From Natronorubrum sediminis (GTDB lineage: Archaea; Halobacteriota; Halobacteria; Halobacteriales; Natrialbaceae), in the NCBI RefSeq assembly GCF_900108095.1, contig NZ_FNWL01000001.1, positions 186,001 through 250,000 on the forward strand: a DNA stretch of 64,000 bases, read 5' to 3'. Position numbers and translations under genes: made by a program. Below, piece by piece: positions 1-64,000 of this stretch (positions are counted from its first letter, which is position 1; each line of letters begins with the position of its first letter). Under the pieces are notes generated by a model. It saw only the letters and a program-made list of their open reading frames with translations. It was not told where the DNA came from and ran no database searches.

Positions 1-702
1 GGCACCGCCTCGATCCGTCTCAGCGGATCGACCGGCCGGGTCGAGGGCGCAACCGTCGTCGTCGACGAGAACCAACACGACTCCGCCGGTCAACACGCGA
101 TCCGACTCGACGACGGCGAACACGAACTCGAGGACATCACCGTCGACGTACCCGAACCGAACGGCGACGCGATTCGAATCATGGATCCCGTCGACAGCGC
201 CTCGATCACGAATTCGGAAATCACCGTCGGCGACGAGCCAAACGCCGCCGTCCGAATCGATCCGTCGGCCGGCGCGACGACTATCGACGATGTCGACATC
301 GACATCAACGGCAGCGCCAACGCCGTCCGAATTCTCGGCTCCGATGCCGGCGCCGTCGAACTCGAGGACGTCCACATCACGGGCGACGCGAGCGGCGCTC
401 GAAACCGAGAAGCGATCTTCTGCGAACGAAACGGCTGTGAGTTCGTCGGCCTCGAGGTCGAGCAACTCGGACCGGACAACCGACGCGGGATCGACCTCCG
501 CGGATCCGACACGATCATCGCCGACAGCGAGTTCGAGACGACCGACACCGCGATCACCCTCAACGGCGCAGACAGCGTCACGCTCGAGGACACCACCGCA
601 ACTGTCGATGCAGACGGCTACTCGCTTCGCATTCTCGAGAGCACTGACTCCGTCTCCCGGACGAACAACGATCTCCCCGACGGCGTCCGAGACGACCGAT
701 AA
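1..702 (+). CDS. Right-handed parallel beta-helix protein, C-terminal part (5' end outside window)
   Basis: The reading frame is open from base 1 and ends at TAA 700-702, so the gene starts outside the window. The visible 233 residues are an acidic repetitive pattern of short strands and turns (VEGATVVVDE, ELEDITVDV, VELEDVHITG, VTLEDTTATVD) with a period of about 20-25 residues. That is what right-handed parallel beta-helix (pectate-lyase-like) proteins look like. In haloarchaea such proteins are usually exported and bind or cleave polysaccharide, but no catalytic residues can be assigned here and the signal peptide is not visible. The substrate is unknown. Confidence 0.7.
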   Translation, partial: GTASIRLSGSTGRVEGATVVVDENQHDSAGQHAIRLDDGEHELEDITVDVPEPNGDAIRIMDPVDSASITNSEITVGDEPNAAVRIDPSAGATTIDDVDIDINGSANAVRILGSDAGAVELEDVHITGDASGARNREAIFCERNGCEFVGLEVEQLGPDNRRGIDLRGSDTIIADSEFETTDTAITLNGADSVTLEDTTATVDADGYSLRILESTDSVSRTNNDLPDGVRDDR

Positions 703-1091
703 CTGTCTCGTCGCCCCTGAACAGGTCCCCTTGGCGCTTCTCGAGTACTCGGTACGAAACTAGTAGACGGCGTGGCTCGAGTGGCTACACTCTGGCCGGA
801 CGCGGTTGTGAACGACGCCCAGAAATGCTCGTGGTTCGAGAGAGCACAGCTCTCTCGTCATTACGAAACGGCAGAGCCGTTTCGAACGACTTCGCTGTGC
901 CTTTCTGGTCTACTTCAAATCGCAGGGCCGTTTTGCCACTCGCGAGTTTGCTCGTGGCAAAAGCGGGCCGGGCGCGATTATGAACACACGGTCGTTCCCG
1001 TTCGCTCCACCTTCGGTGTCGCTCACCTCCCACTCCCTGCGTTCAAATCGTTTTGGCCGCTCTGCTCGTCACGAATTGTTCCTCGCAGAAG
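703..1091. other. Hairpin-rich non-coding spacer left of tRNA-Lys
   Basis: I see no convincing gene. The stretch holds several inverted repeats: AGAGAGC/GCTCTCT near 838-856, CGAAACGGC/GCCGTTTCG near 865-885, and TTTTGCCA/TGGCAAAA near 932-962. The last one abuts a partial copy of the tRNA-Lys 3' end. Open frames across it are low-complexity GC artefacts. It lies downstream of the minus-strand tRNA, so part of it may act as tRNA trailer or terminator. Confidence 0.5.
961..994 (-). repeat. Partial copy of the tRNA-Lys 3' end
   Basis: Bases 961-979 are identical to 1089-1107, the discriminator, acceptor 3' strand and T-arm start of the real tRNA-Lys. The next 15 bases match with one inserted base and two substitutions. 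It ends before the anticodon arm, so it cannot be a functional tRNA. It could be an old attachment-site remnant or slippage debris. Confidence 0.7.
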
Positions 1092-1165
1092 CGGGCCGGG
1101 CGCGATTTGAACACGCGACCGTCTGATTAAGAGTCAGACGCTCTGCCGAACTGAGCTACCGGCCC
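1092..1165 (-). tRNA. tRNA-Lys (anticodon CTT)
   Basis: On the minus strand the 74-nt sequence folds as a full cloverleaf. The acceptor stem is GGGCCGG/CCGGCCC with discriminator G. The anticodon stem CTGA/TCAG encloses loop CTCTTAA, giving CTT (lysine codon AAG). The T-loop is TTCAAAT. No CCA is encoded, as usual in archaea. Confidence 0.97.
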
Positions 1166-1337
1166 TGTACCTGCGACTTTTCTGCGACGAGTGAAATACG
1201 TTTCCCTTAGAACTCGTCGTGACAGGGACGAACACACACTACTCCGCACCTTTTGGCACTGTGCGTCACTGACCGAGCACTTCATCGGGTAACAATCTTC
1301 GGGAGCGTTAAGTGTGGTCGGTCCCACCACACGTTCA

Positions 1338-2786
1338 ATGAGTACGGGGGTTACCATCTCGTCGATTTCTGACTATGCGATCTTGGGATGTGGCAGCGTC
1401 GGCTACGCCGTCACAGAAGAACTCGTCGAGCAGGGAAAGGACGTCCTGATCATCGACCGTGACGAAAGCCGCGTCGAGTCCCTCCGCGATCAGGACCTCG
1501 ACGCCCGCACGGCAGACATCAGCGAACCCGAAACCGCAGACTTCGTCACCGACCGCGACGTCGTCCTCATCCTCGCCTCCGACGTCGAATCTAACAAACA
1601 GGCCGTCGAACACATCCGCGCTGTCGACGACACTCAATTCGTCGTCGCCCGCGCGAGCGACCCCGTCTCCGGCGACGAACTCGAGGAAGCCGGTGCCGAC
1701 ATCGTCATCAACCCGTCGGCAGTGATCGCCGAATCCGCCCTCCGCGCCCTCGAGTCGGGGGAACTCGAGTACAATGCGGGCAAACTCGCCCAGTTAGTCG
1801 AGACGACCGACGAGCGCTTGGCGATCGTCACACAGGATAGTCCGGACCCGGACTCGATCGCCAGTGCGGCCGCGCTGCAGGCGATTGCGTCCCACCTCGG
1901 CGTCGAATCGGATATCATCTATCTGGGTGACGTCGGCCACCAGGAGAATCGCGCGTTCGTCAACCTCCTCGGGATCGATCTGGTGCAGTGGGACGAAATC
2001 GGCGATCACGCCATTTACGATACGGCGGCCATGGTGGATCACGCGACGTCCGCAGAGATGGACCTGGACGTCGACATCGTTGTCGACCACCACGAACCCG
2101 AAGTGGAGTACGAACCCGAATTCGTCGACATTCGACCGAACATGTCCTCCACGTCGACGATCATGACGAAGTATATTCAGGAGTTCGACATGAACGTCTC
2201 CGAGGAGGTTGCCACCGCGTTACTGTACGGTATCCGCGCGGAGACGCTCGATTTCAAACGCGACACTACCCCCGCGGATCTCACCGCCGCCGCGTATCTC
2301 TACCCCTTCGCGAACCACGATACTCTAGAACAAGTCGAGTCGCCGTCGATGTCCCCCGAAACGCTCGACGTGCTCGCCGAGGCGATCACCAACCGAGACG
2401 TCCAGGGCAGTCACCTCGTCTCGAACGCCGGGCTCGTGCGCGACCGCGAAGCACTCACGCAGGCCGCGAGCCATCTGCTCGATCTCGAGGGCGTCACCAC
2501 GACTGCCGTCTTCGGAATCGCCGACGAGACAATCTTCCTCGCGGGTCGCTCGAAGGACATCCGAATCAACATCGGCAAGGTGCTCGAGGATGCCTACGGC
2601 GAGATGGGTGAGACTGCGGGCCACTCGACGCAAGCAAGCGCCGAAATCCCGTTGGGCATTTTCACTGGAATCCAGATTTCAGAGGAGACGCGAGACACGC
2701 TACTCGACCTGACCGAAGAGGCGGTCAAACGGACGCTCTTCGACGCGATGGGTGTCGACGGCAGCGAAGGATCGAACGGGAGTTAA
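1338..2786 (+). CDS. RCK (TrkA-N)-DHH-DHHA1 phosphoesterase
   Basis: This 482-residue protein begins with a Rossmann TrkA-N/RCK domain (GCGSVGYAVTEEL, then IIDRDESR; about residues 10-130). A DHH phosphoesterase domain follows (DSPDPDSIASAA, MVDHATS, VDHHEPE) and then a DHHA1 domain. The DHH motif binds divalent metals in phosphodiesterases such as RecJ, NrnA and GdpP. The RCK domain suggests control by a nucleotide or ion. Hydrolysis of a cyclic dinucleotide or oligonucleotide is plausible but unproven. I chose the ATG at 1338; a GTG eight codons upstream is possible. It converges on the PRC-barrel gene, an arrangement I recall from Haloferax. Confidence 0.88.
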   Translation: MSTGVTISSISDYAILGCGSVGYAVTEELVEQGKDVLIIDRDESRVESLRDQDLDARTADISEPETADFVTDRDVVLILASDVESNKQAVEHIRAVDDTQFVVARASDPVSGDELEEAGADIVINPSAVIAESALRALESGELEYNAGKLAQLVETTDERLAIVTQDSPDPDSIASAAALQAIASHLGVESDIIYLGDVGHQENRAFVNLLGIDLVQWDEIGDHAIYDTAAMVDHATSAEMDLDVDIVVDHHEPEVEYEPEFVDIRPNMSSTSTIMTKYIQEFDMNVSEEVATALLYGIRAETLDFKRDTTPADLTAAAYLYPFANHDTLEQVESPSMSPETLDVLAEAITNRDVQGSHLVSNAGLVRDREALTQAASHLLDLEGVTTTAVFGIADETIFLAGRSKDIRINIGKVLEDAYGEMGETAGHSTQASAEIPLGIFTGIQISEETRDTLLDLTEEAVKRTLFDAMGVDGSEGSNGS

Positions 2787-2869
2787 CCCCATTCGCAAAA
2801 TCGTCAGAAAGTCGAATACAGCGGCTCGAAGGTAATTTTCGTCCGTCGGACAAGGATTCGAAACTGATC

Positions 2870-3175
2870 TCAGGCGACGACTTCTTGCTCTTCCTCGTCG
2901 GGCTGTTTGACGCGCTCGACGACGTCGTTGATCAGGATGACGTCGCCGACAGCACGGACCCAGCGGTAGGGGACAATGACGCCTTGCGTTCCGCGAGCGG
3001 TGTCGGTGAACAGTTCGGTGTTGAGCTGACCCAGGGCGAGTCCGGTGACGGCCTCGCCGTCGACGTTCAAACGAAGATCCTCGACTTCGCCGACGAAAAC
3101 GCCATTGTTCGAGTATACCTCGCGACCGACGAGAGAGGTGATTTCTTGGGGAGTGTCGTCCATGACTGGGCTCAT
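2870..3175 (-). CDS. PRC-barrel domain protein (CdpB-like)
   Basis: The 101-residue protein is a single PRC-barrel: EITSLVGREVYSNNG, FVGEVEDLRLNVDG, VIVPYRWVRAVGDVILIND. A short acidic tail follows. Small stand-alone PRC-barrel proteins in haloarchaea include CdpB1 and CdpB2, which bind SepF in the division ring. The length and the neighbouring DHH gene fit that group, but a general RNA- or protein-binding PRC role is equally possible. A start four codons later (MDDT) would also work. Confidence 0.75.
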   Translation of the reverse strand: MSPVMDDTPQEITSLVGREVYSNNGVFVGEVEDLRLNVDGEAVTGLALGQLNTELFTDTARGTQGVIVPYRWVRAVGDVILINDVVERVKQPDEEEQEVVA

Positions 3176-3292
3176 GCGTGGCGGACTCTTAATTGTTGGT
3201 CAGACGCATTCACGACGACCGAAAGGAGACACCAGTCCTCGGTGAAACGAAACACGAACGCACGCCGAGTTCGATTCCTGCGTTTTCACGAG

Positions 3293-4531
3293 TCACGCGC
3301 CCGAAATGCCCTCGAGTATCGATTCGACATCGACGTGATCTGAGAGCAAGTCCTCCATTCGATCGACGGTCGATTCGTCGCGCGTGCGTCCGCTGCGAAC
3401 GATGTTCTCGGCGCGTTCGACCGTCGTGAGCGTGTCGGTCTGAACGGAGAGGATCGAGAGCCCCTGTTGTGCAGCCTCGCCGATGATGGTCTTCGACGGT
3501 TGCTGACCGCCGGTGAGGATCAAGCACGTGACGCCGGGTGCCTCGAGTGCTGCAGTGTGAATACCGGCGCGGTCACCGCCGGTGATGACGGCGGCGTCTT
3601 TCGTTCGCCGGAAGTACCGAAGCGCGCTGTCTGCGCCCATCGCGCCGACGCTAAAGCGCTCGATGTAGCTGTCCTCGCCCTCGACGAGTACCGACGCGCC
3701 GAGTTCCGAGGCCAGTTCGTCGACTGAAACTCCCGAGAGCGTCTGTATGCGGGGCAAGATTCCGAAGACCGGAATTCCGCGGCTCTCGAGGAACGGGACC
3801 ACGGTCGACTCGAGCGTGTCGTGAGCGGCGTTCTCGACGTTGTTGAAGACGACGCCCGCGAGCCGATCTCCGAAGGCGGCGGCTGCGGCCAGTACGTCGT
3901 CGACGTCGCGGGGAATCGAGTACGGCGCGACGAGGATGACCTCGGCGTCGAAGCGGTTCGCGACGTCGGGGTCGGTGAGGTCGACGATCCCGCCGACGGT
4001 GTACTCGCCGCCACCTTCGACGAATAGCCGATCACACCCCTCGGCGACGGTCTCGAACGCCGCCTCGACTCGCTCGTGAATTTCGTCGGGATCCTCCCGA
4101 CCCCGAAGGGTTTGTTCGATGAACGTCGGCGAGTAGACGACGGGCTCTAAGTCGTGGAGTTCCGCGTCGAGCCCCAGGATCTCTCGAGCGAGCAACGGGT
4201 CGGCGTCCAGCGTTTTCCCGACGTTGCTCTCGAGACGGGTTCCCTTCGGCTTCATGTAGCCGACGCGTGCACCGCCATCTCGCGCGATGCCCGCAAGCGC
4301 GATGGTAATCGCGGTCTTTCCGATTCCCGATTCGATCGAACTGACGAGAATCGTCTCCGTTTCCCACTCGCGCTCCTCGTGAGCGGTCTCGTCGTCCTCG
4401 CTCTCAGCCGCCGTTTCTCTCGCGTCGCGATCGTCGGTTTCGGGCTGTTCGGCACCAGTCTGCTTGCTCTCGGTCGAGTTTCGATCGGTCGCTGTTGTCG
4501 ATGTGTCTGTCTCGGTATCTGTGTCAGTCAT
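3293..4531 (-). CDS. Phosphotransacetylase-like protein (BioD-type P-loop plus DRTGG domain)
   Basis: The 412-residue protein starts with a low-complexity acidic, Thr-rich stretch of about 55 residues. A dethiobiotin-synthetase-like P-loop domain follows (SSIESGIGKTAITIALAG at about 64-81, then YMKPKG, VEGGGEY), and a C-terminal DRTGG domain (about 270-390, ALRYFRRTKDAAVITGGDR). This is the N-terminal half of bacterial long-form Pta without the catalytic acetyltransferase domain, so a regulatory role is more likely than acetyl transfer. Its ATG overlaps the stop of the upstream acetyl-CoA synthetase gene by four bases, which points to coupled translation and a shared role in acetyl-CoA metabolism. 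Confidence 0.85.
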   Translation of the reverse strand: MTDTDTETDTSTTATDRNSTESKQTGAEQPETDDRDARETAAESEDDETAHEEREWETETILVSSIESGIGKTAITIALAGIARDGGARVGYMKPKGTRLESNVGKTLDADPLLAREILGLDAELHDLEPVVYSPTFIEQTLRGREDPDEIHERVEAAFETVAEGCDRLFVEGGGEYTVGGIVDLTDPDVANRFDAEVILVAPYSIPRDVDDVLAAAAAFGDRLAGVVFNNVENAAHDTLESTVVPFLESRGIPVFGILPRIQTLSGVSVDELASELGASVLVEGEDSYIERFSVGAMGADSALRYFRRTKDAAVITGGDRAGIHTAALEAPGVTCLILTGGQQPSKTIIGEAAQQGLSILSVQTDTLTTVERAENIVRSGRTRDESTVDRMEDLLSDHVDVESILEGISGA

Positions 4532-6639
4532 GGCTCGTCTCCCTCGAGTCGGTCTGTGTCGACGGTGAGGCTGAGATCGATCGCCTGTACTCCCTCCGGA
4601 GCGACGACCAGCGGGTTGACGTCGAGTTCGAGTATCGACGGAAAGTCGACGACTAGCTGGGATAGCCGTTGGATCGTCTCGGTGATGGCGTCGATATGTG
4701 CGGGTTCACGTCCGCGAGCGCCGCGCAACAACGGTGACGCCTGAATCTCGTCGATCATGTCGCGGGCCTCGGACTCGCCGATCGGCGCGACGCGAACCGC
4801 CGTGTCCTCGAGCGTTTCGACGAAGATGCCGCCGAGGCCGAACACGACGAGCGGCCCGAACTGCGGGTCGCGGTTCATTCCGACGATCGTCTCGGTACTG
4901 TCTTCCATCTCGACGAGTTCCTGAATCTGGACGCCGAGAATCGTCGAGTCGGGCTGGTACGTTCGCACGCGAGCGACGATATCCTCGTAGGCACTGGCCA
5001 CCTCCTCGTCCGAGACGCCGACTCGAACCCCGCCGATGTCGGATTTGTGGGACACGTCGGGGCTGACGATCTTCATCACGACGTCACCCTCGATTGCCCT
5101 CGCAACCTCGGACGCTCGCTCTGGGTCCGATACCACTTCACCCGCCGGCGTCGGGATGCCGTAGGCCTCGAGCAATTTCATCGACTCGACGCCGAGGCGG
5201 TTGTCACTGTATCGCTTCGCGCGTGCGAGCACCGCTCGAGCGCGCTCGCGGTCGACGTCGAACGTCGTCGGCTCGTCGATCGTTCGCTCACGAATCTCTC
5301 GGTATCGGGTCAGCGCCTCGAGTCCGGCCACCGCGCGAGTCGGGTCGAAAAAGTTCGGCACGCCGAACCCACGGAGGACCTGCTCTGCGGCCCGCGCGCG
5401 CTCGCCGCCCATCAGACACGTCACGATGGGCTTGCCGGAATCTTCGTGCTTCTCGATGATCGTCTCGGCGAGTCTGTCGTATCCCAGCACTGCTGTCGGT
5501 GCACTGACGACGATCGCTGCACCGACGGCGTCGTCCTCGAGGACGGTCTCGAGTGCGTCGCCAAAGCGGTCGGCGTCAGCGTCACCGATCACGTCGACCG
5601 GGTTGTACCGCGTCGCTTCGTCTGGCAGGACTTCTGCGAGACCATCTGTCGTCTGGGCACTCAACGAGGCCATCTCGAGTCGCGAGTCGCCGACCGCGTC
5701 GGTCGCGAGCACGCCCGGCCCACCGGCGTTCGTCACGACGGCGACGCCGTCGGTGTCGGGTTCCGGCAGGCCAGAAAGCGCTCGAGCGAAGTCGAATAGC
5801 TCCTGGACGGAGTGTGCCCGGATCACGCCGGCTTGCTCGAGGCCGGTTTCGTAGGCTCGTTCGCTGCCGGCGATCGCTCCGGTGTGCGAGGAGGCAGCCT
5901 GCGCACCGGCGTCCGTTCGGCCGGCTTTGACGAGCACGATCGGCGTGTCCTCGGTGACTGCACGCGCAGTCTCGAGGAACGCAGTGCCGTCGTCGATCCC
6001 CTCGAGATAGCCGATAATGACGTCTGTCCCCGGGTCGTCGCCCCACTCTCGGAGGAAGTCCGTTTCGTCGAGGTCGGCTTTGTTCCCGAGGGAGACGACG
6101 TGCTGGAAGCCGATTCGTTGCTCGTCGGCCCACTCGAGGACGGCCGTGACGAACGCGCCGGATTGGCTCAGAAACGAAATAGCCCCCTCGCGCGGCGAGT
6201 CGGGCCCGAAGGTGGCGTTCAGGCCGTTGACCGTCGACATGACGCCGAGGCTGTTCGGCCCGACGATCTCGAGGTCGTAGCGCTCGGCGCGTTCGCGCAG
6301 GCGCTGTTCGCGCCTCGCCCCCTTCTCACCCGACTCGGCGAATCCAGCCGTCACGACGACCACCGCGCGGGTGTCGGTCTCACCGAGATCGTCGAGCACC
6401 TCGAGGACGACGTCGGGTGGAACGACGAGCACCGCGAGATCGATCGCCGGCGCTGCCGTGGCGTTGGAATAGCACTCGAGTCCGAGCACCTGCTCGCGCG
6501 AGGGGTTGACGGGGACGATTTCACCGTCGTAGGTCTCCTGCAGGTTCTCGAGGATCGCCCGCCCAACCGACCCCTCGCGGTCGGTCGCCCCGACGACACC
6601 GACGGATTCCGGATCGAAGAGCGCAGACAGCCGGCCCAT
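4528..6639 (-). CDS. acd: ADP-forming acetyl-CoA synthetase, fused alpha-beta subunits
   Basis: This 703-residue protein is the haloarchaeal one-chain form of ADP-forming acetyl-CoA synthetase (acetyl-CoA + ADP + Pi to acetate + CoA + ATP). The alpha part starts with a CoA-binding Rossmann domain (FDPESVGVVGATDREGSVG). It carries ISFLSQSGAF and the phospho-histidine segment SSHTGAIAGS. The beta part (about 480-700) is an ATP-grasp domain with VVMKIVSPDVSHKSDIGGV and VVFGLGGIFVE. I placed the start at the ATG at 6639 because family members begin just before the CoA-binding domain; the 38 codons upstream look non-coding. It is followed with a 4-bp overlap by the P-loop/DRTGG gene. Confidence 0.92.
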   Translation of the reverse strand: MGRLSALFDPESVGVVGATDREGSVGRAILENLQETYDGEIVPVNPSREQVLGLECYSNATAAPAIDLAVLVVPPDVVLEVLDDLGETDTRAVVVVTAGFAESGEKGARREQRLRERAERYDLEIVGPNSLGVMSTVNGLNATFGPDSPREGAISFLSQSGAFVTAVLEWADEQRIGFQHVVSLGNKADLDETDFLREWGDDPGTDVIIGYLEGIDDGTAFLETARAVTEDTPIVLVKAGRTDAGAQAASSHTGAIAGSERAYETGLEQAGVIRAHSVQELFDFARALSGLPEPDTDGVAVVTNAGGPGVLATDAVGDSRLEMASLSAQTTDGLAEVLPDEATRYNPVDVIGDADADRFGDALETVLEDDAVGAAIVVSAPTAVLGYDRLAETIIEKHEDSGKPIVTCLMGGERARAAEQVLRGFGVPNFFDPTRAVAGLEALTRYREIRERTIDEPTTFDVDRERARAVLARAKRYSDNRLGVESMKLLEAYGIPTPAGEVVSDPERASEVARAIEGDVVMKIVSPDVSHKSDIGGVRVGVSDEEVASAYEDIVARVRTYQPDSTILGVQIQELVEMEDSTETIVGMNRDPQFGPLVVFGLGGIFVETLEDTAVRVAPIGESEARDMIDEIQASPLLRGARGREPAHIDAITETIQRLSQLVVDFPSILELDVNPLVVAPEGVQAIDLSLTVDTDRLEGDEP

Positions 6640-6753
6640 CACACGATCTCTCAACTCGCGGCGAGGTAAAGCTGTACCCTGACACACACGTGTGCCAGAC
6701 TCGAAGCGCGAGAAACCGACCGACAGGTGACCCCAACACCTGACACGCGACAA

Positions 6754-7764
6754 TCAGTGCATCGACAGCGCCGCCGAGCGACTCGAGGCGGCGATCGCGA
6801 GGAGGTAGACCACGATTGCGACGACGACGATGGAGCCACCCGGCGGGAGACTCTGGTGGACCGAGAGTCCGTATCCCACGATGACGGAAATCTGGCCGAA
6901 CAGGACCGAGAGGACGAGCGTTTCCCGGAAACTGTTGGCGAGCTGTGAGGCGGCCGCAACCGGAACGACGAGCATCGCGGCGACGAGGATGACGCCGAGA
7001 ATCTGCATCGCGCCGACGACGACTACGGCGGTCATCACGATCAAGAGCGTGTTGTAGCCGGTGACGTTGAGGCGAGCGACGCGTGCGGCTTGCTCGTCGA
7101 ACGTGATGAACAACAGCTGTTTGTACGTGATCGCGATCACGCCGAGGACGGCGATCGTCTGGACCACGACGAGTTGCGCGCCTTCCGTCGGAACCGCTGC
7201 CGCGCTGCCAAAGAGGTAGTCCTCGATGCTGACGCCCGAGAGTCCCTGCCCGTAGCTGATGATGATCGTCCCGACGGCGAAGCTCCCGGTGAGCATGATC
7301 GCGATGGGCACGTCGCCGTAGGTGTTCGTCCGTTCGGCCAGCCACTGGACGCCCAGCGCACCGAGGATACCGACAATGAGCGCCGCAGTGAGCAGGCTGC
7401 CGTCCCAGTCCGTCGTCGTACTGAACAACAGTCCGATGGCGACGCCGGCGAACGCCGTGTGAGCGAGCGTTTCGCCGATCAGGGCCATCTCTCTGTGGAC
7501 GAGGTACGTTCCGACGACCGGCGCGATGATGCCGATAAGGACCGTCGTCGCCATCGAGCGCCACATGAAGCCGTGGCTGAAGACGTTCGTCCCGAGGTAG
7601 TAGTCTATCCACCGGCCGGTGGTGATGAACTGCCCGTAGAGGAACTCCCCGATAGCGAGCGACCGAAGGGACTCGACGGTGACGAATCCGATCATCACGA
7701 CGGCTAACACGGCCGTCAGGGCGAGACCTGCGAACTCGACGGAACGGCGAATATTCGGTCCCAT
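6754..7764 (-). CDS. znuB: Zinc/manganese-type ABC transporter permease
   Basis: The 336-residue protein has at least eight hydrophobic segments and belongs to the ABC-3 permease family (ZnuB/MntB/TroC type). Family features are HREMALIGETLAHTAFAGVA in the first third and ILGVILVAAMLVVPVAAA in the last. An insertion between segments 1 and 3 is typical of haloarchaeal members. It overlaps the ATPase gene at base 7764 and ends the operon lipoprotein, binding protein, ATPase, permease. The His-rich partners favour zinc, but manganese cannot be excluded. Confidence 0.9.
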   Translation of the reverse strand: MGPNIRRSVEFAGLALTAVLAVVMIGFVTVESLRSLAIGEFLYGQFITTGRWIDYYLGTNVFSHGFMWRSMATTVLIGIIAPVVGTYLVHREMALIGETLAHTAFAGVAIGLLFSTTTDWDGSLLTAALIVGILGALGVQWLAERTNTYGDVPIAIMLTGSFAVGTIIISYGQGLSGVSIEDYLFGSAAAVPTEGAQLVVVQTIAVLGVIAITYKQLLFITFDEQAARVARLNVTGYNTLLIVMTAVVVVGAMQILGVILVAAMLVVPVAAASQLANSFRETLVLSVLFGQISVIVGYGLSVHQSLPPGGSIVVVAIVVYLLAIAASSRSAALSMH

Positions 7765-8504
7765 CAGTGGTGGTGATGAACGACCTGCCCGGTCGAGCCG
7801 TAGGCCGCTGCTAAGGCGTCACTTTCGACGAACGATTCCGTGTCTCCGTGGTGGTACAGTTCCTGATTGATACAGGCGATATGATCCGCACGATCCGTGA
7901 CAACGCCGATATCGTGTTCGATCAAGACGATCGTAATACCCGAATCGTTGAGCGAGTCCAGCAGTTGGTAAAACTCGTCTCGAGACTCGGCGTCGACGCC
8001 GACGGTCGGTTCGTCCAGTGCCAGCAGATCCGCTTCGGAGGCGAGCGCGCGGGCGATGTAGGCTCGCTGGCGTTGGCCGCCCGAGAGCTGGTTGACGCGT
8101 CGATTCTCGAGATCGGAGATGTCGACCGTCTCGAGTGCGTCGTCGACGATTTCTTCGTCGGCGTCGGAAAGTCGACCGAAGCCGGCGTGGGCGAATCGCC
8201 CCATCGTCACGGCTTCGCGGACGGTGACGGGCATCGTTCCGCCGCGACTGGTCGCCTGTTGGGAGACGTAGCCGATTCGCTCGCCGGCTTCGAACTCGTC
8301 GACCGGTTCGCCGAAGAGGTCGATCGAACCGCTATCTGGACTGTGCAGACCCAACATCAGGTGCAGTAGCGTCGTCTTCCCGGAGCCGTTCGGGCCGATG
8401 AGTCCCAAAAAGTCGCCCTCGTCGATCGTCAACGAGACGTCCCGAACGGCGACGCTCTCGCCGTACGCGAACGACACGTTCTGGATATCGACGGCTGCAC
8501 TCAC
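7764..8504 (-). CDS. znuC: Zinc/manganese-type ABC transporter ATPase
   Basis: The 246-residue ATPase shows Walker A (GPNGSGKTT), Q-loop (YVSQQ), signature (LSGGQRQR), Walker B (LLALDEP) and the switch His (IEHD). It matches the ZnuC/MntA subclass. It ends in a short His run (VVHHHH), an unusual tail that could hold metal near the permease. It sits 93 bp downstream of the binding-protein gene and is translationally coupled to the permease. Confidence 0.92.
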   Translation of the reverse strand: MSAAVDIQNVSFAYGESVAVRDVSLTIDEGDFLGLIGPNGSGKTTLLHLMLGLHSPDSGSIDLFGEPVDEFEAGERIGYVSQQATSRGGTMPVTVREAVTMGRFAHAGFGRLSDADEEIVDDALETVDISDLENRRVNQLSGGQRQRAYIARALASEADLLALDEPTVGVDAESRDEFYQLLDSLNDSGITIVLIEHDIGVVTDRADHIACINQELYHHGDTESFVESDALAAAYGSTGQVVHHHH

Positions 8505-8597
8505 GGTGAATTCACTTGGTAGTCGGGCACGGAGTGGTTTATCTCTTCTACTTTGGCTCGACCGATCGGTACGACTACTGTGGCGATCATATACAAC

Positions 8598-9965
8598 TCA
8601 TTCGGCACCGAATGCGGCCCGAAGCGCCGGAATGTTGACTTCCTCCATCTGCTCGACCCAGCCGTATCCGTCGTCTTCCCACTCCTCGGTCGTGCCCTCG
8701 AGTGGCGACAGCGGCGCGGTCTCGTCGGCGTCGGTCTCCTCGAGCGCCTCGTTGACGACGTTGCTCATGTCGTCGAACGGATCGTAGAGGATCGTGTCGA
8801 TGTCGTTCTCCTCGATGATCTCGATTGTGTCGCTGATATCGTTGGGAGAGACGTCGTCGTCGGGCGAGATGCCGACCGGCGTGTGCAACTCGATATCGTA
8901 ACGAACCTCGAGGTACTGGAACGCATCGTGGCCGGCGAGAACGGCGATGTCACGGTCAGTCTCTGCAAAGAGGTCCTGAAGCTGGTCGTGAATGTCGTCG
9001 ATCCGCTCGATGTACGCTGCGGCGTTTTCCTCGTAGACGTCTTCGTTGTCGGGGTCGGCCTCGATGAGGCCGTCTCTAATCGTCCCGACGATGTCACGGA
9101 CCAGAACCGGATCGACCCAGACGTGAGGGTCGTACATCTCCGGAACGTCGCTCTCTTCGACCTCGTCGACGACCTCAAGTCGCGCGTTGTCGTTGCTCGT
9201 GTCGAAGACGACCTCACCGTCCGCGACGAGTTCGAAGACGACTCGCGACGTATTTTCCTCGAGACCGCTGAAGATAACGTGATCTCCTTGGGAGTCGATT
9301 TCGACGGTCTCGCCCTCGCTGTCGTCGGCAGTCGTCGCCTCGAGTTGGAAGGATTCGTTCGAACCGATGGGGAGGATGCGACCCTCGCTGTCCTCGACGA
9401 CGGCTTCGACCTCGAGCGTCTCGTCGACGGCGACGTCGGGGAGGCCGCCGTGCCAGTGGTCGTTGTGCCACCACGCGAGTTCCTCCCCGCTTCGGCGCTC
9501 GAACAGCTCGAATCCGACCACCGAAATCGACTCGGGGTCGTCGTCGAAGTCGTCGGGTTCCTGATCTGCTGCCGTGTCGCTGTCCATCTCGAGGAACGCA
9601 TCTTCGAGTCCGTCCATGGCGTCGATCAGCGTGAGGTGGTCGTAGTCCCGTTCGAAGTCGACAACGTACTCCTCGACCCAGCCGAACTCGTCGGTCTCGA
9701 AGTAGACGAAGACGTCCGAATCGGCAATATTGCGTTGCAGATCGCTCGAGGGCTCGTACCCGTGACCCATCTCCCCCGTGGGAACGGCGTTTTCGAACTC
9801 GAGTTCGTCGCCGCCGATTTCGGATGCCATGTCCCAGAGGGCGAAAAACGAGGCGTACCCACCGTCGGCCTCACTGCTCGCGGGATCGCTTAGACAACCG
9901 GCCAGCGTACCGAATGCGAGTGCACCAGCCCCCGCCTGGAGCACCGATCGGCGTGTTCGTTCCAT
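8598..9965 (-). CDS. znuA: ZnuA-type metal-binding lipoprotein with an inserted extra domain
   Basis: The 455-residue protein has a Tat/lipoprotein leader (ERTRRSVLQ then LAGC, Cys at about residue 24) and a cluster A-I solute-binding fold split in two. Likely metal ligands are His in GHGYEP (about 68), DPHVWVDP (about 281) and AGHDAFQY (about 346), plus the acidic pair in LYDPFDD. Between about 148 and 265 lies an insert absent from ordinary ZnuA proteins of about 300 residues. It contains WWHNDHWHGGLP and resembles the separate lipoprotein at 10137-10754. I chose the ATG at 9965 because the twin-arginine signal starts there. Confidence 0.9.
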   Translation of the reverse strand: MERTRRSVLQAGAGALAFGTLAGCLSDPASSEADGGYASFFALWDMASEIGGDELEFENAVPTGEMGHGYEPSSDLQRNIADSDVFVYFETDEFGWVEEYVVDFERDYDHLTLIDAMDGLEDAFLEMDSDTAADQEPDDFDDDPESISVVGFELFERRSGEELAWWHNDHWHGGLPDVAVDETLEVEAVVEDSEGRILPIGSNESFQLEATTADDSEGETVEIDSQGDHVIFSGLEENTSRVVFELVADGEVVFDTSNDNARLEVVDEVEESDVPEMYDPHVWVDPVLVRDIVGTIRDGLIEADPDNEDVYEENAAAYIERIDDIHDQLQDLFAETDRDIAVLAGHDAFQYLEVRYDIELHTPVGISPDDDVSPNDISDTIEIIEENDIDTILYDPFDDMSNVVNEALEETDADETAPLSPLEGTTEEWEDDGYGWVEQMEEVNIPALRAAFGAE

Positions 9966-10013
9966 ACCGGATGGTGCCAGCGGGTGAATAAAAGCGTTAT
10001 TATTCTTTCCCGA

Positions 10014-10028
10014 GCTGTTAATAACAGC
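10014..10028. promoter_or_regulatory. Palindrome GCTGTTAATAACAGC upstream of znuA
   Basis: This is a perfect inverted repeat with 7-base arms around one central base, about 50 bases before the znuA start. Its core GTTAATAAC recurs at the same distance from the start of the next upstream zinc lipoprotein gene. It is a candidate binding site for a zinc-responsive regulator; the regulator is not in the window. Confidence 0.55.
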
Positions 10029-10136
10029 TGCTACTGCGAAACTGTGAATTAGTAACACAGCGGCGTCTCGGGTTTCGACGGAAGTCGATGCGGCAGAAGG
10101 CACCTGTCCGAAACGCGCTCTGTCGACCGCTCTCAG

Positions 10137-10754
10137 TTAGTGATCGTCATCGTGGCCGTCGTCGTGGTCGTGGCCGTCGTCGTCATGGTCGTGGTCGTCG
10201 TCGTGATCGTGACCGTGGTCGTCGTCCTCGTCGACGTACTCTTGGTCCTCGTCACCAACTTCGACCTCGAGTGGGCGTTCGTCGTCGCCAGGAGTTTCGT
10301 ACACGACCTCGTCGTCCTCGACGAGTTGGAAGACGACGTCCGTGAACCCTTCTTCTTCCCCTTCGACGTGAATGTGGTCGCCGTGTGATTCGAACGAAAC
10401 GATGTCGTCTCCATCGCCGACGAGTTCGCCCTCGAGGTCGAGGCCCGCTTCCTCGAGGTCGATTTCCTCCCCGTCTTCGTCTTCGACGCGCGCACCGAGA
10501 GAGACGTTGTCTCCCTCCGGAACCACGAGCGGCCCGTGGTCCCAGTGGTCGCCGTGGACGTACGCGATGACGTCCTCGTCGTGGTCGCGGTCGAGCAACT
10601 GGAACGCTTCGACTTCGAGGTCGGAGCCGTTATCGTCGCTTCCGTTGTCTCCGTCGTCGTCGTCACTCAGGCAACCGGCGAAGCCGAGTAGTGCGAGCGA
10701 ACCGGACGATGCGAGCAGTGTGCGACGAGACGTCGAACGTTTATTTGCGGTCAT
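10137..10754 (-). CDS. His/Asp-rich zinc-binding lipoprotein
   Basis: The 205-residue protein has a Tat-type leader with lipobox (RRTLLAS, then LGFAGC). A domain at about residues 45-167 contains HGDHWDHGPLVVP and SHGDHIHVEG. A tail at about 175-205 is made almost only of Asp and His. The middle domain lines up with the insert in ZnuA next door: a shared HGDHW/HNDHW segment, a hydrophobic strand VVFQLVEDDEVVYET versus VVFELVADGEVVFDT, and the LEV ending. It probably binds zinc outside the membrane and hands it to ZnuA, in the manner of ZinT or AztD, but that is inference. It lies upstream of the importer genes on the same strand with its own candidate operator. Confidence 0.85.
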   Translation of the reverse strand: MTANKRSTSRRTLLASSGSLALLGFAGCLSDDDDGDNGSDDNGSDLEVEAFQLLDRDHDEDVIAYVHGDHWDHGPLVVPEGDNVSLGARVEDEDGEEIDLEEAGLDLEGELVGDGDDIVSFESHGDHIHVEGEEEGFTDVVFQLVEDDEVVYETPGDDERPLEVEVGDEDQEYVDEDDDHGHDHDDDHDHDDDGHDHDDGHDDDH

Positions 10755-10803
10755 GTTAGTTCTCGACGAAGAGTTGCGACTGATTAGTAATGAGTGTAAC
10801 GAT

Positions 10804-10812
10804 GTTAATAAC
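10804..10812. promoter_or_regulatory. GTTAATAAC motif upstream of the zinc lipoprotein
   Basis: This 9-base palindrome lies about 50 bases before the start at 10754 and equals the core of the site upstream of znuA. The matching spacing suggests a shared operator. The outer arms are not conserved here. Confidence 0.45.
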
Positions 10813-10890
10813 GAAGAGCAATTGTGGGGTGGTAAATAGCAGCGTCTGGTTCGGAAAATCGAATCTCCCTCCGAAAACGAGTTCGCGAGC

Positions 10891-11313
10891 CTACTCGAGT
10901 GAGACGTGAACGCGAACGCCGTCTTGTCGGCGATACGCCGGTGGCCGACGGGGATCGTGGTCGCGAACGACTTCGAACGCGTTGAATCTGATAATCAATC
11001 GGCCCGGGTCGATCGTCGCGCGAAGTAGCGGTCCGCGACTCGTGACGACGACGTACGGCGGCGCGGCGACCGGCTGTGCCCGAAGCTCATATCCAATCGC
11101 TTCCACGACGTCGACGAGCACTCGAGGGAGGTACTCGAGCACGCCAGCCATCTCGAGACCCTCGTGGAGACCGTCGACGACAGCGTTGCGATCCGTCGTT
11201 CGCGCGGTATCCCACGGCTCCGCAATCCGTGTTGCGACGCGGTCGACTCCCTCCACGACCGCAGCGTGTTCCGCCTGAATTCGCTGGCGAGCGCTTCGAA
11301 CCGGGTACGACAC
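10891..11313 (-). CDS. Conserved haloarchaeal protein of unknown function
   Basis: The 140-residue protein is not acidic in the usual way; it has several Arg and an alpha/beta pattern. An N-terminal helix (RQRIQAEHAAVVEGVDRVA) is followed by a central strand region (YELRAQPVAAPPYVVVTSRG). A conserved-looking segment, RATIDPGRLIIRFNAFEVVRD, falls near residue 100. I see no signal peptide, metal site or known fold motif. It is on the same strand as the BrkB-type gene, 72 bp downstream of it, so it may be co-transcribed. I do not recognise a function. Confidence 0.7.
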   Translation of the reverse strand: MSYPVRSARQRIQAEHAAVVEGVDRVATRIAEPWDTARTTDRNAVVDGLHEGLEMAGVLEYLPRVLVDVVEAIGYELRAQPVAAPPYVVVTSRGPLLRATIDPGRLIIRFNAFEVVRDHDPRRPPAYRRQDGVRVHVSLE

Positions 11314-11385
11314 GGCTCCGAATGCGACCGGGACGTACTAATGTGTCTCGAATCCGACCGACTGCACAAATCCATCCGCTGACCC

Positions 11386-12567
11386 TCACTCACGGCCACG
11401 GTCGAGCGATCCGACGTTGATCGTCCGCACGTGTCGGGCCACCGTTCGAAGCGCGCGTTGCCAGCCGGTGCGTGTTTCGTCTCGCTCGCGTTCCTCGAGT
11501 GATCGCTGCAGTCGGTCATTGGTCGCTTCGAGTTCCCGATTCGTTGACTCGAGCGCTCGCACGCGATCCTCGAGGCGGTACCGTCGTTTTCGTTGTGCGT
11601 CCCGATCGAGTCGGAGTTGGTTTCGCTCGCGCTCGAGGGCGTTCGCACGATCGCGAAGGTGGTCGTACTCGTACTCACTCGCCGTCTCGGCTCCGAGGGG
11701 CGCTCTCCCCGTCGCTGCGATCGAGCCCTCGAGTGGCTCCCTCGAGTCGTCCGAACCCTGTTCGGTTTCGTCGCTCCCCGGCTCGAGGTAGCCCGTTCCG
11801 ATCGCGTTGACGACGGCTCCGGAGAGCAAGATCAGGCCACCGAAGTACAGCCACGTTAGCAACAGCAAAATCGCACCGACTGCCCCCGCTCCCTCCGACT
11901 CGGCGGCGAAGGCAACGTACACCCGAAAGAGCGACTGGAGGGCCATCCAGCCGATGGCCGCGACCAACACGCCGGGAATCACTTCGCGTTTGGAGACGTC
12001 GACGTCCGGGAAGTAGTAGTACATTGGATAGAACGCGCCCGTGAGAACGACGACGAGTAACAGCGACTGCAAGAGTCCGAGGCCAGGGATATCGGGCAGG
12101 AACGCGAACACGATTCCGGCGGCGGTTGCGGCGATGAGCGCGCCACCGATCGCACCGAAAACCAACAGCGCATCGCGGATCTGGTCGAGGAACGAACTCT
12201 CCGCGGTCGTATCGTAAATTTCCGAAAACGCCGTATCGAGCCCCCTGAATATCTTCAGCGACCCCCACAGGAGGACGACCACGCCGATGACGGTCGACCC
12301 CGCCGTCGCAGGTGAGTCCTCGAGCGACTCTTCGATGAGCAACTGGCCGCTTTCGGGGAGTGCTCCCTCCGTCGTCTCGGTGACCTGCGCCGCGAACTGT
12401 TCGTCTCCGGCGAGCGTGACGAAGAAGAAAACGAGCACGAGCAACGGAATGAGCGAGATGAACGCCTGGTAGGCGATGCTCGCGGCCATAAACGGGACGT
12501 TCTTCTCCTGAATACCCTCGACGACCGTTTTGGCGAAATTGAGGCCGTCACGAAAATCGCTCGACAT
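11386..12567 (-). CDS. YihY/BrkB-type membrane protein with C-terminal coiled coil
   Basis: The 393-residue protein begins with the YihY/BrkB family core: KNVPFMAASIAYQAFISLIPLL, then WGSLKIFRGLDTAFSEIY and about six membrane segments up to residue 255. The family was once annotated as RNase BN, which is wrong; its members are membrane proteins of unclear role. A charged segment after residue 295 (DRANALERERNQLRLDRDAQ, then LESTNRELEATNDRLQ) predicts a coiled coil of about 80 residues, an addition not found in the short bacterial forms. It could mediate self-association or binding at the inner face of the membrane. Confidence 0.85.
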   Translation of the reverse strand: MSSDFRDGLNFAKTVVEGIQEKNVPFMAASIAYQAFISLIPLLVLVFFFVTLAGDEQFAAQVTETTEGALPESGQLLIEESLEDSPATAGSTVIGVVVLLWGSLKIFRGLDTAFSEIYDTTAESSFLDQIRDALLVFGAIGGALIAATAAGIVFAFLPDIPGLGLLQSLLLVVVLTGAFYPMYYYFPDVDVSKREVIPGVLVAAIGWMALQSLFRVYVAFAAESEGAGAVGAILLLLTWLYFGGLILLSGAVVNAIGTGYLEPGSDETEQGSDDSREPLEGSIAATGRAPLGAETASEYEYDHLRDRANALERERNQLRLDRDAQRKRRYRLEDRVRALESTNRELEATNDRLQRSLEERERDETRTGWQRALRTVARHVRTINVGSLDRGRE

Positions 12568-12678
12568 GAGCTACCAATCGGCCTGAATACCGATAGCAGG
12601 TCGGCTTGCATCCACCACGAGGGAAGCGGTGAGAAAAACGAGCGGAGGAACGGCCCCTCGAGTCGCCGGAATCGTCGG

Positions 12679-14148
12679 TTAGAGGACGATACTCTTCTTT
12701 CGCATCATTTCGTGGATCGAGGCGTCGAGCCCTTCGCGGCCGATACCCGAGTCCTTGTTCCCGCCGAAGGGAATGTCGCCGAGTCCGTGGCTTGGCGGGC
12801 CGTTGATGCGAACGGCACCCGCATCCACTCGATCCGCAACGGACATCGCTCTCGAGTGGTCGCTCGTGAAGACGGAAGCGTCCAGTGCGAGGTCGGAGCC
12901 GTTCGCGATCTCGAGTGCCTCGTCTTCGTCTTCGAACGTGGTGATCGCTGCGACGGGGCCGAACTGCTCTTCGTCGACGATTCTGGCGTCGTAGGGAACG
13001 TTCGCGAGCAGTGTCGGCTCGAAGAACTGATCGCCGAGTTCCTCCGGCACGCCTTCGGGAGCGCGACGGCTGCCGCCGCGAATCAGATCCGCCCCCTTCT
13101 CGACGGCGTCGTCGACCAGTGTTTCGACCCAGTCGGCTTGTTCCTCGCTGATGAGGGGGCCGAAAGCCGTGTCCTCGTCGAAGAGGTCGCCCGCCTGCCA
13201 GGCGTCCATCTGCCCCTCGATGAGGTCAACGAGGTCGTCGTGGATTGACTCGTGGGCGATCACGCGCGAGATAGCCGAGCAGCGCTGGCCGGCGTACTTG
13301 AACGATCCTTTGGCGCAGCTTCCTGCGACGTCCGCGAGGTCCGCGTCCTCGAAGACGATCGCCGGCGCGTTGCCGCCGAGTTCCATGTGGAGGTTGACCA
13401 TCCCGCTCTCGCGGGCGATGTGGTTCCCAGCTCCCGAGGAACCGGTCATGGCGATCGCGTTGATGCGGTCGTCACCCGCGAGCACGTCACCGATTTCGCT
13501 CGCTTCGCCGGGGACGAAGTTGAATGCCCCGTCGGGAATGCCGTCGACGTCGGCGATCACGGTCGAGAGGATCGCCGCCGAGATAGGCGTCTTGCTCGCG
13601 GGTTTGAGGACGACGCTGTTGCCGGCGGCGAGCGCGGGTGCGGCCTGGAGCGCCGTCGTCGCCAGCGGGTAGTTGTAGGGGGCGATGCACAACACCGAGC
13701 CGATCGGTTCGTGTTTCACGATGGCCTGCCAGCCCTCGTGGCCCTCGGTCGAGCCCTCGCGATACTCGCCCTTGCTGACGATATTGCGGGCCTCTTCCGC
13801 GGCTCGATCGAACCGAGTTGCGGCCTGCTCGACCTCGCCGCGAGCAGAGGAAATCGGCTTCCCAGCTTCGCGGACGATGACCTCCGTCAGTTCTTCTTCG
13901 CGCTCGCGAATGCCAGCGGCGATTTCCTCGCACCACTGGGCGCGTTCGACGACCGTCGTCTCTCGAAGCTCGGGCTTGATTTCGTGGGCTGCCTCGAGTG
14001 CCGCCTCGGCGACGGATCGATCGGCAGCGGCAACCTGCGCGAAGGTGCCGCCATCGGCGAGATCCGAAACCGAAATGGCGTTTTCGGACTCGAGCCACTC
14101 TCCGGCGACGTAACTCTGCTCTCGTCGCTGTGCGATTCTCGTTGCCAT
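12679..14148 (-). CDS. NAD(P)-dependent aldehyde dehydrogenase (GapN-like)
   Basis: The 489-residue enzyme is a complete aldehyde dehydrogenase. It has the nucleotide-binding Asn segment APYNYPLATT and the Lys segment VVLKPASKTP. The general base Glu is in HMELGGNAP (about 256) and the catalytic Cys in AGQRCSAISR (about 290). The segment EEQFGPVAA follows. The closest match in style is the non-phosphorylating glyceraldehyde-3-phosphate dehydrogenase/lactaldehyde dehydrogenase branch, but the substrate cannot be read from sequence. I chose the ATG at 14148; a GTG seven codons upstream is also open. It is divergent from dpsA. Confidence 0.85.
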   Translation of the reverse strand: MATRIAQRREQSYVAGEWLESENAISVSDLADGGTFAQVAAADRSVAEAALEAAHEIKPELRETTVVERAQWCEEIAAGIREREEELTEVIVREAGKPISSARGEVEQAATRFDRAAEEARNIVSKGEYREGSTEGHEGWQAIVKHEPIGSVLCIAPYNYPLATTALQAAPALAAGNSVVLKPASKTPISAAILSTVIADVDGIPDGAFNFVPGEASEIGDVLAGDDRINAIAMTGSSGAGNHIARESGMVNLHMELGGNAPAIVFEDADLADVAGSCAKGSFKYAGQRCSAISRVIAHESIHDDLVDLIEGQMDAWQAGDLFDEDTAFGPLISEEQADWVETLVDDAVEKGADLIRGGSRRAPEGVPEELGDQFFEPTLLANVPYDARIVDEEQFGPVAAITTFEDEDEALEIANGSDLALDASVFTSDHSRAMSVADRVDAGAVRINGPPSHGLGDIPFGGNKDSGIGREGLDASIHEMMRKKSIVL

Positions 14149-14260
14149 ACGAGCACGTACGTCGGCCACACAGAAAATGTTTACTCATACTCGAAAAAAT
14201 AACATTGGTGGACCGACGACCAGTCCGACCGGTGGCACACAACACGGGTAATACAAGAAA

Positions 14261-14279
14261 GTTGGCCTCATAAGCCAAC
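14261..14279. promoter_or_regulatory. Inverted repeat GTTGGC-N7-GCCAAC between aldehyde dehydrogenase and dpsA
   Basis: Six-base perfect arms flank a 7-base spacer in the divergent promoter region. Archaeal transcription factors often bind such sites, so it may control either gene. A transcript hairpin is less likely, as it lies upstream of both starts. Confidence 0.35.
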
Positions 14280-14320
14280 GAAAGTTTTTGCCCACCAAAA
14301 AATTATTTCGTCATGGGAAG

Positions 14321-14356
14321 GCTTTAAGTGGGATGCGAGCGTATCGTATAGATACG
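14321..14356 (+). promoter_or_regulatory. dpsA promoter with palindrome abutting the start codon
   Basis: A TATA-like GCTTTAAG lies at 14321-14328, about 29 bases before the ATG, which fits a leaderless or very short-leader transcript. Bases 14340-14356 form CGTATC-GTATA-GATACG, a perfect 6-bp inverted repeat that ends exactly at the ATG. It would cover the transcription start and could be a repressor site. Confidence 0.5.
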
Positions 14357-14902
14357 ATGAGCACCCAAAAGACCGTCCGCCAACGTGCAGACGCCGTCGA
14401 GGAGAACGAACTCCGTCTCGAGCAAGAGAAGGCCGAGCAGATCGTCGAGGCGCTCAACACGGAGCTTGCGAACGCCTACGTGTTGTACCACCAACTCAAA
14501 AAGCACCACTGGGTCGTCGAGGGTGCTGAGTTCCTCCCGCTCCACGAGTTCCTCGAGGAGGCCTACGAACACGTCGAGGAGGGCGCTGACGTCATCGCCG
14601 AGCGCACACAGGCCCTCGGTGGCGTCCCGGTCTCCGGCCCGACGAACCAAGAACAGCGAGCGACCGTCGAGTTCGAGGGCGAGGACGTCTACGACGTCCG
14701 AACGATGTTCCAGAACGACCTCGAGATGTACGGCGACATCATCGAGTCGATGCGCGACAGCATCGAACTCGCGGAGAACCTCGGCGACTACGCCACCGCC
14801 GAGATTCTGCGTGAGATCCTCGTGACGCTCGAAGACGACGGCCACCACTTCGAACACTACCTCGAGGACGACACCCTCGTTCTGGAAGAAGCGACGAAGT
14901 AA
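14357..14902 (+). CDS. dpsA: DNA-protecting ferritin-like protein DpsA
   Basis: The 181-residue protein is the haloarchaeal DpsA. A ferritin-like four-helix bundle shows LNTELANAYVLYHQLKKHHW, followed by HEFLEEAYEHVEEGADVIAE, the conserved ferroxidase segments with His and the D/E-x3-D/E pair. It forms a dodecamer that oxidises and stores iron and limits oxidative damage. I placed the start at 14357 because a TATA element lies at the right distance and the family begins MSTQ-like. The 23 codons before it are non-coding. Confidence 0.95.
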   Translation: MSTQKTVRQRADAVEENELRLEQEKAEQIVEALNTELANAYVLYHQLKKHHWVVEGAEFLPLHEFLEEAYEHVEEGADVIAERTQALGGVPVSGPTNQEQRATVEFEGEDVYDVRTMFQNDLEMYGDIIESMRDSIELAENLGDYATAEILREILVTLEDDGHHFEHYLEDDTLVLEEATK

Positions 14903-15052
14903 CAGACAACGACGGCGCTGTCGAGCGGGTATTTTTCGAGCGATCGTTCGTAGTTTCTTCGATCTAACGATTTTCGACCGTCGAGTACGTTCCTCGAGTG
15001 GTGATACAGGGCTCGAGCAATAGGCTGGAACGTGAGAGCGACTCGGCGCGAC

Positions 15053-15460
15053 TCAGCGACGATAGTAGATAATTCCGCCGAGCGCTCCGACCGCGAGCAG
15101 CCCAAAGAGCGGCCGGATCGGATCGACGTACGTCGCCAACCACGACGAACTGAAGAGGGCGACGAGAATCGCGTTGCAGTGAGGACAGGCGACGGCGAGG
15201 AAGCCCCCAAGTGCACCGCCGTACGCACAGCGATCGCTACCACAATCAGGCTGCATCGTTCGCTGAGTTACGTACGCACCGACGAGGAGGGACGTGAGAA
15301 CGAGAAACGCGTAATCGAGGGGTGTCCGAGGGACCATCCGCTCGAAGAGCGGCGTCTGTACGACTCCGGTGACGACGCCGGTGAACAGAAAAAACGCGAG
15401 CGCGGCGAGGACGCCCTTCAGGAGTGACTCTCGAGTCGGATTCACAGTGAGACAATCCAC
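15053..15460 (-). CDS. Small polytopic membrane protein with conserved Cys pairs
   Basis: The 135-residue protein has four hydrophobic segments: LLKGVLAALAFFLFTGVVTG, DYAFLVLTSLLVGAYV, GGALGGFLAVACPHCNAILV and PLFGLLAVGALGGIIYY. Cysteines appear in two clusters, PDCGSDRC in a loop and CPHC in the third segment, suggesting a redox or metal role. The pattern recalls small haloarchaeal membrane proteins of unknown function. The CPHC in a membrane context resembles a thioredoxin-type site, but I cannot assign an activity. Confidence 0.75.
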   Translation of the reverse strand: MDCLTVNPTRESLLKGVLAALAFFLFTGVVTGVVQTPLFERMVPRTPLDYAFLVLTSLLVGAYVTQRTMQPDCGSDRCAYGGALGGFLAVACPHCNAILVALFSSSWLATYVDPIRPLFGLLAVGALGGIIYYRR

Positions 15461-15574
15461 GTTAGCAGCGCAAAATCCCTCTGATTCTTGTCCGTTTCGG
15501 CACAGATAGATTCACGGCTCGAGCGGCCACACCATCTCTGGTCGTGGAGGGCCGACAGTGCTATGGCAATAGCG

Positions 15575-15739
15575 CTATCGCTCGAGCGTGACGGCGAGGT
15601 TGGTCGCGATCCAACCGTCGGTGTTTCCGCGTTCGGTCAACACGAGTTTGCCGGGGCGCGTCTTGTGCGCGCTCACGATCGCCGCCGGCACCTCGTGGGC
15701 GTCGGAATCGGCTGTCTCCCTTCGGGCGGGTACGTCCAT
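15575..15739 (-). CDS. 54-residue conserved small haloarchaeal protein
   Basis: An ATG at 15739 opens a 54-codon frame ending in TAG at 15575-15577. The product starts MDVPARRETADSDAHEVPAA and continues with KTRPGKLVLTERGNTDGWIA, ending in AVTLER. The regular alpha/beta composition and the compact, acidic and basic pattern look like a real small protein; I recall similar ones in other haloarchaea. The function is unknown. A short strand-turn-strand around GKLVLTERGNTDGWIA is the most conserved-looking part. Confidence 0.65.
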   Translation of the reverse strand: MDVPARRETADSDAHEVPAAIVSAHKTRPGKLVLTERGNTDGWIATNLAVTLER

Positions 15740-15875
15740 CAGGAGAAGTTAGGTGGGCCTAAATCTAAAAACGTTTTGGTCGAGCCGCTCACTCGAGCGC
15801 GTATCACCCATTGTGACTGTTTCAGCTGCTTCAACGTGCTGTCCATTCACAGTCCCCCAGGACGTACGCACGCGT

Positions 15876-16388
15876 ATGGAGTACGAGATCGTCCAGGGTG
15901 ATATCGCCGCACAGTCAGCCGACGCGCTCGTCAACGCCGCTGGTACCAGCCTCGAGATGGGGTCGGGTGTCGCCGGTGCGCTTCGCGCCGAAGCGGGCGA
16001 CGAACTCGATCGAGAAGCCACTGCGAAGGGGCCGGTAGACCTCGGTGGGGTTGCAGTGACCGACGCCTACGACCTCGAGGCCGAGTTCGTGATTCACGCC
16101 GTGGCGATGCCCCACTACGCCGACGGGCAAGCGACGGAGGCGAGCATCCGTGATGCGACCCGAAAGACGCTGGAAACCGCGGACGACCTGGGCTGTGAGT
16201 CGCTCGTGTTGCCCGCACTCGGCTGTGGCGTCGCCGGGTTCGACCTCGCGGATGGTGCGAAGATCATCGGTGATACGATCGATTCGTACTCCCCGGAGAC
16301 GCTCGAGGACGTTCGGCTCATCGCCTACAGTCACGAAGAGTACGAGACGATTCGAGAGGCGACGGGCGAGACGGGTTCGACAGCGTAA
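15876..16388 (+). CDS. Macro-domain protein (O-acetyl-ADP-ribose deacetylase type)
   Basis: The 170-residue protein is one macro domain: GDIAAQSADALVNAAGTSLE near the start, GSGVAGALRAEAGDELDREA, a central VIHAVAMPHYADG, and LVLPALGCGVAGFDLADGA. These are the loops that bind ADP-ribose. Related proteins remove acetyl or ADP-ribose groups from ADP-ribosylated substrates. The start at ATG 15876 precedes the family's usual N-terminal strand. It is alone on the plus strand, with no obvious ADP-ribosyltransferase or sirtuin neighbour. Confidence 0.9.
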   Translation: MEYEIVQGDIAAQSADALVNAAGTSLEMGSGVAGALRAEAGDELDREATAKGPVDLGGVAVTDAYDLEAEFVIHAVAMPHYADGQATEASIRDATRKTLETADDLGCESLVLPALGCGVAGFDLADGAKIIGDTIDSYSPETLEDVRLIAYSHEEYETIREATGETGSTA

Positions 16389-16483
16389 CTCGCTGTGTCG
16401 GCCGTCGAAGGATTCACGTTCGAATTTCGTCCGAGAGTCCGTTCAAATACGCTGTGCTGGCCACTGGGTCCGACCTCGAGTCA

Positions 16484-17482
16484 CTACTCGAGCGAGAGGC
16501 CGCGAATCTCGACTTCTGAACCCGATTCGACGCGGCCGATGATCCGTCCGTCGGTCGCGTCGACCAGATCCGTCGCCCGGTCTTCGGGGACGGCGACGAC
16601 GAAACCGGTTCCCATGTTGAACGTGCGGTGCATCTCCTCGTCGGTAACGTTGCCCTCCTGCTGGACGAACTCGAAGATCGGCTGGGCCGGGAACGGATCG
16701 TCGACGACGTACTTTCGCTCGCCCATCCGAAGCAGGTTGGTCCAGCCACCACCCGTGATGTGGGCCGCTGCGCGAACGTCGTGAGCGTGCATCGCCTCGA
16801 GCAGGTCCGTGTAGATCCGCGTCGGGCGGAGAAGTTCCTCGCCGATCGAACGACCGTCCTCGGCGTGGGGAAACGGATCGGTGTACTCGTGCTCCCGAGT
16901 GACGGCCTCGCGAGCGAGCGTCAGTCCGTTCGAGTGGATGCCATCTGAGGCGAAGCCGACGAGGACGTCGCCGACCTCGGCCTCGCCCTCGAGCACGTCG
17001 TCTTTCGCGGCGAGGCCGACGCAGGTCCCCGCGAGGTCGAACCCGGAGACGACTTCGGGCATGACGGCCGTCTCTCCGCCGAGCAGGGTCATGCCCGACT
17101 CCTCGAGCCCCACTGCGAGTCCCTCGCCGATCTCGTTCGTCAGGTCGTCGTCGGGTTCGTCGATCGCGAGGTAGTCGACGAAGGCAACGGGTTCGACGCC
17201 CGCGGCCACGAGGTCGTTGACGTTCATCGCGATGCAGTCGATTCCGATCGTCGAGAAGTCCGCAATCGCTTCGGCGACGAGGAGTTTCGTGCCGACGCCG
17301 TCGGTCGCCAGCGCGAGGTATCGGTCCCCGATGTCGAGTAGGCCCGCGTACTCGGTCATCAGATCGCTGCCGAACGCCTCGAGCAAGGCCGCCGTCGCGT
17401 CCTCGCTGGCGTCGATGTCGACACCCGTCTCGGCGTAGGTGAGCCGGTCCTCCTCGCTCCCGTCGTCCGCTGGATCGGTCAT
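16484..17482 (-). CDS. purM: Phosphoribosylformylglycinamidine cyclo-ligase
   Basis: The 332-residue enzyme catalyses ATP-dependent ring closure of FGAM to AIR in purine synthesis. It has the PurM signature: TYAETGVDIDASEDA, LALATDGVGTKLLVA, DCIAMNVNDLVAAGVEP, LLGGETAVMPEVV and the substrate loop VGFASDGIHSNGLTLAR. The length is normal. I chose the ATG at 17482, because the nine codons before it do not resemble the family. Confidence 0.96.
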   Translation of the reverse strand: MTDPADDGSEEDRLTYAETGVDIDASEDATAALLEAFGSDLMTEYAGLLDIGDRYLALATDGVGTKLLVAEAIADFSTIGIDCIAMNVNDLVAAGVEPVAFVDYLAIDEPDDDLTNEIGEGLAVGLEESGMTLLGGETAVMPEVVSGFDLAGTCVGLAAKDDVLEGEAEVGDVLVGFASDGIHSNGLTLAREAVTREHEYTDPFPHAEDGRSIGEELLRPTRIYTDLLEAMHAHDVRAAAHITGGGWTNLLRMGERKYVVDDPFPAQPIFEFVQQEGNVTDEEMHRTFNMGTGFVVAVPEDRATDLVDATDGRIIGRVESGSEVEIRGLSLE

Positions 17483-17605
17483 GTCTGAACGACCTCTCGG
17501 GGTGAGCAAAAGACCACCGGTCCAGTGATGATCAAACCGTTTGGTAGCTTATTCAGAATGTAGTTGTGGGTGGTTTGGAGGCGTCTAATCCCCTCAGGAA
17601 ACATT

Positions 17606-18247
17606 TTAACCGAACAAACCTATCTCGACGAGAGCAAGCAGTGCCAATGTCAAACTCGGAATAAAGACGAGTAAGCAGACTCCTTTATTCCAATTCCAGA
17701 CCGACTTTCCATCGAGTGGGCCGAATGGGATCATGTTGAAAGCGGCGAGAAAGAGATTGATTGTTACACCCATTGCACCAATCGTCCGAAGCGGATCTGG
17801 GAAGATTAAGAGTGGGAGGAACATTAACGCAAGCAAGTGATTAGTGACCGGGCCTGCGAGTGCTACCATCGCATTTTCGCGTTTCGTAATCTGTCCACGG
17901 TGATAAACCGCTCCGGGTGCAGCAAAGAGGAAACCGAGCAAGGCAATCATAATTGCTAGAAATAGCATTTGATAATCCGCGCGGAATTCTGCTATTTGAC
18001 CATGTTCTATTGCGACAATTTTGTGTGCGAGTTCGTGTAACAAGAATGCAACACCAACTGTAATAAAACTCAATCCAACCATTAGGACAAAATGTTGAAT
18101 GTCTACTTCTCCACTATGAACTGGCTCAATAAATAGTGCAAATGCGACCGAGAGCGTGACCCAGGCGAGTGCGAGGTCGAACAACTCCTTACTGGAGAAC
18201 GTCAACTCCGGTTCGCGACGAGTTCGAGTGGGGGTGTTCGTATCCAT
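17606..18247 (-). CDS. Site-2-protease-type membrane metalloprotease
   Basis: The 213-residue protein has the zinc site HELAH (about residue 70; the HExxH motif) and a second motif, NMIPFGPLDGK, matching the NPxPxLDG element of M50 proteases. At least five hydrophobic segments surround them. Such enzymes cut transmembrane segments of regulatory proteins; no PDZ or CBS domain is attached, so this is a minimal member. It starts 17 bp after the TraB gene on the same strand and may be co-transcribed. Its base composition is clearly AT-richer than both neighbours, suggesting a separate history. Confidence 0.85.
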   Translation of the reverse strand: MDTNTPTRTRREPELTFSSKELFDLALAWVTLSVAFALFIEPVHSGEVDIQHFVLMVGLSFITVGVAFLLHELAHKIVAIEHGQIAEFRADYQMLFLAIMIALLGFLFAAPGAVYHRGQITKRENAMVALAGPVTNHLLALMFLPLLIFPDPLRTIGAMGVTINLFLAAFNMIPFGPLDGKSVWNWNKGVCLLVFIPSLTLALLALVEIGLFG

Positions 18248-18264
18248 GGACGTATCGCCTCAGC

Positions 18265-20031
18265 TCACGTCAACAGACCCCGAAGCAACTCGAGTGTGTT
18301 CTCTGCGCCGTTGAGTAGTTCGCCCATCAGCGCGTCGACGCCGCCGATTTCGGGTGCCAGCCACGGCAAGACGGCGACGGGGAACAGCAACGTCGCGATC
18401 ATGCTCCCGATGTTGGTCAACGCAACGATCATGATGAGTCGGAACAGGGGCACGTCGAACATCTCCGAGAGAGCGTCCTCGAGTGGCCGTTCGGTGTCGC
18501 CGATGATGTTGTTGAGCCGCTGGATGTCGCCGACGTTGACCGGCCGGTGTTTGAGTTCGACGTAGCCGGCGAACCAACCGGGTGCCAAAAGCGGGTTGAT
18601 GCTGGTGAGCCAGGCGACGGAGCCACCGACGCCGGCACTCGACCACCGGGCACCCGCGAGTCTGGCGAGCGTGAACGCGAAGAAGCCGTTGAACAGGAAC
18701 CACGCGCCGAAGAGTTGCAACAGGAACGTGTCCTGGACGCCGGCCATGATGAGCAGGAAGAAGAACCCGATGAAGCCGAGCATGACCAGGTAGCCCAGAA
18801 TCTTCAGCGGTGAGAACCGACGGCCAGACGCGGTCCCGGAGATCGACTCGAGCGTCGGAATCTCGGAGGGGTTCTCGAGGTGTCGTTCGATACCGGCTTT
18901 GTGTCCGGCACCGACGACGGCGACGACGTCGTAGCCCTGCGCCTTGAGTTTGTGCAGGTGATTCGCGATGTAGGCGTCGCGTTCGTCGATCAGGGCGTTC
19001 GCGCCGCGGGGGCTGAACTGACGGAACTCTTCCATCATCGCTCTGACGACGTCGCCGTCGGTCATCTCCTCGATGTCGACTTCCTCGATGTCTTCGACGT
19101 CGCCGCTGAGCACGTCGAGAATGATGCCGAGGAGTGCTCCGGCCGCGACACCGATTCCGACTCCCGCGACGACGCCGACCGTACCGCGAATCGCGTAGGT
19201 CCCGGTGCTCTCGAAGGCGCCGGCAGAGAACGGACCGACGAAGGTCTCGGTCGCGACGAGTGCGAGACAACCGCCGACCCCGAGGACGACGCCGGCGAGG
19301 AGCCGGATTGTGAAGCCGTCGATGGCACCGCTCGAGTTGCTCGAGCCGAGCGAGGGCAAGAAGAGCATTCCAAGGAGTGCGCCACCGACGCCGCCGCCGA
19401 TCAGGGCACCAGCGTACTGGAGCGTGCCGGCGTCGGTGATACCGAGCAACAGCATGTCTCCCAGCCCGAACAGCGGTGCGAGAAACGCGGCGAAGACGAA
19501 GCCGACGAAGAGGCCGACGGCTGCACCGAATGCAAGTCCGATGGTCCGGGGGTCGGTGACCCCGAGAGCCAACCCGCCGATCATCTTTAGCTTCTCGACG
19601 ATGGACAACCGTCGCCAGAAGCGCTGGATAGTGATCTGAATGTCCCGGTCGACGAGTGCGACGCCGCTTTCGTTACGTTCGGCGGCCTCGATTGCCGCCC
19701 GCATGTCCGACCCGGGTTCGATATCGAAGCGTTCACCGAGTCGAGATTGGACGTACGAGAGCATCCAGTATGCCAGAAATTGAAAGACCGTGTTGCCCGA
19801 GAGAAGATCCTTCGCCTCGATGTCGTCGGGCGTGCCGCCTTGCATCTGGCGGTAGCGACTCTCGTCGAGTTCGACGGCGACGACGTCTGGTTCTTCGCGA
19901 TCGACCGTTTCGTGGACTTCGTCGACGCTCGCCTGTGAAACGTGTGCCGTCCCGAGAACGTGGACGGAGCCCTCTTCATCTGCCGATGGCTCCGGGGGGT
20001 CCGGCACGTCGGCGTCGCCTACATCGCTCAT
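18265..20031 (-). CDS. TraB-family membrane protein
   Basis: The 588-residue protein begins with the TraB/GumN domain: VHVLGTAHVSQASVDEVHET with the conserved GxxH, then VVAVELDESRYRQM and, near residue 330, VVAVVGAGHKAGIERHL. The middle and C-terminal parts are hydrophobic, with many glycine-rich membrane segments. The bacterial founding member TraB prevents pheromone autoinduction in Enterococcus; archaeal members are uncharacterised and have been proposed to be proteases or heme-binding proteins. I chose the ATG at 20031, since upstream codons look non-coding. Confidence 0.85.
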   Translation of the reverse strand: MSDVGDADVPDPPEPSADEEGSVHVLGTAHVSQASVDEVHETVDREEPDVVAVELDESRYRQMQGGTPDDIEAKDLLSGNTVFQFLAYWMLSYVQSRLGERFDIEPGSDMRAAIEAAERNESGVALVDRDIQITIQRFWRRLSIVEKLKMIGGLALGVTDPRTIGLAFGAAVGLFVGFVFAAFLAPLFGLGDMLLLGITDAGTLQYAGALIGGGVGGALLGMLFLPSLGSSNSSGAIDGFTIRLLAGVVLGVGGCLALVATETFVGPFSAGAFESTGTYAIRGTVGVVAGVGIGVAAGALLGIILDVLSGDVEDIEEVDIEEMTDGDVVRAMMEEFRQFSPRGANALIDERDAYIANHLHKLKAQGYDVVAVVGAGHKAGIERHLENPSEIPTLESISGTASGRRFSPLKILGYLVMLGFIGFFFLLIMAGVQDTFLLQLFGAWFLFNGFFAFTLARLAGARWSSAGVGGSVAWLTSINPLLAPGWFAGYVELKHRPVNVGDIQRLNNIIGDTERPLEDALSEMFDVPLFRLIMIVALTNIGSMIATLLFPVAVLPWLAPEIGGVDALMGELLNGAENTLELLRGLLT

Positions 20032-20384
20032 TAGCGGGTCAACTCGGTGAGGACTTTTACCAGTATCGAACTCAGAAGAAATAATAAATTCGGTTCGTTT
20101 GCTGCTGTATGTATATACGAGGGGACGGCGACGACTCGGCGACGGTCCCTCCACCCACGACCGATTTTCTCGAGGGGGGAGCCGAGAAGTTCTTTCCGTC
20201 ACGTCTCCGGCCAGTTCCGTGTACAACAGTGATCTATTTGCAGTCGCCGAATCGTGGCCAGTTCGACCGCCGAATGCCCCCGATATCACTCAGCCGGTTC
20301 CAGGCCGGAATACTCCGTTTCGAGCCGAGTTGCCGGCGGGCGTCGACGAGAAGAGTAATTCACGTTCCCGCACAAGGACGAGCG
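20032..20384. other. Divergent promoter region between TraB and thioesterase genes
   Basis: I see no gene here. AT-rich patches occur at about 20076-20092 and 20105-20118, the latter including the self-complementary GTATATAC (20111-20118). These may be TATA elements for the minus-strand TraB gene. The rest is GC-rich with shadow frames. Confidence 0.4.
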
Positions 20385-20831
20385 ATGACCGATCTCATGG
20401 AGACGCTCGTGGAGAATCGCGAAATGGTTCAACCTAACCACGCGAACATGCTCGAGACGGCCCACGGTGGGAACGTGATGAAGTGGATGGACGAGGTGGG
20501 TGCGATGTCTGCGATGCGATTTTCCGGCGAAAACTGTGTCACCGCCCGCGTCAACCGGATGAACTTCGAGCGACCGATCGCCGTCGGCGATACGGCGTTT
20601 ATCACGGCCTACGTCTACGACGCCGGGATCTCGAGCGTGAAGGTTCGACTGGTAACCGAACGGGAGGACCTCCGGACGCGAGAGCGAGAGCAGACGACCG
20701 AATCCTACTTCGTCTACGTCGCCATCGACGAGGACAACGAGCCGACGTCCGTTCCGGCGTTGACGGTATCCAGCGAGGAGGGTGAACAGCGTAGAACGCT
20801 CGCTCTCGAGGGCGAGAACGGCGATTCCTGA
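20385..20831 (+). CDS. Acyl-CoA thioesterase, hotdog fold
   Basis: The 148-residue protein matches YciA/BACH-type acyl-CoA thioesterases: NHANMLETAHGGNVMKWMDE with the central HGG...D helix, then VTARVNRMNFERPIAVGD and a strand-rich end. They hydrolyse acyl-CoA to free acid and CoA, usually as hexamers. The start at ATG 20385 is followed directly by the family N-terminus (DLMETLVENREMVQP). It stands alone on the plus strand. Confidence 0.88.
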   Translation: MTDLMETLVENREMVQPNHANMLETAHGGNVMKWMDEVGAMSAMRFSGENCVTARVNRMNFERPIAVGDTAFITAYVYDAGISSVKVRLVTEREDLRTREREQTTESYFVYVAIDEDNEPTSVPALTVSSEEGEQRRTLALEGENGDS

Positions 20832-21066
20832 GCGATTGACGGAAACGGCGTCTCCGATGGTCTCCGTGTGTCACTCGAATTGGATCGTCTCCCGGCGCGG
20901 ATCGATCGCGAGGCGACCCCCGATCGAAATCGGCGTCGTCGGCTACGTGTGGGCAAAGTCGAGGTCGAAGTGAAACGGAGAACACACTGATCGCCAACCC
21001 GGATTTCAATTCGGTGCTCACTGACGGCCAGTGGTTACGATCGATTCCCGACGGTGAAAACCGATG

Positions 21067-21306
21067 TCAGGACTCTTCGTTAGTCTTCGTTTCGCTCACC
21101 GATCCGAGCTCCGACTCGCGAGCTTCCTCGAGGAACGCACTCGCCGAATCTCGGGTATCCGAAACCGTTACACCGACCATTGCACCGAACGCGCCACCGG
21201 TGCTCGCGGCGTTTCGACTGATGACTGACCCGAGTGCAGCGCCGACAGCGGCTCCGAGTGCAGCGTAGCGGGCTCGACGCGCGATCTGTGTTAGGCGATC
21301 TTTCAT
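21067..21306 (-). CDS. Small glycine-zipper protein, unknown function
   Basis: The 79-residue protein has a basic start (MKDRLTQIARRAR) and a glycine/alanine-rich hydrophobic stretch (YAALGAAVGAALGSV, then GGAFGAMVGVTV) like a glycine-zipper hairpin, and ends in an acidic soluble tail. It may associate with the membrane. I chose the ATG at 21306, since the codons before it are non-coding. No partner is evident. Confidence 0.6.
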   Translation of the reverse strand: MKDRLTQIARRARYAALGAAVGAALGSVISRNAASTGGAFGAMVGVTVSDTRDSASAFLEEARESELGSVSETKTNEES

Positions 21307-21398
21307 ACGTTGACATTCGTGAGTCTCACTGATAAAAATGAGTGTTGATATCGCAAATTGTGATTGAGTTGTCACGGGAATGTCGCCACTCGACGCCA

Positions 21399-22181
21399 CT
21401 ATAGCACGGCGTCGATCTCGGCGAGTGACTCGAGAACGTAATCCGGTTCAGTCGTCGCTGACTCGAGGTCGCCGTCGTCGCTCACACCGGTTTCGACGAG
21501 CACCGTCGTCATCCCGGCCCGGTTGCCCAGTTCGATGTCGGTGTCGAGGCGATCGCCGACCACGAGCGTTCGTTCGGGGGCCGACTCGAGGCGCTCGAGT
21601 GCTGCGTCGGCCGCGATCGGAGACGGTTTGCCGAGGATTGCGTCTGGTTCGCGGCCTGCAACGGCCTCCATCGCCGCGAGGAGGGCTCCCGACCCCGGAA
21701 TCTCGCCGTCTTCGATCGGAATCGTCGTATCCGGATCCGTGCCGTAGAACGACGTCGTCTCGTCCTCGAGCGCCCGGAGCGACTCCCAGAGCGTGCCGAA
21801 CGAGAAGTCCGTGTCGAACGACCCGACGACGACGTCGGCCGCGTCGGGGTCGTCCGTCAACTCGATCGCGGTGGCTTCGAGAATCCCCTCGAGTCGGTCG
21901 CTTCCGACCAGATAGACGGTCTCCTCGGGGTGCGTCTCCTCGAGATACGCGGCTGATACGGTCGCTGAGGTGAGGACGTACTCCGGATCGACGTCGATCC
22001 CATAGGGCGCGAGCATCTCGCCGTAGTGACCGCTGGCGCGCGTTGGATTGTTCGAAAAGAGGAGTCGAGACACGTCGGCGCCCTCGAGCGCGGAGAGTCC
22101 GTCGGCGACGTTCGGGAGCAACTCGTCGCCGCGAACGATCGTTCCGTCGACGTCGAGAATCGCCGCCTCGTAGTCGGTCAT
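21399..22181 (-). CDS. HAD-superfamily IIA sugar-phosphatase-like hydrolase
   Basis: The 260-residue protein has all HAD motifs: DVDGTIVRGDELLP (motif I, near the start), LLFSNNPTRAS (II), a Lys in LGKPSPIAA (III) and VVGDRLDTDI (IV). The large cap between motifs II and III is of the NagD/C2 type. Family members dephosphorylate small phosphosugars, phenyl phosphates or PLP; the substrate is unknown here. The frame is full length. Confidence 0.9.
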   Translation of the reverse strand: MTDYEAAILDVDGTIVRGDELLPNVADGLSALEGADVSRLLFSNNPTRASGHYGEMLAPYGIDVDPEYVLTSATVSAAYLEETHPEETVYLVGSDRLEGILEATAIELTDDPDAADVVVGSFDTDFSFGTLWESLRALEDETTSFYGTDPDTTIPIEDGEIPGSGALLAAMEAVAGREPDAILGKPSPIAADAALERLESAPERTLVVGDRLDTDIELGNRAGMTTVLVETGVSDDGDLESATTEPDYVLESLAEIDAVL

Positions 22182-22238
22182 CCCTCGAGTAAAGGCCGAG
22201 TACGGAGTTGAGTGTTTGGATGGAACGCGAGCGACTGC

Positions 22239-22631
22239 CTAGCTCGCTTTTTCGAACTCGAGTTCCTCGGTGTCGATCCCGGCGTTTTCGGCCCGCTCGT
22301 TGGCGTCGATCAGGCGCTCGAGTTTGGTCTCGAACTCCTCGTCGGAGAGTTCGCCGGCCGCGTATCGCTCCTGAAGTTTGCTAACGGGATCGCGTTCGGA
22401 TACTGGCCCGTCGACGCTCGACGGTTCGGTCGCCGACGCAGACTCGTCGCGTTTGACGAGGTGCCAGATCAGAAAGGTGCTGACGACGAACAAGAGTGTG
22501 ATCGCCAGCGCGTACAGCGGTCCGGCTAACAACAAGACGGCGATGATCAAAATATCCGCGAGGACGAACTTGATGGCGAAGATCTCCGTGAGACTGTAAC
22601 TCCGCCCACCACTGTCAGCGCCCATACGCAT
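22239..22631 (-). CDS. SHOCT-domain membrane protein
   Basis: The 130-residue protein has two hydrophobic segments (IFAIKFVLADILIIAVLLLA and ALAITLLFVVSTFLIWHLV) and a C-terminal SHOCT-like helix hairpin (DPVSKLQERYAAGELSDEEF). SHOCT domains occur in many haloarchaeal membrane proteins, mostly without known function. Starts at 22631 or 22625 are both possible. The upstream neighbour diverges. Confidence 0.75.
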   Translation of the reverse strand: MRMGADSGGRSYSLTEIFAIKFVLADILIIAVLLLAGPLYALAITLLFVVSTFLIWHLVKRDESASATEPSSVDGPVSERDPVSKLQERYAAGELSDEEFETKLERLIDANERAENAGIDTEELEFEKAS

Positions 22632-22740
22632 TAGTTGGCGTCGCTCGAAATAATTGTACGCATCGCTCTCGACTCGAGGGCACGTTTCGCTGTGACTCGA
22701 GGTGGGAATTCTTTTCCACGCACCGACCCTACGCCACGGT

Positions 22741-23211
22741 ATGACACTCGAGGTCGAACCACCGGAGCCGCCGGAGTTGAACGTCGTCGATCCTAACGAG
22801 TACGAGGACGCGACGATTAGTGCCGACGGCGCAGAGGACATCGACTACCGACGCGAGGAACTCGAGGCGTTCCTCGAGAGCGGCGCCTGGGAGGAAGCCT
22901 TCGAGGAGTGGGTCGAGGACACCGATCTGGACGAACGGACGTACGCCATCGCTCGAGATCTCGATCTCTTCGCCGGCTTCGACTTCTTCTGGGACGATTT
23001 CGCAGACAGGGTCGGCTATCACGCCCCGGGGATTCCGGAAGATTGGCAAGAACGAGCGTATCACCCGGAACTAGACACGTGGGGGACCGTCTCCGCGATC
23101 AACGCCGAACTGACGGAGTTCGGCCAAATTGTCTCCGTCGTCCTCAAAGAGGAGTACATCGACTGGGAAGCAGAGTACGAACCGCCGGAAGACCTGCCCG
23201 ATTTCGAGTAA
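22741..23211 (+). CDS. Conserved acidic haloarchaeal protein, unknown function
   Basis: The 156-residue protein is very acidic, with a proline-rich start (LEVEPPEPPELNVVDP). A helical core follows (YRREELEAFLESGAWEEAFE) and a strongly aromatic segment (DLFAGFDFFWDDFADRVGYH), then WGTVSAINAELTEFGQIVSV. It is cytosolic, with no metal site. I chose the ATG at 22741; the 13 codons before it lie in the promoter. It ends two bases before the convergent zinc-finger gene. Confidence 0.75.
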   Translation: MTLEVEPPEPPELNVVDPNEYEDATISADGAEDIDYRREELEAFLESGAWEEAFEEWVEDTDLDERTYAIARDLDLFAGFDFFWDDFADRVGYHAPGIPEDWQERAYHPELDTWGTVSAINAELTEFGQIVSVVLKEEYIDWEAEYEPPEDLPDFE

Positions 23212-23394
23212 CTAGCCCGCCCACTCGCCGGCGAGATCGCCGGTGATATTCTCGCGCCAGTGTTCGAACGACTGCTTGCAGTCGTCGCTCTCTTCGATGT
23301 GATCGACGAACCCTGCGCCGGGTGACTCGAGTTCGGTGCCACAGAACGGACAGTGTATTGGATTCGTCCAGTCTGCTGTCGTGTTGACTGCCAT
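23212..23394 (-). CDS. Small C2HC zinc-finger protein
   Basis: The 60-residue protein shows CPFCGTELESPGAGFVDHIE, then a second part with DDCKQSFEHWRENI. The ligands are Cys15, Cys18, His31 and Cys38, a C2HC arrangement. Such one-domain proteins are widespread in haloarchaea and some affect motility, biofilm or stress responses, but this one has no assigned role. It converges on the acidic protein gene, whose stop directly abuts. Confidence 0.8.
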   Translation of the reverse strand: MAVNTTADWTNPIHCPFCGTELESPGAGFVDHIEESDDCKQSFEHWRENITGDLAGEWAG

Positions 23395-23653
23395 CGGTTC
23401 CGGTGAGTATCATCATCTATCATATACGTGTTCCCCGTTAAGATCTATTATAATTAGTATGGTGTATAATACCACTAGACCAATTTGCCACACTGGCAGC
23501 CACTACTTCTCGATTGAGCGCGACCGTTTTCGAGCGGGCCGAGCGATACCGCATTTCCATTCCCATTACAATCAACGGGTCGACATTTACTGAATTCGAC
23601 CGGCGAATCGGTGGGTATTCATCCGTCCGATGGTGACCCTTCGATGTAACGAA

Positions 23654-24874
23654 ATGTCGGTTCGAGAGACGGCTCAACGCATCACTCACTACGACGTCCT
23701 CCTGCTCGCGGCAACGATCTGGTTTCTCGGCAAGTTCCTCCGATATGCCTTTCCGCCGCTGTTCGACTCGTTTCAAATGAGCTATGGCGTCTCGAACGCC
23801 GTACTCGGTGCTTCCTACACCGGATTCATGCTCGTCTACGCCGCGATGCAGTTTCCCTCCGGCGTCCTCGCAGACCGATTCGGGTCGGTAATCGTCGTCA
23901 CCACTGGCGCGCTCGTCGCTGGTGTCGCCGCGCTCATCCTCGTCGTCGACTCGCCGTTTCTCGTCCTCGTCGTCGCGATGCTCATCATGGGTGCTGGAAC
24001 CGGCGCGCACAAGACCGTCGCCGTTCGGCTCCTCTCTCGAGCCTATCCCGCTCGGACAGGTTGAGCCCTCGGGATCCTCGATACGTTCGGTGCGTTCGGT
24101 GGCGTGGTCGCTCCGGCAGCGGTCGTCGCCGTTGCAGGTGTTTCGTTCGCACTCGGCGACAGTTGGCGAATGATCTTCTTCGTCGCTGGGCTGACAGCGC
24201 TCGCTCTCGCGGTCGCCTTTCGCGTTCGAGTTCCCAAGCGCGTTCCCGGTGAAACTCACGGCGACACCGCGACGAGCGCGATTTCCGCCGGCAACATCTC
24301 ACAGTACGCGTCACTCTTTCGCGACTGGCGGTTTGCCGTCTTCGCCCTTCTAACGGTCTTGTTCTCGTTTACGTACAACGGCTTCGTCGCGTTCGCACCG
24401 CTGTATCTCACGCAGGAAGCCGGACTGAGCGAGGCGGCCGCGGGATTGCTCTACAGCGTGCTCTTCCTGGCGAGTCTGGTCCAACTCGTGACCGGCGACC
24501 TCAGCGACCGTCTCGGGAAGCTTCCGATCATCGTCTTCTTGCTCGGACTCGCTTCGATCGCACTGATCGCGTTCATCTCCCTGACCGACTCTGCCGGCCC
24601 CGTCGTCCTCGGTGCCACGCTCGTCGCTGTCGGCATCGGCTCGCACGGCTTTCGACCCGTTAGAGGGGCATACTTGATGGCCGTCATTCCGGACGACGTC
24701 GCCGGTGGCGGACTCGGTGTCGTCCGAACACTGTTGATGGCCGCCGGTGCCGTCTCGCCAGCCATCGTCGGCACCCTTTCAGAGGTCGTCGGCTTTCAGC
24801 CCGCATTCGGGGTACTCGCCGCGTCGATCATTGCTGCAACCGTGTTGAGCGTGTTTCTTTGGGTTCTCGAATAA
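23654..24874 (+). pseudogene. MFS transporter interrupted by an in-frame TGA
   Basis: The frame reads a complete MFS permease of about 406 codons. A stop TGA at 24062-24064 splits it after about residue 136. The two halves are in the same frame and continue directly: the first ends AVRLLSRAYPARTG, and the second begins ALGILDTFGAFGGVVAP. The first half carries the motif A region YAAMQFPSGVLADRFGS, and the second has a central loop and six more membrane segments. A single substitution explains it (for example CGA or GGA to TGA). Either the gene is recently broken, or there is a sequencing error. Its substrate is unknown. Confidence 0.8.
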
Positions 24875-24971
24875 TGTCACAACCTCGTTACTCATCACCT
24901 CCCCGACATTCGAGCGGACGTTCGAACACCCAGTGGAAAGAGTTAACACGGAACACGACTTAGCACGAAGT

Positions 24972-25103
24972 ATGTCACTCGCCGATTCACTCGAGTACGA
25001 GTGCCTCTTGTGTGGCCGCCGAGAGTGGGCCACGGACTCACTCGTGAGCACCTGTCGACGCTGTGGCGGCGAGATGCGTAACGTCGAGGTTGTCGGGAGC
25101 TAA
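24972..25103 (+). CDS. 43-residue rubrerythrin-like zinc-ribbon protein
   Basis: An ATG at 24972 opens a 43-codon frame ending in TAA at 25101. The product has two Cys pairs, YECLLCGRR and STCRRCGGEM, in the pattern of a zinc or iron ribbon (rubredoxin/rubrerythrin-tail type). Haloarchaeal genomes carry many of these micro-proteins. It is 97 bp after the broken MFS gene. Confidence 0.75.
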   Translation: MSLADSLEYECLLCGRREWATDSLVSTCRRCGGEMRNVEVVGS

Positions 25104-25164
25104 TCGGAACTCGAACACGCCAGTCAAGTGGCGGCCTGAGCGGTGATTCTCTCCCAAACTTGTG

Positions 25165-28100
25165 CTATCGTCCGAGGAGGGCGATTGCGAGGAGAAGCAC
25201 GATTCCGAGCGCGAGGGCAACACCACCGACTGTCGGCTCGCCGATAGCCGCGAGTGCGCCACCGGCGACGAGACCGGCCCCACCGGCACCAGCAGCGGTC
25301 GAAGCGACGAGACCCGAGGCGCCATCCGACCTCGCCTCGCTCGAGGGCTGTCGCTGGGCCTCCTGTTGGTCGCGCAGTTCCTCGAGTGCATCTCGAAGCT
25401 CCTCGAAGGCCGCATCGCGGTCGTTCGCAGCAGTCTGACCCGTGTTCGCTTCGCGTTCAGCGTCTGCATCCTCCAGGCTCTCGAGGTTGGCCATCACTGC
25501 CTCGATCCGAGAGTCTTGGTCGGCGAGGCGACGACCCTGATCGTCGACCGTTGCCGTTGTCTCCTCGAGACGCTCGTCGTGGCTACTCGTCTGCTCTTCG
25601 AGTTTGCCAAACCGGCTTTCGAGTCGGTCGACTCGGTCCGCGACGTCGACCACCGTGTTTTCGACGCCGTCGATGCGAGCGCCGTGATCAGTTCCGGCAT
25701 CCGCGTCTTGGAGTGACGAGAGTTCAGTTCCGAGCGACTCGAGTTCCGCCTCGAGCGCCTCGACGGTTTCGTTGGATACCGTAGAGTCCGTCGAAGCGGT
25801 CGTTTCCTCGAGCGTGCGAACGACTGCGTCCAATTCCTCGACCTCGCTTTCGAGCGTTGCAGTCGTTTCGGAGACCGTCTCGAGTCCGGTTTCGATCTCG
25901 TTCGAGTCCGTCTCGAGCGAATCGAAACGAGCATCGAACTCGTCCGATCGGTCGTCGAGTGCCGTCTCGAGGTCCGCGAGCGCGTTCTCGAACTCGGCCT
26001 CGAGTTCGTCCAGTCGGGCCGTGAGGTCCGCTTCGACACGCTCGGCCTCGACCGACCCTGCCTCGAGTTCGTCGATCGCCTCTCGAAGCGACTCGAGACG
26101 GTTCTCTACACCGCCCACGCGCTCGTCGATTGTACTGTCGACTTCCTCGATCTCAGACGTGACTGCTTGCACGTCGGTCTCGAGCGTTTCGACGGTCGAT
26201 TCGACCGTGTCGACGTTCGCCGCGACCGTTTCGATGTCCGCTACGGCCGTGTCGACATCTGCTTCGATCCCGTCGACCTCGTCGCTGGCAGTCTGTACGT
26301 CCGCCGAGACGGACTCGATGTCGGTCTCGAGTGCAGAGACGCTGTTTTCGACGGCCTCGACACGGTCGTCCGTCGCACGCTGGTTCTCGTCGAGACGCTC
26401 GGTCATCGTCGCGGTCGTCTCGAGGTCGTCGTCGAGGGTTTCGACTCGATCGTCGACCGAATCCAGTTCGTCCGCGAGTGCGTCTCGAGTCGTCTCGAGC
26501 GCTTCGGTCAACGCGTCCAGGTCATCTTCGAGTCGTTCACGTTCGGCAGTCGCCTGCTCGAGACTGTTGTCGAGTTGCGCCGAAACCTCGGCGAGTTCCT
26601 CGTCTTGCTCGTCGAGGCGATCACCGAGAGTCGCTGTCCGTGTCTCGAGTGTCTGGACGGTCTCGTCGACTCGTTCGAGCGAGTCGCGTTCGGTTTCGAG
26701 GGCCGTCTCGAGGGCCTCGATGTCTGTTTCGAGTGCCGATTCGATGTCCGTGAGTGTGCCCTCGAGGGCCTCGATCGTTGCTGAAAGCGAGTCGTGTTCC
26801 GCCTCGAAGTCGGCCTCGAGCGTCTCGAGGGTGTCCGACACCGACGCGAGTTCGTCGTTCGTCTCGGCTGTAAACTCCGCGAGCGAGTCGGCACTGGCGA
26901 ACGTCTCGCTTCTGGCCTCGAGGTCGCGAACGTCCGCCCTAACCGTCTCCAGTTCGTCGCCGAGTTCGCCGACGGATTCGGCCGTTGCGGCCCGTTCCTC
27001 GAGCGCCGAGAGCTCCTCGAGTGCAGTCTCGAGGTCGGCTTCGAGCGTCTGAATCTCCTCGTCGCGGTTGGCGAGTCGGTCGAAGAGTTGGTCGATCGCG
27101 TCGTTCGCTCGCTCGTGCTCCGAGCGTCCGCCGCTCCCGGTTGATTCGTCGAACGAGAGCGTCGTCTGTCCGTCGTCACCGGAGAGCGTTGTCGGTTGAG
27201 TCGTGGTCGCTGCGTCGCCAGCGTCGTCGGCATCCGCCCCCGGCCAGACGATATCCTCGTAGGAGTCGACGTCGTCTCTGGCGGCTGCGAGAGCCCCTCT
27301 GGTCGCACTCTCACTCGGCTCGTCGGCGAGTCGCACGTCCCGAACTGAAAACGGCAACGGCGCTGCGTCGAAGCGCCCGCCGAGGAGGTACTCGAGTCCC
27401 TCGACAGCTCCTTCACCTGCGAGGGCCATCGAGATTCCCAGCCCCTGTTGGACGTCGCTCTCGGTCGCTTCCGCCTCGATCTCGTCGACAATTTCGCCGA
27501 TCAGGGCGTCGTAGGCCTGTGCGAGTGCACTCTCGACGTCGCCCGTCGCCGCGTCTGGCTCGAGTCGAAACCCCTCGAGGACGGTCGCGACGTGAGACGG
27601 TTCGACCCCGCATGCTGTCGCTGCTCGATCGACGACCCAGTCGCTCCCCTTGGCGAGTGAGAACGCCAGCGCGGGGACGCCGTAGTACGCGAGCGTGACG
27701 CTCGTCGTCTGCGTGCCCAGACAGAGACCGAGTCCGGTGTGGTTTTCATCGCGAAGTTGATCGTAGACGACGGCGAACCCGCGGCTGATCGGCGTCGCAT
27801 CGATGTCGCGCTCGGTGAACGCCGCGTCGACGGCCGCTCGGTGAGCCTCGGTCGGTTCGGAAACGTCGACGAGCCGTCCTGGCGTGGTATAGCACAGTCG
27901 CTCGACCTCGTTCCCGTCGGCGTCGATTAGTTCGTCGACGAGCGCGGCGAGAGCCGACTCGGCGTACGCGTCGACGGTGAGAACGCCGTTCGAGAACAAC
28001 GATTTCGGCGCGCCCTCACCGCTCGTCGTGGCCGATATCGCAGCCGACCCCACCGCGTACGTCGCCTCCCCCTCTTCGATGAGCACCGTTCCTCCCGACG

Positions 28101-28230
28101 TGTCGAGTTGCTCTTCGAGTGCCCCCTCGTCGTCAGCAACGACGAACGGCGGAACCGAGTCGACCGTCCCCTCCCCCTTGCCGGAAGCCACCCTGAGGCC
28201 CTCCGGTCCGATATCGAGACCGTATTCCAT
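25165..28230 (-). CDS. Actin-like ATPase fused to a long coiled coil and membrane anchor
   Basis: The 1021-residue protein has three parts. Residues 1-330 look like an ASKHA (actin/FtsA/MreB) fold: phosphate 1 YGLDIGPEGLRVA (about 3-15), phosphate 2 LGLCLGTQTTSVTLAYYG (about 167-184) followed by GSDWVVDRAA, and an adenosine motif, SMALAGEGAVEGLEYLLGG (about 267-285). A Thr/Gly/Asp linker follows. Residues about 375-935 are a near-continuous coiled coil of Leu, Glu, Thr and Asp heptads. The end (about 978-1020) is hydrophobic (AAGAGGAGLVAGG, VALALGIVLLLAIALLG) and predicts a membrane anchor. I chose the ATG at 28230 because the phosphate-1 strand starts there. A structural role in shape, division or chromosome handling is inference. 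Haloarchaeal actins salactin and volactin exist, but whether this is one of them needs alignment. Confidence 0.8.
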   Translation of the reverse strand: MEYGLDIGPEGLRVASGKGEGTVDSVPPFVVADDEGALEEQLDTSGGTVLIEEGEATYAVGSAAISATTSGEGAPKSLFSNGVLTVDAYAESALAALVDELIDADGNEVERLCYTTPGRLVDVSEPTEAHRAAVDAAFTERDIDATPISRGFAVVYDQLRDENHTGLGLCLGTQTTSVTLAYYGVPALAFSLAKGSDWVVDRAATACGVEPSHVATVLEGFRLEPDAATGDVESALAQAYDALIGEIVDEIEAEATESDVQQGLGISMALAGEGAVEGLEYLLGGRFDAAPLPFSVRDVRLADEPSESATRGALAAARDDVDSYEDIVWPGADADDAGDAATTTQPTTLSGDDGQTTLSFDESTGSGGRSEHERANDAIDQLFDRLANRDEEIQTLEADLETALEELSALEERAATAESVGELGDELETVRADVRDLEARSETFASADSLAEFTAETNDELASVSDTLETLEADFEAEHDSLSATIEALEGTLTDIESALETDIEALETALETERDSLERVDETVQTLETRTATLGDRLDEQDEELAEVSAQLDNSLEQATAERERLEDDLDALTEALETTRDALADELDSVDDRVETLDDDLETTATMTERLDENQRATDDRVEAVENSVSALETDIESVSADVQTASDEVDGIEADVDTAVADIETVAANVDTVESTVETLETDVQAVTSEIEEVDSTIDERVGGVENRLESLREAIDELEAGSVEAERVEADLTARLDELEAEFENALADLETALDDRSDEFDARFDSLETDSNEIETGLETVSETTATLESEVEELDAVVRTLEETTASTDSTVSNETVEALEAELESLGTELSSLQDADAGTDHGARIDGVENTVVDVADRVDRLESRFGKLEEQTSSHDERLEETTATVDDQGRRLADQDSRIEAVMANLESLEDADAEREANTGQTAANDRDAAFEELRDALEELRDQQEAQRQPSSEARSDGASGLVASTAAGAGGAGLVAGGALAAIGEPTVGGVALALGIVLLLAIALLGR

Positions 28231-28349
28231 GTCACCGCTGAGTCGGAGCGACCTCTTTGAGCTTTGGCCCCGAGTACCAGATATGAAAACCAGCGCGAAC
28301 GGCGCTGGCACGCAGGATACTTTTGGCCCTTCTCGGCGACGACACGTGT

Positions 28350-28691
28350 ATGGGACACGAACGCGACCTCGAGTCGGATCTCCAGTCGGCGATCCGCTCT
28401 GTGCGTCAGGAAGACGACGATCTGGCTATCGACGAGATCAGCGAGTACCTCCTCTCCGAAGATCAGATCAACCGCTACCTGATCGGGCTGCAAGACGAGT
28501 GTACGCGAGCGTCGTTTTACTGTACGACGACGCGCTCGATCGCCTACAAACCGGTCGCGGGCGAATCGCCGTCGAAGCTGGTCGATACAGTGACTGGCAT
28601 CGTCGATCGGACACAGCTTCGTGACTGGATCGTCAGTCAGGAGTGGTCGTGGATCCATCCGCGGTATCGATGGCTCCTCGAGGACGAGTGA
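28350..28691 (+). CDS. Conserved haloarchaeal protein, unknown function
   Basis: The 113-residue cytosolic protein begins with acidic helices (DLESDLQSAIRSVRQEDDD) and ends in an aromatic segment (VSQEWSWIHPRYRWLLEDE). I see a conserved-looking YCTTTRSIAYKPVAGESPSK in the middle. The start at ATG 28350 fits a short leader. It is divergent from the actin-like gene, with starts 120 bp apart, so the two may share a control region. Confidence 0.7.
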   Translation: MGHERDLESDLQSAIRSVRQEDDDLAIDEISEYLLSEDQINRYLIGLQDECTRASFYCTTTRSIAYKPVAGESPSKLVDTVTGIVDRTQLRDWIVSQEWSWIHPRYRWLLEDE

Positions 28692-28722
28692 CGGGCGGCC
28701 AAGGTGGAGATCGTTTCCGACG

Positions 28723-29574
28723 CTACTGGGCCGGGTTCGCATCGACGAGCACGTCGTCGACGCTGACGGGATCCGTGACCGTGAACGAATTGCCCCACGA
28801 CGAGTCCGGCACGGTCGTGTTGACCATCAACCGGAAGTAGTGATCGAACCACGCTTCGCTGGCCCACTCGGGAAGTGTCGCTTCTCTGCGTTCGACGAAC
28901 GTCTCCTGGAAGCCCTCCGTTTGTTCACCCGTATCGGGATCTCGCGTCGGAACGACACACCGCTGGCACGGATTGACTCCCTGCAGTTCGACGCCGCCAA
29001 TCTCGAACGGAACGATCTGGCCCGGGCGTTCGTAGAGCCGATCCTCCCAGAAGGCGGGTGCCTCGAGGACGAGGTTCGGACGGAGTCGCCGGCACATCTC
29101 TTCCGTCTCGATTTCGTCGTACCACGAGGCGACCGCCTCGAGCGTGCCCGTACTGATGACCGTCGGGCCGGCGGCATCGGTGTCGTCCGGAAAGCCACCT
29201 TCGTCGTCTCGGACGACTTCGACTGGATACCCGAAGTACGAGGAGAGCCAGGAGGCGAAACAGTCGCGATCGAGTTCGAGGTGGAACGTGTTCGTCTCCT
29301 CGGCGTTTCGTTCGCGGATCGTCACCGTCTCTCGCTCGAGGTCGTACGTGGTCTCGAGTTCGTGCGTTCGCCGTTCGCGCTTGCCGTTGACGTACTGACC
29401 AACGGCGTCCGTCTCCGAGCCGGGAGCACTCGTTCGTTCGACGATCGCGTAGCGACGATCCCACTCGAGTCCGCCGCCGTCGGCGATATTACACTCGTCT
29501 ACCGACACTGCATCGAGTGATTTGATCGGGTGGACGCGGATTTGACCGAGGTGTACCATTTGGTGGGGTGTCAT
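28723..29574 (-). CDS. MOSC-domain protein
   Basis: The 283-residue protein has the N-terminal MOSC beta-barrel domain (LGQIRVHPIKSLDAVSVDEC, WDRRYAIVE) and the C-terminal MOSC part with a conserved Cys (GVNPCQRCVVPTRDPDTGEQ). In mARC and YcbX relatives that Cys ligates molybdenum cofactor, so this may be a small Mo/W reductase needing an electron partner. Starts at 29574 or 29559 are equally acceptable. A tungstate-type importer is encoded about 13 kb further on, which fits but proves no link. Confidence 0.85.
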   Translation of the reverse strand: MTPHQMVHLGQIRVHPIKSLDAVSVDECNIADGGGLEWDRRYAIVERTSAPGSETDAVGQYVNGKRERRTHELETTYDLERETVTIRERNAEETNTFHLELDRDCFASWLSSYFGYPVEVVRDDEGGFPDDTDAAGPTVISTGTLEAVASWYDEIETEEMCRRLRPNLVLEAPAFWEDRLYERPGQIVPFEIGGVELQGVNPCQRCVVPTRDPDTGEQTEGFQETFVERREATLPEWASEAWFDHYFRLMVNTTVPDSSWGNSFTVTDPVSVDDVLVDANPAQ

Positions 29575-29689
29575 TATGGTCGCTCTTAGCTGTATTCGTT
29601 TCACCCCGCGTTCGCCGGTATCAATCGCGTAGCAGGGAGACGCCTCCGAGGGCACTTTTTTGTCGATCGAAACCGTCATTCGGAGCGAA

Positions 29690-30145
29690 ATGTCCCCCGA
29701 CACCACGCTGTCCGACGCGGTCGACAATCTGGTGTACGAGCCAACGCAGGTCCACGACCACGGGATCGATCTGACCGTCGGCGCACTCTACGAAGTCGCC
29801 GAACCGGGCTCGATCGACTTCGGCGGCGACGAACTCGAGGACGCCGGCCTCGAGCCGGTTTCGACGGAACTCCGGCAACCCGACGACGAGTACGGCTGGT
29901 GGAACCTCGAGAGCGGCCAGTACGTACTCCAGCACAACGAGTTCCTGACGGACGTGGAGGAACCGCTTTACCTGCAGCCACGCAACGAATTACTGGCTCG
30001 TGGCGGCTCGCATCCTTCGGTCTGGGTCGCCTCGCACCTGCCGTTGCTCCCGTTGTCGGTCGCTGATGGCGGGTTACGACTCAAGGAAAACGCACGCGTG
30101 TCGACGCTCGTCGAGGTGGGACCTGCATCGATAGATAAGTCCTGA
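29690..30145 (+). CDS. dCTP deaminase/dUTPase-like protein
   Basis: The 151-residue protein has the jelly-roll pattern of the dUTPase/dCTP-deaminase superfamily: VHDHGIDLTVGALYEVAEPG near the start, a central VLQHNEFLTDVEEPLYLQPR (normally the trimer core strand) and SHPSVWVASHLPLLPLSVAD. The motif-3 loop GxVDPGYxG is not clearly seen, so the activity may differ. The start is ATG 29690. It is divergent from the MOSC gene. Confidence 0.7.
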   Translation: MSPDTTLSDAVDNLVYEPTQVHDHGIDLTVGALYEVAEPGSIDFGGDELEDAGLEPVSTELRQPDDEYGWWNLESGQYVLQHNEFLTDVEEPLYLQPRNELLARGGSHPSVWVASHLPLLPLSVADGGLRLKENARVSTLVEVGPASIDKS

Positions 30146-30315
30146 CAGTGGTGTCACTCTCGTCCCCGTGACTCTGGCTGACTTTCGTTATCCTCCCCAA
30201 CATGTTGGACTGTCCCTACCCAACACATTGCACTATCCCTCCACTTCACGCTGCACTGTCTTCACTGTCGAATTCTTCGCCGTCTCTTCTCAAAAAATAC
30301 CGAATTTGTGTCGAA

Positions 30316-31116
30316 CTACCGTCCCTCGAACTCGGGGTCTCGGTCCTCGAGGAAGGCGTTGACGCCCTCTGCGTGGTCGTCGGTGTCGAAGACGATCCCC
30401 TGAGCGATGGCCTCGTCGGTCAGCGCTTGCTCGAGGGATTTCTCGAGTCCCTCGCCGACCAGTCGATTCGCGTGTCGAAGGGCGACTGGCGGGCCGGAGA
30501 CGATCTGCTCGACGAACTCGTCGACCTTCTCGTCGAACTCGTCTTCGGCGTAGACGTGGTTGACTAGGCCGAGTTCTTTCGCGCGGTCGGTGCCGAAGAT
30601 GTCGCCGGTCAGGACCAGTTCCTTGGCGACGTTCTCGCCGACGATCCGGGGCAGCAGGTACGACGTTCCGGCGTCGACACTCAGGCCAACCTGCCGGAAG
30701 ACGAAACCAAAGACCGACCGATCGCTCGCCAACTGGACGTCACAGCCGATGGCCAGGTTCGCGCCCGCGCCGACTGCGGGACCGTCGATAGCCGCGATTG
30801 TCGGAACCGGGCAGTTGACCAGCGAAGTCATCATTTCACCCACTCGGTATTCGAGACTGCGCGCTCGTTCGTCGGCCGGGATATCTTCCTCGAGCGTGTC
30901 GACCATTCGCTTGACGTCCCCGCCGGCGGAAAACGCGCCGCCCGCGCCCTGGAGGACGACACAGCGAGCGTCACTCCCTTCGATTTCCTCGAACGCCGCG
31001 ACGAACCCGTCGTGAATCTCCGACGAAAAGGCGTTTCGTCGGTCGGGCTGGTTGAGCGTGATCGTTGCCGGGCCGTCATCCTCGATGTCGAGGAGTACTG
31101 CGTCACCAAGTGTCAT
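30316..31116 (-). CDS. Enoyl-CoA hydratase/isomerase
   Basis: The 266-residue protein is a crotonase-fold enzyme: ATITLNQPDRRNAFSSEIHD at the start, the oxyanion-hole loop GAGGAFSAGGDVKRMVD, and IDGPAVGAGANLAIGCDVQL. Catalytic Glu positions are not the classical pair of rat hydratase (the second site reads GLSVDAG), so it may be an isomerase or another CoA-fold reaction. It starts two bases after the acyl-CoA ligase stop, so the two form an operon for activation and oxidation of a fatty or other organic acid. Confidence 0.88.
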   Translation of the reverse strand: MTLGDAVLLDIEDDGPATITLNQPDRRNAFSSEIHDGFVAAFEEIEGSDARCVVLQGAGGAFSAGGDVKRMVDTLEEDIPADERARSLEYRVGEMMTSLVNCPVPTIAAIDGPAVGAGANLAIGCDVQLASDRSVFGFVFRQVGLSVDAGTSYLLPRIVGENVAKELVLTGDIFGTDRAKELGLVNHVYAEDEFDEKVDEFVEQIVSGPPVALRHANRLVGEGLEKSLEQALTDEAIAQGIVFDTDDHAEGVNAFLEDRDPEFEGR

Positions 31117-31118
31117 TA

Positions 31119-32693
31119 TTATTGACTCGTGCTTGCTTCCTCGTCACGGAGCTTGAATTTTTGGACTTTCCCCGTCGTCGTTCGCGGCAGTTCTTCGACG
31201 AACTCGATTTCGCGGGGGTGTTTGTACTCTGCGAGGTTGGTCAGACAGTACTCTTTGAGTTCGTCTTCGGTCACGTCCGCGTCGGGCGTGGTGACGACGA
31301 ACGCTTTGACGGTCTCGCCGCGACGCTCGTCGGGAATCCCCGCGACGGCGGCGTCGGCGACGGCCTCGTGCTCGAAGAGCAACTCTTCGACTTCGCGTGG
31401 ATAGACGTTGTAGCCGCCGGTGACGATCATATGCTTCTCGCGGTCGACGACGTAGTAGAAGCCGTCTTCGTCGGAATAGCCGATGTCACCTGTGTGGAAC
31501 CACCGTCGACCCTCATCGTCGGTAAACGCCTCGTCGTTGGCCTCGGGCAACCCGTAGTAGCCCTTCATGACGTTCGGCCCGGCGATCACGATTTCGCCCG
31601 TGATCTCGCGGAGATCCGTGTTCTCTTCGTCGATCGGTCCCGCTTCGACCGGCGAGACCGACTCGAAGCTCTCGTCGACCACTTTCGAGTCGACACCCGG
31701 AACCGTCTTGCCGACGCTGCCGACGCGTCGCCCCTCGATCGGGCTGTTGAAGTGCGTAATCGGGCTCGTTTCGGTCAGGCCGTAACCCTCGTAGAGCTTC
31801 GGTTCGTACAGTTCTTCGAACTTGCGCAACACCTCGACCGGAATGCCGGAGCCACCGACACCACACAGCCGCAGCGAGGAGAGGTCGAACTCCGCAGCGT
31901 CCGGCTGGTTGATGACGTCGTTGTACATCGCCGGCACGCCGTGCATCAGCGTCAGTTGTTCGTCCTCGATCAACGAGATAGCCTGTTGTGCGTCCCACGC
32001 TGGGAGCGGATAGAACGCCCCGCCGTTGAACAGCGTCGAATTCATCACGACGGTCATCCCATAGATGTGAAACAGCGGGAGGACGCCGAGTTGCTTGTCG
32101 TCGGATCTAATCCCATCTGGAATCAGTTCTGACGCCGCGCTCGCGTTCGACGCGAGGTTCTCGTGGGTCAACTGCACTCCCTTCGGTTGTCCCGTCGTCC
32201 CCGACGTGTAGGGCTGTACCGCCACGTCGTCGTCCGCTCGCTCGGTGATTCCGGGGTCACCCGGCTCGAGGAACTCGGTAAACTCGATCGCACCGTCGGC
32301 CTCACCACCGACGCTGACGACGTGCTCGACGCTCGTCTCGTCCTGTACTTCCGTGACGAACGGCACGAGGTCGGCTAACGCGACGACGACTTTGGCTTCG
32401 CTGTCGCCGAGTAGGTGTCCGATCTCTCGAGCCTTGTACTGTGGATTCATCGGCACGACGGCCCCGCCCGCCCGAAGCGTGCCGTGGAACGCGATCAGAA
32501 ACGGCGGAACGTTCGGCAGGTAGATCGCAACACGATCGCCCGCGCCGACCCCGCGTTCCTCGAGCGCGTTGGCGAACGCTCCCGTTTGCCCCCAGAACTC
32601 CTCATAATTAGTCTCAGCCCCCTCATAGCCAATCGCGGTATTTTCGCCGTACTCCTCGACGGCTGCCGCGAGATTAGTGACAAGATTTGTCAT
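31119..32693 (-). CDS. Long-chain acyl-CoA synthetase (AMP-forming ligase)
   Basis: The 524-residue enzyme activates a carboxylic acid with ATP and CoA. Motifs are the P-loop YTSGTTGQPKGVQLTHENL, the GYGLTETSP core, the WFHTGDIGYSDEDG hinge and the C-terminal catalytic Lys region PRTTTGKVQKFKL. The length is normal. Fatty acids are likely substrates, judging from the enoyl-CoA hydratase gene directly downstream (gap of two bases), but medium or aromatic acids are possible. Confidence 0.9.
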   Translation of the reverse strand: MTNLVTNLAAAVEEYGENTAIGYEGAETNYEEFWGQTGAFANALEERGVGAGDRVAIYLPNVPPFLIAFHGTLRAGGAVVPMNPQYKAREIGHLLGDSEAKVVVALADLVPFVTEVQDETSVEHVVSVGGEADGAIEFTEFLEPGDPGITERADDDVAVQPYTSGTTGQPKGVQLTHENLASNASAASELIPDGIRSDDKQLGVLPLFHIYGMTVVMNSTLFNGGAFYPLPAWDAQQAISLIEDEQLTLMHGVPAMYNDVINQPDAAEFDLSSLRLCGVGGSGIPVEVLRKFEELYEPKLYEGYGLTETSPITHFNSPIEGRRVGSVGKTVPGVDSKVVDESFESVSPVEAGPIDEENTDLREITGEIVIAGPNVMKGYYGLPEANDEAFTDDEGRRWFHTGDIGYSDEDGFYYVVDREKHMIVTGGYNVYPREVEELLFEHEAVADAAVAGIPDERRGETVKAFVVTTPDADVTEDELKEYCLTNLAEYKHPREIEFVEELPRTTTGKVQKFKLRDEEASTSQ

Positions 32694-32882
32694 ACTCCGT
32701 GAGTTGTGTTTGCGTGTGCCGTAAAAAAGATTGCCACCGACGACGCCGATGATTCGACGGACGGAACGGTTGCTCGAAACGATTCCGTTCGTGTAATTCG
32801 ATCCCAGCAGGTGTCGACACAGGCGGTTCGGTCGTCCCTGACTTGTGGCTATTTACGTCTCAGGGTCTAACTGCTCACCCAG

Positions 32883-33506
32883 ATGTACGAGGACGTGCTC
32901 ATCCCGACGGACGGAAGCGACGGAACGCGACAGTCGATCGACCACGGCCTAACGATCGCCCAGCAATTCGACGCGAGCGTCCACGCCCTCTCCATCGTCC
33001 CGGAAGGGCCACTGGGGACGCTCCAGAACGACGCGGTCACACCGGCAGCCTACCGGGCCGTCGACCGCGTCGAAGCCGAATGCGAGCGTGTCGGCGTCCC
33101 CGTCGAAACGACGGTCGAACAGGGTGTTCCCCACGAAGCGATCCTCGAGTACGCGTCGGCCAACGATGTCGACATGATCGTGATGGGGACGCAGGGCCGG
33201 TCGGGACTCGATCGCGTGCTTGTCGGCAGCGTCACCGAACGCGTCGTCCGGATGGCCGACGTGCCGGTCGTCACCGTTCGCCAGACCGACGAGATCCGAA
33301 TCGAGGGCGCCGAGGAGGCCGACGCGCTCGCTCGGACAGCCCTCGCAGACGACCGAACCGGGCTCGAGGCAGAGGACTTCTCCACTCTCGAGGGCCCCCA
33401 CCGAACGAGTGCAACATGGATCGTCGTCCTCGAGACCGAGACCGAAACGGTGGACGTTCACGTCGACGCGCTCACGGCTGACACGCGCATCGTCGGTCAC
33501 GAGTGA
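32883..33506 (+). CDS. Universal stress protein (UspA family) with C-terminal extension
   Basis: The 207-residue protein starts with a full Usp domain: YEDVLIPTDGSDGTRQSIDH, and the ATP-binding motif MGTQGRSGLDRVLVGSVTE. After about residue 145 an extra 60 residues follow (EGAEEADALARTALADDRTG, ending WIVVLETETETVDVHVDALT), not part of a second Usp unit. The extension may be an additional haloarchaeal domain of unknown role. ATP-binding Usp proteins act under osmotic and nutrient stress. Confidence 0.85.
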   Translation: MYEDVLIPTDGSDGTRQSIDHGLTIAQQFDASVHALSIVPEGPLGTLQNDAVTPAAYRAVDRVEAECERVGVPVETTVEQGVPHEAILEYASANDVDMIVMGTQGRSGLDRVLVGSVTERVVRMADVPVVTVRQTDEIRIEGAEEADALARTALADDRTGLEAEDFSTLEGPHRTSATWIVVLETETETVDVHVDALTADTRIVGHE

Positions 33507-33973
33507 GGAAGGGTCTCCTCGCTCCCGAGCGAGCGCGTCCCTACTCGTTTCGAGACGATCTCTCGAGTCTATGCGAGAGATGGTGGGGGCGATCGTTGAT
33601 CCTGGTCGGCGCGTGAGGGCGATTGTTGATTCTGATCGCGACTCGAGAAGGTTCGATCGTGACTCGCGCTGGATCTGCCGACACGCCTCCTCGTTTGCGG
33701 TTGCCTACCGGCGTCGCAGCCACCTCCTGCGTTAGTAATCGGACACAACAGTCTGGTAACGTTCCCCATCAAATGTACGTCGGGGCCGACACGAGCCAAA
33801 TATCCGATTTGTGCGCACAACGGTACACCCCCTTTTTGCGGTGATTCCGGGTTGGCGACCAGTATACTGCCGGACAGAAGCGAACCCTCCGGACAGCAGC
33901 GTTACAGGAGGTGCCTACCCGTTCGCGAATCCCGTCGTGAACGTCCTGTCCGATAGTATAGGAGGCTAGACAC
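33507..33973. other. Intergenic stretch with an imperfect tandem repeat
   Basis: I find no credible gene. Bases 33586-33611 (GGGCGATCGTTGATCCTGG) and 33615-33640 (GGGCGATTGTTGATTCTGA) are an imperfect pair about 28 bp apart. A purine-rich GGAGG at 33961-33965 sits eight bases before the GTG at 33974 and works as the ribosome site for the next gene. Confidence 0.5.
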
Positions 33974-35179
33974 GTGAATCGACGAATGCTCTTGAAAGGG
34001 GTTGTTGTCGGAAGTATCGCATCGGTACCGAACGCCGCGAGCGCAGCTGGCGGTCCTCACGGTGGTAAAACGAAGACGGACGAATCGGACGCGACAACGG
34101 GTGATCCCAAACACACTGAACCGAACGACGCTGAACCGAACGACATCGACGAATCGTCCCTCGCCATCCGAATCGTGGACATCCCGGACGCGCTGACCGG
34201 TGGCGAGTTCCTCGAGTGGACGCTCGAGGTCGAAAATCTCACCGACGAGTCGATCGAGCCCACGGTCGACTCGTTCGTCGACGGCGAGTCGGTCGGCTCG
34301 GTAACGCTCACGATCGGTCCCGGAGAGACGGTTCAACCGACGACGCCGAGCGTTCCAACCGAACCCGTCGACACGGAAGGCTCGGTAACGCCCCGCGTCA
34401 GCGCGAACGGCGTCTCCGACGAGCGCACCGTCCGTCTCCTCCCTGCGGAGGAACTCGACACGGCCCTCCAGTTTCCCGACCCGGAGTTGACCGTCCAACC
34501 GGGAACGACGGTCCACTTCGAGGTCGGTGTCGTCGATCCGGACGCCACGCAGACGACGACCTGGTTCGTCGACGGTGAGGAAGTCGGTAGTACACTCGCC
34601 GATCCGCGGCAGTCGGTCTACTTCGCCGAGCAGGACGCACACTTCTGGCAGGAAACGTTTGACACACCCGGTCCGTCGGAAGTCGTCGCCGCCGTCGACG
34701 TCGACGGCGAACAGTTCAGAGCGAGTTGGACCGTCACCGTCGATCCGAAGGGACTCGCCGACCCCAGCATCGACGCCGTGAGACCGGAACCGGGGATCCT
34801 CGAGTTCGACTCCGAGACAGACGAGGAGACGACGCTCGAGATCGACGTCTCCGATCCGGACGAGAACCTCGATCGAGTCGTCTGGTGGCTTACGCAGGCG
34901 GACACCATTCTCGGCGTCTCCGACGTCTCGGGTGCAACGGACACCGCATCACTCACCGTCGGCGCCGAGCTGTGTCACACTTGCGTGATCATCCCGTGGG
35001 TGATTACCGGCGACGGAACGTTCGCGTCGGAACCACTCTGGGAGGCCGTCGACGTCAATATCGGCGAGCCAGCAGGCACGGCTTCACCGGACGATCAGGA
35101 CGTCGGAACGGACGACGCCGGCGATTCGACTGCCCCAACGCCACCCGAAGCAGACGCGCAGTCAGAACCGAGTGGGTGA
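33974..35179 (+). CDS. Secreted Ig-like-domain protein
   Basis: The 401-residue protein starts at GTG 33974, supported by GGAGG eight bases upstream. A Tat-like leader (NRRMLLKG, then VVGSIASVPNAASA) suggests export. The mature part is acidic and strand-rich, with repeats that resemble CARDB/Ig modules: FLEWTLEVENLTDESIEPTV, TVHFEVGVVDPDATQTTTWF, ETTLEIDVSDPDENLDRVVW. A linker-like, Thr/Pro/Asp-rich end follows. I see no membrane anchor. Cell-surface binding is the usual job of such folds, and no catalytic site is seen. It may not be essential. Confidence 0.75.
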   Translation: MNRRMLLKGVVVGSIASVPNAASAAGGPHGGKTKTDESDATTGDPKHTEPNDAEPNDIDESSLAIRIVDIPDALTGGEFLEWTLEVENLTDESIEPTVDSFVDGESVGSVTLTIGPGETVQPTTPSVPTEPVDTEGSVTPRVSANGVSDERTVRLLPAEELDTALQFPDPELTVQPGTTVHFEVGVVDPDATQTTTWFVDGEEVGSTLADPRQSVYFAEQDAHFWQETFDTPGPSEVVAAVDVDGEQFRASWTVTVDPKGLADPSIDAVRPEPGILEFDSETDEETTLEIDVSDPDENLDRVVWWLTQADTILGVSDVSGATDTASLTVGAELCHTCVIIPWVITGDGTFASEPLWEAVDVNIGEPAGTASPDDQDVGTDDAGDSTAPTPPEADAQSEPSG

Positions 35180-35599
35180 AGAACCACCAGTGACTCGAGG
35201 CACTGTTTCTGTCGTCTGTTCCCACGATTGACACACCTCGAACGCGTTTTTGGGGACTCAGACCGTACTCGGGCCAGAATCTCGCACTTGCAACTCGGAG
35301 ACAACGTAGCGAAACCCAACATGATTTGGGAGGATACCTATCATCCAGGACCACGTTCACTCCACTGACGGGGGTAGAACACCAGTCGTTGCCACGAAGG
35401 GGTTCAGCTACTACAGTCCCTCGTCGTACCACTTCCACCACCTGTTCCGACATCGGCCCTCACCAGGCCGATAGTTTTCACCCACTCGAGCGACGCGTCC
35501 GATAGAAAAACCGCTGGCTGCGTCTCGAAGAGAACCAGCAGGTACCGAGGCGACACACTCGATTTCGATCCGTCGCTCACGAAAGATGTCTCGAGGAGG
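35180..35599. other. Non-coding stretch with a terminator-like hairpin
   Basis: No gene is evident. ATCGGCC/GGCCGAT at 35452-35472, followed by AGTTTT, is a 7-bp stem with a T-run and may terminate plus-strand transcription from the secreted-protein gene. Otherwise the sequence holds only shadow frames. Confidence 0.45.
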
Positions 35600-35622
35600 A
35601 AGCCAGGGCGGGGATTTGAACC
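35600..35622 (-). repeat. Partial copy of the tRNA-Thr 3' end
   Basis: Bases 35600-35622 equal 35711-35733, the acceptor 3' strand and T-arm start of the real tRNA-Thr. The match stops before the anticodon arm, so it cannot be a working tRNA. The copies are 111 bp apart with a hairpin between them. Confidence 0.8.
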
Positions 35623-35711
35623 ACGCCCGAGAACCTGCGCGTAGCGCAGAACCTCAGTCTGATTCAAATCCATTCTCGCTGCTGACGCTCACGAATATGT
35701 TCGCGTCAGCA

Positions 35712-35785
35712 AGCCAGGGCGGGGATTTGAACCCCGGGAGTCTCGATTACAAGTCGAGTGCATGAACCACCCATGCTCCCCTGGC
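35712..35785 (-). tRNA. tRNA-Thr (anticodon TGT)
   Basis: On the minus strand the 74-nt gene pairs GCCAGGG/CCCTGGC with discriminator T. The anticodon stem CTCGA/TCGAG encloses loop CTTGTAA, giving TGT (threonine, ACA). The T-loop is TTCAAAT. No CCA is encoded. It is immediately followed by a 9-bp hairpin (35680-35711) on its 3' side. Confidence 0.97.
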
Positions 35786-35796
35786 GCAGATTGTGG

Positions 35797-36321
35797 TTAG
35801 CGGTCCCCCTTTGAGTGTGTATCGCTTTTGGATCGGTCGTCGTCCTCGAGCGAGCGCTTCATCGACACCCGATACGAGTCGTAGCCATGTCGCGCGTAGA
35901 ACCGTCTGGCGTCGTCGTTCATCGACATCACCTCGAGGGTCACGACGCTCGCGCCCTGAGAGGCGAGTTCGTCCTCCGCCGTCTCGAGTAGGGCCGTCCC
36001 GATTCCCCGTCCGCGAAACGGAGGGTCGACGTAAATGTTCGACAGCAGTCCGCGGGTCGTATCGAGTGCGAGCGTCCCCCGCTCGAGGGTGAAGGAGGCG
36101 AACCCGACGACGGAGCCACCGACGCGAGCGACGAGCAGGCAATCGGCAACCTGGTGGGCGGCCAGCGTCTCTCGCATCGATTCTCGATTTCGCTCCGGGA
36201 GGACGGCCGACTCGTGGAGGCGCTGATCGCGTGCGAGGCGAACCCAGAGATCGGTGACCGCATCGATATCGTCCTGGGTCGCGTACTCAATCGTCGGCTG
36301 GCTGTTGGTGTTTCGGTCCAT
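35797..36321 (-). CDS. GNAT-family N-acetyltransferase
   Basis: The 174-residue protein has the GNAT fold: ATQDDIDAVTDLWVRLARDQ at the start, SNIYVDPPFRGRGIGTALLE with the acetyl-CoA loop RGRGIG, and a C-terminal aromatic segment YARHGYDSYRVSM. It probably acetylates a small amine, antibiotic or protein N-terminus. The start at 36321 overlaps the end of the pgk frame by 35 bp, which favours coupled translation, although a later start (ATG within the protein) cannot be excluded. Confidence 0.85.
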   Translation of the reverse strand: MDRNTNSQPTIEYATQDDIDAVTDLWVRLARDQRLHESAVLPERNRESMRETLAAHQVADCLLVARVGGSVVGFASFTLERGTLALDTTRGLLSNIYVDPPFRGRGIGTALLETAEDELASQGASVVTLEVMSMNDDARRFYARHGYDSYRVSMKRSLEDDDRSKSDTHSKGDR

Positions 36322-37513
36322 CCTCGAGTGCCGTCACGGCAGGGAGGGGTTCTGCGGTGAGCATTCGTAAGGCGGCACCGCCGCCGGTGCTGACGTGGGA
36401 GAAGCCCTCGACGCCGAGACTGCGTAACGCCGAAGCGGTGTCTCCACCGCCGACAATGCTGGTTTCGACGCCGCTCGCCGCGTTGTAGAGTTCTCGGGTT
36501 CCGTTCTCGAACGCTGCCTCCTCGAAGACGCCGGCGGGACCGTTGAGGATAACCGTCCTTGCATCCTCGAGGATTCGTTCGTAGTACGAGAGCGTCGACG
36601 AGCCGATATCCATCGCGGCCTCGGAATCGGCTGGTGGCAAGGCGTTGACGCCGAGCTCGTGTCGCTCGCCGTCTCGTTCGACGGCGACGTCTCGGGGGAG
36701 TGCAACCTGTTCGCCGTAGGCGTCGAGCAAGTCGGCGGCGCGGTCGATTTCGTCCCAGTACCCTTGCTCGTAGATGAAGTCGGTGCTCGCATCCCCGAGG
36801 TCGACGCCGTCGGCGGTGAGGAAGACGTTCCCCGCGACGCCCGCCGTCAGGACGTGATCCGCGAGTCCCTTCTCGAGCACGGACCAGGCGACGTCGATCG
36901 AATCGGAGACCTTCGCGCCGCCGAGAACGTACACTCGCGGCTCGGGTGTCTCTTCGATCGAACCCAACACGTCGAGTTCGGACTCCATGACTCGACCGGC
37001 GTAGCCGGGGAGCACGCTCGGAAAGCCGACGAGCGAGGGCTGTGAGCGGTGGGCTGCGGCGAATGCGTCGTTGACGTAGGCGTCGAGCACCGGGGCTAAT
37101 CCCTCGACGAGGTGCGTCTGTGCGGCCGCGTCGGGGTCGAACTCCATGTACTCCTCGCTGTAAAAACGGGTGTTCTCGAGGACGATGCAGTCGCCGTCGT
37201 CGAGGTTTCGAACGGCTTCGCGCGCGCCGCTGCTGTAGGTGACGTCCACGTAGTCGACGGGACGCTCGAGCAGCGTCGAGAGACGCTCGGCGTGGGGTTC
37301 GAGAGAGACGAAATCGTCGCCACCCGGTCGCCCTTGGTGGGCGAGGACGGCGACGCGGCCACCACGCTCGAGGAGTTCGGAGAGTGTGTCGACGTGGGCA
37401 CGTAGTCGGGCGTCGTCGGCGAGTGAACCGTCATCGTCGATCGGACTGTTGATATCGACGCGAACGCCGACGGTGGTCCCTTCGACGTCGAGGTCGTCGA
37501 GGGTATCGGTCAT
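36287..37513 (-). CDS. pgk: Phosphoglycerate kinase
   Basis: The 408-residue enzyme transfers the acyl phosphate of 1,3-bisphosphoglycerate to ADP. The archaeal form is visible: TVGVRVDINSPIDDDGSLAD near the start, a substrate Arg segment (VLAHQGRPGGDDFVSLEPHA), VYVLGGAKVSDSIDV in the middle, and the nucleotide-domain motif VILNGPAGVFEEAAFENGTR with VGGGDTASAL. The length is normal. The start at ATG 37513 precedes the family's first strand. Confidence 0.96.
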   Translation of the reverse strand: MTDTLDDLDVEGTTVGVRVDINSPIDDDGSLADDARLRAHVDTLSELLERGGRVAVLAHQGRPGGDDFVSLEPHAERLSTLLERPVDYVDVTYSSGAREAVRNLDDGDCIVLENTRFYSEEYMEFDPDAAAQTHLVEGLAPVLDAYVNDAFAAAHRSQPSLVGFPSVLPGYAGRVMESELDVLGSIEETPEPRVYVLGGAKVSDSIDVAWSVLEKGLADHVLTAGVAGNVFLTADGVDLGDASTDFIYEQGYWDEIDRAADLLDAYGEQVALPRDVAVERDGERHELGVNALPPADSEAAMDIGSSTLSYYERILEDARTVILNGPAGVFEEAAFENGTRELYNAASGVETSIVGGGDTASALRSLGVEGFSHVSTGGGAALRMLTAEPLPAVTALEDGPKHQQPADD

Positions 37514-37653
37514 TACCGACCAGTCCACCGCGGCACCCGAAAGGTCTTTCCATCGGAGTAATCGTTCCTGCAGAGTGTTAGCACGAATCAGTCCGTTTTC
37601 CCGGCCGCTGTGGCGGGGCGGGGACGAGTCGACGCAGACGGGACACTCGCTGC

Positions 37654-38265
37654 TCAGACGGCACGGCAGTCCGTGCACACGAGCTTTCCGTTCGCATCCC
37701 AGAGCGAATCCGAAAGCGTCCCACAGGCTTCACAGACGCTCTGTGTCGAGTACTCGTCGTTGGGAAGGACGGAACCAGACTCGAGTTCCTCGCGGGGTTG
37801 GGACGATTGCGCCGGTCGTTCGGTCGCGAGTTGTCCGTTGTCGTACGCGGCGTCGCTCGAGCGCAGCGGCGTCATCGTCCCCTGGAAGGAACTCGCTGCA
37901 GCGATGACGTCGCGCTGGGTGACGAGTCCGAGCACGCCGTCGTCGTCTTCGACGACGATGTTTCGGATGTGCTGGCGGGTCATGACGTTCGCCGCCTCGG
38001 TGAGTGACTGCTCCGGCGTGAACGTGATGACGGGTGCGGTCATGGCGTCACCGACGGTCGTCTCGCCTGCGTCGTATTCGTCGGCGATGATGCCGAGAAC
38101 GTCCCACTCGGTCATGATGCCAACCGGCTTCGGTCCCCGAACGACGAGCACGCAACTCGCTCGCTCCTCACGCATCAGCGACACCGCGTCTCGGACCGTG
38201 TCCGATTCACTGACGCCAACGAACTCGTTCGTCAGAACATCTCTGACCGACAGATCCGATTCCAT
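37654..38265 (-). CDS. Two-CBS-domain protein with C-terminal zinc ribbon
   Basis: The 203-residue protein has two CBS motifs (DVLTNEFVGVSESDTVRDAV to IIADEYDAGE, then DAMTAPVITFTPEQSLTEAA to VTQRDVIAA). A low-complexity linker and a Cys4 ribbon follow (CEACGTLSDS and VCTDCRAV). CBS pairs bind adenosine nucleotides and often sense energy charge. The ribbon suggests binding to nucleic acid or protein. It is on the same strand as pgk but 140 bp upstream, so regulation may be separate. Confidence 0.85.
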   Translation of the reverse strand: MESDLSVRDVLTNEFVGVSESDTVRDAVSLMREERASCVLVVRGPKPVGIMTEWDVLGIIADEYDAGETTVGDAMTAPVITFTPEQSLTEAANVMTRQHIRNIVVEDDDGVLGLVTQRDVIAAASSFQGTMTPLRSSDAAYDNGQLATERPAQSSQPREELESGSVLPNDEYSTQSVCEACGTLSDSLWDANGKLVCTDCRAV

Positions 38266-38404
38266 GTGTGAACAATGGACACGACTGGGCTAAAAGCTAC
38301 CCCCGCTACGTTTAAGCAAACAGGAGTAGAAGGTCCGTAATTCGGGGGACGAGAGGTCATTCGTCGCGTTCCAAACGGCGGGGACGATTGCCGGCAGTAG
38401 CCGG

Positions 38405-39169
38405 TTACTCCCACTCGAGTTCGACTCTGGTTCCGTCGGCGCGACATGTTTCTAACGCGTGCTTCGCGGCGAATCCGGCGTCGTGGGCACTGGTGCCACG
38501 GCCGACGCCCACTTGTAAGTCGACATCGACTGCTTCTTGGACGTGGTAAATCGCCTCCTCGTAGTCGTCTGCCGTGAGATCCGGACAGACGACGATGATG
38601 TTGTCGCCACCGACGAAAAACGAGAGGCTGTCGTGGCTGTAGCGCATGTGTCGCATCAATTCGGCGTAGCCCTGCTCGATTTCGATGAACGTATCGAACG
38701 CGTTGAGTTCGTCGGTGTACTGTCCGGTCGCGTTGACGACGTCGAAGTGAGCGATCTGAATGTCGTCTTCCCGTCGCTCGTCGCCTTCGATGACTCGCCC
38801 CTCGAGACACTCGCGTCGGTTCTTATCCTGTGCGCTTCCCGCATCTTGGACGTGTCCGGTCGCGTCGGCGAGTGCCTGTACGGGATTGGCGTTCGTCGAC
38901 ACGCCTAGACTGAGCGTTACGGGGTAGCGATTGCCCACCGACTCCTGGAGGAGCGCGTGATCCTCGAGGTCGAGGCCGTTCGTGATGGCGATCATATTGT
39001 CGAAGCGGGTGAAGAAAACGTAGCCACCACGGTTGCCGACGAACTGGGAGATATCGGCGTAAAGCCGGGATTGGAGCGTCTGTAGGTCGGCTTCCCGTCT
39101 CGGCTCGGGAGTGACCGTCCATGGCCCGTAGTTATCGATTTGAACGAGCGTAACCTGCGTAGTAGTCAC
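38405..39169 (-). CDS. gch3: GTP cyclohydrolase III
   Basis: The 254-residue protein is the archaeal GTP cyclohydrolase III (ArfA), which opens GTP to FAPy for riboflavin and F420 synthesis. Seen are VTLVQIDNYGPWTVTPEPRR at the start, GGYVFFTRFDNMIAITNG, a repeated nucleotidyl-cyclase-like fold with FFVGGDNIIVVCPDL, and DLQVGVGRGTSAHDAGFAAK. The length fits. The duplicated GGDEF-like domains with their metal Asp residues are intact. Confidence 0.95.
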   Translation of the reverse strand: MTTTQVTLVQIDNYGPWTVTPEPRREADLQTLQSRLYADISQFVGNRGGYVFFTRFDNMIAITNGLDLEDHALLQESVGNRYPVTLSLGVSTNANPVQALADATGHVQDAGSAQDKNRRECLEGRVIEGDERREDDIQIAHFDVVNATGQYTDELNAFDTFIEIEQGYAELMRHMRYSHDSLSFFVGGDNIIVVCPDLTADDYEEAIYHVQEAVDVDLQVGVGRGTSAHDAGFAAKHALETCRADGTRVELEWE

Positions 39170-39258
39170 GGTGAGAACTTCTTTCGAACGCCGTCGTATA
39201 AGTGGTACGTAATCCAGATTCGTGATGGGGGCTCGTCTGCGTCGCGACTCGATGCTGC

Positions 39259-39579
39259 TTATGCCGGTTTCTTCTCCGGGTCCGCGCCTTTCGGGTGGTA
39301 GTCCCAGAAGTCGCCTGCACGCATCGCGTCGCCGACTGCCTTGTGCATATCGAGAATCGTCTCGAACTCCTCGGGTTCGACGTACTCGAAGATCTCCCGC
39401 ATCGGGACGACCGTCTCGTAGTTGACTCGGATCGGATCATCACCGTGTTCTTCGACGAACTCATCACGGATCATCGGGAAGTCTTCGTCCTCGTCGACTT
39501 TGTCTGCGATGATGCGCATGTCGTACTTGCGCATCCCTTCGCTGCCTTGCTCGCCGTCGGGATCGTGTGGCCAGTCCAT
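39259..39579 (-). CDS. Conserved haloarchaeal protein (DUF5785-like)
   Basis: The 106-residue acidic protein starts WPHDPDGEQGSEGMRKYDMR and continues with ADKVDEDEDFPMIRDEFVEE and YETVVPMREIFEYVEPEEF. It ends in GDFWDYHPKGADPEKKPA. I recognise it as the family DUF5785 from memory; the function is unknown. The ATG at 39579 is the first plausible start. It runs parallel to gch3, 89 bp upstream, and may share its transcript. Confidence 0.75.
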   Translation of the reverse strand: MDWPHDPDGEQGSEGMRKYDMRIIADKVDEDEDFPMIRDEFVEEHGDDPIRVNYETVVPMREIFEYVEPEEFETILDMHKAVGDAMRAGDFWDYHPKGADPEKKPA

Positions 39580-39715
39580 ACTCTGACGTGTGCAGGGGTC
39601 CCGCAAAAGGGTTACTCTCCATCGTCGCCCCTCCATCGAGGGTCCACGATCTTTGTTCTCCTCACAGCGATTGACAGCTCGGTGAACAAAATACTATTGT
39701 ACGTTCATTACAGGT

Positions 39716-40915
39716 TTGACGGTAGTGATCCGGTGGAAGCCGATTGTCTCGCTGGTCGGCCCGAGACGCCTCATCCTCTTCTTCGGAATGATGTACGTAG
39801 TGGCCGCCACCGGACGAACGATCGTTCGTCTCTCGAGCGGGGGCACTCCCTCGAGTGTCTTCTTGACCGGGTTTCTCATCAGCGCCTTCGGTGCCGTCCT
39901 CTGTTACGGTAGCTATCGACTCCCCAGAACCAGCATCGACGACGAGTACCATCCGTACGTAGCCGGCTGGTCACTCGCCGGGTTCGCTATCATCCTCTCC
40001 GTTCTCGTGCTCTATCACTTACTCGCCGAGGGCGGCATCGCAAATCCCAGTCGGGCGATTCCCATCCTCACCTCGATCGGAACGACGGCCGGGTACGGCA
40101 TCGGCGTCTACGATGGGAAGGCGCGGACTCGAGAACACGAACTCGAGCGTCGCAACCGTGCACTCGAAACGACACAGGCCGAACTCGAGGAAACTGTCGC
40201 TCGACTCGAGCGTTCGAACCAGCAGCTCGAGGCCTCGAACGAACGACTCGAACAGTTCGCCTACGCCGCAAGCCACGACCTTCAGGAGCCACTGCGAATG
40301 GTCTCGAGTTACCTGCAGTTGATCGAGCGCCGAAACGACGATCTCGACGCCGAGACGGAGGAGTTTCTGGAGTACGCCGTCGACGGCGCGGATCGGATGC
40401 GACGGGTGATCGACGGGTTGCTTCGATACTCCCGCGTCGAAACGGAGGGGGCACCACTCGAGCCGATCGATCTCGAAACGGTATTCGAGGACGTCTGTGA
40501 CGACCTGTCGGTGAAAATCGCGGAGTGTGATGGCGAGGTTACGGCCGACGACCTCCCTCACGTCGACGGTGACGAAGGTCAACTCCGGCAATTGCTGGGG
40601 AACCTCATTAGGAACGCACTCGAGTACAGCGGCGAGGAGCCGCCGTCGGTCCACGTCACCGCTGAGCGAAACGGAACCGACTGGCACGTTTCAGTCAGCG
40701 ACGACGGCATCGGTATCGTTCCCGACGATCAAGAGCAGATTTTTGAAATGTTTCACCGCTTGCACACTCACGAGGAACACGAGGGGACGGGTCTCGGTTT
40801 AGCACTCTGTGAGCGGATCGCCGAACGCCACGGCGGGGCGATCCAGGTGGATTCGACACCGGGGAGCGGGTCGACGTTCACCGTGACGTTGCCAGCCTGT
40901 CCAGAGGAAGCGTGA
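39716..40915 (+). CDS. Membrane sensor histidine kinase
   Basis: The 399-residue protein has four membrane segments in the first 125 residues (about 18-33, 48-66, 81-101 and 113-130). A linker coiled coil follows (ELERRNRALETTQAELEETV). The HisKA domain has its phospho-His in ASHDLQEPLR (about 187), and the HATPase_c domain has LLGNLIRNALEYSG (N box), DDGIGI and GTGLGLALCERIAERHG (G box). It has no PAS domain or own receiver, so the sensing region is likely the membrane part. No response regulator is adjacent. Confidence 0.9.
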   Translation: MTVVIRWKPIVSLVGPRRLILFFGMMYVVAATGRTIVRLSSGGTPSSVFLTGFLISAFGAVLCYGSYRLPRTSIDDEYHPYVAGWSLAGFAIILSVLVLYHLLAEGGIANPSRAIPILTSIGTTAGYGIGVYDGKARTREHELERRNRALETTQAELEETVARLERSNQQLEASNERLEQFAYAASHDLQEPLRMVSSYLQLIERRNDDLDAETEEFLEYAVDGADRMRRVIDGLLRYSRVETEGAPLEPIDLETVFEDVCDDLSVKIAECDGEVTADDLPHVDGDEGQLRQLLGNLIRNALEYSGEEPPSVHVTAERNGTDWHVSVSDDGIGIVPDDQEQIFEMFHRLHTHEEHEGTGLGLALCERIAERHGGAIQVDSTPGSGSTFTVTLPACPEEA

Positions 40916-41036
40916 CTTCGTTCGTCACGGACTTCGAAATCGAGAGACGGGCGACGAAGAACACCGGGCCACTCGGGGTACACAGCATCCACCAACATCG
41001 CAACGCGACGAAAGCGCGTTCTCCGACCGGTTCGTT

Positions 41037-41741
41037 CTACTCCTCGAGAGTCGGTTCGAGGCGAATCGCCCTCGCCGCAGTCGCCTTGAACGACGCGGTA
41101 ATCGACTGTTCGGATCGAATCGACAACCGATCCGCACTCGCTTTCGTGATGAGCGCGTGGAGGTCGACGGAATCGCTCAGTCGAATCGTGACCTTGGTGA
41201 TTGCATCCCCAGACTCCGTGTCGACGACTTCACCGGTAAACTGATTTCGAAGACTCGTTTCGGCCGGCTGTGACGTCTCTATCGGATTTTCCAACACGAC
41301 CGCATCGGAACGAACGGCGACTTGCACCCTGTGTGCGTCGTCCGGAACGAGTGCCAGAATCGAGCCCGCGTTCGTGTCGACGGTTGCTAACTCTCCATTT
41401 CTGTCCTGTACGGTCCCCGTAAAGACCGACTCAGTTACCCGAGAGACGCCATCGAGTTCGACGTCGTGCTGATTGAACTGGTGACGTAACTCGTGGGCAG
41501 TCTGCGTCAGGTCTGTACCACCACCGTCGGTGCCGCCACGACGCCGCTCGGTAATTTGGCCGACGGAGTCTTCGATTTCGACGACCCGTCGTTGCAACCG
41601 TGCGTACGACCTCCCGAGTTCGTCCGCTGCCTTGTGCAACGAGCCGTGTTGGTCGATTGCATCGAGCATCTCGATGTCGCGTCGGTCAAGCGTAACGTCG
41701 CCGACCGAGAGTTTCGTCGTGTACTCCTTCCTGAACGTCAT
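41037..41741 (-). CDS. ModE-like transcription regulator (wHTH plus TOBE domains)
   Basis: The 234-residue protein has a LysR-like winged helix at the start (LDRRDIEMLDAIDQHGSLHKAADELGRS with RLQRRVVEIEDS; two separate segments). Two TOBE-type beta-domains follow (TGTVQDRNGELATVDTNAGS and TGEVVDTESGDAITKVTIRL), the arrangement of ModE, which binds molybdate or tungstate. It lies 49 bp downstream of the tup importer genes on the same strand, so it probably controls them. A likely target palindrome sits upstream of tupA. Confidence 0.88.
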   Translation of the reverse strand: MTFRKEYTTKLSVGDVTLDRRDIEMLDAIDQHGSLHKAADELGRSYARLQRRVVEIEDSVGQITERRRGGTDGGGTDLTQTAHELRHQFNQHDVELDGVSRVTESVFTGTVQDRNGELATVDTNAGSILALVPDDAHRVQVAVRSDAVVLENPIETSQPAETSLRNQFTGEVVDTESGDAITKVTIRLSDSVDLHALITKASADRLSIRSEQSITASFKATAARAIRLEPTLEE

Positions 41742-41790
41742 CTGTGTATCGTCCTCCGAAACGTGAACGAGAACATCACTCGAGTATCAC

Positions 41791-42555
41791 TCAGTAGATG
41801 AGATCGCCGTCGATAAATTTCCGGGTCCGTTCGTCGCGTGGGTCCTCGAACACCGTCCTGGTCGCGCCGACTTCGATAATATCGTTTGCTAAGAGGACCG
41901 CAACTCGGTCCGCAACACGCTCTGCTTGATGCATATCGTGGGTCGCGACGACGACACCGATTCCTCGATTTCGCGCCTGTCGGACGGCGTCTTCGATGAC
42001 AGCGGTATTTCGCGGATCGAGATCAGACGTCGGTTCGTCGAGTAAGAGCACGTCCGGTTCGTACGCCAGCGCGCGAGCGAACGCAACTCGTTGTGCCTCA
42101 CCGCCCGAGAGCGATTGGGCGTCCTGATCGATCTTCCTTCTCAATCCGACGGTCTCGAGCGCCTCGAGAACGTCCGTAGTTCCGTTCTCTTTGCCAACCA
42201 GACTGGCGACTTCGTGTCGAACCCTCTCGACCCACGACTGGCGAACGCGAACGCCGTAGGCAGCGTTGCGTCGGACGGTCGCGTCGAACAGGCTCGCCTC
42301 TTGGAAGACCATTCCAATTCGACGACGGTGTTCCAAGCGTTCCTGTTCGGTCGTTTCCCACAGTCGAGTACCCTCGAACGAGACGGTGCCCTGATCAGGC
42401 GGATCGAAAACCGCCAGCAGCCGCAGCAGTGTCGATTTTCCGACGCCGGAGGGCCCGATGATCGCGACGACTTCACCGGGGTCAACCGACAGTGAGACTC
42501 CCTCGAAGACGGTTTCGTCGTCGTATCCGTGGTGGACGCCGTTTGCCTCGAGCAT
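41791..42555 (-). CDS. tupC: Tungstate-type ABC importer ATPase
   Basis: The 254-residue ATPase has Walker A GPSGVGKSTLLRLL, Q-loop MVFQEASLF, signature SLSGGEAQRVAFARAL, Walker B VLLLDEPTSDLD and switch VATHDMHQAER. It matches the phosphate/tungstate subfamily, and its partner genes give it the tungstate reading. The start at 42555 overlaps the permease stop. Confidence 0.88.
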   Translation of the reverse strand: MLEANGVHHGYDDETVFEGVSLSVDPGEVVAIIGPSGVGKSTLLRLLAVFDPPDQGTVSFEGTRLWETTEQERLEHRRRIGMVFQEASLFDATVRRNAAYGVRVRQSWVERVRHEVASLVGKENGTTDVLEALETVGLRRKIDQDAQSLSGGEAQRVAFARALAYEPDVLLLDEPTSDLDPRNTAVIEDAVRQARNRGIGVVVATHDMHQAERVADRVAVLLANDIIEVGATRTVFEDPRDERTRKFIDGDLIY

Positions 42556-43271
42556 TATCCGTGCCTCCCGTTTCCGCTGCCGAGTCGAACCACGATGGCG
42601 TTGACGAGCAAGACGAGGACGACCAGAATCGCGCCGAGGATCATCGCAGTCTCGAATCGTCCCTGTCGCGCCTCGAGTTGGATCGCCGTCGTGAGCGTTC
42701 GAGTGACGGATGTGCCGTCTGCGTCGGCGATGTTTCCGCCGACGATGAGGACGGATCCAACCTCGCTGATCGCCCGACCGAATCCGGCGAGTACGGCCGT
42801 TGCGATCCCGTATCGGGCTTCTTTGATCGTGACGAGCGCGACGTCGAATCGCGTTCCGCCCATCGCAAACGCCGCGTCGCGAACGTTCTTCTCGACGCTA
42901 CTCACGGCGGCTAAACTCACGCCGATGATCACCGGCGTCGCCAGGACGAACTGGGAGAGGATCATCGCCTCGGGTGTGAACACGAGGTCGAACGTCCCGA
43001 GTGGCCCCTGATTCGACACCGCAAACAAGACGAGAAGGCCGACGACGACGCTCGGGAATCCCATTCCGGTGTTGATCAGCGACGTGAGCAACTGCTTTCC
43101 CCGGAACTCTTTGAACCCGACGAAGAGTGCGATCGGGAGACTACACAGCGTGCTCAACGCGACTGCGACGATGCTCACGTACAGCGAGACGTAGATGATA
43201 CTCCGGATGTAGTTCCACTCGAACGGGAACTCGAGAACCAACGGTGTCGATAGGAGAAACTCGTAGACCAT
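42555..43271 (-). CDS. tupB: Tungstate-type ABC importer permease
   Basis: The 238-residue permease has six hydrophobic segments and the EAA loop ([20 protein letters not shown] and [20 protein letters not shown]). It matches TupB/WtpB. It follows the binding-protein gene by 12 bp and overlaps the ATPase gene. Confidence 0.88.
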
Positions 43272-43283
43272 GTATCCCTGTTC

Positions 43284-44210
43284 TTACCCTTTGCTCTCGG
43301 ACGGTTCCCACTCCTCCGGCACGTACTGCTGAAAGTTCGGTTCGTCTGCGATCGCTTCCGGGTAAAACAACTGCTCTCCTTCGACCGTGTACTCCTCGAT
43401 CAGTTCCTGTCCCTCGAGACTCGTGATGAATCCGATGTACGCCATCGCCAGATCGTACTCGACGGTTTCGTGTTCGGCCGGATCGACGGCGACGATTCCG
43501 TAGGGGTTCGCGAGGAGTTCCGGCCCGCCTTCGATCGGTCCCTCGACGTGAATCTCGAGGTCGAGTTCGGTTTGCATCGAGAGGTACGTCCCCCGGTCAG
43601 CGAGCGTGTATCCGCCGCCTTGGTCCGTCTGAATGAGGACGTCACCCATTCCGCTGCCGGCCTCCTGATACTCGCCGCGGTCGTCGCCGACGCCCGCTTC
43701 CTCCCAGATTTCGAGTTCTTTCGTGTGGGTTCCGGAGTCGTCGCCACGCGAGACGAACGTCGAGTCCGTGTCGGCGATCGTCGCGAACGCTTCTTCGATG
43801 TCGTCCCCGCCACCGATGTCCGCCGGGTCGTCGGGGTCGCCGACGACGATGAAATCGTTGAACATCAGATCGCGTCGGTTGACGCCGTAGCCCTCTTCGA
43901 GGAACTCGTCCTCTTGGGAACGGGCGTGGACCATTACCACGTCCGAATCGCCGCTGCGAGCCGTCTCGAGTGCGGCCCCTGTCCCCTGTCCGATGGTTTC
44001 GACGGTGACACCGAATCGGTCCTCGAACGCCAGATTGAGTTCGTCCAGCAGCCCCGTGTCGTAGGTGCTCGTGGTCGTGGTGAGTCGAAGCGTCTCGCCG
44101 TGTATGCTTGCCCCATCCGGGTCTTCCTCACCGAGTCCGACACACCCTGCGAACCCGATAGCACCAGCGCTCCCCAGACCGGTGAGTATACGCCGGCGAT
44201 GTATCGTCAT
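43284..44210 (-). CDS. tupA: Tungstate-binding lipoprotein
   Basis: The 308-residue protein has a Tat/lipoprotein leader (IHRRRILTG, then IGFAGC) and the TupA oxyanion segment [18 protein letters not shown]. It continues with [20 protein letters not shown] and [19 protein letters not shown], then [18 protein letters not shown]. These mark a tungstate (or molybdate) binding protein; tungstate is favoured because TTTS in this position is the TupA pattern. I chose ATG 44210, where the twin-Arg signal begins. Confidence 0.92.
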
Positions 44211-44569
44211 GGACACCACGTCGAAGGCCACACACATATGTGTTTTGGGATGGCGAAACGAGGATTGGTTTCCCAAACCGTGATGAGTTCGATATGTGGC
44301 CTCGGAGTAACCTATTTCGATTACTTTCCACTACTTTCGGAACGGGATCTGTTCACGATATTCGCACACAGTGTCCGCTCACACACACGTCGAGTGCATG
44401 CGAACGGACACCTCGCTCGGACGAAGACCCAGTGACTCGCTGTACACGAGACTCCCTCAGGGCGAAGTTGGATATCTTCCTCGAGCCGAATGTTCCGAAA
44501 TTGGGTATCCGACCGCTCGCTACAAAAACAACGGTCGCAGGCCGCAGATTTCAGTCGGCGTCGTCCTGC
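44211..44569. other. Non-coding gap between tupA and the CoA-transferase
   Basis: No gene is evident. It contains the tupA promoter region, a 12-bp palindrome (annotated separately) and an inverted repeat GGTTT-CCC-AAACC at 44268-44280. The rest is GC-rich with antisense shadow frames continuing from the CoA-transferase. Confidence 0.45.
44232..44243. promoter_or_regulatory. Palindrome ACACATATGTGT upstream of tupA
   Basis: This perfect 12-bp palindrome lies 22-33 bases before the tupA start, at or next to the likely TATA/transcription-start position. The ModE-like regulator encoded downstream in the same operon is the obvious candidate to bind it. This is inference only. Confidence 0.45.
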
Positions 44570-45742
44570 TCAGTCGTCGGCCGTCGTTTCGGCTTCTTCG
44601 CCGAGTATCTCCTCGCGGTGCTCGTCGAGCAACGGTGCGCGACCGCGGGGTTGGGGCGTCGTCTCGCTCATCTTGATCGGGTTGCCCGCGATTTCGACGT
44701 CGCGGTCGGCACCAGGCTGTTCGACGGGGACGAGCATATCCCGGATGCGGACGTGTTCGTCCTCGAAGATTTCCTCGGTGGTCTGGACTTTGGCGGCCGG
44801 AACCCGCCCTTCGAGTTTGCCCACCAGTTCTTCGTTCGTCTGCTCGAGGGTCCAGTTGGCGATTTCGTCCCGGAGAATCTCTCGGTTCTCGAGGCGCTCT
44901 GGCGTCGTCGGGTACGATTCGGAGAGGTCCTCGCGACCCATTATCTCACAGAGTTCGGCCCAGTGGTTGTTGTTGAACGCGGCGATGACGGCGTAGCCGT
45001 CTGCGGTTTCGAAGGCGTTGTAGGGAAACAGCGTCGGGTGGGAGTTGCCCCGTCGGGAGGGTGCTTCTCCGGAGTACGACTGCTGGTAGATCGCGCGTTC
45101 GGTGAAACTGATCATGGAGTCGTACATGCCGGTGTCGACGTACTGGCCCTCGCCAGTCTGTTCGCGGTGATTCACGGCTGCGAGGATCCCGATGCAGTTC
45201 AGCGTCGCGGTAAAGAGATCACCGACGCCGGGGCCGGTTTTGGTCGGTGGACCGTCCGGTTGCCCAGTCGTTTCCATTACGCCGCCAAGCGCCTGGGCGA
45301 TGAGATCGAACGACGGCTGGCCTTGACGATCTGTTTCGCCCGTACGCGGGTCACCGAACCCGCGAATCGAGGAATAGATGAGATTCTCGTTGTACTCGGT
45401 GAGCGTCTCGTAGCCCAGATCGTACTTCTCCATCGTCCCGGCGCGGTAGTTCTCGACGACGATGTCGGCTTCTTCGACGAGCGAGAGGAAATCGTCGCGA
45501 TCCGTTTCGTCCCCGAGGTTGAGTTCGATACTCTTCTTGCCGCGATTGACGCTCTGAAAGTACCCGCCGTAGGCTTCTTTCTCGGAGTCCGCGACGAACG
45601 GTGGAAACGACCGAATCATATCGCCACCCGGACGCTCGATCTTGACGACGTCAGCGCCCATATCCGCGAGTAACATCGTGCAGTACGGCCCAGCAAGCAC
45701 CTGGGTCAGATCGAGCACGCGTAGATTCGAAAGTGCTCCCAT
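44570..45742 (-). CDS. Class III CoA-transferase, probably succinyl-CoA:mesaconate CoA-transferase
   Basis: The 390-residue protein is a CaiB/Frc-type CoA-transferase: RVLDLTQVLAGPYCTMLLAD with ADVVKIERPGGD. The Asp used as the covalent acid falls in VGDLFTATLNCIGILAAVNH (about 175). Next to a glutamate mutase, methylaspartase and mesaconyl-CoA hydratase cluster, the likely job is moving CoA to mesaconate, known in the haloarchaeal methylaspartate cycle. I chose ATG 45742, since 16 codons upstream do not resemble the family. It is divergent from the mutase genes, with a shared control region. Confidence 0.85.
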   Translation of the reverse strand: MGALSNLRVLDLTQVLAGPYCTMLLADMGADVVKIERPGGDMIRSFPPFVADSEKEAYGGYFQSVNRGKKSIELNLGDETDRDDFLSLVEEADIVVENYRAGTMEKYDLGYETLTEYNENLIYSSIRGFGDPRTGETDRQGQPSFDLIAQALGGVMETTGQPDGPPTKTGPGVGDLFTATLNCIGILAAVNHREQTGEGQYVDTGMYDSMISFTERAIYQQSYSGEAPSRRGNSHPTLFPYNAFETADGYAVIAAFNNNHWAELCEIMGREDLSESYPTTPERLENREILRDEIANWTLEQTNEELVGKLEGRVPAAKVQTTEEIFEDEHVRIRDMLVPVEQPGADRDVEIAGNPIKMSETTPQPRGRAPLLDEHREEILGEEAETTADD

Positions 45743-45862
45743 GTACCGGTCACTTCTAAAACCACGACCAAAACCCTTACCATCGATCATGTATATTGTG
45801 TCGCTGTGCCATAGGGGGGCTGTAAGGATGTTTAAGGAGTATTATCATGGAAGATCATTAGG

Positions 45863-45868
45863 TTTATA
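45863..45868 (+). promoter_or_regulatory. TATA element for the methylaspartate operon
   Basis: TTTATA at 45863-45868 sits about 28 bases before the ATG at 45896, so transcription should start at or just before the start codon (leaderless mRNA), as is common in haloarchaea. The divergent CoA-transferase lies across the same spacer. Confidence 0.5.
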
Positions 45869-45895
45869 GTGGCGTTCCTCATGATTCATCATACG

Positions 45896-46336
45896 ATGTC
45901 CCAAACGGTCGTCCTCGGCGTGATCGGTTCCGATGCACACGTCGTTGGAATCACAATCTTAGAGCAGGCCTTCAGTGCAGCAGGCTTCGACGTTGTCAAC
46001 CTCGGTGTCCAAACCTCCCAAGAGGAGTTCGCCGAGGAAGCCGTAGACCACGACGCCGAGGCCGTACTGGTCTCTTCGCTCTACGGCCACGCCGAGCAAG
46101 ACTGTCAGGGATTCCACGAGGTCCTCGCAGAATCCGACGTCGACGCCGTCACCTACATCGGTGGCAACCTCGCCGTCGGACAGGACGAGTTCGACCAGAC
46201 CCGCCGGACGTTTCGCGAGCTCGGCTTCGACCGCGTCTTCGACTCAGAAACGGACCCGGAAGACGCGATCGAGGCGCTCCGAGAGGACCTACAAATCACA
46301 CCGACCGAGTCTGAACGCGCTACTATCAGTTCCTAG
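45896..46336 (+). CDS. glmS: Glutamate mutase, S (sigma) subunit
   Basis: The 146-residue protein is a B12-binding domain: SDAHVVGITILEQAFSAAGF carries DxHxxG, whose His binds cobalt. It continues with LVSSLYGHAEQD and VTYIGGNLAVGQDEFD. With the E subunit it isomerises glutamate to (2S,3S)-3-methylaspartate. The ATG at 45896 is in the right place for a leaderless start. Its stop is directly joined to the next ATG. Confidence 0.92.
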   Translation: MSQTVVLGVIGSDAHVVGITILEQAFSAAGFDVVNLGVQTSQEEFAEEAVDHDAEAVLVSSLYGHAEQDCQGFHEVLAESDVDAVTYIGGNLAVGQDEFDQTRRTFRELGFDRVFDSETDPEDAIEALREDLQITPTESERATISS

Positions 46337-47770
46337 ATGATACGAGACGAACGTATTCCAGCCGACGAGCTACGGCGTATCGACGAAGAGATTCGGTCTG
46401 ACTGGGAGACGGGTGCGGACGTCGACTTCGAGGAGGCAATCGAGTACCACGAGTCGCTGCCAGATCGCAAGCGATTCGCGGACGTCCTCGAGTCGGCCGA
46501 CAAACCCCTCTTGCAACCTCGAGCCGGCGTTCCCCGGCTCGACGATCAGATCGAACTCTCGAAATACCTCCACGAGGAGGGGCAGGCGGATCTCATCCCA
46601 ACGACGATCGACTCCTACACGCGCGACAACGAGTACGAAAAAGCCCAGCAGGGTCTCGAGAAGGCTCGAGAGACCGGCGACGACACGCTCAACGGATTCC
46701 CGGCGGTTAACCACGGCGTCGACGGCTGTCGGAAGTTGATCGACGCGGTCGACGCACCAATCGAGGTGCGCCACGGCACGCCGGACGCTCGACTGCTGGC
46801 GGCGATCACCTTCGCCGGCGGCTTCCAGAGCTTCGAGGGCGGCCCGATCTCCTACAACATCCCCTACACGAAACGTCACGGGCTCGAGGAGACGATCGAG
46901 CGCTGGCAGTTCGTGGACAGACTGGCGGGAGCCTACACCGAACGCGGCATCCGGATCAACCGGGAGCCCTTCGGTCCGCTGACGGGGACGCTCGTCCCGC
47001 CGTCGATTGCAATCGCGATTATGATCGTCGAGGGGCAACTCGCGGCGACGCAGGGCGTCCGCTCGATCACCCTCGGCTACGGGCAGGTCGGCAACGTCGT
47101 CCAGGACGTCGCCGCGTTGAACGCACTCAAGAAGTTGGGCAACGAGTACCTCCCCGACGAGGTCGTCGTTACGACCGTCTTCCACGAGTGGATGGGTGGC
47201 TTCCCGCCGGACGAGGCCCGCGCCAACGGCGTGATCAGCCTCGGCGGGATGACTGCTGCCATCGCACAGCCGGATAAGGTCATCACCAAATCGCCACAGG
47301 AGTTCCAGGGCGTGCCGACGAAGGAGGCGAACGCCTCCGGCCTGCGCACGACGCGACAGGTTATCGACATGGCTATCGAGCAGAAGATCGACATCGACGG
47401 CATCGAGGAGGAACAGGACCTCATCGAGCGGGAGACGCGGTGTCTGATGGACACGATCTTTACCCACGGCGACGGCGACGTCGTCCAGGGGACGCTCAAG
47501 GCGTTCGATTCCGGGGCACTCGACGTGCCGTTCGCCCCGAGTGACAGCGCACGCGGTGCGGTCCTCCCCGCTCGAGACGACGACGGTCGGGTCCGAATCT
47601 TCGAGTGGGCCGATCTCGATATGGACGACGACATCAAAGAGATTCACAAGGCGCGACTCTCACAACGTGCGGATACCGAGGGTCGCAAACAGTCGTTCCG
47701 AATGGTTGCAGACGACGTGGACGCGATCAGCGACGGGAAACTCATCGGCAGACCACAGGGTGACGTCTAA
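46337..47770 (+). CDS. glmE: Glutamate mutase, E (epsilon) catalytic subunit
   Basis: The 477-residue protein is the TIM-barrel catalytic subunit. Early segments are PLLQPRAGVPRLDDQIELSK and TTIDSYTRDNEYEKAQQGLE. It has VNHGVDGCRKLIDAVDAPIE with the substrate Arg in the next segment (VRHGTPDARLL), and later FEGGPISYNIPYTK and REPFGPLTGTLVPPSIA. It begins exactly one base after the S-subunit stop and ends against the methylaspartase ATG, so the three are translationally coupled. Confidence 0.95.
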   Translation: MIRDERIPADELRRIDEEIRSDWETGADVDFEEAIEYHESLPDRKRFADVLESADKPLLQPRAGVPRLDDQIELSKYLHEEGQADLIPTTIDSYTRDNEYEKAQQGLEKARETGDDTLNGFPAVNHGVDGCRKLIDAVDAPIEVRHGTPDARLLAAITFAGGFQSFEGGPISYNIPYTKRHGLEETIERWQFVDRLAGAYTERGIRINREPFGPLTGTLVPPSIAIAIMIVEGQLAATQGVRSITLGYGQVGNVVQDVAALNALKKLGNEYLPDEVVVTTVFHEWMGGFPPDEARANGVISLGGMTAAIAQPDKVITKSPQEFQGVPTKEANASGLRTTRQVIDMAIEQKIDIDGIEEEQDLIERETRCLMDTIFTHGDGDVVQGTLKAFDSGALDVPFAPSDSARGAVLPARDDDGRVRIFEWADLDMDDDIKEIHKARLSQRADTEGRKQSFRMVADDVDAISDGKLIGRPQGDV

Positions 47771-49048
47771 ATGGAAATTACAGGATTATACGCGACGCCC
47801 GGCTACTCCGGGTTCTTCTTCGACGACCAGCGCGCGATCAAGCAGGGAGCACAGCAAGATGGATTCACGTACACGGGGACCCCCGTCACGGAGGGCTTCG
47901 ACGAGATTCGCCAGGCTGGCGAAACGCTCATCGTCGACATCGAACTCGCAAACGGCACCGTCGTTCGCGGTGACTGTGCCGCCGTACAGTACTCCGGCGC
48001 AGGGGGACGCGACCCGCTGTTCAAAGCCGAGGAGTACGCACCCGTCGTCGAGGGGCCACTCGCCGAGGAACTCGAGGGCCGTGACGCCACTGCGTTCCTC
48101 GAGAACGCCGAGACGCTCGAGGAGCTACAAGTGGATGGAACGCGCCTCCACACGGCAATTCGCTACGGCGTCTCACAGGCCTTGCTCGCCGCCGCGGCTG
48201 AAGCGGACAACACGACGCAGACGGACGTGCTGGCCGACGCCCTCGGGACCGAGCCTGCCGAAGAACCGGTCCCGGTCTTCGGCCAATCCGGCGACGCTCG
48301 CTACACCAACACCGAGAAAATGTTCGTCAAGGGCGTGCCCGTCTTGCCACACGCGCTGATCAACAGCGTCGAGAAAATCGGCGAAGATGGCGGGACCTTA
48401 CTCGAGTACGTCGAGTGGCTCACGGAGCGCTCACAGGAACTCGGCCCCGACGGCTACGACCCCCGATTCCACATCGACGTGTACGGGATGATCGGCGAGG
48501 TCTTCGGTGCCCCCTACGACCGCGACGAGGTTGTCGAGTACTTCGCCGACCTGGAGGAGGCCGCCGCACCCTACCCGCTTCAGATCGAAGGGCCGATGGA
48601 TGTCGGCGCTCGCGCGGAACAGATCGAGGCGATGGTCGAACTCCGCGATGGACTCGCTGACGCCGGTGTCGACGTCGACATCGTCGCCGACGAGTGGTGT
48701 AACACCTTCGAGGACGTGCAGGCGTTCGTCGACGCTGGAGCGGCCGACATCGTGCAGATCAAGACGCCCGACCTCGGTGGCATTCACCGGAGCGGACAGG
48801 CAGTTCGCTACTGCGAGGGAACCGACACTCGAGCGTATCTCGGCGGGACGTGCAACGAAACGGAAATTTCTTCGCGGGCCTGCGCACACGTCGCGCTCGC
48901 GACGAACGCCGCGCAGGTGCTCGCAAAGCCCGGTATGGGATTCGACGAGGGCTACATGATCGTCGAGAACGAGATGCGGCGAACGATCGCCCGACGCGAA
49001 CGGGAACAGTTAACAGCAGACGCGGATGAGGTGACAGCAGATGACTGA
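47771..49048 (+). CDS. mal: Methylaspartate ammonia-lyase
   Basis: The 425-residue enzyme removes ammonia from 3-methylaspartate to give mesaconate. It is an enolase-superfamily barrel: an N-terminal cap with GFFFDDQRAIKQGAQQDGFT, and a barrel with FHIDVYGMIGEVFG and LQIEGPMDVG. The catalytic Lys lies in DIVQIKTPDLGGIHRSG (about 335), and CNETEISSRACAHVALA closes it. The length is normal. It starts one base after the E-subunit stop. Confidence 0.95.
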   Translation: MEITGLYATPGYSGFFFDDQRAIKQGAQQDGFTYTGTPVTEGFDEIRQAGETLIVDIELANGTVVRGDCAAVQYSGAGGRDPLFKAEEYAPVVEGPLAEELEGRDATAFLENAETLEELQVDGTRLHTAIRYGVSQALLAAAAEADNTTQTDVLADALGTEPAEEPVPVFGQSGDARYTNTEKMFVKGVPVLPHALINSVEKIGEDGGTLLEYVEWLTERSQELGPDGYDPRFHIDVYGMIGEVFGAPYDRDEVVEYFADLEEAAAPYPLQIEGPMDVGARAEQIEAMVELRDGLADAGVDVDIVADEWCNTFEDVQAFVDAGAADIVQIKTPDLGGIHRSGQAVRYCEGTDTRAYLGGTCNETEISSRACAHVALATNAAQVLAKPGMGFDEGYMIVENEMRRTIARREREQLTADADEVTADD

Positions 49049-50102
49049 GTGGACTGATCCTGAGACGTTCGCACAGGCACTCGAGCAGGTCGAGACCAAA
49101 GAGAAAGGAAACTGTTTTGAGGACTTTGCGGAGGGAGACGTCATCGAACACGATCCCGGCCTCACGCTCACCCAATTCGGGAACGAACAGTGGATGGGCC
49201 AGACGCTGAACCACGACCCGGCGTACTGGCGTACCGACGCCGCCGAGGCGCGTGGATTCGACGAACCGCCGGTTCACCCCGACTACCTGACGGCTGCGAC
49301 GCTTGGCATCACCGTCGAGGACCTGAGTGAGAAAGGTGGCTACTTCCTCGGTCGAACCGACGTTCGCTTCCCCGAGACGCCGGTGTACACGGGCACCGAA
49401 CTTCACGTCGAAAGCGAAGTCGTCAACCGGGCGACCTCGAGTTCCCGACCGGAGTACGGCATCGTCTCCTGGCGAACTCGCGGCAAAGACGCCGAAACGG
49501 GCGACGTGTTGTGTTCGTACGAACGGACGAACATGATCCCCCGACGCGACCCAGTCGCGACTGACGGGAGCGGTGCGACAGCGACCGAGGAGGACGACGG
49601 CCCTGACCTCCCATCGGAGTTCGTAACGCCGGAGGGTGGCTACTTCGAGGATTTCGTCGAGGCACTCGAGAACGCAGCGGACGAAGACGCTGCCGTCGCC
49701 TACCGCCACGAGCGCGGTCGCACCCAAGATGACGTAACGGTCGCACAGCTCCCGCTGTCGACGCTGAACACGGCCAAACAACACCACAACGTCGACGTTA
49801 TGTCTGACTCGCCCTCGGGTAACATCGTCACCTACGGCGACGTGACCCGTTCGACCGCGCTGGGCCACGCTCGTTCGGACGAGCAGACGTGGCGCGAGGT
49901 CGGCTTCGACGACGAATCCTTCCACACGTTCGTCGCCGTCGGCGACACCGTCTACGCGTTCACGCGCGTTCTCTCCGCCGAAGACGACGCCTCGAGCGAC
50001 CGGGCAGGGACCGTCACCTTCGAGCACATCGCGTTCAACCAAGACGACGAACCCGTCTACTCGGGAACACGAACGGCGGAAATTCAAAAGCGTTCTAACT
50101 AA
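49041..50102 (+). CDS. mch: Mesaconyl-CoA hydratase
   Basis: The 353-residue protein is a double hotdog (MaoC-type) hydratase. An N-terminal half has GNCFEDFAEGDVIEHDPGL and RTDVRFPETPVYTGTEL. A C-terminal half has TVAQLPLSTLNTAKQHHNVD and THRSTALGHARSDEQTWREV-like text with GFDDESFHTFVAVGDTVYAF. It adds water to mesaconyl-CoA to give beta-methylmalyl-CoA. It overlaps methylaspartase by eight bases. It is longer than single-domain MaoC proteins, as expected. Confidence 0.93.
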   Translation: MTEWTDPETFAQALEQVETKEKGNCFEDFAEGDVIEHDPGLTLTQFGNEQWMGQTLNHDPAYWRTDAAEARGFDEPPVHPDYLTAATLGITVEDLSEKGGYFLGRTDVRFPETPVYTGTELHVESEVVNRATSSSRPEYGIVSWRTRGKDAETGDVLCSYERTNMIPRRDPVATDGSGATATEEDDGPDLPSEFVTPEGGYFEDFVEALENAADEDAAVAYRHERGRTQDDVTVAQLPLSTLNTAKQHHNVDVMSDSPSGNIVTYGDVTRSTALGHARSDEQTWREVGFDDESFHTFVAVGDTVYAFTRVLSAEDDASSDRAGTVTFEHIAFNQDDEPVYSGTRTAEIQKRSN

Positions 50103-50163
50103 CACGAACGAACATCACAATCGACTGCACTCACGACCATATCCACGACTTCAAATTCCAACG

Positions 50164-51207
50164 ATGACAGACGACACTCGACTCTGCCGAACCTTCCAGA
50201 CTGCACCGGCCGCCGTTCCGAAAGACGACTCGGCGAAGTACCTGCGCTCCGGCCTCGAGGCCGAAGGCTTCCAAGCACCCGACTGGCTCGTCCCCGACAT
50301 GGAAGACGGGACCGCGCCGAATATGAAAGACAAGGGCCTCGAGAACACCATCGAACTCGTCCCCGAACACGACTTCGCGGGCGAAATCTGGCCCCGCGTC
50401 GAGTGGAGCTACGAGGACGAATCGTTCCGCTCGCGCGGTCGTGAACAGATCGACCAGCTTGTGGGCGAAATTGGCGACGAGATCGAAGGCGTCGTCGTCC
50501 CCAAGGTTGGCCGCGTCGAAGACGTCGAACGAGCCGCCGAAGCCGTCGCGGAAGCGGAATCGGAACACGGCCACGCAGACGGTTCGATCAAGCTCGCGAT
50601 CATCGTCGAAACCGGTCGCGCACGCTCGGACCTCCGCGAAATCTCGAAGTTCGGCGAGGAGTCCCGTCTCACCGCACTGGTCTTCGGGCCCGTCGATTAC
50701 GCCGCCGAACTCGGCGCTCGTGACCTCGGTGACGGCCGCCCGCGCTGGGACGCGCTTCTCGAGGAACTCTCGAACGAAGCGAGTGCCGGTGATCTCCTCT
50801 GTATCGGTGGTCCCTTCGACGACCTCTTCAAGGAACGCGCCGGCCTGACGTACTACAACGCCGACGCCTACGCGGACCAGGTCGAACACGAAGCCCACCT
50901 CGGACTCGACGGCTCCTGGTCGCTGTATCCAAAGCAGACCGTCCAGGCCAACACGGTTCACATGCCGACGCCCGAGGAACTCGAGCGTGACGTGAGCAAG
51001 ATCGAGCGCTTCAACGAGGCGAAAGCCGAGGGGACCGGCGCGGTCACCCTCGACGGACAGATGGTCGACGAAGCCACGTTTAAGGTGTTCCGGAACACGG
51101 TCCAGCAGGTTCGTGCGATCGACGGCACCCGACCGGCTCAGACTGAAGAGTACTACGACGACGGGCTGTTGAGTCGCGCACGCGACCTCGACCTCTCCTA
51201 CCAGTAG
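50164..51207 (+). CDS. mcl: Beta-methylmalyl-CoA lyase (CitE-type)
   Basis: The 347-residue protein belongs to the HpcH/HpaI/CitE aldolase family: WLVPDMEDGTAPNMKDKGLE near residue 40, VVPKVGRVEDVERAAE, KLAIIVETGRARSDL with the metal Glu, and LVFGPVDYAAELGARDLGDG with its Asp. It splits beta-methylmalyl-CoA into glyoxylate and propionyl-CoA. It lies 61 bp after the hydratase in the same direction. Malate synthase, which would use glyoxylate, is not in the window. Confidence 0.92.
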   Translation: MTDDTRLCRTFQTAPAAVPKDDSAKYLRSGLEAEGFQAPDWLVPDMEDGTAPNMKDKGLENTIELVPEHDFAGEIWPRVEWSYEDESFRSRGREQIDQLVGEIGDEIEGVVVPKVGRVEDVERAAEAVAEAESEHGHADGSIKLAIIVETGRARSDLREISKFGEESRLTALVFGPVDYAAELGARDLGDGRPRWDALLEELSNEASAGDLLCIGGPFDDLFKERAGLTYYNADAYADQVEHEAHLGLDGSWSLYPKQTVQANTVHMPTPEELERDVSKIERFNEAKAEGTGAVTLDGQMVDEATFKVFRNTVQQVRAIDGTRPAQTEEYYDDGLLSRARDLDLSYQ

Positions 51208-51305
51208 CCAGACGCCCGAATCCGTTCGATTCTCTCGTTTTTTGCATCGAGACACACCATGTGAATTGTTCGCTGGGACTGTTCGTCACAAAACGCCTTT
51301 AACGG

Positions 51306-51325
51306 CTGACTGACTAGTCAGTCAG
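51306..51325. promoter_or_regulatory. Perfect 20-bp palindrome before the MATE leader ORF
   Basis: CTGACTGACTAGTCAGTCAG is a perfect 20-bp palindrome with internal TGAC repeats. It ends one base before the ATG at 51327. Its symmetry and position look like a TetR/MarR-family operator for a drug exporter. No regulator gene lies next to it. Confidence 0.6.
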
Positions 51326-51326
51326 T

Positions 51327-51479
51327 ATGTGGCAATCGAACGAACGGTCTCTGCGAATTACTCTCTGGCGGCTGTTATTCGGTAGGGTCCTCGAGCGAGT
51401 CCGACTGGCCGGTACTGGAGCTGTAGGCGCGTGGTTGGCGACCACGGCGACCGACCCTCCACTCGTTGGTGAACGATGA
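51327..51479 (+). CDS. 50-codon ORF coupled to the MATE exporter gene
   Basis: An ATG at 51327 opens a 50-codon frame that ends in TGA at 51477-51479, overlapping the MATE start (ATGA, bases 51476-51479). The product starts MWQSNERSLRITLWRLLFGR, is basic and amphipathic, and ends ATTATDPPLVGER. It may be a leader ORF that couples translation, or a real small protein; composition does not decide it. Its position directly after the palindrome supports expression with the exporter. Confidence 0.4.
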   Translation: MWQSNERSLRITLWRLLFGRVLERVRLAGTGAVGAWLATTATDPPLVGER

Positions 51480-52942
51480 CGGCGACCGGCGAGGATCGAT
51501 CCGTCGACGTGACCGACGGCGAGTTACTCAAACCGATCGTCTTTCTGGCGATTCCGCTGATCATCACGCAACTGCTTCAGGTCGCGTACAACATCGCGGA
51601 CACGTTCTGGGTCGGCCGCGTGAGTGCAGACGCGGTCGCAGCAATTTCTTTTGCCTTCCCCATCATCTTTCTCATCATCTCTATCGGCGGAGGCTTCACC
51701 GTCGCCGGAACGATCCTGATCGCCCAGCACAAGGGCGCAGACAACCACGAGGAGGTCGACCACGTCGTCGGCCAGACGATGTCGTTCGTCCTGCTCGTCT
51801 CCATCGTCGCGTCGATTATCGGCTACATCTTCACGCCGCAGTTGCTCACCCTCGTCGGCGCGGACGCCGGCAGTGCGGTCCACGAGATGGCCGTCAGCTA
51901 CACGCGAACCTGGTTCCTCGGAACCGTCACCGTCTTCGCGTTCTTCATGTTTCAGGCGCTGTTGCGCGGCTGGGGAGACACTCGGACGCCGATGTACCTG
52001 ATGGCGATCAGCGTCGTTCTCAACATCGTCCTCGATCCGTTTCTCATCCTCGGATTCGAAGCCAACCCCGTCTTCAGCGTCGTCGGCCTCGAGTCCCTCG
52101 AGGCGACGCTCTACTCGATGACAGGCTTCGCCGGACTCGACGTTCAAGGTGCCGCTATCGCGACGGTGATCAGCCGCGCGGTCGGTGCGGCGGTCGGCAT
52201 TTGGTTGCTCGTCTCCGGCCAACTCGGAATCCGTCCGACGCTCTCGCAGTTCCGACTGAAACTCGAGACGGTCGAAACGATCGTTCGGCTTGGAATCCCT
52301 GCCGGTATCGAGCAGAGTACTCGAGCGCTCGGTCTCGCGGTGTTGACGGCGCTGGTTGCGATCGCCGGCTCTGATGCGGTTGCCGCTTACGGCGTCGGGA
52401 GTCGCGTCTACGCCGTCTTCACGCTGCTCTCACTGGGCGTCGCACAGGCCACCGAAGTCGTCGTCGGGCAGAATCTCGGTGCCGATCAGACGGGTCGTGC
52501 TCGCCGCGGCGTGTTGTTGAACGCGGGGATCATCGGCGGGGCCTTTGCCGCGATGAGCGTCGCCGTCTACGCGTTTGCGCCAGAAATCATCGAAATTTTC
52601 CTCACGGAAGACGAGTCCGGACAGGTCGTTCAGATGGGTGCCGACTTCCTGATGATCGTCGGTCCGACGTTCGCCTTCCTCGGCGTCTTCCAGATCCTGA
52701 TGGGCGCGTTCCGCGGGAGCGGAAGCACCCGAATCGCGATGGCGTTCTCGATCCTCTCGCTGTGGATCATCCAGATTCCCGTCGCACTCGCGTTGATCGA
52801 GTGGGCCGGAATCGGCGAAACGGGAGTCTGGTACGCGATGGCACTGTCGAACGTCGTCAGCGTTCTCGTTGCCGGTCTCTGGTTCCTCCGTGGGACGTGG
52901 ACGGACAACGTCGTCTCCGGACGGCCTTCCACAGCTGAGTAA
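51476..52942 (+). CDS. MATE-family efflux transporter
   Basis: The 488-residue protein has 12 hydrophobic segments in two MATE halves. The first starts LKPIVFLAIPLIITQLLQVA, then NIADTFWVGRVSADAVAAIS, and the second half starts near residue 260 with ETIVRLGIPAGIEQSTRALG. It exports drugs or metabolites with a Na+ or H+ gradient. The upstream palindrome suggests repressor control. It ends before the integrated element's left tRNA-Ser. Confidence 0.92.
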   Translation: MTATGEDRSVDVTDGELLKPIVFLAIPLIITQLLQVAYNIADTFWVGRVSADAVAAISFAFPIIFLIISIGGGFTVAGTILIAQHKGADNHEEVDHVVGQTMSFVLLVSIVASIIGYIFTPQLLTLVGADAGSAVHEMAVSYTRTWFLGTVTVFAFFMFQALLRGWGDTRTPMYLMAISVVLNIVLDPFLILGFEANPVFSVVGLESLEATLYSMTGFAGLDVQGAAIATVISRAVGAAVGIWLLVSGQLGIRPTLSQFRLKLETVETIVRLGIPAGIEQSTRALGLAVLTALVAIAGSDAVAAYGVGSRVYAVFTLLSLGVAQATEVVVGQNLGADQTGRARRGVLLNAGIIGGAFAAMSVAVYAFAPEIIEIFLTEDESGQVVQMGADFLMIVGPTFAFLGVFQILMGAFRGSGSTRIAMAFSILSLWIIQIPVALALIEWAGIGETGVWYAMALSNVVSVLVAGLWFLRGTWTDNVVSGRPSTAE

Positions 52943-53137
52943 CCGGCTCGCTCGAGGTCACCTCGTTGAGTTTCTGAAGAGGCAAAAGTGGAGGCTGGTG
53001 GGGATAGCGCTAGAACCACGCCGAGACGGTTGTCCCCTCCCCGTTCGGACGCTGCGACTCGCCTCATCCAAATCCCATCGTTTCGTTTTTCCGCTCACGT
53101 GCTCCTCGCGAGGCTCATCACAGTTGTTCGTCGAAAA

Positions 53138-53224
53138 ACGGTGGGGATGGGATTTGAACCCATGAGGCTTGACAGCCACCTGCTCTCAAGGCAGGCGCGT
53201 TGGGCCGCTCTGCCACCCCACCTC
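53138..53224. repeat. Left attachment-site repeat (full tRNA-Ser copy)
   Basis: 87 bases identical to 59165-59251. It includes one base before the tRNA 3' end and two beyond the 5' end. The crossover point inside cannot be seen. Confidence 0.85.
53139..53222 (-). tRNA. tRNA-Ser (anticodon TGA), left copy
   Basis: 84 nt on the minus strand, with GGTGGGG/CCCCACC and discriminator G. The anticodon stem CCTGC/GCAGG encloses loop CTTGAGA, giving TGA. A long variable arm, as in all serine tRNAs, and T-loop TTCAAAT are present. It is identical to the right copy. Its 5' side borders the element, so its promoter there is element DNA and it may or may not be expressed. Confidence 0.93.
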
Positions 53225-53357
53225 GAAGGCTTCGGCTGCCCCCTTCACGTCATGCGATTTCAGCGCCTTCAATGGTGAAACTGATGAAACTGACACGTTC
53301 CATCGTTCCTCGATTGAACCGCGCCGAAACCGCTGAAATCGACTTCATTGAGGGACT

Positions 53358-54458
53358 ATGAGTATGGACAAACCCGAGAAGGTTGAAGGTATCGTTCTTA
53401 TTCCCGGTCCGTCACGTGATATCCTCAACGAGCGTCAATTGGTTGCGTACGAGAGCTATCGACGGAGGCTCATCAAGTGGCTCGCACGACAAGGAAAGAA
53501 TCCGGACGCGCTCGAAGGCTATGCTCACGACACTGCACGGAACTATGCGAGCATCATCGACAAGTTTCATCGACAAGTCTGGCAACAGGATGGATACACG
53601 CTCGATCTTGGACACGAGACTGCTGAAGACTACCTACGCTCTTTGATTATGAGTGATGACGGATATTCACGGTCACACCTCCACAACGTGAAATTGGCGC
53701 TCATAGCCTATTTCCGGTTCAATGGCGACGAGTGGGAACCTGACATCACTATCAAATCATCTTCAGGCGTCTCTCAACCACGGGATTTCCTTTCCGGCGA
53801 GGAACGAACAGCACTCCGTGAAGCTGCGCTCGAATACGGGACCGTCCCCGCATACGCTGCTCTTGATCCCGATGAGCGGACAGAGTGGAAACGATTCCTC
53901 GCTCGCCGCTATGGAAAATCTGTATCCAAGGTGTCCAAAGAGGATTGGGACCGTGCTAACGGTTTCAAATATCCGAGTATCATCCACACGGCATTGGACG
54001 CTGGTCTTCGTCCCATCGAAGTAGGCCGTGCTCGGACCTATTGGGTAGACGTAGAAAATTCTACGCTCCGTATTCCTGAAGAGGAGTCCTCGAAAAACAA
54101 CGACAATTGGACGGTGAGTCTTCGACGCGAGACAACTGAATATCTTGCCCGCTGGCTCGAAGAGCGAGAGATGTACGACAAATACGATGATACTGATCGG
54201 CTGTGGTTGACGCGTCACTCGAATCCCTACAGTGGATCATCACTACGCTATGTCCTCGATGCCACTTGTAACATTGCGGGTATCGATCGGGACATATCGT
54301 GGTATGCAATTCGACATTGGACGGGCACCTATATGGCACGCGAAGAGGGACTCGCTGCTGCGCAGTCTCAACTTCGTCACAAGAGCATCGAGACAACTGC
54401 CAAGTACGACCAAGCCCCGGTAGATGATCGGCGGGATGCGCTTGATAGAATGGGCTGA
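53358..54458 (+). CDS. Tyrosine recombinase/integrase
   Basis: The 366-residue protein has an N-terminal SAM-like DNA-binding domain (RRRLIKWLARQGKNPDALEG, then YASIIDKFHRQVW). The catalytic domain has the first Arg in DAGLRPIEVGRARTY, the second in WYAIRHWTGTYM (R and the following H), and the nucleophile Tyr in LRHKSIETTAKYDQAP. The first His of the HxxR box is replaced by Tyr, which is common in archaeal plasmid integrases. It begins 136 bp inside the left repeat and reads away from it, as expected for the element's own integrase. A start two codons later is possible. Confidence 0.93.
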   Translation: MSMDKPEKVEGIVLIPGPSRDILNERQLVAYESYRRRLIKWLARQGKNPDALEGYAHDTARNYASIIDKFHRQVWQQDGYTLDLGHETAEDYLRSLIMSDDGYSRSHLHNVKLALIAYFRFNGDEWEPDITIKSSSGVSQPRDFLSGEERTALREAALEYGTVPAYAALDPDERTEWKRFLARRYGKSVSKVSKEDWDRANGFKYPSIIHTALDAGLRPIEVGRARTYWVDVENSTLRIPEEESSKNNDNWTVSLRRETTEYLARWLEEREMYDKYDDTDRLWLTRHSNPYSGSSLRYVLDATCNIAGIDRDISWYAIRHWTGTYMAREEGLAAAQSQLRHKSIETTAKYDQAPVDDRRDALDRMG

Positions 54459-54527
54459 ACAATCCACTCATCAGTATTTTTCTTCTTGGCAGAAAGTATA
54501 TCCAGCTACCATTTGAAAAACTACTCA

Positions 54528-55127
54528 ATGTCGATGGACTTCCCGTCATTGATAGACGAGTATGAGAACGCGAATCCCGGCGAATCCGTAGAGTACAAGG
54601 ATGATTCGGGTTCATGGCAGGATGATACAGATTACGGATTCGGGTCTATATCTTCGGAATTTCAAAGGCGGGGGCACATATCTCGGCCTGAACTTCGAAA
54701 GATTGGTGAGTGGAAATATCCTACTGGTCGAATTGATCAATACCTAAAAAATAATAATTCAACTTACGTAGAACAGCGAAGTGCTGTAGCGTTTCAAACA
54801 AGCTCAGATGTAGAGAAAATAGAAGCGCTAACGGAACTCAGGGGGATTCGAGTTCCTCTGGCATCGGTTATTCTAACCATGTTTAATCCAGCTGATTATG
54901 CCATTGTAGACTACCATACCTTCCGCGCTCTTGGGGCAGAATTATTAGATCTTCAGAACTATCCCGATTACGCTGAATTTATGGGATATTTTCAGAACTA
55001 CAATTCAGACCCGGAAGCATATAGCATCTATATGGACGTAGTTCGAGACGTTGCACAGCAAGAGGGGATACTCCCAAGGGAAGTAGATATGGCTCTTTGG
55101 GCCCATGATAAGATAGAATCCTCGTAG
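54528..55127 (+). CDS. HhH-type protein of unknown function in the element
   Basis: The 199-residue protein has a helix-hairpin-helix-like segment, ALTELRGIRVPLASVILTMF, directly followed by NPADYAIVDYHTFRALGAEL. This resembles the HhH-GPD core of base-excision glycosylases, with the Asp in VDYHT as the possible catalytic residue. The usual glycosylase Lys is absent. Similar proteins occur in mobile and defence loci. I chose ATG 54528 over a TTG upstream; ATG 54534 is also possible. It follows the integrase by 69 bp. Confidence 0.6.
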   Translation: MSMDFPSLIDEYENANPGESVEYKDDSGSWQDDTDYGFGSISSEFQRRGHISRPELRKIGEWKYPTGRIDQYLKNNNSTYVEQRSAVAFQTSSDVEKIEALTELRGIRVPLASVILTMFNPADYAIVDYHTFRALGAELLDLQNYPDYAEFMGYFQNYNSDPEAYSIYMDVVRDVAQQEGILPREVDMALWAHDKIESS

Positions 55128-55132
55128 ATCAC

Positions 55133-55287
55133 TCAAATTTCAGGTCGATAGATTTCGTGTCCCTCCTGAGTCAACGGTGGAATATCCAAGGCAACATAGT
55201 GAGCTCCAATCAACTCAACCTCAATCTCCCTAAGCTTCCGTTCTGAATCCACATCTGCTGGTGGTTATACATATCAAGTGCTGTCAT
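55133..55287 (-). pseudogene. Possible broken small gene (frameshifted), about 50 codons
   Basis: On the minus strand a 43-codon frame (55133-55264) reads PPADVDSERKLREIEVELIG and continues HYVALDIPPLTQEGHEIYRP, coding-like text with no start and bounded by TAA at its 5' side. Just upstream, in another frame, an ATG at 55287 reads MTALDMY. A single inserted or lost base would join them into one protein of about 50 residues. The remaining spacer to 55551 is AT-rich with no gene I can see. Confidence 0.35.
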
Positions 55288-55551
55288 AGTTGACCATCAT
55301 TATTCTTAGTACATAGAACCGACTGGTGATCAACTCTATTTCGGTGATATCACTCTTAACCGATAATACTCGTATTATCCACGGCTTGAATCGCAGAAAT
55401 TATTCAGCCGATCGCCTTCTTTCTTCGATAAGACCGATACACCCCATCGAAGCCTCTGAACGGTATTAGCGGTGAAAATTCGGGAAAGATGCTCCCTGTC
55501 AAGAGTTATTTCCCGATTCCTCGGTGAGGGTGTCGCGGTCAGATTACGACG

Positions 55552-56615
55552 ATGAAAACTACGGAACACAATCACAAGAATATATCGAACTATTCAGAGA
55601 AAAACAGACTGAAAACTATTTCCGATCGGATTGAAGAAATAGGACTTGAATCGAATCGGTTTATTCGACTTCAAGATGGATCGAAAGCTCCTATCTCACA
55701 CGAGGAGTTATGTTGGGAGAAGATAGGAGAGGGAAATTATGGTGTATATGCCGGAAACGGGCTTGTTCTCGTTGATATTGACTCATATCGGAGCGATAGT
55801 GGTGACCTTCCTAAAGAAGTCCAGAAGCTCCGAAGCACCCTCACAATCACCTTCCGAATTACTTCTGAAGGCCGTGAATTGGACGTGAATCGCTCTTTAC
55901 CTACATTTATAGTTCAGTCCCCACATGGAGGAGAACACCTATATTATGCCGTGTCAGATGATGTGGAAAATTCTACTCATGAGTGGGGAGAAATGCGAGC
56001 AGAAAATCAGTATGTCGTGGGTCCCGGTTCTGAACTCACTAATTGCGATAAGGATTGGCATGACTGTTCACAGCCGGATGAAGGTTACTACGCTATCAAG
56101 CATAACTACCCAGTCAGATCAATTTCAGCATCAGAATTGCCAACGAAGCAAGACACTGATCGGAATCCGGAGACAATGTCCAATGAGGGTGCGATTTCCG
56201 AGGAAGATCCTCAATATGCCGAAATAGATGTTGAGGTAGCAAATCAGCACCTCAAACCTTCCAAGCGGAGAGTGGAAGCGCGTTTTATTGCCTCATGGAC
56301 CGACTGAACGGTGGAAGAGGAAAACTAAGTGGAAAAGTTACCCGTGACGATGGAACGATTAATCGGAGTGCCATAGATTTCCTCACTCTTTCACATTTGT
56401 TTGGAGTGATGGTGAAGTTCGGAAATGAAGACAAAGAAAGAGCAAGAGAACTATCCTACGCAGTCTACAGTCACTTCGCAGAACAAAAACCCTATGTCAA
56501 GGACAAAACCGGACGTAGAAGGAAGTGGCTATTGAGAGATGAGAAGTACCGTCAAGATCGGCTCGCATATGCAGTAACGGAGTTCGACCGAGGAAATCAC
56601 CTTCCAAGGCCATGA
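55552..56615 (+). pseudogene. Primase-polymerase (prim-pol) gene with a -1 frameshift
   Basis: The first frame (55552-56307) is a prim-pol domain: LQDGSKAPISHEELCWEKIG, NYGVYAGNGLVLVDIDSYRS with the metal DxD, FIVQSPHGGEHLYYAV, and ENQYVVGPGSEL. It stops at 56305-56307, just after a shared stretch. The -1 frame is open upstream of 56295 and reads SGSAFYCLMDRLNGGRGKLS, continuing to 56615 as a helicase/primase C-terminal segment (ERARELSYAVYSHFAEQ). Joined, they give a protein of about 354 residues, the usual layout of haloarchaeal plasmid and virus primases. The break could be decay, a sequencing error, or programmed frameshifting. It would copy the element's DNA. Confidence 0.65.
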
Positions 56616-56939
56616 TGAAGCCGATGTTCGGGCAGCTGTGGTGGAGTGAAATAAGTTTGTAAACCAATATAATTAGTGCTCATAAAAGGAGTAGTCACAC
56701 TATCAGATTTGTTGACTATTGTCTAATATTTCTCTTCAGACGCTGAGATTGGACTGTTAGTGGATTATAGTTTTATATAGTAAGGAGGAGGTTAGATAGT
56801 TGAAGTTGACTCTCCCTCTATCTCAATATCTTTTAATTTGATCCAATCAAATTCCATTTTCATCTTGAGAAGTTCGGGTGTGTTTTAAATACTTTAAAGG
56901 TATCCGGTGTTAATTTCCGATTCTTACTGTAGAACGTAA
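56616..56939. other. AT-rich gap between convergent genes
   Basis: No gene is evident. T-runs occur in both directions (for example at 56828-56836), which would fit terminators of the converging transcripts. A replication origin is possible but no clear iteron or inverted-repeat array is seen. Confidence 0.35.
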
Positions 56940-57902
56940 TCATAGGATTATATCGTCTTCAACAGCATATCTATAGACACTTTTGGTCAGAATAGTACTT
57001 GTGAGAGCACAATCAAGACTAACTTCAGGAGTTATTTCCCATCTTTCCAAGGCTTCAGCATCATCACCGTGAGCACCACCTTTATTCCGGATCTCCGCAA
57101 GAGCCATAATGCGTCTTTTGTGATGACGCCTCACCAAGCCATCCCCCTGTAGATGATTACAGAGGGGTACAATTCCGGAACCGGTTGAATAATCTCGCCC
57201 TTCATCCCCATATGTTTCTCCGAGGTTTCGAAGGAAGTCTTCAAAGGCTCTACCAGATGCGCTAACAGAATCACGAGGCTCTGTTGAATGCTTTAGATAT
57301 GCATCAGCCAAATCAGTTTTTGTATCTTGGTCAAGAAACTCCATTAAATTCTCTCCAAGGAACTCATCAAGATATATTTTGACTTCTAACTCTGATTTGA
57401 GTGACTTTCGCAGACTTTCTAATGAACCAGACATATCTGCAGGGACGTTTCGAATTTCGACTGACAGTTCGTCCCCTTCTAAAACAATTCCTGTATATTT
57501 CCCCATTAGTTCAAAATATTCCTTAAGATAATCCGGTTTGCTTGCAAGTTCGCTGTTTCCTGCATAGACTTTCTGAGCGGCTTCTTCTGAAGTGTAACCT
57601 CTATTTAAATAAGTAGAATAATCAATAAATGGCTGATAATTTAGTAATGATTTTTCTAATATAATCGACCAATCTTTTGGTGCCGTTTGCTGTAGTAACC
57701 TTTCATATCTATCCTCTACTTTATTATCTCCCTTATCAATAATACCAATTGTTTCAAGTATTTTAATTGCTTCTCTTACTTTGCGATTTGAGAGGTTAGC
57801 AAAGCGGGATATTTCATCATTTGATGGATTGGGGCCTAATTCAGATATTGCAAAAAGCACTTCAAGAATATCTTCCGGTAATACTCTATATGCGGGAAAC
57901 AT
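56940..57902 (-). CDS. Abi_C/HEPN-like protein with N-terminal winged helix
   Basis: The 320-residue protein begins with a winged-helix region (PEDILEVLFAISELGPNPSN then DEISRFANLSNRKVREAIKI). The C-terminal 60 residues carry LAEIRNKGGAHGDDAEALER, an R-x5-H motif (Arg272, His278) followed by a hydrophobic helix (SLDCALTSTILTKSVYRYAV). That is the pattern of abortive-infection C-terminal (Abi_C) and HEPN RNase domains, which cut RNA. It is the second gene of a minus-strand pair, nine bases after the first. A defence or toxin role is inferred from motif and context. Confidence 0.6.
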   Translation of the reverse strand: MFPAYRVLPEDILEVLFAISELGPNPSNDEISRFANLSNRKVREAIKILETIGIIDKGDNKVEDRYERLLQQTAPKDWSIILEKSLLNYQPFIDYSTYLNRGYTSEEAAQKVYAGNSELASKPDYLKEYFELMGKYTGIVLEGDELSVEIRNVPADMSGSLESLRKSLKSELEVKIYLDEFLGENLMEFLDQDTKTDLADAYLKHSTEPRDSVSASGRAFEDFLRNLGETYGDEGRDYSTGSGIVPLCNHLQGDGLVRRHHKRRIMALAEIRNKGGAHGDDAEALERWEITPEVSLDCALTSTILTKSVYRYAVEDDIIL

Positions 57903-57911
57903 TTGGTTTTA

Positions 57912-58811
57912 CTATTTAGATTGTAGTTTTTCAATTAGGGCGATGACTGATTCACTTTCCCAATCTGATGATGAGATCTCAATATTGATTTGTAGATCAA
58001 TAGAACTGTCTTGTTCAATCTGCTCCGAAATTTCAATCAGATCTGTATTAGGATCCTGCTCAGGTTTCTTAATTGATGGTTCTGCTACAACATCCTCTTC
58101 AAAACTAACCTCTTTATCCTGTTTAGTTTCTTCCTCTTCTTTGGCCTCCTTTTGCTGAATGATTTCTGTAGCACTATCCTCCAAGGTAGGCTGTTCAATT
58201 TCTGCCCTATCTTCGCTCCCCTCCGCGGGGTTCTCATCGAGATCCTGATCTACTTCCTGTTGGATGTTTAATAGACTCTCTTGGACTTCTAAACGAGTCG
58301 GGTTACCACCTCTGCCAACTACATAATTCCCATAACCTGCTGCCTCTAATGTCTTCAAAAAGACATTGGTTGCTGGCTTGAGTGTACTATCTGTACTAAG
58401 TTCTGAAAAGCCAAAATTTCTATTCAAATGGGGCAAAATCTGTTTCTGAGTAATTGTGTTTTCCATTCGTTCTTCTACCAAGCCATCATCAATTACTAAT
58501 TCTAAAAGATCTGAGTATAGAGAATGTTCCTGAACCCCCTTTCTAAATTCTTCTTCAAGAGTATCATCAATTTCATCAGTAAATGCAGCCTCCCAACCTC
58601 GGTCTGTGAGTTTATATTTTCCTTCTTCAGATTCAGAAATGAACCCTAACCTATCCCCATATTTTATAACTTCAGAAACAACTCCTTTTGATAAACCAAT
58701 ATCCTCATCTTCTGCGAGATTGTCTATCGATCTTGCACCATCATTCAGACCCTCACAAACGAATAATAAATTCTTAGGTGAGGAATCGGTTGTCGGGTTC
58801 TCGTATGACAT
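57912..58811 (-). CDS. Winged-helix, DUF5343-like partner protein
   Basis: The 299-residue protein has an N-terminal winged-helix part (NLLFVCEGLNDGARSIDNLA then SEVIKYGDRLGFISESEEGK), a middle helical region and a long acidic Glu-rich linker (about 190-255). A C-terminal strand-helix follows (SSIDLQINIEISSSDWESES and VIALIEKLQ). The ending matches how DUF5343 proteins finish, with an INI-type strand before a final helix. In other microbes DUF5343 genes sit next to HEPN-type genes. It lies upstream of the Abi_C-like gene and likely controls or restrains it. Confidence 0.55.
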   Translation of the reverse strand: MSYENPTTDSSPKNLLFVCEGLNDGARSIDNLAEDEDIGLSKGVVSEVIKYGDRLGFISESEEGKYKLTDRGWEAAFTDEIDDTLEEEFRKGVQEHSLYSDLLELVIDDGLVEERMENTITQKQILPHLNRNFGFSELSTDSTLKPATNVFLKTLEAAGYGNYVVGRGGNPTRLEVQESLLNIQQEVDQDLDENPAEGSEDRAEIEQPTLEDSATEIIQQKEAKEEEETKQDKEVSFEEDVVAEPSIKKPEQDPNTDLIEISEQIEQDSSIDLQINIEISSSDWESESVIALIEKLQSK

Positions 58812-59165
58812 GACTTATGGAAATCACCCATATTAAATAGTATTTTCGAATTTCATGACAGTTCAGATATTTAATAATAGGCGCATATGAGAATAGGTCC
58901 ATATGACTATATGTTTAAAGGGTACTACAGGTGTTGTTCTACCTTCACTCCCTCGGAGCATCTATCATATTATGTTTTAAGGGCAGCTTGGCTTCCGGTC
59001 ATGAGACCGAGAAGGGTCACTATGGGTGAAATAGATATACTTTTGATGCCCTAAATTCCGTCCTGCGGTCTCAAGATAGTATCAATAGGAGTCTGATTCA
59101 CAAACCTATAATTTTATAACTATTAGTAAACTATTCTTCACGTAGAAGGTGCGAATCGGATGATA
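58812..59165. other. AT-rich end of the element before the right tRNA-Ser
   Basis: No gene is evident. It holds the promoter of the minus-strand pair, with A/T-rich blocks such as TTTAATAATA at 58870-58879. An inverted repeat CGGTC-ATGA-GACCG lies at 58996-59009. The right end borders the second tRNA-Ser repeat. Confidence 0.4.
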
Positions 59166-59251
59166 CGGTGGGGATGGGATTTGAACCCATGAGGCTTGAC
59201 AGCCACCTGCTCTCAAGGCAGGCGCGTTGGGCCGCTCTGCCACCCCACCTC
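59165..59251. repeat. Right attachment-site repeat (full tRNA-Ser copy)
   Basis: 87 bases identical to 53138-53224. Beyond it the chromosome resumes with the GT-A-like gene. Confidence 0.85.
59166..59249 (-). tRNA. tRNA-Ser (anticodon TGA), right copy
   Basis: 84 nt, identical to the left copy. Its 5' side borders chromosomal DNA, so this copy most likely keeps the original promoter and is the functional gene. Its 3' side faces the element. Confidence 0.95.
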
Positions 59252-59289
59252 ACCTCTTGCTTTTCCGTCCGCTCAAAAAGGGTTATCGG

Positions 59290-60057
59290 TTACGCTCGCT
59301 CGAGCGACCCGTCGGCACCCACCGAGAGGCCGAGGTCGTCGACGACGGTAGCCGTCGCCTCCGCACGCAGCGTTCCCGCGTGGCGGCGGGCCTCGAGAAG
59401 CGAGACGGTCGATCGGAGGCCGGCAGGCGTGGCGATGGTCGGGAGCATCGGTGCAAATCCGACCTCGAGACCCGCGTTGCGTGCTCGCTCGGCGAGCGTC
59501 GAGAGTTCGGCACCCGCGTACGCGTCGGTGAAGTCGATCGGCTCGCGAAAAGCGGTGAGGTACGTACTCCCGTCCGATGACGGACCGAGAACGACGTCTT
59601 TTCGCCGGCTCGACATCGCCGCGCCGTCGAGTTCCGTTCGTCGGACGAGCGCAGCAGTCGGTTCGAGAACGCCGACACTTTCCACGTTTTCACGCTCGAG
59701 GAGGTGCGTGACGGTGTTCCCGACTCTGGCACTGTGACTCGAGCCGACCTGTCGCTCGAAGCGGATGCTATCAGTATCGGCTTCGTTAGCACTCTCGGCA
59801 GGGATCCCGAGCGCGTCGGTCGCGAAATTTCGAACTTCGTCCTCGGGGTCACCAGACGCGACGTCGTCGGGGAGCGTCTCCGCGTCCCGATAGTTGACCA
59901 GCAACTCACCGCCACTCGAGGCGACCGCTCGAAGTACGTCGACGACGCTCGCTTCGTATAGCCGACAGGCCTCTGTGGCTGATAGCGGTGCGTTCTCGAC
60001 GAGCGACGGGAGAACGAGTTCCTCTCGAGGCGGATCGACCGGAACGACGACCAGCAT
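59290..60057 (-). CDS. GT-A-like (DUF2064-type) transferase-like protein
   Basis: The 255-residue protein starts with MLVVVPVDPPREELVLPSLV and continues LSATEACRLYEASVVDVLRA and VTHLLERENVESVGVLEP. That order fits DUF2064/GT-A nucleotidyl- or glycosyltransferase-like proteins. The usual metal DxD is not evident, so it may be a divergent or inactive member. A start at ATG 60057 fits the family. It lies just right of the element, so this is chromosomal DNA. Confidence 0.6.
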   Translation of the reverse strand: MLVVVPVDPPREELVLPSLVENAPLSATEACRLYEASVVDVLRAVASSGGELLVNYRDAETLPDDVASGDPEDEVRNFATDALGIPAESANEADTDSIRFERQVGSSHSARVGNTVTHLLERENVESVGVLEPTAALVRRTELDGAAMSSRRKDVVLGPSSDGSTYLTAFREPIDFTDAYAGAELSTLAERARNAGLEVGFAPMLPTIATPAGLRSTVSLLEARRHAGTLRAEATATVVDDLGLSVGADGSLERA

Positions 60058-60209
60058 GGCCGATACTCCGGGTGGGTGGGCCTTGAACGCGGCGCTTCCC
60101 GGTGTCGGGACCCGGCGACGCTTGCGCCCCAGTCCCATCTCGCCCTGTCCTGTCCAGGTACCGACCGAACGTCGGGTGAATTATAGTGGTGGGACGCGAG
60201 CACTCGCGC

Positions 60210-60446
60210 ATGGACGAACAAGCGATTTCGCGATCGATTCCGCGCTCGGTTGGATTGCTCGGCTCCCTCTCTATCGCCGCACTCGCGGTCGTCGGCCTCC
60301 TCGGGGCCGTCGATGGCTACCTCCTCGAGTCGAGTGAGTATCTTGCGCCAACGGCCGGCGTCCTCGTCGTCACGGCGCTCGTCGTCGGTGGGCTAATCGC
60401 CCTCGGTGCCCGTTCCAAGCAGTGGCGAGCGGGTCCGTACTGGTAG
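60210..60446 (+). CDS. Small two-span membrane protein
   Basis: The 78-residue protein has two hydrophobic segments (SVGLLGSLSIAALAVVGLLG and APTAGVLVVTALVVGGLIAL) joined by a short acidic loop (DGYLLESSEYL), and ends with a basic tail. The ATG at 60210 is the likely start. The function is unknown. Confidence 0.65.
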   Translation: MDEQAISRSIPRSVGLLGSLSIAALAVVGLLGAVDGYLLESSEYLAPTAGVLVVTALVVGGLIALGARSKQWRAGPYW

Positions 60447-60484
60447 TTACACTGTCGGTGCTACACGACCTGACGAACCGATTT

Positions 60485-61138
60485 TCAGCGATCTCGTTGT
60501 CCCTTCGTCTGGCGATAATCCGACGCCATGAGGTCGACGAACCCCTCGAGCCACACTTGTGTCTGATCGTCGGTCTGCTCGCGTGGGGCGACCATCGGAA
60601 CGAGTTCGAAGCCGCGGCCACGGATTCGAGCCGCGTGCGCTGCAGGGAGCGAAAGCTCGTCGACGGGGGTCGTCGTGTACGTCGTCCCGAGTTCCGCGAG
60701 GGCGCGCTCGCCGACGGGGACGAGGATCTCCGGGTTGATCATCCGAATCTCGGCGTTGAGGTACGGTTCACAGTTGCCGATTTCGTCGGCTGTCGGCCGT
60801 CGGTCGGGGTCGCGACACCGCGTCAAATTCGTGAGATAGACGTTCTCGACCTGCGGTGCGTCTGGTGGCGAGGTCGAATCGCAGAGACCGAGGCGCTCGA
60901 GCATCCGTCGGAGCGTGGCCCCTTCCCCGCCATCGGATCGATCGTTTGCGGGTTCTGCGAACGGTACCCCGAGTTGGTCAGCACGCTCGGATGGCCGTTC
61001 GCCGACGAACAGAAAGTCCGCATCCACGTCGCCGTAGCCGTGGACGACCTGCGTGCGCGTTTCACAGAGCGCCGGACAGTTCTGGCACTCCTTGTCCATC
61101 CCGTAGGGGTTGCTTCGAGAGCGTTGATTCGCGTCCAC
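60485..61138 (-). CDS. Uracil-DNA glycosylase-like protein (family 4/5 type)
   Basis: The 217-residue protein has Cys in ECQNCPALCETRTQVVHGYG, the family's 4Fe-4S N-terminus. Next come FLFVGERPSERADQLG (motif A, normally GEAPG), NVYLTNLTRCRDPDRRP (motif with Cys) and EILVPVGERALAEL. Family members remove uracil from DNA. The GERPS in motif A and the missing final Cys pair are unusual, so it may be a divergent glycosylase. A start 14 codons later (MDKECQ) is also possible. Confidence 0.75.
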   Translation of the reverse strand: MDANQRSRSNPYGMDKECQNCPALCETRTQVVHGYGDVDADFLFVGERPSERADQLGVPFAEPANDRSDGGEGATLRRMLERLGLCDSTSPPDAPQVENVYLTNLTRCRDPDRRPTADEIGNCEPYLNAEIRMINPEILVPVGERALAELGTTYTTTPVDELSLPAAHAARIRGRGFELVPMVAPREQTDDQTQVWLEGFVDLMASDYRQTKGQRDR

Positions 61139-61204
61139 ACTCGAGTGTCGTGATAGAAGCGCAAAAGCGACGCGGCCGCGAGCGGTGGCGGTTACGGAGT
61201 CGAG

Positions 61205-61453
61205 TTAGCGACCGAGACCGCCGCGCTCGGTGACCTCGAGGATGAATTTGACGTTGCGGACGATCGATTCGGGCGACGTGTCCTCGCTCGCGTCGTAGAG
61301 GTCGCTGGTGCGATAGAGGATGTTCGCGAGTTGTTTGCTCTCGCTGGTTTCGCCACGGACGTCGTCGGCGATTTCGCGAAGCGTGGCGACGCGTTCGGGA
61401 TCAGCGGTGAACTCGCCCGCCGCGGTGGCGTCGTCGGTCGCCTCGTCGCTCAT
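61205..61453 (-). CDS. Small conserved protein coupled to mrp
   Basis: The 82-residue acidic, helical protein (FTADPERVATLREIADDVRG, SKQLANILYRTSDLYD, SIVRNVKFILEVTERGG) starts in a 4-bp overlap with the mrp stop, so translation is coupled. It has no Cys or membrane segment. A helper role in Fe-S carriage is possible, but there is no sequence evidence for it. Confidence 0.75.
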   Translation of the reverse strand: MSDEATDDATAAGEFTADPERVATLREIADDVRGETSESKQLANILYRTSDLYDASEDTSPESIVRNVKFILEVTERGGLGR

Positions 61454-62526
61454 CGGTCGGGCGTGACGGCACCGCTTTGCCTGCTCTGGGAGATGCCGCG
61501 TCGGTGGACGATACCGGTGTTGTTCGCGACGTTTTCGGTGATCGTTCGGAACGCGTCGCCCGTCGAGGAGTCGTCCTCGAGGACGGTTGGCTTCCCGCCG
61601 TCGCCGCCTTCTCGGACGGCTGGATCGAGGGGAACCGATCCGAGGAACGGCATCTCGTGGGTCTCGGCGAACTCCTCGCCGCCGCCGGAACCGAAGATGT
61701 CGTGTTCGCCGCCACAGTCGGGACAGGAGAACGTCGACATGTTCTCGGCGATGCCCAACACGACGGTGTCGTGTTTGGCGAACATCTCGAGGCCTTTCCG
61801 AGCGTCGTCGAGTGCGACGTCCTGTGGGGTCGTCACGATGACTGAGCCCGTGACGGGCATAGTTTGGAGCATCGTGAGTTGGGTGTCACCGGTCCCCGGC
61901 GGGAGGTCGATGATGAGGTAATCGAGGTGTCCCCATTCGACGTCCTCGGTCAGTTGCGTGATGACCTTGTGGACCATCGGGCCGCGCCAAATAACGGGGT
62001 CGTCCTCGCCGGTGAGAAACGCCATGCTCATCAGCTTGACGCCGTACTTTTCGGGCGGAACGAGCGTCTCTTCTTCGGTCGTCATCGGCGGCTCGTCGGC
62101 GTCGACCATCCGCGGAACGTTCGGTCCGTACACGTCGGCGTCGAAGAGGCCGACGCGAGCCCCGAGTTGTGAGAGTCCGGCCGCGAGGTTCACCGACAGC
62201 GTCGACTTGCCGACGCCACCTTTCCCCGAGGAGACGGCGATGACGTTCTTGACGTTCGGGAGTACCTGGTCCTCGCTCGCGAGATCGTCGCGGTCCGGAA
62301 TGCTCGCCGAGAGTTCCGGCTCGAGACCCTCGTCGACGAGCACCTGACGGATTTCGGCGGCCATGTCACTTTCGGTGGGTGAGTACGGTGCACCGAGGGC
62401 GAGATCCACTTCGACGGTGTCGCCATCGACGCTGATGTCGTTGACGAGTCCGAGCGAGACGATATCGTCTCCGAGTTCCGGGTCCTCGACCGTCCGGAGG
62501 CGGTCGCGAACGGCGTCTTCGTCCAT
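61450..62526 (-). CDS. Mrp/ApbC-type ATP-binding Fe-S carrier protein
   Basis: The 358-residue protein has an N-terminal MIP18-like domain (RLRTVEDPELGDDIVSLGLV). A P-loop NTPase follows (AVSSGKGGVGKSTLSVNLAA with the deviant Walker A, then LDYLIIDLPPGTGDTQLTM), and a Cys pair FSCPDCGGEHDIFG (about 268). Such proteins deliver 4Fe-4S clusters. A basic C-terminal tail completes it. It has the start at 62526 and is full length. Confidence 0.93.
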   Translation of the reverse strand: MDEDAVRDRLRTVEDPELGDDIVSLGLVNDISVDGDTVEVDLALGAPYSPTESDMAAEIRQVLVDEGLEPELSASIPDRDDLASEDQVLPNVKNVIAVSSGKGGVGKSTLSVNLAAGLSQLGARVGLFDADVYGPNVPRMVDADEPPMTTEEETLVPPEKYGVKLMSMAFLTGEDDPVIWRGPMVHKVITQLTEDVEWGHLDYLIIDLPPGTGDTQLTMLQTMPVTGSVIVTTPQDVALDDARKGLEMFAKHDTVVLGIAENMSTFSCPDCGGEHDIFGSGGGEEFAETHEMPFLGSVPLDPAVREGGDGGKPTVLEDDSSTGDAFRTITENVANNTGIVHRRGISQSRQSGAVTPDR

Positions 62527-62698
62527 GTCCGTAGGTAGAACTGGCCGTCGAAAAGGGTTGTGTTCCCACCTTTTTCCGTCACCCTCCAGTCCGTTCGGTC
62601 GAATCGCTCCAAGAATATGGCTCGAAAACGTTGCTCACTCGCTTCGCTGGTTTGCGAGGACAGTGCTCGTAATGATCGAGATCCCTTACACGAGCACC

Positions 62699-63022
62699 CT
62701 ACGCGTTGAAATCGAATCGCGGCCCGCCGTACGTCGGCGGATCCGGCTCGAGTTCCACGCCGTGTTCGTAGCGGACGAAGTTGAGGTAGAACGGACGACC
62801 ACAGCCCTCGACTGGATCTCCCTCGAGATCGGTCACAGGGCCGTCCTCGCCGCAGACGAACGCGATTCCGTCGGCTTCCTCGCGATCCGGATCGTCCGGC
62901 GAGGCGTACTCCCACCCTGGCTGTGTGGTGGTCGTGACCGATCGATCGGTGAGTTCCGGCGGTCGCTCGAGGCTAACGACGGCGTCGCAGTGAGGGCAAG
63001 TATAGCGGACGGTAACGCTCAT
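62699..63022 (-). CDS. Small zinc-ribbon protein
   Basis: The 107-residue protein starts MSVTVRYTCPHCDAVVSLER and ends with a second Cys pair, FVCGEDGPVTDLEGDPVEG then CGRPFYLNFVRYEHG. The four Cys suggest a structural zinc. The start is ATG 63022, since the 59 codons before it look like promoter. The function is unknown. Confidence 0.8.
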   Translation of the reverse strand: MSVTVRYTCPHCDAVVSLERPPELTDRSVTTTTQPGWEYASPDDPDREEADGIAFVCGEDGPVTDLEGDPVEGCGRPFYLNFVRYEHGVELEPDPPTYGGPRFDFNA

Positions 63023-63205
63023 ACGTGGAGCTAGCGGCGTCGTGCGTGTAAATCTGTGGCCAGCGGTGGGTGTCGATGGCGACGGCGGGTGGATGTCGAT
63101 GGCGACGACGAAATGGGGTGTGGTGGTAACCGTGAGAGACGCCAATCGCAGGCTGTCGGGTCGATTTTCCGAACCGTTTACCCGCTGGCCAACCCACACT
63201 CCGCC

Positions 63206-63529
63206 ATGACCGAGTTCGACCCCGAAAAGTTCGAGGAGAAGTACGTCTACTACTTCGAGGAACTCGAGGAAGCCTACTCGAACGCGTACAACCAGCTACA
63301 CGGACGGTACGATTCGGCGGTGCTTCGGGCGATCGACCGGAAGGTCTTGAGCGAAAGCGAACCGTTCTACGTCGGTGACGGCGAATTCAGCGTCGAACTC
63401 CCGGACGATGCTCGAGAACGCGTCGGTTCGGTTGCCGACCACGACCAGTTCGAGACGGTCCTCACGGAACTTCGCGAGCGAATCGAGCGCGAACTCCAGC
63501 GGATCTTCGGGTTCGACGACGAGGCGTGA
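63206..63529 (+). CDS. Conserved haloarchaeal protein (DUF5783-like)
   Basis: The 107-residue acidic helical protein starts MTEFDPEKFEEKYVYYFEEL and continues AYNQLHGRYDSAVLRAIDRK, FYVGDGEFSVELPDDARERV and TVLTELRERIERELQRIFGF. I recognise it as the DUF5783 family from memory. The function is unknown. The start at ATG 63206 gives the family length; 50 codons upstream look non-coding. Confidence 0.8.
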   Translation: MTEFDPEKFEEKYVYYFEELEEAYSNAYNQLHGRYDSAVLRAIDRKVLSESEPFYVGDGEFSVELPDDARERVGSVADHDQFETVLTELRERIERELQRIFGFDDEA

Positions 63530-63613
63530 CGAACGGACGGTCGGACGGACTTCCGACCGCACGTTCCACCAAAGTGTAGTTTTGGAGTTCAGGCGAAGTG
63601 TCGAAACTCGGCG

Positions 63614-64000
63614 TCAGTAGACGTACTCCTCGGCCATCTCGACGGGGGAAATCGTCTCGAGGTGTCCCGCTGCTTCGAGTTCTGCGATCCGTGAGACCGT
63701 CTCCTCGAGCGCCTCGTAGGAATCCTCGTCGTCGATCTCGTAGAACGGAATTGCCGTGATACCGCCGTGTTCGGCCGTCCACTCGACGACGTCGGCAGCT
63801 TCGAACGGTTGGGGTGAACTGGTGAGCGAACACAGATGCGGATTTCCGGCGTAGCCCTGCGCCCGCGCCGAGCCCGCGAACGCGAGGTCGTAGTGTTCCG
63901 TGACGAGTTCGTACGACGCTTCCGAATACACTGCACCCGGATAGGCGAAAAACCGGCCGTCGTCTGCGTACCCTTCGTCCTCGAGCCACTCGGCCGGGCC
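63614..64000 (-). CDS. Polysaccharide-deacetylase-like protein, C-terminal part (5' end outside window)
   Basis: The visible 128 codons (stop at 63614) begin in frame at base 64000 with GPAEWLEDEGYADDGRFFAY. They continue PGAVYSEASYELVTEHYDLA, then GITAIPFYEIDDEDSYEALE, and end ISPVEMAEEYVY. The order F-A-Y-P-G followed by a second-domain strand matches the C-terminal half of NodB-type deacetylases (the conserved Tyr-Pro element). The N-terminal catalytic Asp-His motifs lie outside the window. It may act on cell-surface or imported sugar chains. Confidence 0.65.
   Translation of the reverse strand, partial: GPAEWLEDEGYADDGRFFAYPGAVYSEASYELVTEHYDLAFAGSARAQGYAGNPHLCSLTSSPQPFEAADVVEWTAEHGGITAIPFYEIDDEDSYEALEETVSRIAELEAAGHLETISPVEMAEEYVY

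Follow-up and report, generated by a model that had tools for sequence, protein, structure and literature searches.

A volactin paralogue of Natrialbaceae joining an actin-fold head to a coiled-coil rod and a predicted membrane anchor

We analyzed a 64,000-nucleotide window of the Natronorubrum sediminis genome, in which a gene on the minus strand (25165..28230) encodes a protein of 1021 amino acids plus stop, hereafter called long volactin. The open frame extends from 25165 to 28311 (minus strand, 1048 codons), and the conserved start is an internal ATG at 28230, which gives the 1021-residue product and agrees exactly with the extent originally predicted (25165-28230). The aligned ATG was common to 20/20 orthologues in the first set fetched from other genomes. 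Plus-strand frames overlapping the gene were not counted as genes. For five sister pairs, dN/dS of the head was about 0.25 in most and 0.50 in one, while values of 0.34-0.50 were obtained for linker and rod. Head and rod are under purifying selection, and with dN/dS of 0.25-0.5 long volactin is a real, constrained protein and not a spurious frame of a G+C-rich genome.

The neighboring genes encode an MFS transporter, a HAD hydrolase, a SHOCT protein, and a MOSC protein; an enoyl-CoA hydratase and an acyl-CoA synthetase were recognized by eye from the sequence as further neighbors. Gene order is partly common to relatives. At the long-volactin loci of these relatives, we found neither a cytoskeletal partner nor a conserved operon, no linkage to the gene for ordinary short volactin, and no adjoining envelope or pilus genes. 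The adjoining MFS transporter gene (23630-24874, plus strand) is in two pieces, with a single open frame of 446 codons at the locus of a close relative (L051), and is either a pseudogene or affected by a sequencing error. Elsewhere in the window, a low-G+C insert (53138-59251) is flanked by tRNA-Ser(TGA) in two identical copies of 87 bp. It carries an integrase gene (53358-54458) and a Prim-Pol gene (55552-56307) and is a small integrated element that duplicated the tRNA gene.

The N-terminal part of long volactin (residues 1-330; 27241..28230, minus strand) forms the head. Residues 1-317 match the Pfam family Volactin (PF25216) over the whole profile (profile positions 1-321; E 1.3e-120; 403 bits against a family cut-off of 35 bits). 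The AlphaFold2 model of the head, built with an alignment of 45 proteins from the window and the related loci, reached a pLDDT of 85.6 and a pTM of 0.84. A Foldseek search against the PDB returned the MamK filament 5ljv as top match (E 5e-13, TM 0.63/0.69), followed by MreB, BeeR, ParM, PilM, FtsA, and actins. In total, 458 PDB chains matched at E ≤ 0.001, and the best 50 of these 458 were nearly all of the actin fold. On the level of sequence, no actin was recovered from the PDB with a profile of long heads only, and a profile of short volactins gave weak matches to FtsA and MreB. Profile match and model together provide good support for assigning the head to the actin fold and to the known volactin family. 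The ASKHA/actin fold expected for the N-terminal ~330 residues was therefore borne out by AlphaFold2 and Foldseek, with MreB and FtsA, two of the proteins named for comparison in the original prediction, among the matches. A new ASKHA family was ruled out by the membership in PF25216. In two Natronorubrum relatives (L056 and L057), the long heads are shorter by about 35 residues around positions 37-74, a stretch that other long heads have.

An acidic low-complexity linker (residues 331-375; 27106..27240, minus strand), modeled with low AlphaFold2 confidence, follows the head. Within this otherwise variable stretch, most orthologues carry an [ST]FD[DE] motif at about residues 359-362 (window about 27145-27156), which may be a docking peptide. 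The rod (residues 376-960; 25351..27105, minus strand) opens with a nearly invariant neck, DDAIDQLFDRLANRDEEI. The conserved block NDAIDQLFDRLANRDEEI lies within residues 376-395 (27046..27105, minus strand), and in 19 sequences A378, Q381, L382, F383, R385, L386, R389, and D390 were invariant. Hydrophobic periodicity of residues 376-960 peaks at 3.55 residues (z = 29 relative to shuffled sequence; z = 12, 21, and 6.5 for the three thirds), in agreement with the coiled coil of about 560 residues that had been predicted. It had also been called uninterrupted, which is nearly right: proline is absent from residues 347 to 961, but the full-length AlphaFold2 model, helical over residues 371-960 with moderate to low confidence, contains seven short breaks. 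If continuous, the rod would have a predicted length of about 87 nm (0.1485 nm per residue). Pfam and NCBIfam matches within the rod are generic coiled-coil cross-matches.

The C-terminus is formed by a hydrophobic pair (residues 978-1021; 25168..25299, minus strand), recognized by its hydropathy and by nine positions that are invariant among 15 aligned tails. The second segment (residues 1001-1019) has a mean hydropathy of 2.85 and is of the transmembrane type, whereas the Gly/Ala-rich segment ahead of it (residues 978-997), at about 1.45, is borderline for membrane crossing. AlphaFold2 places helices at residues 985-995 and 999-1020 with low confidence. The pair occurs in every complete orthologue and follows a pattern like AGGGGAGVVAGG..ALTG...GAxAVxLGLVLxxVAxxLxR. 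The hydropathy and conservation of the tail support a membrane-type segment, predicted to serve as anchor, as had been proposed. A search for the tail in other proteins of the same genome yielded no hit at E ≤ 10 and thus no partner protein with the same tail.

All 40 complete sequences that we compared comprise head, rod, and tail. The periodicity peak lies at 3.4-3.55 (z 7-46) in 40/40 sequences measured, and rod length ranges from 147 to 901 residues (median 663, n = 40, with some rod borders set by a default position), corresponding to about 22-134 nm if the rods are continuous; the orthologues measure 575-1313 amino acids in total. Over this range of rods, the three blocks of head, neck, and tail are kept constant while rod length varies freely. 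The N. sediminis genome contains two PF25216 genes, i.e., the long form and an ordinary short volactin (C1:64711-65673), which makes long volactin a divergent paralogue. An MreB-like match on contig 2 of the same genome was identified as DnaK. Our survey covered 293 Halobacteriales genomes (72 Natrialbaceae and 221 others). Short volactin was present in all 72 Natrialbaceae genomes, and the long form in 51 of them, in each case together with the short one. Scanning of species genomes revealed 30 long-form loci, all in Natrialbaceae (Natronorubrum, Natrinema, Haloterrigena, Natrialba, Halovivax, Halopiger, and others). A restriction to this family was nevertheless ruled out by divergent long forms in 5/221 other Halobacteriales genomes, which have 775-878 amino acids with head, coiled coil, and double hydrophobic end; these five (L118-L122) belong to two other families (f5 and f7). 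In Haloarcula and Natrinema, short volactin-like genes annotated as hypothetical protein are also found on large replicons filed as plasmids. Short volactin reaches families of the phylum outside Halobacteriales, for which reason we regard the single-domain protein as the widespread form. Sequences from outside the order are called methanogen-type here, an assumed label based on the phylum.

The head of N. sediminis long volactin is 29-33% identical to short volactins (about 31% to the short copy in its own genome) and 46-62% identical to non-sister long heads, whereas short volactins are 87-96% identical across families. Judged by these sequence identities, the head diverges faster in the long form than in short volactin. 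In the phylogenetic tree, a branch with support of 100/100 sets the Natrialbaceae long heads apart, and a 99/97 branch separates all long forms from all short ones. This topology is compatible with one old origin of the long form, with repeated fusion as the alternative; the order of events is unsure because of long branches.

To what extent the head has retained the residues of an active actin-type ATPase was judged by comparing long and short heads. The phosphate-1 region GLDIGP (residues 4-9; 28204..28221, minus strand) is largely intact, with Asp6 kept in 34/35 long heads. In the phosphate-2 region CLGTQTTSVTLAY (residues 170-182; 27685..27723, minus strand), Asp is replaced by Cys and the third Gly by Gln. 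The 35 long heads have Cys at the former position in 27 cases and Asp in one, short volactins have Ser, and the third Gly is Gln in most long heads. As the phosphate-2 Asp is missing from short and nearly all long forms, its loss is a trait of the family and not particular to the long form. The long form is set apart by the Glu that precedes Pro in MreB, which we take to be the catalytic (hydrolytic) residue. Glu152 of short volactin aligns with this Glu in two separate alignments, both starting from short volactin: with Geobacillus MreB (HMMER) and with E. coli MreB (hhalign). It is kept in 19/19 short heads (10/10 haloarchaeal and 9/9 methanogen-type) and in 0/35 Natrialbaceae long heads, which carry Lys (14), Arg (10), Thr (7), Ser (3), or Gln (1). 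In N. sediminis, the position is occupied by Arg150 (27781..27783, minus strand), an assignment based on the MreB alignments, the column counts, and the methanogen-type and f5/f7 sequences. The five divergent long heads outside Natrialbaceae have Arg or Pro. Short volactins from outside Halobacteriales read IDEG at this position, close to IEEP of MreB. When a mixed profile was compared with E. coli MreB by hhalign, the alignment was poor (probability 1%) and the register of the connect-1 region was shifted; the assignment of the Glu therefore relies on the short-volactin alignments and the IDEG motif of the methanogen-type sequences. The first Glu of ‘SEPINEG’ was also considered as the hydrolytic residue, but the MreB alignments and methanogen-type volactins lacking it favor the second; both are missing from Natrialbaceae long heads.

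From these replacements, the long head is predicted to be probably a weak or dead ATPase, which may bind nucleotide and should hydrolyze ATP poorly. Loss of a single Glu need not abolish hydrolysis. The original view of a nucleotide-switching ASKHA head with phosphate motifs is accordingly weakened: the phosphate-1 Asp is retained, but the phosphate-2 Asp is replaced and the MreB-type Glu is absent from all long heads examined. No fold other than ASKHA was found, and phosphate-motif residues are in part lost across homologues.

Tethering of cytoskeletal filaments to the membrane is known from RodZ, SepF, and FtsA-type proteins, in which the tether is short and consists of a separate protein or an amphipathic helix; long volactin differs in joining an actin-type head and a rod of almost 90 nm in one chain. 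Crenactin with arcadin-4 is an archaeal actin system that has a coiled-coil partner, as separate proteins, and the match of arcadin-4 to long volactin is through generic coiled coil only. The best structural matches of the long head, MamK and MreB, are single actin domains of 314-337 residues in the matched structures, unlike long volactin, and E. coli MreB has two residues that the long head lacks, Asp in phosphate-2 and Glu ahead of Pro. The closest known system is volactin itself (VolA, HVO_2015, PF25216), which shares family and fold with residues 1-317 (E 1.3e-120) but has one domain of about 325-360 amino acids (325-400 taken as the single-domain range) with the Glu kept, compared to 1021 amino acids with rod and tail and without the Glu in the long form. 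Volactin-GFP filaments in Haloferax are described as dynamic and spanning the cytoplasm, with membrane contact at the tips only, and low volactin as delaying the rod-to-disk change (PMC10869688). In Haloferax volcanii, volA is described as the sole actin homologue identified (PMC7617734). For hyphae-forming haloarchaea, two families of MreB-like proteins are reported, of which one has expanded and the other has been lost (PMC10067837). Salactin of Halobacterium is likewise a haloarchaeal actin homologue, nearest to MamK, but the text describing it mentions no coiled coil or transmembrane segment (PMC10746226). No description of a long volactin with rod and tail was found in the literature as far as accessible, a scope that excludes preprints and most subscription papers. 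Within that literature, the family of the head is already known, and a paralogue that combines rod, tail, and loss of the Glu is new. The architecture had been called unfamiliar and said to differ from plain MreB, FtsA, and the short haloarchaeal actins. The difference is confirmed, and the chain of head, rod, and tail is supported and conserved in relatives; its head, however, is a paralogue of the described volactin.

With the hydrolytic residue absent, a long rod, and a hydrophobic tail, the protein resembles an integral membrane tether for an actin cytoskeleton more than it does another actin of the ordinary kind. We consider it about an even chance (probability roughly 0.5) that long volactin is a volactin paralogue which became an actin-related adaptor, anchored in the membrane and capping, nucleating, or tethering the filaments of volactin. 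The rod would form a parallel dimer and hold two heads together far from the membrane. The heads would bind ATP, hydrolyze it poorly or not at all, and attach to dynamic filaments of ordinary volactin at their end or side; these filaments would then be capped, nucleated, or held at a distance set by the rod. This adaptor reading draws on the volactin family and actin fold of the head, its paralogy with the short volactin that accompanies it in all 51 Natrialbaceae genomes having it, the Glu kept in short heads and absent from long ones, the faster divergence of the head, and the presence of rod and tail, at freely varying rod length, in 40/40 complete sequences. In addition, membrane contact of filament tips, as described for Haloferax (PMC10869688), is what such a tether would be expected to provide. 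However, Haloferax volcanii anchors volactin tips to the membrane with volA described as its sole identified actin homologue (PMC7617734), so that tip anchoring as such does not require a long form. Further points weaken the adaptor reading: 21/72 Natrialbaceae genomes lack the long form, co-occurrence with short volactin says little as every Natrialbaceae genome has the latter, and the long form has neither a conserved partner in an operon nor linkage to the gene for volactin. At only 29-33% identity to short volactin, the head is not guaranteed to share its filament contacts, one lost Glu need not end hydrolysis, and the tail is modeled with low confidence, with a borderline first segment. 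Taken together, we regard cytoskeletal tethering by long volactin as a reasonable inference.

Other roles were weighed against the same evidence. The long heads could polymerize apart from volactin, with the coiled coil of each subunit leading to the membrane, which would result in a brush-like cortical filament. The actin fold is whole and keeps elements of the MamK/MreB type, and conservation extends to Asp6 of phosphate-1 and to a large part of the head, whose dN/dS is about 0.25 in most pairs. Assembly of actins can proceed on nucleotide binding without fast hydrolysis, and so could that of long heads. On the other hand, the hydrolytic Glu is gone from all of them, about 35 residues near positions 37-74 are deleted in two Natronorubrum orthologues, and the head diverges fast compared with short volactin, so that we deem filaments of its own unlikely, though worth considering.

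We see still less reason to expect a membrane-located ASKHA scaffold or sensor, similar to PilM, that forms no filaments, connects the cytoplasm with a structure of the envelope or surface, and is unrelated to volactin filaments. PilM and FtsA are among the structural matches, and ASKHA proteins with degenerate motifs can act as adaptors; but the sequence kinship is with volactin and not with PilM or FtsA, and the adjoining genes include none for envelope or pilus, making this role rather improbable. The tail, finally, might be an oligomerization zipper instead of a membrane anchor, and the protein a soluble cytoplasmic cross-linker of volactin filaments. The Gly/Ala-rich first tail segment, with its mean hydropathy of only ~1.45 and low AlphaFold2 confidence, fits such a zipper. 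The second segment, at 2.85 well over usual transmembrane cut-offs, and the recurrence of the double hydrophobic end in divergent long forms of other families speak against it, and we hold a soluble cross-linker to be very improbable.

Extending the adaptor reading, an archaeal actin could have given rise to its own dedicated actin-related protein, which caps or nucleates the parent filaments by means of a Glu-less head on a membrane-anchored rod tuned to the species; we offer this only tentatively, as a possibility that falls somewhat short of even odds. If true, long volactin would unite in a single chain what other cytoskeletons assign to separate actin-related nucleators and tethers. If it caps or tethers volactin, it would be an example from outside eukaryotes of an actin that yielded an actin-related regulator of its own. 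The archaeal actins form a small and little-studied group, and long volactin makes the question of contact between volactin and the membrane directly testable, with natural rods of 147-901 residues available for comparison.
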